IMG/VR virus record: IMGVR_UViG_3300030090_003678
Span: 1,446 to 28,587 of that record
From: a virus
Length of the DNA: 27,142 bases
Direction: 5' to 3' (one strand)
Shown: one piece after another, positions 1-27,142 of the stretch
How positions within the stretch are numbered: the first letter of the stretch is position 1
Layout: the number at the start of each line of letters is the position of its first letter
Notes under the pieces: generated by a model
Told to the model about the DNA's origin: nothing
The model's input: only the letters and a program-made list of their open reading frames with translations
Database searches by the model: none
Made by a program: the position numbers and the translations under genes

Positions 1-284
1 CTTTGGATTATGTCAAAGACTATGGAAGTGAAGATGGTGGCGACCAGTTCTTAGTGGTCAAAGTCAATCCTATGGATGTTGTGAGTGTACCTCACGATTC
101 ACGATACCAGAAATTGCGTTGTTGCAAGTACGAGGTTGTGGCTCTGTTCACTGATCCACTCAAGGATTCCGTTGAGATGAGCGACAAGCCACCTGTAGAG
201 GTCGAAGTGACTCACTACGATGAGGCATGGCGAGATAATGTTCGTGAACGTATCGAGTCACTCACGGCTCTTATGACCGTGTAG
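1..284 (+). CDS. rIIB-like protein, C-terminal part (5' partial)
   Basis: The reading frame enters from the left edge and stops at 282-284, so only about the last 93 residues are visible. The segment around VNPMDVVSVPHDSRYQKLR, then a Cys-Lys-Tyr-Glu-Val-Val stretch, resembles the C-terminus of rIIB-like proteins of T4-like phages and cyanophages, where a V-N-P-x-D-V-V-x-[VI]-P pattern precedes an R/K-C-x-Y-x-V-V strand. In T4, rIIB works with rIIA at the membrane to affect lysis timing and phage exclusion. The match is from memory of the motif only. The gene is followed by two hairpins, the second terminator-like, so it probably ends a transcription unit. Confidence 0.5.
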   Translation, partial: LDYVKDYGSEDGGDQFLVVKVNPMDVVSVPHDSRYQKLRCCKYEVVALFTDPLKDSVEMSDKPPVEVEVTHYDEAWRDNVRERIESLTALMTV

Positions 285-297
285 TATTTCAGGGAGG

Positions 298-316
298 CCG
301 ATGCTCGTTGCATCGG
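298..316 (+). other. perfect hairpin upstream of terminator
   Basis: CCGATGC (298-304) and GCATCGG (310-316) form a perfect 7-bp stem with a 5-base loop. There is no T-run directly after it, so alone it is not a terminator. It may protect the 3' end of the rIIB-like mRNA or reinforce the terminator that begins four bases later. Confidence 0.55.
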
Positions 317-319
317 TCA

Positions 320-360
320 GGGCGGCAGGTTGCCCATACAGCCTGTCGTCCTTTATTCTT
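320..360 (+). terminator. rho-independent-type terminator after the rIIB-like gene
   Basis: GGGCGGCAGG (320-329) pairs with CCTGTCGTCC (342-351) over 10 positions, two of them G-U wobbles. A T-rich tail TTTATTCTT (352-360) follows. It lies 35 bases after the stop of the rIIB-like gene and before the ribosome binding site of the next gene. Confidence 0.65.
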
Positions 361-375
361 TAATGAGGTGTAAAA

Positions 376-786
376 ATGAATTATGTTTACATCATAATAA
401 AGCATAGACTTTTTCCAGTTCTTTGCTTCACGATTCTTTTTGGTATCTTCGTAGTTCCAAGAATACTCTTCCGGTTCCAACACTTTTTTGAAAGAATTGG
501 CACTCTACCAAGTAAAAATAGTATGTGGATGGAAAAGGAAAAAGAAACCGATGAGGTTTTGATAGAGGAGGCTCACACCCCTTCAATATTTGAATTGATT
601 GAGGAAGCTGTTCAGCCTGAATTATCAACTTCTCAGGATGTAATTGATGATGCTGTATCGGCATTGAGGAACATAGGATTCACTAAAAAGGCAGCTGTGG
701 TCGCCGTAAATAATGCTTGTATTAATGAAAAGTTTGATGATCCAGTTGTCCTTGTAAAAGCCACACTAAGTAGATCAAATGTTTAA
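376..786 (+). CDS. Membrane-anchored protein with RuvA-C/UBA-like domain
   Basis: 136 residues. Residues about 12-34 form one hydrophobic membrane segment. It is followed by an acidic linker and a C-terminal three-helix domain (about 87-134). The core of that domain, DAVSALRNIGFTKKAAVVAV, has the A-L-x-x-[LI]-G-[YF]-x-x-x-x-A-x-x-A-V pattern of RuvA domain III and UBA/TS-N domains. In RuvA this domain contacts the RuvB motor; elsewhere the fold binds protein partners. The protein is therefore probably a membrane-tethered docking factor, but the partner is unknown. A GAGGTG ribosome site precedes the ATG. The terminator just upstream suggests that transcription reaches this gene by readthrough or from an unrecognised promoter. 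Confidence 0.6.
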   Translation: MNYVYIIIKHRLFPVLCFTILFGIFVVPRILFRFQHFFERIGTLPSKNSMWMEKEKETDEVLIEEAHTPSIFELIEEAVQPELSTSQDVIDDAVSALRNIGFTKKAAVVAVNNACINEKFDDPVVLVKATLSRSNV

Positions 787-788
787 TT

Positions 789-798
789 GTGTATAATA
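789..798 (+). promoter_or_regulatory. GTGTATAATA promoter-like motif, copy 1
   Basis: Exact GTGTATAATA, including a perfect TATAAT (792-797), in the short gap after the gene ending at 786. The same 10-mer recurs at 8327, 10314 and 18563, always between genes and on the coding strand. I see no conserved -35 box. A start point near 804 would leave only about 5 bases before ATG 809 but about 23 before ATG 827. Confidence 0.55.
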
Positions 799-808
799 AG
801 GTAGAGAT

Positions 809-1405
809 ATGAATAGGTTAAGAGGGATGACCGCATACTTATGCGGCGCTATGGATAGGGTAGAAGATGGTGGAGTTAAGTGGAGAAACTATATTACTCC
901 TAAACTTCAAGAACTTGGTGTTGGTGTTTTAGACCCCTGCGATAAAGCGAGCGACTATGGCACTGAAGATCAGGACACAAGAGGCTTAATAAATAGCTTC
1001 AAGAAGTCCGGTAAATACAATCAAGTCTCTGAAATAATGAAACCTATTTGTGCTATTGATTTAAGAATGGTTGACATCGCTCATTTTATAGTGATGAGTT
1101 TAGATGTTGACACCCACCTATGTGGTTCCTACCACGAAGCATCAGTAGCCATAGCTCAAAAGAAACCTGTTGTGATAATGTGCAAACAGGGGAAGGAAAA
1201 TTTACCGAACTGGATGTTTGGTGTAGTTCCTCATGAAATGGTATTTTCAAACTGGAGTGAACTATTGGAGTATTTACGTCATGTTGACGAAGATGATGAT
1301 GCAAAACATATGAACCGTTGGCGGTTCTTTGACTTCGATAAGGTTTACAACAATGATAGATTTACAATTCAATCGCAGAGACTTCATGCGGATAGGGGGA
1401 ATTAG
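809..1405 (+). CDS. Nucleoside 2-deoxyribosyltransferase-like protein
   Basis: 198 residues. The N-terminal strand AYLCGAMD (9-16), Asp89 in a VDIAHFIV strand, Asp99/Asp101, and GSYHEASVAIAQKKPVVIM (106-124) with Glu110 match the nucleoside deoxyribosyltransferase fold, in which the Glu of the G-[ST]-x-x-E motif is the catalytic nucleophile. Known family members move deoxyribose or cleave nucleotides at the N-glycosidic bond. Here the enzyme may salvage or remodel deoxynucleotides for phage DNA synthesis. ATG 809 has an AAGGTAGAG site, but ATG 827 begins right before the first core strand and fits the nearby promoter better. The 3' end overlaps the next gene by 53 bases. Confidence 0.75.
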   Translation: MNRLRGMTAYLCGAMDRVEDGGVKWRNYITPKLQELGVGVLDPCDKASDYGTEDQDTRGLINSFKKSGKYNQVSEIMKPICAIDLRMVDIAHFIVMSLDVDTHLCGSYHEASVAIAQKKPVVIMCKQGKENLPNWMFGVVPHEMVFSNWSELLEYLRHVDEDDDAKHMNRWRFFDFDKVYNNDRFTIQSQRLHADRGN

Positions 1406-2585
1406 TGCTGGTTTAAGCACGGTTGGTCTATCCGATATTAAAGCTCAAGATGCTCCTGTCTGCTTGTCACCAAATGATAAGTCCGTCATATGGGTATGGC
1501 TTGGTGGTGGAGCAACACAAGTAGAAACATTCGATCCTAAACCAGATGCTCCTGACAACGTAAGAGCAGTTAATGGTTGGGTTAAAACAAATGCTGGTTA
1601 TAGAATTGGTGCTGACTGGGAAAACTTAGCAACAGTTGGTGATAAGATGACTGTTGTGAGGTCATTTGCTCATGGCAATGCCAGTCACAGAACTGGGACT
1701 CATTGGGTGATGACTGGTTATAACAGTACAGACAACACACCACTGTCACCAGCTTACAACCCTTCATACGGTTCTATAGTTGCCAGTTCGTATGGGTCAA
1801 ACAATCCAATTACTGGTATGCCAGCCTATGTAAGAGTTAATAACATAACTTATGATGGTGGTGCTTGGTTAGGCACTGACTACAAACCTTATGAAGCCAC
1901 TGGTGAAGGTGTAAAAAATCTACAACTTAAAGTAGATAGAGAGCATTTTCTCGGTCGTCAGGATTTACTGACGGGTCTTGATAGATTGCGAAACAATACT
2001 AGCTTGCGCGATCAATCCTACAATATGCTTCTTGGTAATATTGCTGACGCTTTCGATATAAAGAAAGAAGACCCAAAGAATTTAGAAGAGTATGGAAGTG
2101 GTATTGGAGAACAGCTACTTCTCGCTAGAAGACTTGCCGAAAGAGGCACTAAGTTCGTCACAATCCAATATGGCGGCTGGGATATGCACTCTAATATCTC
2201 TAAGTCATTAAAGAGCAGGGTTCCACCAGTTGATAAAGCTCTTGCTACATTAATAAAAGATATTCACAACAGAGGTCTTAATAAAGACGTTATGGTGGTT
2301 GTCACTGGTGAATTTGGTCGTACCTATAAGATTAATGCTAATTCAGGTAGAGATCATTGGCCTAGATTATCACCATTGATGATTTCTGGTGGAGACTTCT
2401 TTACGGGTTATGCTCTTGGTGAATCTACTTCTAAAGCGGAAGAACCAAAGACAGACCCATATAATCCACAGAATTTAACAGCAACATTACTTAAACATTT
2501 TGGTATTGACCAACATACACAGAGATTAGACATGGCTGGAAGGCCACGTTATTTCTTGGATGTTGGCACAGAATCTATTATCTAA
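1353..2585 (+). CDS. DUF1501 family protein with Tat signal
   Basis: 410 residues from ATG 1353, which has AAGG 9-10 bases upstream; the open frame extends further 5' only through a TTG. Residues 7-13 are NRRDFMR, a twin-arginine motif, followed by a Gly/Ser/Ala-rich hydrophobic stretch. The family signature is complete: WVWLGGGATQVETFDPKPDA (47-66), GGWDMHSN (274-281), VTGEFGRTYKIN (317-328) and GRDHWP (332-337), in a fold related to alkaline phosphatases and sulfatases. DUF1501 proteins are very abundant in Planctomycetota and also occur in other bacteria; their biochemical role is unsettled. The usual family length is about 400-480, so this copy looks intact. It is not a normal phage gene and is probably host-derived. 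Confidence 0.9.
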   Translation: MIDLQFNRRDFMRIGGISAGLSTVGLSDIKAQDAPVCLSPNDKSVIWVWLGGGATQVETFDPKPDAPDNVRAVNGWVKTNAGYRIGADWENLATVGDKMTVVRSFAHGNASHRTGTHWVMTGYNSTDNTPLSPAYNPSYGSIVASSYGSNNPITGMPAYVRVNNITYDGGAWLGTDYKPYEATGEGVKNLQLKVDREHFLGRQDLLTGLDRLRNNTSLRDQSYNMLLGNIADAFDIKKEDPKNLEEYGSGIGEQLLLARRLAERGTKFVTIQYGGWDMHSNISKSLKSRVPPVDKALATLIKDIHNRGLNKDVMVVVTGEFGRTYKINANSGRDHWPRLSPLMISGGDFFTGYALGESTSKAEEPKTDPYNPQNLTATLLKHFGIDQHTQRLDMAGRPRYFLDVGTESII

Positions 2586-2600
2586 TAGATATTGAGGAGG

Positions 2601-2637
2601 ATTTGTCACTAGGAGCCTAACATTCGAGGTGGCAAAT
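2601..2637 (+). promoter_or_regulatory. Hairpin enclosing the start of the next small gene
   Basis: ATTTGTCAC (2601-2609) pairs with GTGGCAAAT (2629-2637) over 9 positions with one wobble. The right arm contains the first two bases of the ATG at 2636, and the 19-base loop ends in the GAGG ribosome site. No T-run follows, so it is not a terminator. It could mask translation of the 39-residue protein, but this is inferred from base pairing alone. Confidence 0.4.
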
Positions 2638-2755
2638 GAAAAATTTTTGTTCAATAATAAACTTTATTTGTGCTAATGCTTTTTACATAAGCGGCACAAT
2701 GTTTTTCGTATCTTTGATTTACTTCCTTAAAAAATTCACGTTATTGGGGTGGTAA
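2636..2755 (+). CDS. Small membrane protein (39 aa)
   Basis: An ATG with GAGGT five bases upstream opens a 39-residue frame that ends one base before the next ATG. The product is almost entirely hydrophobic, with one membrane segment over about residues 10-32 (CANAFYISGTMFFVSLIYFL), and ends in KKFTLLGW. I recognise no family. Its ribosome site, its tight spacing to the following gene and the lack of any other coding explanation for 2586-2756 support it. Possible roles include superinfection exclusion or lysis control, but nothing in the sequence decides this. Confidence 0.5.
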   Translation: MKNFCSIINFICANAFYISGTMFFVSLIYFLKKFTLLGW

Positions 2756-2756
2756 T

Positions 2757-2984
2757 ATGAAGATACTAATTTTTGTTTTATTCTTTGGGGTTAATGATTG
2801 CCCCATAGAAAAAGAGATTTACAGAAACTTCACTGGAATCAAAAGAGTGGACAATTTTCTATACAGGGAACAGAAAAGATTTTGGAAACAAAAACAAAGA
2901 GAAGAAAAGAAAGAGGTTAAAAATGAGAAAGAATCTTATTTTATTCGCAATGTTACTGACGTTCTGTTCAATGTCAAACGCTGA
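2757..2984 (+). CDS. Hypothetical protein, hydrophobic N-terminus and charged body
   Basis: 75 residues beginning MKILIFVLFFGVNDC, a short hydrophobic start that could be a signal or anchor. A Lys/Glu/Arg-rich helix follows (about 37-60). The ATG is preceded by GGGGTGG. The last 62 bases overlap the next gene in another frame, and that next gene has its own ribosome site inside this one. I recognise no homologue. The overlap leaves some doubt that the whole frame is used. Confidence 0.45.
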   Translation: MKILIFVLFFGVNDCPIEKEIYRNFTGIKRVDNFLYREQKRFWKQKQREEKKEVKNEKESYFIRNVTDVLFNVKR

Positions 2985-3387
2985 TGAAACACAACGAAAG
3001 GTTATTGAACCTCCAACTACGGCGAGGCCGCAATCGACTCAACAAAGAAGAGTTGTTAAGCCTCCAACCACAGTGAGGCCGCAATTACCTCAAGGATTTG
3101 GAAGACCTATACAAAGACCTATGGGGTTTGGCAAACAGGAGTGGCAAAAACCACAACAGCAAAAACCTCAACAACAACAGGTTAGACCTAGCCATAACTA
3201 TAGACATGGAAGCATAATAATCGGTAGACCATATGTTCATCCATTTAATTATCCTTCCGTAGAGACTAGGTATCATCCAGTATATGGCTTTTACAGAATA
3301 TATCACCCTCCTGTGATTATACAACCACAACCTGTTCCGGTTTATCCAATGCCGTTTAGCGGGTTTTACTTTCAATTTAGGTTTTAA
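2923..3387 (+). CDS. Secreted Pro/Gln-rich low-complexity protein
   Basis: 154 residues. A clear signal peptide (MRKNLILFAMLLTFCSMSNA, cleavage likely after residue 20) is followed by a disordered body rich in Pro, Gln and Arg. The segment has an internal duplication, IEPPTTARPQ and VKPPTTVRPQ, 18 residues apart, and a Gln/Pro run near 75-90. The C-terminal third is rich in Tyr, His and Pro (for example PVYGFYRIYHPP). The ribosome site AGAGGTT precedes ATG 2923. The composition resembles envelope or surface proteins of planctomycete-like bacteria more than virion proteins. It probably acts outside the cytoplasmic membrane, but I assign no function. Confidence 0.65.
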   Translation: MRKNLILFAMLLTFCSMSNADETQRKVIEPPTTARPQSTQQRRVVKPPTTVRPQLPQGFGRPIQRPMGFGKQEWQKPQQQKPQQQQVRPSHNYRHGSIIIGRPYVHPFNYPSVETRYHPVYGFYRIYHPPVIIQPQPVPVYPMPFSGFYFQFRF

Positions 3388-3389
3388 CA

Positions 3390-3725
3390 ATGAAGAAACT
3401 AAACATGCTTTGCCTAGCAATAATGGCAATTACGATAGGATGTTTAGGATTGACAAACTATAAACAAGGAAAAAGAATCAGCCAACTTGAAGGAGATATG
3501 TATCTCACTAACGCATACCTTAACAACACTTCAATGAAACTTGAGATGTTTTTAGAGATGATAGAAGATGAGATGCACTCATCAATAAAAAGAATATCAA
3601 GACCGATAGCAAGAGAAGAGGTTATAAAGGGCTTCCGAGAATTTGCTGAGAACTTCCGTAACGCAGGAGTTCAGAAAGGTTCTTCTAATGAAATCCCTAA
3701 TGAGAAATCTGACGGGGATAAGTAA
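3390..3725 (+). CDS. Membrane-anchored or lipoprotein-like coiled-coil protein
   Basis: 111 residues. Residues 5-22 are hydrophobic, ending in TIGC with Cys18, a weak lipobox that could make this an outer- or inner-membrane lipoprotein. The rest is helical and charged, with heptad-like spacing around 28-60 (KRISQLEGDMYLTNAYL), and a disordered Ser/Glu/Lys tail. It starts three bases after the previous stop. Its 3' end overlaps the next small membrane protein by 38 bases in another frame. No family is recognised. A signal-anchored helical protein followed by overlapping membrane proteins recalls spanin arrangements, but the key features of spanins are not clear here. Confidence 0.6.
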   Translation: MKKLNMLCLAIMAITIGCLGLTNYKQGKRISQLEGDMYLTNAYLNNTSMKLEMFLEMIEDEMHSSIKRISRPIAREEVIKGFREFAENFRNAGVQKGSSNEIPNEKSDGDK

Positions 3726-3843
3726 AGAGGACTGTGTACTTTTTAGAAGATATGTAATTTTGTTGACTCTATTTTTAATGCCCATCTTGTTTGCGGCTTT
3801 ATCTTTGGGGCTTTTGATAGACATTTATTTAAGTGTCAAGTGA
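3688..3843 (+). CDS. Small membrane protein overlapping the preceding gene
   Basis: 51 residues from ATG 3688, which has AAAGG about eight bases upstream; ATG 3700 is an alternative. The first 38 bases lie within the end of the preceding gene in another frame. A basic N-terminus (MKSLMRNLTGISKEDCVLFRR) precedes one strong membrane segment of about 25 residues ending LLIDIYLSVK. The TGA stop overlaps a GTG of the next gene. The end of its membrane segment (LFA-x5-G-x-LIDI) resembles that of the next protein (LFASTFIGMALLIDL), suggesting a tandem duplication. Confidence 0.5.
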   Translation: MKSLMRNLTGISKEDCVLFRRYVILLTLFLMPILFAALSLGLLIDIYLSVK

Positions 3844-4022
3844 GTGTTGATATGAAACTAATAGACAGAATAAATAAGGAAGTCATTGTTATACTAGTAG
3901 TGGCAGGCTTATTGTTTGCTTCTACTTTTATAGGAATGGCTTTACTAATAGATTTGGAAAACAAGCAGACTAAAGATGCAGGATCAAATAATACACAACA
4001 AGTCTTGGATGACTCTAGGTGA
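3840..4022 (+). CDS. Small membrane protein, likely paralogue of its neighbour
   Basis: 60 residues from GTG 3840, which overlaps the preceding stop as GTGA, or 56 residues from ATG 3852 (MKLIDRINKEV). One membrane segment of about 20 residues (VIVILVVAGLLFASTFIGMA) is followed by LLIDLENKQ and a polar tail. It shares the LFA...LLID ending with the protein before it. The last 47 bases overlap the glycosyltransferase frame beginning at 3976. Function unknown. Confidence 0.5.
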   Translation: MSVDMKLIDRINKEVIVILVVAGLLFASTFIGMALLIDLENKQTKDAGSNNTQQVLDDSR

Positions 4023-4965
4023 TTGCAACTACGAGATAGACCACGACGATGATTCAATACCAGAATCCGGCGTGGTCTATTGCAATATAGAACACATACA
4101 CAAATTCTTTGCTAAGTGCAAAAAGACCACTAACAGGTATATAGTTGTTAGTGGTTTTAGCGATTATGGGTTGGCTATACAGAGAGAGCATCCCGTATCT
4201 ATGGACATGAGAAAGGCTCTACCTTTCATCGAGCAAGCAATTACACCAGAAATGGGTTACGGCAATTTAGACGTACCACCAAGATGTGAACTAGAACGGT
4301 GTAATATAGAAGACGAATACTCTATCAAATGCTATGCCTTTACTTACTCTACTTTACCAGAGATTCCAGACAATGTAGTAAAGTGGTTTCTTGTTAATAC
4401 AATGACGAGAGATCGAAGAGTAACCAGTATTCCTTTGGGTGTTGGCAAAGACGCTCCGAAAGACGTTTGTTCTACGGTATCTAACCAGATTTGGAATTTT
4501 GATCGGGGAATTTTGACTGACAAGATTTCAAAAGTCAAATCAGGAAGTTCCAACTGGGTGTATTTGAATTGGCAAGATAATACTATTGAAAGAGCAAATC
4601 TTAAGAGTGGATTCATTAACGCAAATCCTGAGTGGGTTAATATAGTTAGACAACCAAAACCTTACTTAGATTATTTAGAAGACTTAAAAAATCATGTATT
4701 CACCCTGTGTCCTGAAGGTAATGGTGTAGACTGTTATAGGATCATGGAGTGCTTATATTGCGGGTCAATACCTATAGTCTCTAATGAGCCAGCATATGAC
4801 TACCTGCACGGCCTTCCTCATGTTAGAGTAAACTCTTGGAATGAAGTACACCCTAAGTTACTGCAAGAAAACCTTGAAATAATTATGAAAAGCAGTTACG
4901 ATATGGATAAAATAAAGCTAGACTACTGGAAAAATCTTATAGAATCTTCTCGGAATTTATTATAA
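3976..4965 (+). CDS. Exostosin-like glycosyltransferase
   Basis: 329 residues from ATG 3976; ATG 4009 (MTLGDCNYEI) is an alternative with less overlap, and neither has a strong ribosome site. The C-terminal motif at 242-268 contains FTLCPEGNGVDCYR, then E258, then CGSIPIV. This is the nucleotide-sugar binding pattern (F-x-x-x-P-x-G-x-x-x-x-x-x-R-x-x-E-x-x-x-x-G-x-I-P-[VI]-[VI]) of exostosin/GT47-like and related GT-B enzymes. A preceding region (123-160) with SIPLGVG is also typical of these proteins. It probably transfers a sugar to a surface glycan or virion glycan. It sits with other glycan genes between 3976 and 7705. Confidence 0.65.
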   Translation: MQDQIIHNKSWMTLGDCNYEIDHDDDSIPESGVVYCNIEHIHKFFAKCKKTTNRYIVVSGFSDYGLAIQREHPVSMDMRKALPFIEQAITPEMGYGNLDVPPRCELERCNIEDEYSIKCYAFTYSTLPEIPDNVVKWFLVNTMTRDRRVTSIPLGVGKDAPKDVCSTVSNQIWNFDRGILTDKISKVKSGSSNWVYLNWQDNTIERANLKSGFINANPEWVNIVRQPKPYLDYLEDLKNHVFTLCPEGNGVDCYRIMECLYCGSIPIVSNEPAYDYLHGLPHVRVNSWNEVHPKLLQENLEIIMKSSYDMDKIKLDYWKNLIESSRNLL

Positions 4966-4975
4966 GGGTGAGCAT

Positions 4976-5095
4976 ATGACTGGTCTGTACGCTGGTCTAA
5001 CCGCTTGGGCTATAGAATTAACGATTGCGTTTGCGTTCTTATGGCTACTCAAGCGAGAAGAGAAAAAAGTTATTGAAAGAAGGAAAAAGAAATAA
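4976..5095 (+). CDS. Small membrane protein (39 aa)
   Basis: ATG 4976 with GGGTGAG upstream opens a 39-residue frame ending immediately before the next ATG, so it is translationally adjacent to the GT4 gene. The product has one membrane segment (about 5-25, AGLTAWAIELTIAFAFLWLL) and a strongly basic tail of Lys, Arg and Glu (26-39). This indicates an N-out, C-in topology by the positive-inside rule. It may anchor a cytosolic partner. No family recognised. Confidence 0.55.
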   Translation: MTGLYAGLTAWAIELTIAFAFLWLLKREEKKVIERRKKK

Positions 5096-6208
5096 ATGGG
5101 ATTTCTAAATTCAACACACAACATCAACCTTTCGTGTCCTATTAACCAGTTAGGTTACGGAGTGACCGGATTAAACCTATCTAAAGCCTTGAGCGAATTA
5201 AAGCAAACAGTGGCTTTGTTTGTCATAGGTAATGTAGAAGCTCCTGAGCAGTACCATGAGGATTTGAAACAGATGATTTCAAACTCCCGTATGCCTGATT
5301 GGAACGCTCCTTCTATCAGAATCTGGCATCAGCACGATATGACCCAATTCGTGGGTAGAGGCGAAAAATATGGGTTTCCCATTTTTGAGCTTGATAAATT
5401 TACAGATCTTGAGAAGCACCACCTTGCTTACTTGGATAAATGGTTTGTAACGTCTGAGTGGTCAAAATCTATACTCGTAGACCAACTTAAATCTATCAAT
5501 GGTGAGGATCACATGAATGAAAAAACAACTGTGATACCTCTAGGAGTTGATCGTTCCATTTTTCGTGAATCGGTTTCTCACAGACCAGAAACGATATTCT
5601 ACAACTGTGGAAAGTGGGAAGTGAGAAAAGGACATGATGTTCTAGTCAAGGCGTTCAACGAAGCGTTCAACGAAGATGATGACGTTGAGCTATGGATGAT
5701 GTGCGACAATCCTTTCTATAACGAAGAAGACAACTTCAAATGGGAAAGGCTATATCGTTCATCAAAGTTGGGTGGCAAAGTTCGAGTCATACCAAGACAA
5801 CAATCACAACAAGATGTCTACAACATCATGAGCCAAACAGATTGCGGTGTATTTCCATCAAAAGCTGAGGGTTGGAATTTAGAACTATTAGAAATGATGT
5901 CTTGTGGAAAGCAAGTCATAGCAACTAACTATTCTTCTCATACAGAATTCTGTAATGAAGATAATTGCATGTTGGTCGAAACTGAGGAGCTTGAAGACGC
6001 TCATGACGGAAAATGGTTTAGAGGTCAAGGCCAATGGGCTAAGATCGGAGATAAAGAAATATCTAAGCTGGCAGAACTCATGAGAGAAGTCCACGAAAAG
6101 AAAAAGAAGGACGAACTCAATATAAACCAAGCTGGAGTAGATACGGCCAAAAAATTCAGCTGGGAAAACTCAGCCAAAAAAATAATTGAAAGATTGGAAG
6201 AAGAATGA
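5096..6208 (+). CDS. GT4-type glycosyltransferase
   Basis: 370 residues. The GT-B fold of the GT4 (glycosyl transferases group 1) family is shown by an N-terminal Gly-rich loop (LGYGVTGLN, 19-27), VIPLGVD (146-152), GKWEVRKGHDVLVKAF (172-187) and the donor-binding E-x7-E motif, E258 and E266, in FPSKAEGWNLELLEMMSCG. These enzymes transfer sugar from a nucleotide donor with retention. The acceptor cannot be told from sequence. AAGGA lies upstream of the ATG, and the gene ends in ATGA overlap with the phosphatase gene, so the two are probably co-translated. It likely belongs to the phage glycan module. Confidence 0.88.
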   Translation: MGFLNSTHNINLSCPINQLGYGVTGLNLSKALSELKQTVALFVIGNVEAPEQYHEDLKQMISNSRMPDWNAPSIRIWHQHDMTQFVGRGEKYGFPIFELDKFTDLEKHHLAYLDKWFVTSEWSKSILVDQLKSINGEDHMNEKTTVIPLGVDRSIFRESVSHRPETIFYNCGKWEVRKGHDVLVKAFNEAFNEDDDVELWMMCDNPFYNEEDNFKWERLYRSSKLGGKVRVIPRQQSQQDVYNIMSQTDCGVFPSKAEGWNLELLEMMSCGKQVIATNYSSHTEFCNEDNCMLVETEELEDAHDGKWFRGQGQWAKIGDKEISKLAELMREVHEKKKKDELNINQAGVDTAKKFSWENSAKKIIERLEEE

Positions 6209-6894
6209 TTCATATAATTAATGCGGCTGGAGGATCAGAAGAAGTTGATTCTATTCAGTACGAAGGCTCTCCGAATGAGAGAGACAAAAACTATATGGCA
6301 AAAGAGCATCCGCTCGTAACCATAGACTGGAGAGAGATATTACCTCCTCCTCCAAAAAATTCTAGCGAAATTACTAGACTAGAGCTAAAAGAAGTCGAGC
6401 GTGTAACCCGCAATCTGACACAAGAACAATTCGACCTTGTAATGGAAGTAGACAAAGAACCAGTCAATGCTTTCATGCCTTATCTAAAAAGAAACAACAT
6501 TGAGTTTCCGAAAGAACTCGTGGATTTAGCTTTAGAAAATGTTTATCCAGTATGGTTAAAGCTGAAATACTTACATAGAAGAGCGAGGCCGTTTCAAGTC
6601 GCTCCGCATCTCGGATTTGTTATTTCAGTAATACAAACTTCAACTCATCAAACTCCAGCGTATCCTAGTGGGCATCAAACAGAAGGCGCATTGTATGCTG
6701 AGATTCTATCTGATATTTATCCAGAACATAAAACTGGATTCTATGAAGCTGCCGGAATGGTAGGTATGGCTAGAATGTTACAAGGAGTCCATTATCCTAG
6801 CGATAACGAAGCCGCAATGAGAGTGGCAAGAATCTGCTGGGAAAACATTAAGGAAAACTTAGATGATAAATGGACTGATATTATCAAAGGATAG
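6205..6894 (+). CDS. PAP2-superfamily phosphatase
   Basis: 229 residues, no signal peptide and no membrane segment. All three PAP2/haloperoxidase-type motifs are present: K121-x6-R128-P129, P154-S-G-H157, and R190-x5-H196 within RMLQGVHYPSD. They supply the phosphate-binding Lys and Arg residues and the His157/His196 acid-base and nucleophile pair. The family includes class A acid phosphatases and lipid-phosphate phosphatases; lack of membrane helices argues for a soluble one. Coupling to the GT4 gene by ATGA overlap suggests it acts on a sugar phosphate or a polyprenyl-linked product in the same pathway, or on nucleotides. Its 3' end overlaps the next gene by 32 bases. Confidence 0.85.
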   Translation: MIHIINAAGGSEEVDSIQYEGSPNERDKNYMAKEHPLVTIDWREILPPPPKNSSEITRLELKEVERVTRNLTQEQFDLVMEVDKEPVNAFMPYLKRNNIEFPKELVDLALENVYPVWLKLKYLHRRARPFQVAPHLGFVISVIQTSTHQTPAYPSGHQTEGALYAEILSDIYPEHKTGFYEAAGMVGMARMLQGVHYPSDNEAAMRVARICWENIKENLDDKWTDIIKG

Positions 6895-7705
6895 AGCTTC
6901 ACAACTAAGATTTCTACTTGAGAGTATACATTACAATATGCCCTCATTTTTTAATGAAATCAGGGTGATCCACACTTCATCTACAGAAGACTTTGCCAAA
7001 GGCTATGAAAAACTAAAGTCGGAAGAGATACTGCCAAACATTGTGTGGCAAGAAGAAGTTGACTTTGTAGAAGATTTTCTAGGATACTTGAATTCATGCG
7101 AGTCTGAATATATTTGCGGAATAGTAGATGACTGTGTGATTTACAAAAGAGTCTCTACAAATCCCGAATTTGTTGAGAGCATGATAACAGATGATGTATT
7201 TTGTTTTTCAATGAGGCTTGGGTTAAACACAACTGTACAAAATTATCTAGACCCAGATAGACATGGAGAAGTAAAGCTCAAAAAATATGATTACAATCCA
7301 GTTGTTATAAAATGGAATTGGAAGGAGTGGGATTCTACTATGAATTTTGGCTATCCAATATCTTTAGATGGTCATATATTTAGAACCAAAGAGTTAGCTG
7401 AGTTATCAAACAACCACAAGTTCGATTATTTACGTCAATGGGAAGGAGTCATTGCAGGAAAGTCTAGGAAAGAAGTAGAGAGACCAAACATGGCATCCTA
7501 CCATCAGAGTATACTATTTAGTATTCCATGTAATTGTGTTCAAGACCCTCCTCTTGTTTCAGGTCAGATGTTTTACCACTCTGAAGAAGAGTTGAATGAA
7601 AAGTATCTGAACAACGAGGTTATATCTTGGGATAAGATGCAGTACGCCTTTCAAAATGTGAATTGGTCACACAACGAAATTAAAATTTTATTTGAGGAGA
7701 TGTAA
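6863..7705 (+). CDS. Glycosyltransferase-like protein, paralogue of the gene at 16509
   Basis: 280 residues from ATG 6863, inside the phosphatase gene, with AAGGA upstream. The N-terminus MINGLILSKDRASQLRFLLE looks like the first strand and helix of a GT-A (GT2-like) fold. A VDD at 88-90 could be the metal-binding D-x-D equivalent. It is clearly related to the gene at 16509: both share the MIN-x-x-ILSKD start, GYEKLK, S-x-RLG-x-NT-x-VQN (116-127) and a GHI-[FY]-x-TK-x-L block (170-178). I infer a sugar transferase or sugar-binding protein of a phage-specific family. The sequence is too far from named families for more. Confidence 0.6.
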   Translation: MINGLILSKDRASQLRFLLESIHYNMPSFFNEIRVIHTSSTEDFAKGYEKLKSEEILPNIVWQEEVDFVEDFLGYLNSCESEYICGIVDDCVIYKRVSTNPEFVESMITDDVFCFSMRLGLNTTVQNYLDPDRHGEVKLKKYDYNPVVIKWNWKEWDSTMNFGYPISLDGHIFRTKELAELSNNHKFDYLRQWEGVIAGKSRKEVERPNMASYHQSILFSIPCNCVQDPPLVSGQMFYHSEEELNEKYLNNEVISWDKMQYAFQNVNWSHNEIKILFEEM

Positions 7706-7708
7706 GTG

Positions 7709-7921
7709 ATGCCAGCACCAAAGATACATTTTATAAATTACTTAAAACAAAAAGCAGAGTCGGAGAGAGACAAAGCTCTTGGATCTCTTGGCCTTTTATT
7801 AGATAAATCTGTTGGTATAGGAGATCACTCCACAGGAGACTTCTATGCAAATTTGGATGAAGCTCTAGATGCTTTAGTGGATGCAGAAGATAGGCTAGAG
7901 GTATTAAGTAAGTATTTTTAA
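7709..7921 (+). CDS. Small hypothetical protein
   Basis: 70 residues from ATG 7709, chosen over GTG 7706 because GAGGAG lies at a suitable distance. The sequence is helical, with SVGIGDHSTGDF in the middle and an acidic C-terminal helix LDALVDAEDRLEVL. The GIGDH turn flanked by two helices looks like a small phage family that I recall but cannot name. It sits one base before the next gene and follows the GT-like gene with almost no gap. Confidence 0.6.
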   Translation: MPAPKIHFINYLKQKAESERDKALGSLGLLLDKSVGIGDHSTGDFYANLDEALDALVDAEDRLEVLSKYF

Positions 7922-7922
7922 T

Positions 7923-8324
7923 ATGTTAAAAGCTATAAAACGTTTCTTCGCAAAAAGAAAGCTAGAGAAAAAGTCTCCAGCTTATCTAAAGTATTACCTA
8001 GATGATGAAGGTAATATATTTGTTGATTTCAAGTGGGACAACAAGATAGATAAAAATGCAGATGGTCTTTTTGCTTCTTTGCTTTTTGAGTCTAGCAGCG
8101 GTAAGCTAATAGAAGATGTATTAGAATTTATTGAATCAGAGTGCGAAAAAGCAGGTAAAACTAAGGACTTCGAGGCTTTTGGGGCTAAATTAACGCTGTA
8201 TAGAATGGGTGCTTTTGTTGAATTGTCAGAAAAACTACAAGAAAAGACCCAATCTTTAGATGACGAAGTCGTAGTTAAACCAACAGATGTAGCTACAACC
8301 ATCCTGAAGGAGAATAATCCTTAA
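7923..8324 (+). CDS. Hypothetical protein with basic N-terminus
   Basis: 133 residues. A strongly basic start (MLKAIKRFFAKRKLEKK) could bind nucleic acid or the membrane surface. A beta-rich middle (LKYYLDDEGNIFVDFKWD) and an amphipathic helical region follow, with DVLEFIESECEKAG at about 65-78. No family is recognised. It begins one base after the previous stop and ends just before the second GTGTATAATA site, so it closes a transcription unit. Confidence 0.6.
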   Translation: MLKAIKRFFAKRKLEKKSPAYLKYYLDDEGNIFVDFKWDNKIDKNADGLFASLLFESSSGKLIEDVLEFIESECEKAGKTKDFEAFGAKLTLYRMGAFVELSEKLQEKTQSLDDEVVVKPTDVATTILKENNP

Positions 8325-8326
8325 AA

Positions 8327-8336
8327 GTGTATAATA
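8327..8336 (+). promoter_or_regulatory. GTGTATAATA promoter-like motif, copy 2
   Basis: Exact GTGTATAATA with TATAAT at 8330-8335, directly after the stop of the previous gene. A start point near 8342 would give a leader of about 26 bases containing CGGAG before ATG 8368. No convincing -35 element is present. Confidence 0.6.
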
Positions 8337-8367
8337 AGTAAGAACGTTTTTTCCTCGGAGCTGTATC

Positions 8368-8967
8368 ATGATAGACAAAAAAATAGCTTGGGAACGATGG
8401 GATGAGGACGTAATAGATCAAGAAATCGCTGAAGATTTCTATGAGCAATATGAAGACGAAGAAGATAGGGAAATGGCAGAAGATGCTTTGTCCTTCTTAG
8501 ATAAAATACCATCTCTCGTCACTACGCCAATGGGTATGTACCAACTTCATGACAAAATGAACGTCATGAACCAATTCGATTGTTGGATGGCACATACAAA
8601 CTTTGATATAACAAAGTCCATTCAGTCTAAGGTAGAAAAAATAGAAGGCGTAGAGCTTCTAAATGTGATGTCTAGATATAGATTTTTTATTGGGTTGGGT
8701 AGACTGTTTGAGTTTTCTGACGTTAGAAAATCTATAGAAGAAGCATTATGTGATCCATTTAAAATGGACGAAGACACAACAGAAACCGTAGAAGCAATAA
8801 AGCAATCTTTATCCTCTGATAAATTTTGGACTATTTTTGTATCTCGTGAAGGAGATATACTTTACAGTAGTACAAACAAAGAAGACGACAAAGATTATTT
8901 AAACGAACTAAAATCATATAATAATCAAAAGAATAAATTTGGTGGTTTAATACTTAACAATGAATAA
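8368..8967 (+). CDS. Conserved phage-type hypothetical protein
   Basis: 199 residues, acidic in the first 45 (many Asp and Glu). The block FDCWMAHTNFDITKSI (70-85), then VEKIEGVELLNVMSRYRFF (89-107) and GRLFEFSDVR (111-120), reminds me of an uncharacterised family of large phages with an H-T-N-F-D core and an E-x-L-x-x-x-[ST]-R-Y-R-F strand. The last third contains IFVSREGDILYSS, a beta strand pair. The function is unknown. It is the first gene after the second promoter-like site, with a CGGAG ribosome site. Confidence 0.6.
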   Translation: MIDKKIAWERWDEDVIDQEIAEDFYEQYEDEEDREMAEDALSFLDKIPSLVTTPMGMYQLHDKMNVMNQFDCWMAHTNFDITKSIQSKVEKIEGVELLNVMSRYRFFIGLGRLFEFSDVRKSIEEALCDPFKMDEDTTETVEAIKQSLSSDKFWTIFVSREGDILYSSTNKEDDKDYLNELKSYNNQKNKFGGLILNNE

Positions 8968-9112
8968 TTTCTTCTACAAGCTCCAAAAAATGTCACAAGA
9001 CAGTGATAGTGGAGTTGAGGTTTTCATTGATGAAGACGGAGAAGTCGAGTTTGAAATAGACTTAGATATTTTCCTAGCAGCTTTACAAGAGTGGAGAGAT
9101 CAAGATGAATAA
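8960..9112 (+). CDS. Small acidic protein (50 aa)
   Basis: An ATG overlapping the end of the previous gene opens a 50-residue frame that itself overlaps the ClpP-like gene by eight bases. The chain of overlaps (8960-8967 and 9105-9112) supports real translation. The product is highly acidic, with VEVFIDEDGEVEFEIDLDIF in the middle. Such small acidic proteins may be adaptors or inhibitors, but nothing identifies this one. Confidence 0.55.
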   Translation: MNNFFYKLQKMSQDSDSGVEVFIDEDGEVEFEIDLDIFLAALQEWRDQDE

Positions 9113-9689
9113 AAAGACTTCAGAATTGAGCGAAGACTTTTTGCTTGAATCTGGAAGAATTTTTATTCGAGGAGAGATAGACGAAGAGACCGAAGAAAAA
9201 CTTACGCTTTCTCTTAGACATTTATTAATGAAGAAAGCATCCGCCGCCTATATCTATATAAATTCCGAAGGGGGTGATGTCGATTCTGCTTGCGCTATGA
9301 TTGATGAAATCAACGGCGCTAAAAATAGCGGTTTAGAAGTAAACACAATATCTTTTGGCAAATCTTATTCAGCCGCAGCGTACCTGCTTACATTTGGTTC
9401 GCGTAGATACGCAACCGAAAACTCTACGATAATGCTTCATCCAATACTCTTTGATTTAGATATGGATTACATAGCCAACCAAAGAGCCTATACTTCTTAT
9501 ACCGATAAAAAATACGATGACATTATCAGCAAAGTAGCAAGGAACTGCGGCAAAAAAACAAAGCCATCAATTCAAAAGTTCAGGTCTGAAATACAGCATG
9601 GACTTTGGCTAAGCCCACGAGAGGCCAAAAAATTAAAAGTAATAGATGAAATTTGGGATTACTCAAAGGAGTCTAAAATTGCTTACTGA
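9105..9689 (+). CDS. ClpP-like serine protease with altered triad
   Basis: 194 residues, close to the usual ClpP length. INSEGGDVDSACAMID (52-67) matches the ClpP oxyanion strand, FGKSYSAAAYLL (84-95) carries the nucleophile at Ser89, and IMLHPI (109-114) carries His112. The third residue of the triad, an Asp four places before the Ser of the L-S-A/P-x-E-A motif in ClpP, aligns with Gly166 here (HGLWLSPREA). Phage ClpP-like proteins are often head-maturation proteases, while others pair with host Clp ATPases. No structural genes are adjacent that would decide. The 3' end overlaps the next gene by 11 bases if TTG 9679 is used. Confidence 0.82.
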   Translation: MNKKTSELSEDFLLESGRIFIRGEIDEETEEKLTLSLRHLLMKKASAAYIYINSEGGDVDSACAMIDEINGAKNSGLEVNTISFGKSYSAAAYLLTFGSRRYATENSTIMLHPILFDLDMDYIANQRAYTSYTDKKYDDIISKVARNCGKKTKPSIQKFRSEIQHGLWLSPREAKKLKVIDEIWDYSKESKIAY

Positions 9690-10311
9690 ATTAGCTTGTT
9701 ATAACCAAGATTCTACCTACAAGGATATATTAGAAACAATTTTTGTAGGAACACAGAAGGATGTTAGCTGTATAGCAATACCTTCAGGTTTCATGTCTAG
9801 AGTATCTGAGTTCTTATCTCATCAAAAATTCTCTGCGGCTATCGACTTCCCGTATGGCCTTAGTAGCACTCAGGTTAGAGTTCATGAAATTATACTAGCA
9901 GCCAGACAAGGCGCTTCTTTTATAGACCTAGTAATAAATAATAGCTATGTAAAAGAAAAAAACTGGCGAAAAATAAAGGACGATATCAAGTCTTGCAAGG
10001 CGGTTTGTGAACAAAACAATGTAGAAATGCGAGCAATTATTGAATATAGGCTATTTCCAGTTGATACGGTCTTACTGATCTGTGAACTCCTATCTTCTCA
10101 AGGCATCACAAACATAATAAACTCAACTGGTTTTTTAGTAGATGATATTAGCGATAACGCTATTATTTCCTATGAAATAGCTAAAAATACAGGTTGTTTA
10201 GTAACACCTTGCGTGAGGGCATTTGATAGGTCTCATGTAGACCTATTCAAAGATATGAATGTTCATGCACTTAGAATAATGTCCGCCAAAATAATAAGTG
10301 ACATAATCTGA
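9679..10311 (+). CDS. DeoC-like (TIM-barrel) protein lacking catalytic lysines
   Basis: 210 residues from TTG 9679, which has a near-perfect AAAGGAG eight bases upstream; ATG 9646 in the same frame has no such site. The segment AAIDFPYGLSSTQVRVHEI (53-71), FIDLVINNSYV (81-91) and NSTGF (148-152) follow deoxyribose-phosphate aldolase closely, and Asp83 matches the catalytic Asp. The Schiff-base Lys of the K-T-S-T-G motif aligns with Ile147, and the second active-site Lys region (TPCVRAF) also lacks it. It is therefore unlikely to be an ordinary aldolase. It may act on another substrate or as a regulator of host deoxynucleoside breakdown. Confidence 0.72.
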   Translation: MLTELACYNQDSTYKDILETIFVGTQKDVSCIAIPSGFMSRVSEFLSHQKFSAAIDFPYGLSSTQVRVHEIILAARQGASFIDLVINNSYVKEKNWRKIKDDIKSCKAVCEQNNVEMRAIIEYRLFPVDTVLLICELLSSQGITNIINSTGFLVDDISDNAIISYEIAKNTGCLVTPCVRAFDRSHVDLFKDMNVHALRIMSAKIISDII

Positions 10312-10313
10312 TG

Positions 10314-10323
10314 GTGTATAATA
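10314..10323 (+). promoter_or_regulatory. GTGTATAATA promoter-like motif, copy 3
   Basis: Exact GTGTATAATA just after the stop at 10309-10311. A start point near 10329 would produce a leader of about 69 bases before the probable virion protein gene, ending in AGAAAGG and ATG 10398. This suggests strong, separate expression of that gene. Confidence 0.6.
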
Positions 10324-10397
10324 TATATAGGGACTGGATTTTATTGTTGGACAAAAAGGAACTGTGCAGAATAGTCATATTATAGAAAGGCTTAAAA

Positions 10398-11027
10398 ATG
10401 GCTGTAAGCACACATAAACAAGAAGCTGTATCTGGCAACGGATACAACCCTGACAAGGGAACTATTCTTAACGGCGGTAATATTTCTGGTAGCAAGTTTC
10501 AAGCAAAATCTCCTATTGATACCGTAAGAGGCTTGAAGCAAAGTGGTGCAATGGTTATTGATAGCGATTGGACTAATGAAGCTAAATCTGATGGAACTAT
10601 TGCTTACTTCCCAACAGTTCGTACTGCAACCAATACTGGTTTCATTATGAGAGGTGGAGTAGGCAACCAAGTTGGTGGAGTTGCTTCATTCAATCCTATT
10701 GAAATCAATGGTTCTGATACTACTTCTCGTCCTAATGGAAATATCCATAAGATTGTTAAGAGTGTACAACAAGGTACTTGGGCAGATCGAACATTCGATA
10801 TTCTCACTGGTACTTTAGTTAAAGGAACTAATGCTGGAACAGCATATAACTTCGTGCAGAAAGATGGTTCTACTGCTGCGATTGATGATGCTGCATCTCC
10901 AACTAGATCAACTCCGGGTGAATTCTATATCCTATCTAACTTCACAGACTTTGACGGCACTAGCGTAAGCGGTGACGGAACTGGCGCTGAAAATATGATG
11001 GATTATAGCGCTATCACTGGTGGTTAA
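10398..11027 (+). CDS. Probable virion structural protein
   Basis: 209 residues without cysteine and rich in Gly, Ser, Thr, Asn and Asp, with short strands separated by turns (for example TNTGFIMRGGVGNQVGGVAS). This composition is usual for head decoration, fibre or other exposed virion proteins. There is no signal peptide or membrane segment. It has its own promoter-like site and a 70-base leader, and a strong terminator lies two genes downstream, consistent with high late expression. I recognise no named family. Mass spectrometry of virions would test this directly. Confidence 0.55.
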   Translation: MAVSTHKQEAVSGNGYNPDKGTILNGGNISGSKFQAKSPIDTVRGLKQSGAMVIDSDWTNEAKSDGTIAYFPTVRTATNTGFIMRGGVGNQVGGVASFNPIEINGSDTTSRPNGNIHKIVKSVQQGTWADRTFDILTGTLVKGTNAGTAYNFVQKDGSTAAIDDAASPTRSTPGEFYILSNFTDFDGTSVSGDGTGAENMMDYSAITGG

Positions 11028-11051
11028 TTTTAGTTCAATTTGAGGTGTATC

Positions 11052-11363
11052 ATGAGTCCAGAAATGCCAGCACTTGCCGCAGTTATAGCGGTCACTATGG
11101 GATTGATAAAGGTAATCGAGATGTTGATTAACAAGAATTCTAGTAAGGGATCAATTTTGACAGGTGAAGAAAGAGGTTGGTTACAAGGATTACATGACTT
11201 GCACGAAAAGTGCGATACCGATGGCACTCCTTTAGTTTACGTTCCTAGAAGTTGGGCTGAGATTCAACGTAATATGCAGCACGTAATGACTAAGATCGTT
11301 AACGACCAAAGAAGGATTGCTGATATTTTGGAAAGAATTGACAAAAAACTAGATGATAAATAG
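11052..11363 (+). CDS. Membrane-anchored coiled-coil protein
   Basis: 103 residues from ATG 11052, chosen because GAGGTG ends a few bases upstream; the TTG at 11040 would start before that site. Residues 5-26 (MPALAAVIAVTMGLIKVIEM) form a membrane segment. A middle region has GEERGWLQGLHDLHEKCDTDG, and the C-terminal helix (about 62-100) has heptad spacing. An N-terminal anchor with a cytoplasmic or periplasmic coil is seen in tail-associated and lysis proteins, but I cannot identify the family. It is the last gene before a strong terminator. Confidence 0.6.
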   Translation: MSPEMPALAAVIAVTMGLIKVIEMLINKNSSKGSILTGEERGWLQGLHDLHEKCDTDGTPLVYVPRSWAEIQRNMQHVMTKIVNDQRRIADILERIDKKLDDK

Positions 11364-11370
11364 TTAGTTG

Positions 11371-11408
11371 AGAGGACGCAGCCAAGCGTTGCGTCCTCTA
11401 TTTTTTTT
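11371..11408 (+). terminator. Strong rho-independent terminator
   Basis: AGAGGACGCA (11371-11380) and TGCGTCCTCT (11390-11399) form a perfect 10-bp stem with a 9-base loop. One A and eight T follow (11401-11408). It lies 8 bases after the stop of the preceding gene and is the best terminator in the window. It ends the unit that began at the 10314 promoter-like site. Confidence 0.93.
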
Positions 11409-11419
11409 GGAGAAATAAA

Positions 11420-11662
11420 ATGAAAGAAGCAATAAAAAGCAAAAAGGGAATCATGGCAATAGTGTCAATAATTATGGCACTAGCACTTGCTATTTGGCAA
11501 AACGGAGGACTTGATGGAATTATTATAGACGTTCCGGGATCTGATCCCATTGAAGTTAATATTCCAGAAAGTTGTGAAGATTGTGAAGAGGCTTGTAAGT
11601 GCGATATTGATGGTGGCGATTGTGTCTGCGACACTGGTTGCTCCTGCCCTATCTGCGCCTGA
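11420..11662 (+). CDS. Cys-rich membrane protein (80 aa)
   Basis: 80 residues with a TTGGAG ribosome site. A lysine-rich start is followed by a membrane segment (about 10-26, GIMAIVSIIMALALAIW), a short spacer and an acidic tail. The last 29 residues (52-80) hold nine cysteines, spaced C-x2-C-x3-C-x-C-x6-C-x-C-x3-C-x-C-x2-C. The tail could bind metal or form disulfides outside the membrane. The 3' 89 bases or so are also read in a second frame by the next gene. No named family is recognised. Confidence 0.6.
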   Translation: MKEAIKSKKGIMAIVSIIMALALAIWQNGGLDGIIIDVPGSDPIEVNIPESCEDCEEACKCDIDGGDCVCDTGCSCPICA

Positions 11663-12092
11663 TAACTATGAAGTAGAAGTAGTTGAATATTGCGACTACA
11701 TAGAACTTAATCATGTTTACAGGTACGACGAAATAGACGAGAGAGTGGTCTGCTATATGAAGCAGGCCATTTTCTGGTCTTTTAGGTATGACGTTTTACT
11801 ACCAGTTAGGAATAAAGAAGGTAAGCTGACTGACGAATACAAAATGACTTCTAGTTTTGTCATAAGGGATTACGTTGTACTAAAAGAAGGATGGAGCAAC
11901 AAACAAAACGTAAGATGGCATTTTATTAATGGTAAGTGGCATTTTACTTTCTATGACATGAATAGTGACACTTACTTACGGGTTATATGCGATAGTATAA
12001 AGACAAGCCACACAAACTACGACGTTGAACGTAGAAATCTTAAACTAATAAAAAAAGAATTCAGACATGAGTTCATGGAGAAAAGAGAATGA
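11574..12092 (+). CDS. Secreted hypothetical protein overlapping the Cys-rich gene
   Basis: 172 residues from GTG 11574 (GTG 11583 and a TTG at 11550 are alternatives in the same frame). The start gives a textbook signal peptide: Lys/Arg-rich n-region, a hydrophobic core LVSAILMVAIVSATLVAP and an A-L-S-A cleavage site. The mature part is Tyr/Trp/Phe-rich and beta-strand-like, with NVRWHFINGKWHFTFYD in its second half and a basic C-terminal helix. No AUG-type start exists downstream that would keep the fold, so initiation must lie inside the preceding gene, or the ribosome shifts +1 from it. The protein is likely exported. Function unknown. Confidence 0.55.
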   Translation: MKIVKRLVSAILMVAIVSATLVAPALSAPDNYEVEVVEYCDYIELNHVYRYDEIDERVVCYMKQAIFWSFRYDVLLPVRNKEGKLTDEYKMTSSFVIRDYVVLKEGWSNKQNVRWHFINGKWHFTFYDMNSDTYLRVICDSIKTSHTNYDVERRNLKLIKKEFRHEFMEKRE

Positions 12093-12481
12093 AATATCCA
12101 AAAATTAGAGCAGAATGGCGACCAATCGAGAACCTTGATATAAATGTGACAAGCCAAGAATTTAAAATTTATGTCAACGGTATAAGAAAAGGCAAAGAGA
12201 TTTTTGACCGTTGGGTCAGAGATCATGAATTTTTCGTGCCAGCTTGGGATGAAAAAGGAAATCTTTTAGAAGAACCGACAAGAATACATTACACTGTCGA
12301 AGCCAAAACTGATAACTTTGCATCTGAAGTTGTGGCTTCAAATGTTATAGAACTACAAAGTATTGCTATTGATGAAAACCCAACGGACTTGAAGGTGTCC
12401 GTAATGCCCTTTCCGCAATTTTATCAAGAACACAATCCGTCAGGTTCAAGCGTTTCTATCGTGGCTAGTGGGGTTATTTAG
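12089..12481 (+). CDS. Hypothetical protein with beta-sandwich-like C-terminus
   Basis: 130 residues, ATGA-coupled to the preceding gene. The sequence is beta-rich, with no signal peptide. The region about 70-95 (HYTVEAKTDNFASEVVASN) resembles the last strands of an FN3-like sandwich, a fold common in phage tail and surface proteins. I cannot assign a family. It ends directly before the ATG of the dipeptidase gene, so it is probably in the same operon. Confidence 0.55.
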   Translation: MKYPKIRAEWRPIENLDINVTSQEFKIYVNGIRKGKEIFDRWVRDHEFFVPAWDEKGNLLEEPTRIHYTVEAKTDNFASEVVASNVIELQSIAIDENPTDLKVSVMPFPQFYQEHNPSGSSVSIVASGVI

Positions 12482-13741
12482 ATGAACTGGCAAGACATTC
12501 ACGATCAAGCCATCGTATTCGATTGGCACAATCACGGCACACTTAAAAATTTCTTGTTCGACCGTTCTCTTGACGGTAAAGATTCTAGGTTCTTGACTAA
12601 ATTATTCAAAAGGTCTTTCTGGCCTTTGAGTGAAAGAAACACTTTACCAAAGATGGAAGAAGGAGGATTAAACGTAGTTCTTTCGACTTCCTATATACCT
12701 GAAATAGAATGGGTGGACGATCAAAAGCTAATTAAGTTTTTGAAATGGTTGTATCCATCAGTAAACAAAAGAGTCTTTCAACCAACTTACTTTGATGCAA
12801 CTAATGCGATGATGGATCGCATGGAAGAAGAAGTAGAATTGTACAATGATGTTTCTCTGATTTTAGATTCTGACAGCAAATTTAAGTTTGTAAAAAGCAT
12901 CAAAGAATTAGAAGATGCTATTGTTAATAGTGACATAGCCATGATTCATTCTGTTGAAGGAGGTCATTCACTTAATGGAGAGCTAGCAAAGAAAAGAGTA
13001 GAAGAATCCACTGCCTTGAAACCACTCATTGAAAACGAATTGCTGAAAAACCTTGAGCATTTTTACGACAGAGGCGTGGCTTATCTTACTCTTGCTCACT
13101 TTTATCCAAATCATTTAGTGTCTCCTGTATTTCCATATCCAGAATATGGGATTAAGAAAAGTAACTGGAAGAACTTGATGGCAGGCTGGGATATGAATAA
13201 AGGTCTAACTTCTATAGGCAAAAAGGTTGTAGAAGCGATGAAAGACATGGGTATGATAATAGATATAACCCATTGCACGCCCAAAGCCCGTTCTGAAGTG
13301 TATGATATAGTAGGAAATGACTTATCAAAAGTTGTGGCTAGCCATATCGGTGCATTTTCTGTTAATCCAGACCCTTTGAATTTGGAAGACTGGGAAATAA
13401 AATGGTTGGCAGATCATAATTGTTTGATAGGCATAATATTTATGAATTACTGGCTTAGTCCTATAGATACAGGTCTGGGCTTGAAGTACATAGAAAAAAC
13501 AATAGACCATATAATAAATGTAGCTGGCGATGAAGTCTTGGCTATAGGGACTGATTTCGATGGATTCACTGATCCACCAGATGAGATAACAGACATTTCT
13601 GAACTTCCTAGATTAACTAGATATCTAAAATGTTTTAGATCAGGTATTGGTGAGGATAAATATTCAAATGAAACAATAGCCAATATACTTGGCAGAAACT
13701 CCTTACGTTTTATCCTAGAAGGATGGGGCAAGAAAAAATGA
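12482..13741 (+). CDS. Membrane dipeptidase-like (peptidase M19) metallohydrolase
   Basis: 419 residues. The amidohydrolase-type M19 motifs are present in order: FDWHNHG (13-19) with His16 and His18, SVEGGH (157-162) with Glu159, LTLAH (202-206), DITH (261-264) with His264, ASH (286-288) and GTDFDG (356-361) with Asp358. M19 enzymes use two zinc ions to cleave dipeptides, some with D-amino acids. The first motif is usually H-x-D; here it is H-x-H. There is no signal peptide, so it should act in the cytoplasm unless exported by lysis. In a phage it might trim peptidoglycan-derived dipeptides. Such genes are rare in phages as far as I know. Confidence 0.85.
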   Translation: MNWQDIHDQAIVFDWHNHGTLKNFLFDRSLDGKDSRFLTKLFKRSFWPLSERNTLPKMEEGGLNVVLSTSYIPEIEWVDDQKLIKFLKWLYPSVNKRVFQPTYFDATNAMMDRMEEEVELYNDVSLILDSDSKFKFVKSIKELEDAIVNSDIAMIHSVEGGHSLNGELAKKRVEESTALKPLIENELLKNLEHFYDRGVAYLTLAHFYPNHLVSPVFPYPEYGIKKSNWKNLMAGWDMNKGLTSIGKKVVEAMKDMGMIIDITHCTPKARSEVYDIVGNDLSKVVASHIGAFSVNPDPLNLEDWEIKWLADHNCLIGIIFMNYWLSPIDTGLGLKYIEKTIDHIINVAGDEVLAIGTDFDGFTDPPDEITDISELPRLTRYLKCFRSGIGEDKYSNETIANILGRNSLRFILEGWGKKK

Positions 13742-14376
13742 AAAAATACATAGAAGCATTAAAACAATACGCTGACCAAGCAACTACTAGTGATGCAAAA
13801 ACTGGAGCTTGCTGGCAAGGTTATGAAAGAGTACCTAATACAAAAAAAGGAGAACCGGGTTCTTGTAGAAAAATTGGATCAAGTAAAGCAGATAATGATC
13901 CTACTATAAGTGATGCAAAAACTGGTGCTTGCTGGGAGGGCTATCAAAGAGTTCCTAACACTAAGAAAGGTGAGCCGGGTTCTTGTGAAAAAATTAATGC
14001 AGGAGAAACAGAGGCGGATTATAAATATGAAAATCCAAAAACTGGTGAAATATTTATATACTCACGAAGAGGAACTTATAGAAAGAATGGAACAAATTTA
14101 ATCTATAAGGGAATTGCAGAAAAGTCAGAGGCTGCTGAATACCAAGGAAGAAAAGTAACATTAAACAAACCATTCTTAACACCAGATGGGCCAAAGAAAC
14201 GTTCTGTTTATGTAAAGAACGATAAAGGTAATGTTGTTAAAGTAAACTTTGGTGACCCTAATATGAAAATCAAGAAGAACGACCCAGAAAGACGTAAGAG
14301 TTTTAGAGCTAGGCATAACTGCGATAATCCGGGTCCTAAATGGAAGGCAAGATATTGGTCTTGTAAAATGTGGTAA
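13738..14376 (+). CDS. Repeat protein with phage-typical C-terminal domain
   Basis: 212 residues from ATG 13738, an exact ATGA overlap with the preceding gene; ATG 13723 has no usable ribosome site. Two copies of a 29-residue unit begin at Ser18 and Ser58, with pattern TGACW-x-GY-x-RVPNTKKGEPGSC. The C-terminal region (about 143-212) includes VYVKNDKGNVVKVNFGDPNM and RRKSFRARHNCDNPG and ends ARYWSCKMW. This block is one I remember as a conserved domain in phage proteins near or fused to head-maturation proteases or scaffolds. A capsid assembly role is possible but unproven. Confidence 0.65.
   Translation: MKKYIEALKQYADQATTSDAKTGACWQGYERVPNTKKGEPGSCRKIGSSKADNDPTISDAKTGACWEGYQRVPNTKKGEPGSCEKINAGETEADYKYENPKTGEIFIYSRRGTYRKNGTNLIYKGIAEKSEAAEYQGRKVTLNKPFLTPDGPKKRSVYVKNDKGNVVKVNFGDPNMKIKKNDPERRKSFRARHNCDNPGPKWKARYWSCKMW
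13789..13995 (+). repeat. Two 87-bp in-frame direct repeats, 120 bp apart
   Basis: Copy 1 spans 13789-13875 and copy 2 spans 13909-13995, both starting AGTGATGCAAAAACTGG. They are similar at both DNA and protein level (29 codons each) with mostly silent or conservative changes, so the duplication is under protein-level selection. The period is exactly 40 codons. Confidence 0.85.
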
Positions 14377-14377
14377 C

Positions 14378-14665
14378 ATGGCAAATAATAATAGACTACA
14401 ATCTATCTTAGAGAAACGTCGTCAAAGACATCAGATTAAGTCTGAAAAAAAAGACGACAAAGTAGAAAAGAAAGAAAGTAAAAGGGATTACAGACTTGAA
14501 AAAATCAATGCTGTAAAAGAGAAAATCTACGCTGTTGCAGCCAAAAGGAAGTGGCTGTTTTTGATCATAGCAGCTGCGATAGTAGCCTACTTAGTCATTT
14601 TCAAAGGCGGGTTTAGCTTTGGTGGCGGGTCAGGCATTTTAGAGAAGATTAAAAGCTTCTTTTAA
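14378..14665 (+). CDS. Small membrane protein with charged coiled N-terminus
   Basis: 95 residues. Residues 1-57 are strongly charged and Lys/Glu/Arg-rich (LEKRRQRHQIKSEKKDD). A membrane segment at about 58-76 (KWLFLIIAAAIVAYLVIF) is followed by a Gly-rich linker and a short amphipathic C-terminal helix ILEKIKSFF. The layout suggests a single-pass protein with a cytosolic basic domain. It starts one base after the previous stop and precedes a holin-like gene. Function unknown. Confidence 0.6.
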   Translation: MANNNRLQSILEKRRQRHQIKSEKKDDKVEKKESKRDYRLEKINAVKEKIYAVAAKRKWLFLIIAAAIVAYLVIFKGGFSFGGGSGILEKIKSFF

Positions 14666-14688
14666 TTTTTTTATTAAGGAAAAGAACT

Positions 14689-14868
14689 ATGGAAAAGGTA
14701 AAAGCCTTATTCAAGAGTCGTCGTTTTTGGACTGCCATTGGTGGTGTGGTTGTAGTAGCCGCTCAGGAAACACTTGGATTAGATCCAGAAACAACCAACA
14801 GAATTGTTGCACTTGCTGTAGCATGGATTCTTGGAGATTCGTTGAGAGTCACATCTGAAAGCGAATAA
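14689..14868 (+). CDS. Holin-like small membrane protein (59 aa)
   Basis: ATG 14689 follows TTAAGGAAAAG and opens a 59-residue frame. Two hydrophobic segments, about 15-26 (AIGGVVVVAAQE) and 38-49 (RIVALAVAWILG), are joined by a short loop LGLDPETTN. The N-terminus KVKALFKSRRFWTAI is like that of small phage holins and related two-helix proteins I have seen in tailed phages. A lysis role is plausible, since it ends a unit closed by a terminator. No endolysin is next to it, although the M19 enzyme lies two genes upstream. Confidence 0.55.
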   Translation: MEKVKALFKSRRFWTAIGGVVVVAAQETLGLDPETTNRIVALAVAWILGDSLRVTSESE

Positions 14869-14880
14869 TAAGTAAACAAT

Positions 14881-14948
14881 AGCAATAGTCCACCTATTCC
14901 CATTATTCTCACCTTTCGCACCCTTGTAGGTGGGCTGTTGCTTTTTTA
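14881..14948 (+). terminator. Long-loop rho-independent-type terminator
   Basis: AGCAATAGTCCACCT (14881-14895) pairs with AGGTGGGCTGTTGCT (14928-14942) along 15 positions, two of them G-U wobbles. The last T of the right arm begins a run of six T (14942-14947). The loop is 32 bases and has no obvious internal stem. It lies 12 bases after the holin-like gene. Confidence 0.85.
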
Positions 14949-14960
14949 TTGGATAGTATT

Positions 14961-15245
14961 ATGGAACCAAAAGAAAAACATCTTTTAATATTCTCGGCAA
15001 AATGGTGTGGTCCTTGTAGAATGATGAAAGCTCATGTTTGGAGTGATCCAAGTGTTGAGAAGAAATTAAAATCATTCAACTCTGTAAATTTTCTAGATAT
15101 AGACGACCCTAATTCTCATGGTATAGCACGCGCTTACAGAGTTCAGGCAGTTCCAACTATATATATAGTTGACGAAGAAGGTACACCCATAAAAGCTGGT
15201 AGCACTATGGATGTAAATGGAACACTTAACTTCTTAGGTAATTAA
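14961..15245 (+). CDS. Thioredoxin-like protein 1 (CGPC)
   Basis: 94 residues from ATG 14961; an upstream TTG at 14949 is in frame but starts within the terminator tail. The active site WCGPC (15-19) has the classical thioredoxin spacing, and AVPTIYIVD carries the cis-proline. The length is slightly below the usual 105-110. It may reduce the phage ribonucleotide reductase, whose C-terminus bears a Cys pair, or keep secreted proteins reduced. It starts 13 bases after a terminator and no clear promoter is visible, so its transcription may depend on readthrough. Confidence 0.88.
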   Translation: MEPKEKHLLIFSAKWCGPCRMMKAHVWSDPSVEKKLKSFNSVNFLDIDDPNSHGIARAYRVQAVPTIYIVDEEGTPIKAGSTMDVNGTLNFLGN

Positions 15246-15248
15246 AAA

Positions 15249-15548
15249 ATGAGCGTCTCAAACCATCAAGTAGTAGTATTCATTGCAGAATGGTGTCCTC
15301 ACTGTAAGCAAATGAAGGACAATGTCTGGACGGATAATACAGTAGTGAAGTCAGTTAAAAGATTTCATGGGGGAAAACCTGCATTTGTTGTTTGTAGTAG
15401 ACCACAAAACAGATATTTAGTGGATGAATTTGAAATAGAGAAGTACCCAACAGTTGTGATAATGGACGAAGATCACAATATCAAGAAAAGAGCGAACAAT
15501 ATGAACTCAAGCGACTTAGTTGAATTTTTAGACGAGTTTAATGGATAG
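15249..15548 (+). CDS. Thioredoxin-like protein 2 (CPHC)
   Basis: 99 residues. The active site WCPHC (15-19) has the C-P-H-C dipeptide of DsbA-type oxidants, in the context of a small thioredoxin fold with KYPTVVIMD providing the cis-proline. Unlike DsbA it has no signal peptide and no helical insert. It follows the CGPC protein by three bases and shares an xVWTD/xVWSD segment after the active site, so the two are tandem paralogues with different redox properties. The last eight bases overlap the next gene. Confidence 0.82.
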   Translation: MSVSNHQVVVFIAEWCPHCKQMKDNVWTDNTVVKSVKRFHGGKPAFVVCSRPQNRYLVDEFEIEKYPTVVIMDEDHNIKKRANNMNSSDLVEFLDEFNG

Positions 15549-16512
15549 ATCATCTAAAATACTAGTGACTGGCGGTCAAGGGTGGATAGGTAAAAAGCTA
15601 GGAGCTTACCTAGCTGAATCTGGTTTTGACAATGTGTTTTCTTTGGCTGGATCAAGAAGCGGAATTGATTTAGGTCTAGACTCAACTCTAGGCTGGGCTT
15701 TTAATGTCAATCCAGAAATAGTTGTTCACTTAGCGACTAGATTCCCTACAAAGGAAAACTGCTTAGAGTATCCAGCATCGTTGATGTTTGAAAATATGTT
15801 CGTGACTGCTAAAGTCATGGAAGAAGCCAGAATGAACGGCTGCAAGAAATTCATAATGGTTTGGGATTCTTGCTGTTATCCAGAGCATCAAATACTGCCA
15901 CACAAAGAGTCTGAACTTTGGGAAGGTGCGCCTTTCTGGACGCAAAGGTATTATGGTACTGCGGCTAAAGCTGCTATGGAATTAAACATGGCTTATAGCA
16001 CTCAATACGAAGACTTCATTGGTATTAACCTTATATTCCCAGAAGTCTATGGGCCAAATAGTAGATTTAATCCCAACAGAAACTCTGTTATAGAATCCGT
16101 AATAACGAATATAGCAGCAGCAAAAGAATATGAATACGATCTTCCAGTTCAAGCTTCAAGTAAATGCACAAGAGATTTCTTATATGTTGACGACGCTGTA
16201 AGAGCAATTCATCATGCGATAGAATACACGCATGAGCCAAATACATTTAATGTCTCTCAAGGAGACGACATAAGCATCAAAGAACTTCACGAGCTAGTGG
16301 CAGAACTCTACGAATACAAAAAAGAAATACTTTGGGAAGAAACCGCGCTAGATATAAAGGAAAGAACATTCCTAGATATATCTCTTATTAAAAAAGAAAT
16401 CGGTTGGCATCCACAAACAAGTATGAAGGAAGGGCTAAAGGAAACAATTAAGTGGCACAAAGAGAACTTAGAAGTTACTTTTGTTTCTAAAGATTCGTTA
16501 CTAGTAAAATGA
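15541..16512 (+). CDS. GDP-L-fucose synthase-like SDR (epimerase/reductase)
   Basis: 323 residues. An NAD(P)-binding TGGQGWIG (10-17) and the order DSCCYP (109-114), KESELWEG (122-129), FPEVYGPNSRFNP (166-178) and RDFLYVDD follow GDP-L-fucose synthase (WcaG/Fcl) closely. The enzyme converts GDP-4-keto-6-deoxymannose to GDP-fucose in bacteria. The catalytic Tyr-x3-Lys appears as Y138-x4-K143 (YYGTAAK), one residue longer than usual, and S110 lies at the normal Ser position. It may supply a fucose-like donor to the phage glycosyltransferases. No GDP-mannose dehydratase is seen in the window. Confidence 0.82.
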   Translation: MDRSSKILVTGGQGWIGKKLGAYLAESGFDNVFSLAGSRSGIDLGLDSTLGWAFNVNPEIVVHLATRFPTKENCLEYPASLMFENMFVTAKVMEEARMNGCKKFIMVWDSCCYPEHQILPHKESELWEGAPFWTQRYYGTAAKAAMELNMAYSTQYEDFIGINLIFPEVYGPNSRFNPNRNSVIESVITNIAAAKEYEYDLPVQASSKCTRDFLYVDDAVRAIHHAIEYTHEPNTFNVSQGDDISIKELHELVAELYEYKKEILWEETALDIKERTFLDISLIKKEIGWHPQTSMKEGLKETIKWHKENLEVTFVSKDSLLVK

Positions 16513-17393
16513 TCAACGCAATCATACTATCTAAAGACAAGGCTCCACAACTTCATCTACTAATAGAGAGTCTTCAAAGAAATAACCCAAACCTCTTTGA
16601 TATAAGGGTTATATACGAAACAACAAATAATGTTTATGAACAGGGCTACGAGAAGTTAAAAACCTTTTATTCCGCAAAAGACAGGTTTGGGTTAAACTTC
16701 CCAATCAAGTGGTTTGAAAGAGAATCCGAAAACCTTAGCACAGACATTCTTAATCACACTCCAGACTCTAGAGATTTATCTTGTGTATTCAATGATGAAA
16801 ACATAGTCTTCGACAGATTGGCTTCCTATAAGAAAGTCATAAAGCTGTTTAGAACAAATCAAGTCACCGCCTTGTCTCTAAGGTTGGGAAACAACACGGT
16901 GGTGCAAAACCCATATAGTGCAAATAACTTCTTCATTAATAAACCAGAAGAAGGGGAGTTTGTTCTAGATAGATTCCTGTTATGGGATGCCACAAAAATA
17001 AAACCGTATACTAATTTTGCGATGCCATTCTCGCACAATGGACATATATACACCACAAAACTACTAAAATACATAGTTGGTCAAACAGTCATAAAAGAAC
17101 TAGACGACTTTGAAAAAAATCTTCAAGACAACTTGTATATGGGAGCCTTTGGTGGATTGATACCTCCAACAATGGCTTGTCCAGAATACAGTATCTGCAT
17201 TAATAACTCAGCGAAGAAAGTATCTGACAAAACAAGTTCCGATTTTGGAACGACTGATTTTGGACTCAATGATAGATACGTAAATGGCTTCATAATTGAT
17301 TATGACTTTTTTAATTTTGCGCATATTTCTAAGCCATACCAAGAATTTATAACGAGATTTAAACGTGAAAATCATTTGTACTACAGTCATTAG
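16509..17393 (+). CDS. Glycosyltransferase-like protein, paralogue of the gene at 6863
   Basis: 294 residues, ATGA-coupled to the SDR gene. It starts MINAIILSKDKAPQLHLLIE, nearly the same as the 6863 product, and shares GYEKLK, SLRLGNNTVVQN (123-134) and NGHIYTTKLL (177-186). FNDEN (94-98) sits where the 6863 protein has VDD and may be the metal- or donor-binding site. The central part is longer than in the paralogue. It lies downstream of a fucose-synthase-like gene, as the paralogue lies downstream of a GT4 and a phosphatase, so each copy closes a sugar module. Specific activity unknown. Confidence 0.6.
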   Translation: MINAIILSKDKAPQLHLLIESLQRNNPNLFDIRVIYETTNNVYEQGYEKLKTFYSAKDRFGLNFPIKWFERESENLSTDILNHTPDSRDLSCVFNDENIVFDRLASYKKVIKLFRTNQVTALSLRLGNNTVVQNPYSANNFFINKPEEGEFVLDRFLLWDATKIKPYTNFAMPFSHNGHIYTTKLLKYIVGQTVIKELDDFEKNLQDNLYMGAFGGLIPPTMACPEYSICINNSAKKVSDKTSSDFGTTDFGLNDRYVNGFIIDYDFFNFAHISKPYQEFITRFKRENHLYYSH

Positions 17394-18291
17394 GGCTGCT
17401 AAACAAGGAGACATACATGGAGGATTGTATGTCATAGATATAGACTCAGGAGAAGTAATTCATCATGCGCCTTATGAAAGAGATTTTGTCAATGATAATG
17501 AGCGTGGAGGAGAAAGAGGTCTTCGTGGCATTTGCGTTCTTCGTGATCGCATACTCGTGGCTGATTCTGCTGGCTTTATCGAATTAGATAAAAACACTTA
17601 CGAGATAAAAAGAACGCATCAGAATAAAGACTACTTTAAAAGTATTCACGAAATTGCTTTTCACGACGATCACTTGTGGGTCACTTCTACTGCTTATGAT
17701 GCGTTAGCAAAAGTCGATTTAGATTTTAATGTTGTTGATTTCTGGGATTTTCAAGGGAAGAGCTTAGAAAATTCAAAACTATTGACAGGAAAGAAGCAAA
17801 TAAGACAGGAAGAAAAACAAGAAGACGACAACTACCACATCAATTCTGTTTGTATTAATGATGGGAAGGTTTTTGTCTCTGGTTTACTCACTCCTCTTTA
17901 TGACTTTGAGACAATGGATTCTGTTTGTGGTAGTCCTTCAATGAACGCTCATGGCTTTCCTTCGGTTTACAGCTTTGTTCACAACTTCTACAAATACGAT
18001 GACTGTTTCATTGCTAACCTGACTAGTTTTAGCGCCATTGGTATATCAAAGGACGGCGAAGATTTTGAAATTCATAAAGTTCCAGCAGCCAAAAGAGCCA
18101 TATACCATATTGATTCAATCGCAGCTAATAACTGGAATCGCGGGCTTGTCAGGTACGGAGACAAAATAATTATTGGATCAACACCAGCTAGGATATTGGT
18201 TTTTGATATTCCAACAAGGACTTTTGAAAAAGAAATAAAGTTAGAGAAAGATATGAGGCACGCCATACACGGCTTGGAGATTATTCAATGA
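17365..18291 (+). CDS. Beta-propeller-like protein
   Basis: 308 residues from GTG 17365, within the end of the preceding gene (29-base overlap). Repeated four-strand-like units can be read: GGLYVIDIDSGEVIHH (19-34), GICVLRDRILVADSAGFIEL, IHEIAFHDDHLWVTSTAYD, INSVCINDGKVFVSGL and ARILVFDIPTRTFEKEI. This is the pattern of NHL/SMP-30/DUF4915-type propellers. No catalytic site is evident. It may bind or process a sugar, since it follows the GT-like gene directly and is coupled by overlap. Confidence 0.6.
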   Translation: MKIICTTVIRAAKQGDIHGGLYVIDIDSGEVIHHAPYERDFVNDNERGGERGLRGICVLRDRILVADSAGFIELDKNTYEIKRTHQNKDYFKSIHEIAFHDDHLWVTSTAYDALAKVDLDFNVVDFWDFQGKSLENSKLLTGKKQIRQEEKQEDDNYHINSVCINDGKVFVSGLLTPLYDFETMDSVCGSPSMNAHGFPSVYSFVHNFYKYDDCFIANLTSFSAIGISKDGEDFEIHKVPAAKRAIYHIDSIAANNWNRGLVRYGDKIIIGSTPARILVFDIPTRTFEKEIKLEKDMRHAIHGLEIIQ

Positions 18292-18482
18292 AGTTAGATG
18301 AGAAGATCGCAGAAAAAAACCTAGCGAAAAAGATGCAAATTTCAAAAAATACTCACGCTTGGGTATTGCCGAAGCAAAACGGCTTCTATAAAATGGTGGC
18401 TTACTATAGGGGAAAAACCCCTATTTGGGTGCATCCAGAATACGCTCTTCAAGAGAAGAAAAAGAAGTCATCTAAGGGCTAA
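18288..18482 (+). CDS. Small basic protein
   Basis: 64 residues, ATGA-coupled to the preceding gene. It is Lys-rich at both ends (EKNLAKKMQISKN and EKKKKSSKG) with a central aromatic segment HAWVLPKQNGFYKMVAYY that looks like a small beta hairpin. It could bind nucleic acid. No family recognised. It is the last gene before the 270-base non-coding region. Confidence 0.55.
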   Translation: MKLDEKIAEKNLAKKMQISKNTHAWVLPKQNGFYKMVAYYRGKTPIWVHPEYALQEKKKKSSKG

Positions 18483-18562
18483 ATCTGGTTCAGCCCAAGT
18501 AGGTCTTACTTGAACAAACTTACAGCCTCTTTGGGAAATTGAAAACCGGCTTGGTTGAAATC

Positions 18563-18572
18563 GTGTATAATA
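18563..18572 (+). promoter_or_regulatory. GTGTATAATA promoter-like motif, copy 4
   Basis: Exact GTGTATAATA in the 270-base gap before nrdA. A start point near 18578 would give a leader of about 175 bases, or a separate small RNA of about 150 bases if transcription ends at the T-run near 18727. Confidence 0.6.
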
Positions 18573-18727
18573 CCTTGTTGGGTTATAAAGAGCTTCCTAC
18601 AGACGGAGAGCTAGAGCGACACCAACTCAACAAGCCCTTGTCGCACCAAGTGAGTAGTTTAATAAAAATTTTTTTAGTAAGTTTCCTCTAACAAATTGCT
18701 TGGTTCACAAGTGTCGCTCTATTTTTT
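18573..18727 (+). ncRNA. Putative structured leader RNA or small ncRNA before nrdA
   Basis: The gap 18483-18752 has no credible ORF. TAGAGCGACAC (18612-18622) pairs perfectly with GTGTCGCTCTA (18711-18721), the latter followed by T6, giving a terminator with an 88-base insert. A nested ACCAAG/CTTGGT stem (18645-18650 / 18699-18704) fits inside. Alternatives exist: GCGACA (18616-18621) also pairs with TGTCGC (18639-18644), and CTTGTTGGGTT (18574-18584) pairs with AACTCAACAAG (18624-18634) with one wobble. The competing pairings resemble an attenuator or riboswitch controlling nrdA, but a stand-alone small RNA fits equally. I do not recognise a known RNA class. Confidence 0.45.
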
Positions 18728-18752
18728 GTAAGAGGCGTATAGCGGATAGATT

Positions 18753-21209
18753 ATGACATCAGATATTAAGGTTAAGAAGCGCAACGGACGATTAGAACAG
18801 ATAAACCTAGATAAGATTAACAAATGCGTAGAGAGAGCCTGTGACGGCCTTACTGACGTATCGGTTAGCGAAGTTGTATTAGATGCAAGTCTACAGCTAT
18901 ACAACAAAATTACGACATCTGAAATAGACACCGCTCTTATAATGTCGGCTCGTTCTAAAATAGAGCAAGAACCAAACTATAATTATGTAGCCACGAACTT
19001 ATTACTCTCTAGCTTGTATAAAGAAGTTTTTGGTAAGAGTGTAAATGGTGATTTCCAAGAAGAATACAAAAGCTGTTTTATAAAACACATAAAAGCTCTT
19101 GTTAAAGAAGATCGGCTTAGCGAATCTATGCTAAGTTACGACTTGGAGTTTCTAAGCGAAAACCTGTCTATAGATAGAGATAAAAATTTCAAGTATTTAG
19201 GAATACAAACTCTTTACGATAGATACTTCATACACAAAGAAGGTCGTCGTATGGAAACTCCACAAGCGTTCTATATGCGGGTCGCAATGGGTCTTTGTTT
19301 GAATGAAGAAAATAAAGAAGAAAGAGCCGTTGAAATATACAACATGATGTCTGAGTTTAGATACTCGCCTTCTACTCCTACTCTTTTTAATAGTGGAACT
19401 TGCCACTCTCAATTATCGTCCTGTTATTTAAGTACAGTAGATGACTCTATTGATGGCATCTTTGGAACTATTCACGGTCAGGCTAGACTTTCAAAGTATG
19501 CTGGAGGTCTTGGTGTAGATTGGAGTTCTGTTCGTTCTACTGGTTCTTACATTAAGGGAACAAATGGTCAGTCTTCTGGATTAATTCCTTGGTTGAAGAT
19601 ATTTAATGATACTCTTGTCGGGGTTAATCAAGGCGGTAAACGAAAAGGTGCTGGATGCGCTTACCTAGAAGTGTGGCATCTTGACGTTGAAGATTTTTTA
19701 GACCTCAGAAAAAACACAGGTGATGATCGTCGCCGTTGTCATGATATGAATACTGCATTATGGATTTGCGATGAGTTCATGTTAGCGGCTCAGAAAGGAA
19801 GGGATTGGTATTTGTTTGATCCGTCCGAATGTCCTGACCTGCACGAAACATACGGCAAAAAATTCACCAGAACTTATAACAAATATAAAAAAATGGCGAA
19901 AGAGGGAGGGATCAAAAACTTCCGTGTCATAAACGCCAAAGACTTATGGAAGAAGATGCTGAAGTCTCTTTACGAAACAGGGCATCCATGGGTTACTTTT
20001 AAAGACCCTTCTAATATTCGCTATAGTAATAAGCATGAAGGTGTTGTTCATTCTTCCAATTTATGTACAGAAATACTTCTTCATACAAAGCCAACTCTGT
20101 ATGAAGATGGTGAAGTTGTTGAAGTAGGAGAGACTGCTGTTTGTAACTTGGCTTCTATCAATCTTGAAAACCATATTAAGGTTCGCACTATTGATTGGAA
20201 GAAATTGCAACGAACAGTAGAGGTGGCAGTCAGAGGATTGGATAATGTTATTGATCTCAATTTCTATCCAACCAAAGAAGCCGCCAAGTCTAACCTGCGA
20301 AATCGTCCTATTGGTTTAGGTATTATGGGTACTCACGGCTTGCTACATAAGCTAGGAGTTGTTTACAACTCCCAAGATGCTGTTGTTCTCTGTGGCAAGA
20401 TACAAGAATTCATCTCTTACCATGCTATTCTTACTTCTTCTAAGCTAGCGAAGGAGCGAGGACACTACGAATCTTATGAGGGTTCTGAGTGGAGTTTTGG
20501 TAATTTGCCTATCGACACTTATTGTCGATTGATGAACGAGAGATACCCAGAACACTTAAAGAGCGGTAAAGATAATCACTATAAACCTTCCGACTTTGAG
20601 CAAATGGATTGGAACAAAGTTAGAAGTCATATAGCTGAATATGGAATGAGAAATTCAAATGTTATGGCTATCGCTCCTACTGCAACAATTTCTTACATAC
20701 AAGGATGCTCACAATCTATTGAGCCTGACTACTCAGTTCTTTTTGTTTACTCAACATTGAGCGGAGAGTTCACAATGATTAATGAGCATTTTGTAGAAGT
20801 GGCGAAAAAGAAAGGGATATGGGGCAAAGACTTGATTGAAGCCCTTAAAGCCGCTGATGGAGATGTGATGTCTATTAATTTAGATGAAGAAATACAGCGA
20901 GAATTCAAAAGTGCATTTGATATAGAACCGAAAATTCTAATAGATGCTGCCGCCGAAAGGCAGAAATGGATTGATATGGGAGAATCCCTCAATCTATACA
21001 ACAAAGGAACAAGCCTTAAATATCTCAACGATATGTATATGCACGCTTGGGAGCAAGGTTTGAAGACTACATATTATTTAAGAAGCAAAGCAGCAACTAG
21101 ACTTGAAAAGTCTACTGTTGTTGCCGCCAAAGAAGAAGTACCTGAAGAAGATTTGAGTCAGGTAAAGGCGTGTTCTTTGGAAGATCCAGATTGTGAAAGT
21201 TGTCAGTAA
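18753..21209 (+). CDS. nrdA: Ribonucleoside-diphosphate reductase, large subunit
   Basis: 818 residues. An N-terminal ATP-cone (about 6-95, VKKRNGRLEQINLDKI) suggests allosteric activity control. The active site is complete: Cys224 in LSSCYL, Asn436-Leu-Cys438-Thr-Glu440, Cys464 in AVCNLAS, and the radical-transfer pair Tyr774-Tyr775 in TTYYLRS. The C-terminal tail carries Cys814-x2-Cys817, suited to reduction by a thioredoxin-like protein. Together with NrdB it converts ribonucleotides to deoxyribonucleotides for phage DNA synthesis. A GGAT site precedes ATG 18753, and a structured leader lies upstream. The stop overlaps the nrdB ATG by one base. Confidence 0.97.
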   Translation: MTSDIKVKKRNGRLEQINLDKINKCVERACDGLTDVSVSEVVLDASLQLYNKITTSEIDTALIMSARSKIEQEPNYNYVATNLLLSSLYKEVFGKSVNGDFQEEYKSCFIKHIKALVKEDRLSESMLSYDLEFLSENLSIDRDKNFKYLGIQTLYDRYFIHKEGRRMETPQAFYMRVAMGLCLNEENKEERAVEIYNMMSEFRYSPSTPTLFNSGTCHSQLSSCYLSTVDDSIDGIFGTIHGQARLSKYAGGLGVDWSSVRSTGSYIKGTNGQSSGLIPWLKIFNDTLVGVNQGGKRKGAGCAYLEVWHLDVEDFLDLRKNTGDDRRRCHDMNTALWICDEFMLAAQKGRDWYLFDPSECPDLHETYGKKFTRTYNKYKKMAKEGGIKNFRVINAKDLWKKMLKSLYETGHPWVTFKDPSNIRYSNKHEGVVHSSNLCTEILLHTKPTLYEDGEVVEVGETAVCNLASINLENHIKVRTIDWKKLQRTVEVAVRGLDNVIDLNFYPTKEAAKSNLRNRPIGLGIMGTHGLLHKLGVVYNSQDAVVLCGKIQEFISYHAILTSSKLAKERGHYESYEGSEWSFGNLPIDTYCRLMNERYPEHLKSGKDNHYKPSDFEQMDWNKVRSHIAEYGMRNSNVMAIAPTATISYIQGCSQSIEPDYSVLFVYSTLSGEFTMINEHFVEVAKKKGIWGKDLIEALKAADGDVMSINLDEEIQREFKSAFDIEPKILIDAAAERQKWIDMGESLNLYNKGTSLKYLNDMYMHAWEQGLKTTYYLRSKAATRLEKSTVVAAKEEVPEEDLSQVKACSLEDPDCESCQ

Positions 21210-22216
21210 TGAAGAAGACTAAAGAAATTATTTCGGATAAAGTTGCAGTAGTTAATCAAATCCTTCCCCACACAAATAAATGGGCTTGGGATTTATTCAT
21301 TGATGGCGCAGCCAATAATTGGATGCCAACAGAAATATCAATGGCAAAGGATATTGAGCAATGGAGATCAGACTCATTGACCAATGATGAAAAGCTGGTG
21401 GTCAAAAGATCGCTTGGTTTTTTTGCTGGTTCAGAGTCTTTAGTTGCAAATAACCTTTTGCTTAGCATATTCAAATATGTTACTGATCCTGAATGTCGCC
21501 AATACATCTTAAGACAAGCATACGAAGAAAGCCTACATAATCTTACAGTAGTATACTGCTGTGATTCTCTTGGGTTGAAGATCGACGAAGTTTACCAAGC
21601 TTACAATTCGATCCCTAGCATAAAGTCTAAAGACGAGTTCTTAATGAACATCTGCACAGATATAAATCGTCCAGACTTTAATATCAATACTCTAGAAGGT
21701 AAGAGAGAATTCCTAAGAAATATCATTACCTACTACGTCATATGCGAAGGAATCTTTTTCTTCTCTGGTTTTGCAATGCTACTTTCTTTTAATAGACAAA
21801 ATAAGCTTCCCGGAATTGGAGAGCAAATTCAATACACGCTTCGTGATGAAAGTCTACATATTAAATTTGGAACTAATTTGATTAATAGAATCAGAGAAGA
21901 TAATCCAAAAGTTTGGACTAAAGCGTTTGAAAAAGAAACTTTGGAACATATAGACAAAGCCATGGAACTTGAGCTTGCCTACGCAAGAGATGTTCTTCCA
22001 AATGGCATTCTAGGTCTGAACTCAGATATGTTTATTGACTATGTTCAATTCATAGCAAATAGAAGACTAGAAAATCTAAATTTACCAAGTCCATATGAAG
22101 ACACTAAAAATCCATTTCCGTGGATGAGTGAAATAATTGACTTGGAAAAATGTAAAAACTTTTTTGAAACTCGCGTAACTGAATACGCAGTAGGAAATAT
22201 AGAGGACGATTTTTAA
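21209..22216 (+). CDS. nrdB: Ribonucleotide reductase small subunit, class Ic-like
   Basis: 335 residues from ATG 21209 (TAATG overlap with nrdA). The metal ligands of the ferritin-like R2 fold can be read: Glu76 in GSESLVANN, Glu107 and His110 in EESLH, Glu180 in ICEGIFF, and Glu214 and His217 in RDESLH. The tyrosine that carries the stable radical in class Ia/b enzymes (four residues after His110) is Val114 here. The first ligand is Glu rather than Asp. Both features are those of class Ic R2 proteins, in which a Mn/Fe centre replaces the radical. Tyr326 near the C-terminus fits the radical-transfer Tyr. The enzyme would be radical-scavenger resistant. Confidence 0.93.
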   Translation: MKKTKEIISDKVAVVNQILPHTNKWAWDLFIDGAANNWMPTEISMAKDIEQWRSDSLTNDEKLVVKRSLGFFAGSESLVANNLLLSIFKYVTDPECRQYILRQAYEESLHNLTVVYCCDSLGLKIDEVYQAYNSIPSIKSKDEFLMNICTDINRPDFNINTLEGKREFLRNIITYYVICEGIFFFSGFAMLLSFNRQNKLPGIGEQIQYTLRDESLHIKFGTNLINRIREDNPKVWTKAFEKETLEHIDKAMELELAYARDVLPNGILGLNSDMFIDYVQFIANRRLENLNLPSPYEDTKNPFPWMSEIIDLEKCKNFFETRVTEYAVGNIEDDF

Positions 22217-22217
22217 T

Positions 22218-22565
22218 ATGAAGGCCAAGCTAGCAGAGGAATACTCAGCAATAGGCGAAATAAGCAAATTAGTTTACCAAGACGACTCTCCAATTCATGG
22301 ATTGGGATTGTTTGCCAAAGAAAATATTCCAAACAAAACTTTCATTCATGACACACATATTTGGAGCAATATGGCTAATAGCTATATAAATCTAAAACCT
22401 AATTGCATGTACAACCATAGCACTAAGCCTAACTGCAAGGTTGGCAGGACGGGCAATAGAATTAGACTCGAAAGCATAACATCTATAAAAAAGGGTGATG
22501 AGCTTCTTGTAGACTATAATCAAAATCCTGAAATAGAATTACCACAAGAAGATTGGATAAATTGA
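22218..22565 (+). CDS. SET-domain protein
   Basis: 115 residues, a minimal SET fold. It has SPIHGLGLFAKENI (24-37), the conserved NHSTKPNC (66-73) and GDELLVDYN (93-101), which in known SET proteins form the S-adenosylmethionine pocket and the catalytic Tyr. There are no pre-SET or post-SET cysteine clusters, and little is left after the Tyr. SET proteins methylate lysines of proteins; bacterial and phage copies are uncommon. Possible targets are host or phage DNA-binding proteins. It lies two bases after nrdB and overlaps the dUTPase start by one base. Confidence 0.85.
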   Translation: MKAKLAEEYSAIGEISKLVYQDDSPIHGLGLFAKENIPNKTFIHDTHIWSNMANSYINLKPNCMYNHSTKPNCKVGRTGNRIRLESITSIKKGDELLVDYNQNPEIELPQEDWIN

Positions 22566-22999
22566 TGGAACTTGGCTATAAACATTTTGAAGTTAAACGG
22601 TTGTATGATTCTGCTAAAGCTCCAACCAAAGGACATATGGATGATGCCGGTTGGGATTTGTACGCCTTTGAAACAATCTCTATACCTGCTGGAGCGACTG
22701 TTCTTGTTTCTACTGGTATTGCTATGGCTATTCCTAAAGGCTATGTGGCTTTAATATGGGACAGATCTTCAATGGGCGTAAAGGGAGTACATAGACATGC
22801 AGGAGTTATAGACTCTGGTTATAGAGGCGAAGTAAAAGTTTGCCTGCACAATACAACAAAAGAACCGTATCATATAGATAGAGGCGATAGAATCGCACAA
22901 ATGTTAATACAAGAAGCCCCAAACTTTATTCAACATGTAGTTCATGAACTAGATTCTACCAATAGGGGCGATGGAGGGTTTGGTTCAACAGGTAAGTAG
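22565..22999 (+). CDS. dut: dUTP diphosphatase (dUTPase)
   Basis: 144 residues from ATG 22565, next to the SET stop (TGATG); a TTG at 22553 would lie further upstream. All five trimeric dUTPase motifs are present: DDAGWDLYA (26-34), DRSSMGVKG (66-74), GVIDSGYRGEV (80-90), RGDRIAQMLI (106-115) and RGDGGFGSTG (134-143). The enzyme removes dUTP and supplies dUMP for dTTP synthesis. The length is typical, and the gene is part of the nrdA-nrdB-SET-dut-phoH run. Confidence 0.97.
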   Translation: MELGYKHFEVKRLYDSAKAPTKGHMDDAGWDLYAFETISIPAGATVLVSTGIAMAIPKGYVALIWDRSSMGVKGVHRHAGVIDSGYRGEVKVCLHNTTKEPYHIDRGDRIAQMLIQEAPNFIQHVVHELDSTNRGDGGFGSTGK

Positions 23000-23000
23000 T

Positions 23001-23669
23001 ATGGCTAGAAAAAAGAACAATGAGTCAGGATATACTACTAGACGGAAGGCTTTAAAGCCTAAAACGGAAAATCAGACAGAGTACATCAAAATCATATCAG
23101 AAAATGATGTAACTTTTTGTACAGGCCCAGCAGGTACTGGTAAAACAGCAGTAGCGGTTGGTTTAGCTTGTGATTATTTATTAGATAAAAGAGTTGAAAA
23201 GATAGTTGTTACTAGACCTGTAATTGAGTCTGGTAGAGGATTGGGTTTCTTGCCGGGAACTTTTGAAGAGAAAATTCATCCATATTTAGTTCCTGTATTA
23301 GAAGAGATGCAGTATAGACTGAATAGCAATAGGGTTCAGGCATATAGAGAAGAAGGAAAAATTGAAGTTGTTCCTTTGGAATATATGAGAGGCAGAAATT
23401 TTCACAACTGTTTTATGATATTAGATGAGGCTCAAAATGCTACGTTTGAACAATTAAAAATGTTTATAACTAGAATTGGTTGGGACTCAAAGGCTGTCAT
23501 CAATGGCGATATTGACCAAACAGATCTAATTACCAAAGATCGAGGTGGTTTAGAAGAATTCCTCGAAAGGCTTGATGGGGTTGATGGTGTTGGTATTGCT
23601 GAATTGACAGAAGATGATATAATTAGGAACAAGATTATTTCTCGTATTCTGGATGCACTCTACGACTAA
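23001..23669 (+). CDS. phoH: PhoH-like ATPase
   Basis: 222 residues from ATG 23001, preceded by CAGGTAAG; a longer frame upstream lies in the dut gene. Walker A is GPAGTGKT (42-49) and Walker B is FMILDEAQN (138-146). The block VTRPVIESGRGLGFLPGTFE (70-89) is characteristic of PhoH. PhoH is common in marine and other large phages; its exact role is unsettled, with RNA helicase or nuclease-partner activity proposed. It overlaps the zinc-ribbon gene by one base. Confidence 0.95.
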   Translation: MARKKNNESGYTTRRKALKPKTENQTEYIKIISENDVTFCTGPAGTGKTAVAVGLACDYLLDKRVEKIVVTRPVIESGRGLGFLPGTFEEKIHPYLVPVLEEMQYRLNSNRVQAYREEGKIEVVPLEYMRGRNFHNCFMILDEAQNATFEQLKMFITRIGWDSKAVINGDIDQTDLITKDRGGLEEFLERLDGVDGVGIAELTEDDIIRNKIISRILDALYD

Positions 23670-24031
23670 TGCCTACTTACGACTACCTATGTAACGAATG
23701 TGGTTGTGAATTTGAGCAATCACATGGCTTTGGTAAAAACCCTGAGCCGTGTGAAAGTTGTGGGTCTTCAGATATTAAAATTGTAATGAACCAAGTTCCA
23801 ATGGCCTTCGTAAAGGGCGAAGCAAAAACTTTAGGCCAGCTTGCTGATAGAAATACCGCTAAGATGGGTAGCTATGAACTTAGCGAAAAAAGAGCGAAGC
23901 AAGAAGAAGGAAACCTGAAGAAACAAAAACCTAAAGACTGGTGGCAGAAATCTGGAAACGCCACTTCTTCAGATATAAACAAGATGTCGGCTTCTCAAAA
24001 AGCGAAGTACATTAAAGACGGAAAAAAATGA
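23669..24031 (+). CDS. FmdB-type zinc-ribbon protein
   Basis: 120 residues, starting MPTYDYLCNECGCEFE, the standard start of FmdB/CxxC-CxxC regulatory-type zinc ribbons. Cys8/Cys11 and Cys28/Cys31 form the two knuckles (the second in CESCGS). A Lys/Glu-rich tail of about 60 residues follows. The domain is often found in small regulators of unknown action. It is coupled to phoH upstream and ATGA-coupled to a second zinc-finger protein downstream. Confidence 0.85.
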   Translation: MPTYDYLCNECGCEFEQSHGFGKNPEPCESCGSSDIKIVMNQVPMAFVKGEAKTLGQLADRNTAKMGSYELSEKRAKQEEGNLKKQKPKDWWQKSGNATSSDINKMSASQKAKYIKDGKK

Positions 24032-24300
24032 GCGAAAAAGAAGTCATTATCGTCGAAGATTTAGAGTACAAAGAGATTACTTGCGCGGATTGCGAGAAGC
24101 CTTTGTTGAATCTTTTACGAAAATCTAAGTCTGATAAAAAATGTAGATTGCTTGTAAACTGTCCTTACTGCGGTGGTCAAAGCTGGATGGTTGAAATGAA
24201 AGGTGATTATTTTCAAGCACCTTCTGAAGGTCTAGGTCTTGGAGCAATGGACGAAAACAATGACACTTTTATTTTGGATATGGTGAAGATTAATGCCTGA
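24028..24300 (+). CDS. Small zinc-finger-like protein
   Basis: 90 residues. Cys19-x2-Cys22 and Cys45-x2-Cys48 (NCPYCGG) fit a four-cysteine zinc site; Cys39 is an extra. The remainder is short beta strands with a Gly-rich GLGLGAMDEN. It overlaps the preceding gene by ATGA and the next by eight bases. It may bind nucleic acid or a partner protein, but no family is named. Confidence 0.65.
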   Translation: MSEKEVIIVEDLEYKEITCADCEKPLLNLLRKSKSDKKCRLLVNCPYCGGQSWMVEMKGDYFQAPSEGLGLGAMDENNDTFILDMVKINA

Positions 24301-24616
24301 TGAAGATATATCAGAATTTATAGATAACATAGATGTCGTATATACTTTCTATAGCAAAGATGGAATAGTTGTAGAGGACAATGTTGAAGAAGCTTGTGCT
24401 TACATTGCGACGGTAAACGAAAAAGTAAGTTATTGGGTAAAGACTTTCCGTAACTCGTTGTTTGATCCTCAAGGAATGGATGCGAGCAAAATAAACTCAA
24501 TTCATACTAAGTTCACCAAAACAAACAAAGAATCTTTTGACTATTACGTTAAGTATCTAACAAACAAACAACGTAATGATTTTACTTGGGCTAGCAGAGG
24601 AATGATTGATGTCTAA
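24293..24616 (+). CDS. Hypothetical protein
   Basis: 107 residues, mixed alpha/beta with an acidic start (MPDEDISEFIDNIDVVYTF) and a helical C-terminal half containing KESFDYYVKYLTNKQR. There is no signal peptide, membrane segment or recognised motif. Its start lies eight bases inside the preceding gene and its end eight bases inside the next, so it is tightly embedded in the DNA-metabolism operon. Confidence 0.6.
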   Translation: MPDEDISEFIDNIDVVYTFYSKDGIVVEDNVEEACAYIATVNEKVSYWVKTFRNSLFDPQGMDASKINSIHTKFTKTNKESFDYYVKYLTNKQRNDFTWASRGMIDV

Positions 24617-24941
24617 AAAGAAAAAGTCAGGAAAACTCACTAAGGTAGAAAAATTCTACATAGAAAACAATCTCGACAAGGATATTGCAGATATAGCTAA
24701 TGACCTGAACAGAACTGACTCAGTAGTTAATAAATATATTGACTCAATAGAGGAAGAAAAAGATACAGGTCATATCGCAAGCAGCAAACAAAATCCTGAT
24801 GTCAGCAATCTAATGGGCTACAATGATCGTGGTTCTACAGTTATGACCCCAGCTGCTTCAGAGCGTTCAGATGAAACAAGAACAACGCGCGTCAATACTG
24901 GTAAGTACGAAGGTATTATTCATACGATCAAAGAAAAATGA
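24609..24941 (+). CDS. Predicted helix-turn-helix protein
   Basis: 110 residues from ATG 24609, which has GAGG about eight bases upstream; a TTG at 24606 also fits. A basic start (MSKKKKSGKLTKVEKFYIEN) leads into a helix-turn-helix-like segment at about 12-45 (DKDIADIANDLNRTDSVVNK), of the kind in homeodomain-like or sigma-region-4 proteins. The rest is polar and probably disordered. It could bind DNA or host RNA polymerase and act on phage promoters such as the GTGTATAATA sites, but that link is speculative. Confidence 0.5.
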   Translation: MSKKKKSGKLTKVEKFYIENNLDKDIADIANDLNRTDSVVNKYIDSIEEEKDTGHIASSKQNPDVSNLMGYNDRGSTVMTPAASERSDETRTTRVNTGKYEGIIHTIKEK

Positions 24942-25420
24942 GCGTTTTTGTAAGCAAAGAACTAGATACTTACATCAGTGTCTATTCTGATTCTAATCCA
25001 ATTTGGATAGCCACATTGTCAAATGACGAAGTTATTTATCAAGACGATGGTAGGCCAGATGTAGAACCATCAAGTGCTTGGCTAAGGCTGAGGCAGTATT
25101 GCAAAGAAAATGATTTGTATATAACCAATATGAAGGTTAGGAATAGATCTCATATTGAAGACGCTGGTTCAAATTATGACGGCTACTTCTTCTGCAAAGG
25201 AGCAGGAGCTTTAATGTTTGGGGACTTTACAGTCCACACGTTTAATATAGGCGTATTAGAGAATGGGAAGCTTAGAGTTAGAACTTGGCGACTTCCTGAA
25301 CTAATACCAGAGAGATTTGAAGAGAGAGACCCTTATGAGTCTCCAGAGTGTTTGATAATTAAGAAGGGTGTATTGGATGAACAAAGGTTACAAGCATCGG
25401 ACGACAGGTCAGTCATGTAA
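24938..25420 (+). CDS. Hypothetical protein
   Basis: 160 residues, ATGA-coupled to the HTH gene. Mostly beta with PIWIATLSNDEVIYQDDGRP near the N-terminus, NYDGYFFCKGAGALMFGDF in the middle and RTWRLPELIPERFEERDP near the end. No signal peptide or membrane segment. I do not recognise the family. Its last 44 bases are shared with the next gene. Confidence 0.6.
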   Translation: MSVFVSKELDTYISVYSDSNPIWIATLSNDEVIYQDDGRPDVEPSSAWLRLRQYCKENDLYITNMKVRNRSHIEDAGSNYDGYFFCKGAGALMFGDFTVHTFNIGVLENGKLRVRTWRLPELIPERFEERDPYESPECLIIKKGVLDEQRLQASDDRSVM

Positions 25421-25802
25421 CGCTGCTCAGTACATAGCAGAGCTATGTTGTTTAAGAGAAGCAGAAAAAGAAAATGTTGGTAGGCCAGCATATGCTTTGT
25501 GGAACACTGAAAAGTGGCAAAAGAAATATAAAAGCCAAGTGACAAAAGCCTACAATCTTCTCAACAAGTATAGCGATAAAGCTATCATCAATGCCTTAAA
25601 TTCTTACAAAGGCAAAAGAATATATTCTTTGCGCGTTAAGTTTCTTGAGCCAATTATAGAGGCTGAGCAAAAAAAGATAGATGAAATAAATAGCAAAGAA
25701 ATTAAAGAAATAGAGTATAAAGACGCTACCTTAGAAAAACCAAGACAGCCTTTTGGTAAAAAAAGCAGACTGTCAGAACTAGAGGACTTTGACAATGAGT
25801 GA
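25377..25802 (+). CDS. Hypothetical protein before recA
   Basis: 141 residues from ATG 25377, with GAAGGG upstream, inside the end of the preceding gene. It is basic and helical in the N-terminal half: KHRTTGQSCNAAQYIAELCC (5-24) and ALWNTEKWQKKYKSQVTKAY. A C-terminal Glu/Lys helix and a short acidic tail follow. The conserved-looking first 80 residues suggest a DNA- or complex-binding role, and the position next to recA suggests recombination. I cannot name a family. Confidence 0.6.
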   Translation: MNKGYKHRTTGQSCNAAQYIAELCCLREAEKENVGRPAYALWNTEKWQKKYKSQVTKAYNLLNKYSDKAIINALNSYKGKRIYSLRVKFLEPIIEAEQKKIDEINSKEIKEIEYKDATLEKPRQPFGKKSRLSELEDFDNE

Positions 25803-26862
25803 CGCAGCATTAAAAAATATTACGAAAAAGTATGGAAACATTCTGGTTAATGGAGCTGACGTTTTTGAAGAGCTACAAGACATGCAGGTTATTCCTGTCA
25901 GTCCTTCTTTAGACTATGCTCTTGGAGGTGGTTTTCGTGAAGGAACTTGGGTTCAAATGATTGGAGATCCAAAGTCTGGCAAAACTACAACCGCCTTACA
26001 GTTCGCAGCTAATTGTCAGAAAAAAGAATATGGTGAAAGACCAATCTTTTACGTCAATGTAGAAGGCAGGTTAAGCACAAAAAACTTTGAAGGAGTTCAT
26101 GGGTTAGATGCGGGTAAGATCACTGTTGTTCAATCTGAAGCAGAAACACTTAGCGCAGAAAAGTATTTAGGCGCTGTAGAAAAGATTGTTAAATCACATC
26201 CTAATTGTGTCGTCATTATTGATTCAATATCTAGCTTTATAGCACAGAAAGATTTAGATGAAGAAGTTAGAGGTGACTACAGGCCGGGAGTTCCTAAGAT
26301 ACTATCTAACTTCTGCAAGAAAATGAGTAGTGTAGTTCCTAAGCAAAAAGCCATTATTATTATGATAACGCACTTCATTGCTAACACTGGTGGTATGGGC
26401 AAAAAGAAAGTTGCTGATGGAGGTGTAAAGGTTCGCTATCAAGCAGACACCATATTAGAGATCGCTTGGATTCAGGCATGGAAAGAAAAAAATGATGGTC
26501 GTCAAATTGGCCAAGCTCTTCATTGGAAAGTAGTAACATCTGCTCTTGGTGGATTTGTAGGATCTGAAGCCATTGGTTGGCTTCGTTACGGTACAGGCAT
26601 TGATTACAAGCAAGAACTGTTCGATCAAGCAAACGACTTCGATTTAATCTCAGCGGCTGGAGCATGGTACACTTGCGACTTTTTGGTTGACGATCCTAAA
26701 CCAATCAAGAAGCTATTGGAAGCTGAAGGCATCGACAAAGAAGATGAAGAAAAAATCACGAAGCTGGTCAAGTTCCAAGGTCAACAAAGGCTAAGAGATT
26801 TTCTCGACACAAACGATCTCTGGCCTGCTTTACAGAATTCATTAAAGGAAATGTTGTTTTGA
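25795..26862 (+). CDS. recA: RecA/UvsX-type recombinase
   Basis: 355 residues from ATG 25795 (GAGG nine bases upstream). Walker A is GDPKSGKTT (57-65), Glu90 in FYVNVEG fits the catalytic Glu, and Walker B is VVIIDS (139-144) followed by ISSF. A long basic segment (GMGKKKVADGGVKVRYQADT) is consistent with DNA-binding loop 2. The sequence is more like phage UvsX/RecA than bacterial RecA. It should form filaments on single-stranded DNA for recombination-dependent replication and repair. Its stop overlaps the TTG of the next gene. Confidence 0.92.
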   Translation: MSDAALKNITKKYGNILVNGADVFEELQDMQVIPVSPSLDYALGGGFREGTWVQMIGDPKSGKTTTALQFAANCQKKEYGERPIFYVNVEGRLSTKNFEGVHGLDAGKITVVQSEAETLSAEKYLGAVEKIVKSHPNCVVIIDSISSFIAQKDLDEEVRGDYRPGVPKILSNFCKKMSSVVPKQKAIIIMITHFIANTGGMGKKKVADGGVKVRYQADTILEIAWIQAWKEKNDGRQIGQALHWKVVTSALGGFVGSEAIGWLRYGTGIDYKQELFDQANDFDLISAAGAWYTCDFLVDDPKPIKKLLEAEGIDKEDEEKITKLVKFQGQQRLRDFLDTNDLWPALQNSLKEMLF

Positions 26863-27142
26863 AAGCCGTAGGTTTTGATGGCCGAGAAAGAAATTGGAAC
26901 CTATCAAAATGCGTAGTTTTAGGGAATCAGACAAGACCTCGAAGTAAATTACACATTTTGGCAAGAAAAATTCTTAAAGAGCAGTTCCCTTATGATACAA
27001 TCCTTGAGGAAGTTCCTCTTGTCGGCTCCCACAAGCCTTCGAGAAAGTCTACTCTCTATGTGGATTTTTTTGTACCTTCTCACTCTCTTGCCATAGAGGT
27101 TCATGGGAGGCAGCATTTTGAATTTGTTGCTCATTTTCATGG
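26859..27142 (+). CDS. PD-(D/E)XK-like nuclease, N-terminal part (3' partial)
   Basis: The frame opens at TTG 26859 as a TTGA overlap with the recA stop, with AAAGGA about ten bases upstream, and runs off the window after 94 codons. It has no ATG start, so it is easily missed. The segment STLYVDFFVPSHSLAIEVHG, then RQHFEF, shows Asp in a Y-x-D-F strand and Glu in an I-E-V-x-G strand. This is the D...E-x-[HKD] pattern of small phage PD-(D/E)XK or Vsr/DUF559-like nucleases. Position next to recA suggests recombination or repair. The completeness of the active site cannot be judged here. Confidence 0.7.
   Translation, partial: MKAVGFDGRERNWNLSKCVVLGNQTRPRSKLHILARKILKEQFPYDTILEEVPLVGSHKPSRKSTLYVDFFVPSHSLAIEVHGRQHFEFVAHFH

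Follow-up and report, generated by a model that had tools for sequence, protein, structure and literature searches.

Phages need ribonucleotide reductase (RNR) for DNA synthesis, and the enzyme is often swapped between classes. The SAM-II, preQ1-II, fluoride and guanidine-III riboswitches are H-type pseudoknots with conserved A/U-rich loop bases, and some pseudoknot riboswitches contain a loop-helix triplex. The nrdJ RNA motif of Weinberg et al. (2017) is reportedly a candidate structured RNA found in metagenomes upstream of class II RNR genes. Control of an RNR gene by a structured 5' leader with a transcription stop is known from the 2'-deoxyguanosine (2'-dG) riboswitch of Mesoplasma florum (PMC12268651). 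In phage HK022, the put RNA (~70 nt of nascent transcript near an early promoter) suppresses termination by acting in cis on the polymerase (PMC9378689).

The window analysed here is a stretch of 27,142 nt of viral DNA (positions 1,446 to 28,587 of IMG/VR record IMGVR_UViG_3300030090_003678, a phage record of 76,944 bases). A DNA similarity search against named phages gave no match, and no cultured relative or host was found; the window contains no tRNA or tmRNA. The phages carrying the RNA belong to a very abundant, poorly studied marine virus group. The original prediction placed a structured, switch-like RNA between a promoter and nrdA, and the comparison with homologues strongly supported such an RNA. 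Our preferred reading, to which we assign a probability of roughly 0.6, is that it would be a cis-acting leader dedicated to RNR and equipped with a terminator (an attenuator). The features of the locus are as follows.

18496..18512, + strand: palindrome CAAGTAGGTCTTACTTG, a possible operator; 62-65 nt separate its end from helix A in eight of the 34 clusters
18563..18571, + strand: promoter -10 motif GTGTATAAT (from copy count and homologues)
18574..18584, + strand: helix A, 5' strand CUUGUUGGGUU (from covariation)
18585..18589, + strand: conserved joiner AUAAA from helix A to hairpin B (from alignments)
18590..18612, + strand: hairpin B, with conserved pairs 18591-18594 with 18609-18612 (from covariation)
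18613..18622, + strand: helix C, 5' strand AGAGCGACAC, the left arm of the originally predicted stem
18624..18634, + strand: helix A, 3' strand AACUCAACAAG, crossing helix C (from covariation)
18639..18644, + strand: TGTCGC, alternative partner of the left arm, conserved within one subclade only
18645..18704, + strand: hairpin D, ACCAAG (18645-18650) with CUUGGU (18699-18704); variable, in loop 3 (from sequence)
18711..18720, + strand: helix C, 3' strand GUGUCGCUCU
18722..18727, + strand: U-run, a terminator-like 3' end together with helix C
18753..21209, + strand: nrdA, class I RNR large subunit, 818 aa (from gene analysis)
21200..22216, + strand: nrdB, RNR small subunit, 338 aa (from gene analysis)

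Downstream of nrdB lie a PhoH-like gene and, further on, a UvsX-like gene.

The long stem that had drawn attention to the locus was present in full: 11 perfect Watson-Crick pairs (18612-18622 with 18711-18721) close an 88-base insert and are followed by T6 at 18722-18727. It was the sole stem of at least 10 bp before a T-run on the + strand of the window (0.07 in simulated windows). Its 11th pair (U18612-A18721) was not conserved in relatives. The further long-range stem noted at the promoter edge corresponds to helix A (18574-18584 with 18624-18634), which has 11 pairs including one G.U and begins 2 nt past the -10 motif. Because helices A and C cross, the predicted fold is a pseudoknot of the H type; hairpin B is inserted in its loop 1, hairpin D in its loop 3. 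A plain fold of the 180-base leader was only mildly better than shuffles (z -1.72), and this single-sequence fold is misleading since the folding program cannot represent a pseudoknot.

Homologues were collected by scanning IMG/VR with the NrdA protein, two RNA-only patterns and one class II RNR protein. The 61 distinct leaders obtained fell into 34 clusters at 80% identity. The order of elements was the same in all 61: promoter motif (usually GTGTATAAT), helix A 5' strand, a UAAA-containing joiner, hairpin B, a UAA/UAG joiner, helix C 5' strand (usually AGCGRCAC), helix A 3' strand, variable region D, helix C 3' strand (usually GUGUCGCU) and a U-run or terminator.

In a sequence-only alignment of 16 members, 95.3% of the helix A and hairpin B cells were paired, compared with 22.5-47.4% when partners were slid by 1-3 columns, and both sides had changed in nine of the 12 pairs. 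Across all 34 clusters, in an alignment that was fitted to the structure and is thus biased towards the modelled fold, the values were 94.2% versus 22.6-43.4%, with both-side changes in 11 of the 12 modelled A and B pairs; no shuffle reached the score. Hairpin B alone had 97.8% of its cells paired and both-side changes in all four pairs. With the register set by the best helix, the six inner pairs of helix A each showed three to six standard pair types and were paired in 32-34 of the 34 clusters. At one helix A position, G.U was found in 15 of the 16 first-set members, and 31 of all 34 clusters had G.U or G-C there.

As the presence of helix A had partly governed the choice of members, the same search was also applied to permutations: the mean for the true sequences was 17.6, and the best of 300 permutations reached 13.3. 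Helix C showed double changes (AAGUAACAC/GUGUUACUU in L270, GAACGGCAC/GUGCCGUUC in L285), and the stem of hairpin D was preserved through variants (AUCAAG/CUUGAU in L203, UUCAAG/CUUGAA in L329). A model built from the 16 members (R1) recovered 18 extra members outside the training set at E values of 4e-07 to 0.24, most of them below 0.01. Homologous leaders that had lost both stems without compensation, named beforehand as the refuting case, were also looked for; the stems persisted, with many compensating changes. Judged from these alignments, the comparison with relatives shows that the leader structure is not due to chance.

A few members stood apart. In L017, L023 and L024, which lie upstream of nrdA, the helix C 3' strand is kept and the 5' strand has an apparent mismatch; these are possibly decaying or altered members. 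The pattern written for the AACGACAC subgroup, with a spacer that was too long, gave one irrelevant match. Outside phages, a pattern scan of 85,462 cellular genomes gave 11 matches against a chance estimate of ~15, and a pseudoknot-plus-promoter filter kept none of them. A second model (R2) gave no match in 399 genomes of one bacterial phylum, in a scan run without a positive control.

The same homologues bear on how the RNA might switch. The original prediction had proposed attenuation by competing stems, in which the distal arm (stop) and the nearer TGTCGC (go) would compete for the left arm. The nearer element does exist at 18639-18644, facing GCGACA at 18616-18621; this 6-bp alternative scores z 2.7 in the window, and a related TGTTGC occurs in several near relatives. 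Over the 34 clusters, however, the pairing was at chance level (mean z 0.16, two of 34 above 2). It was missing in L203, L227, L270, L285, L329 and all other groups, and in relatives the TGTCGC element is part of hairpin D. Helices A and C are predicted to coexist as a pseudoknot rather than to compete. A competing-stem switch is therefore largely refuted by its non-conservation, and we regard it as highly improbable.

No described family accounted for the RNA. The window leader had no match in Rfam 15 at E<=5, and at 16 loci no family reached the gathering score over the RNA. At E<=10, L211 and L285 gave only implausible sub-threshold matches. By these searches, the predicted leader RNA is previously uncatalogued and without an Rfam family match.

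Compared with the 2'-dG riboswitch, the likeness is that both are structured 5' leaders with a transcription stop before an RNR gene. The riboswitch, however, has a purine-riboswitch fold and an antiterminator helix, whereas the leader RNA is an apparent H-type pseudoknot carried by phages, in which no antiterminator helix was seen; the three-way junction of purine riboswitches was not found in it (no Rfam match). Two crossing helices and conserved A/U-rich loop bases are common to the leader and the H-type pseudoknot riboswitches, but the leader adds hairpins in loops 1 and 3, and by cmscan its sequence was unrelated to theirs. The nrdJ motif is said to stand before class II RNRs, whereas the leader RNA also precedes class I enzymes. 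The class II member L211 had no relevant Rfam match up to an E value of 10.

The association with RNR was very consistent. Two pattern scans that were blind to genes found 58 distinct contigs, and in 57 of them an RNR gene lay within 2.5 kb downstream; the 58th ends 328 bases past the motif. The downstream enzymes were of three types: class I NrdA like that of the window, class Ia NrdA of the E. coli type and B12-dependent class II (RTPR-like) enzymes. The class Ia NrdA of L253 is 29% identical to the window NrdA, and the class II enzymes are not significantly similar to it over the whole length. One clade is syntenic on both sides of the RNR locus, and in it nrdA and nrdB are replaced in place by a dCMP deaminase gene before the RNA and a class II RNR gene after it. 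In four class I members (G005, G007, G009 and G021), the RNA accompanies nrdA/nrdB, and the neighbours differ both upstream and beyond nrdB. A third gene arrangement was found in G027 and G018.

Each RNA-bearing record contained exactly one copy, and the leader RNA is missing from the window's three further GTGTATAAT operons. The predicted RNA thus belongs to RNR and not to a gene family or genomic place. As in riboswitches, a conserved aptamer-like fold precedes unrelated genes of one pathway. That the RNA is kept despite a swap to an unrelated RNR suggests that it controls the timing of RNR production and points to a common control signal. The RNA was absent in the close class II relatives G013 and G023 (RNR ~90% identical), in which the downstream genes are the same and the upstream genes are others, so RNR expression does not require it.

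The in-place exchange of a class I RNR for dCMP deaminase plus a class II RNR was seen among L371-L386, which are otherwise syntenic marine phages.

At the 3' edge of the RNA, a U-run or a separate terminator was found in 33 of the 34 clusters. A U-run follows helix C in 26 clusters (L041/L258 and L044, with five T, were assigned to this class by hand), and 18 clusters have a separate terminator (17 found by script, L253 by eye). The separate hairpin starts 10-16 nt after helix C in 16 of the 17 script-found cases. It was more frequent in clusters without a U-run (seven of eight) than in those with one (11 of 26; Fisher p 0.04). Only L269 is without any stop, and the RNA there is therefore a plain 5' UTR.

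In L270, L227, L208, L211, L209 and L013, the distance from the RNA to the RNR start codon is only 15-26 nt. Another promoter cannot fit into such a gap, so the RNR message must traverse the RNA. With a stop at the RNA edge in addition, the arrangement is that of an attenuated leader. The intrinsic terminator between promoter and gene that is typical of attenuators was thus present, but a mutually exclusive antiterminator pairing was not found. The complementarity of the separate terminators to the RNA was not beyond chance in the clusters that have one, and no second partner was conserved for the terminator arms or the helix C strand. The base-pair competition usual in riboswitches and attenuators was therefore not seen.

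These observations also fit, in part, a trans-acting small RNA of the phage, a discrete species of ~150 nt with its own promoter and terminator; RNR would then be co-transcribed with it as a module by leaky readthrough. The original prediction had treated such a small RNA as an equal alternative. Both ends of the RNA would be buried in helices (the 5' end in helix A, the 3' end in helix C with its U-run or the adjacent terminator), the terminators never pair with the RNA and there is one copy per genome. In one nrdA group (e.g. L222, L217, L205), moreover, the RNA is separated from nrdA by a terminator and a promoter-like TACAAT, so that nrdA there could be independent of the RNA. It is because of this group and the helix-buried ends that we grant a small RNA an appreciable minority chance. 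It is a genuine rival, though not one of equal weight, since the RNA always adjoins RNR and several lineages have no room for another RNR promoter. An RNA acting in trans would have no obvious reason to adjoin RNR without fail, across three kinds of the enzyme and several neighbourhoods, and the lack of a terminator in L269 also speaks against it.

In L222, L217, L232, L214 and L205, a conserved GGTACAATT block follows a strong terminator and lies ~60 nt upstream of nrdA. It is likely a second promoter in these members.

In another alternative, the RNA would modify the polymerase in cis, as put does, and cause readthrough of the adjacent terminator into the RNR operon. A structured RNA close to the promoter, terminators directly after it and the missing antiterminator pairing would suit this, and there is a precedent, as the nascent put RNA suppresses termination without a dedicated protein (PMC9378689). 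Both are phage RNAs near a promoter with terminators next to them, but put consists of two adjacent stem-loops of ~70 nt and occurs twice per genome, before early operons, whereas the leader RNA is a larger predicted pseudoknot with crossing helices, present once and always before RNR. The RNR-tied single copy, absent from the other GTGTATAAT operons, is difficult to reconcile with such a role, and in the U-run lineages helix C would have to be terminator and antiterminator simultaneously. We therefore consider put-like antitermination improbable. A general antiterminator before several operons was ruled out by the one copy per genome.

Returning to the cis-acting leader, its 5' end can be placed from the promoter. 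The motif GTGTATAAT has exactly four exact copies in the window (789, 8327, 10314 and 18563), all intergenic and on the + strand, with 0.15 expected; it is, by this distribution, a putative general promoter motif of the window's phage. Nearly all homologues have it directly before helix A. As called, helix A begins 1-9 bases past the -10 motif (34 clusters), and the RNA therefore starts in or beside helix A. In the window, transcription probably starts near 18577-18580, in which case the real helix A comprises the inner 7-8 pairs.

According to the proposed mechanism, transcripts would begin with the first bases of helix A; as synthesis proceeds, hairpin B would fold first, helix A second and helix C last, to give the pseudoknot. 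Polymerase would stop at the 3' edge, either at helix C and its U-run, as in the window, or at a separate hairpin terminator 10-16 nt beyond. By default, most transcripts would end as an RNA of ~150 nt, and RNR would be made only upon polymerase readthrough. We infer that the stop is functional and regulated. Candidate triggers would be a small molecule such as a nucleotide, a protein of phage or host origin, and an action of the RNA on RNA polymerase. As no antiterminator is conserved, a ligand or protein may serve as the trigger by stabilising helix C or by blocking it; alternatively, the RNA may act directly on the polymerase, as put does.

A signal common to class I and class II enzymes would not be B12 but nucleotide pools or phage timing. 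By analogy, the conserved A/U joiners beside the sequence-conserved helix C would suit a loop-helix triplex, which is a guess. It is possible, if doubtful, that the RNA represents a new class of phage RNA switch, whose pseudoknot would sense the nucleotide state or a phage take-over signal and gate RNR whatever the enzyme. As a candidate for an RNA regulator that is nucleotide-responsive or phage-specific, the RNA is unusually clean, and its family, consensus and contexts are now defined enough for direct testing.

Further elements were seen around the leader. The palindrome CAAGTAGGTCTTACTTG, followed by AACAAACTTA, was found in the window and in L211, L269, L270, L212, L208, L013 and L256, which are class I and class II members of one clade. 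It occurs as a single copy in the 77-kb record and is probably a regulator site for the leader promoter. The interval between RNR and the RNA, or a leader without the RNA, often contains a small lysine-rich ORF (..KFEV.F..RDKNGNPT..; L218, L251, L044, L213, L221, L306). Between the RNA and a class II RNR, a staphylococcal-nuclease-like ORF was found in L215, L252, L254 and L262; the domain match was checked in L215 only.
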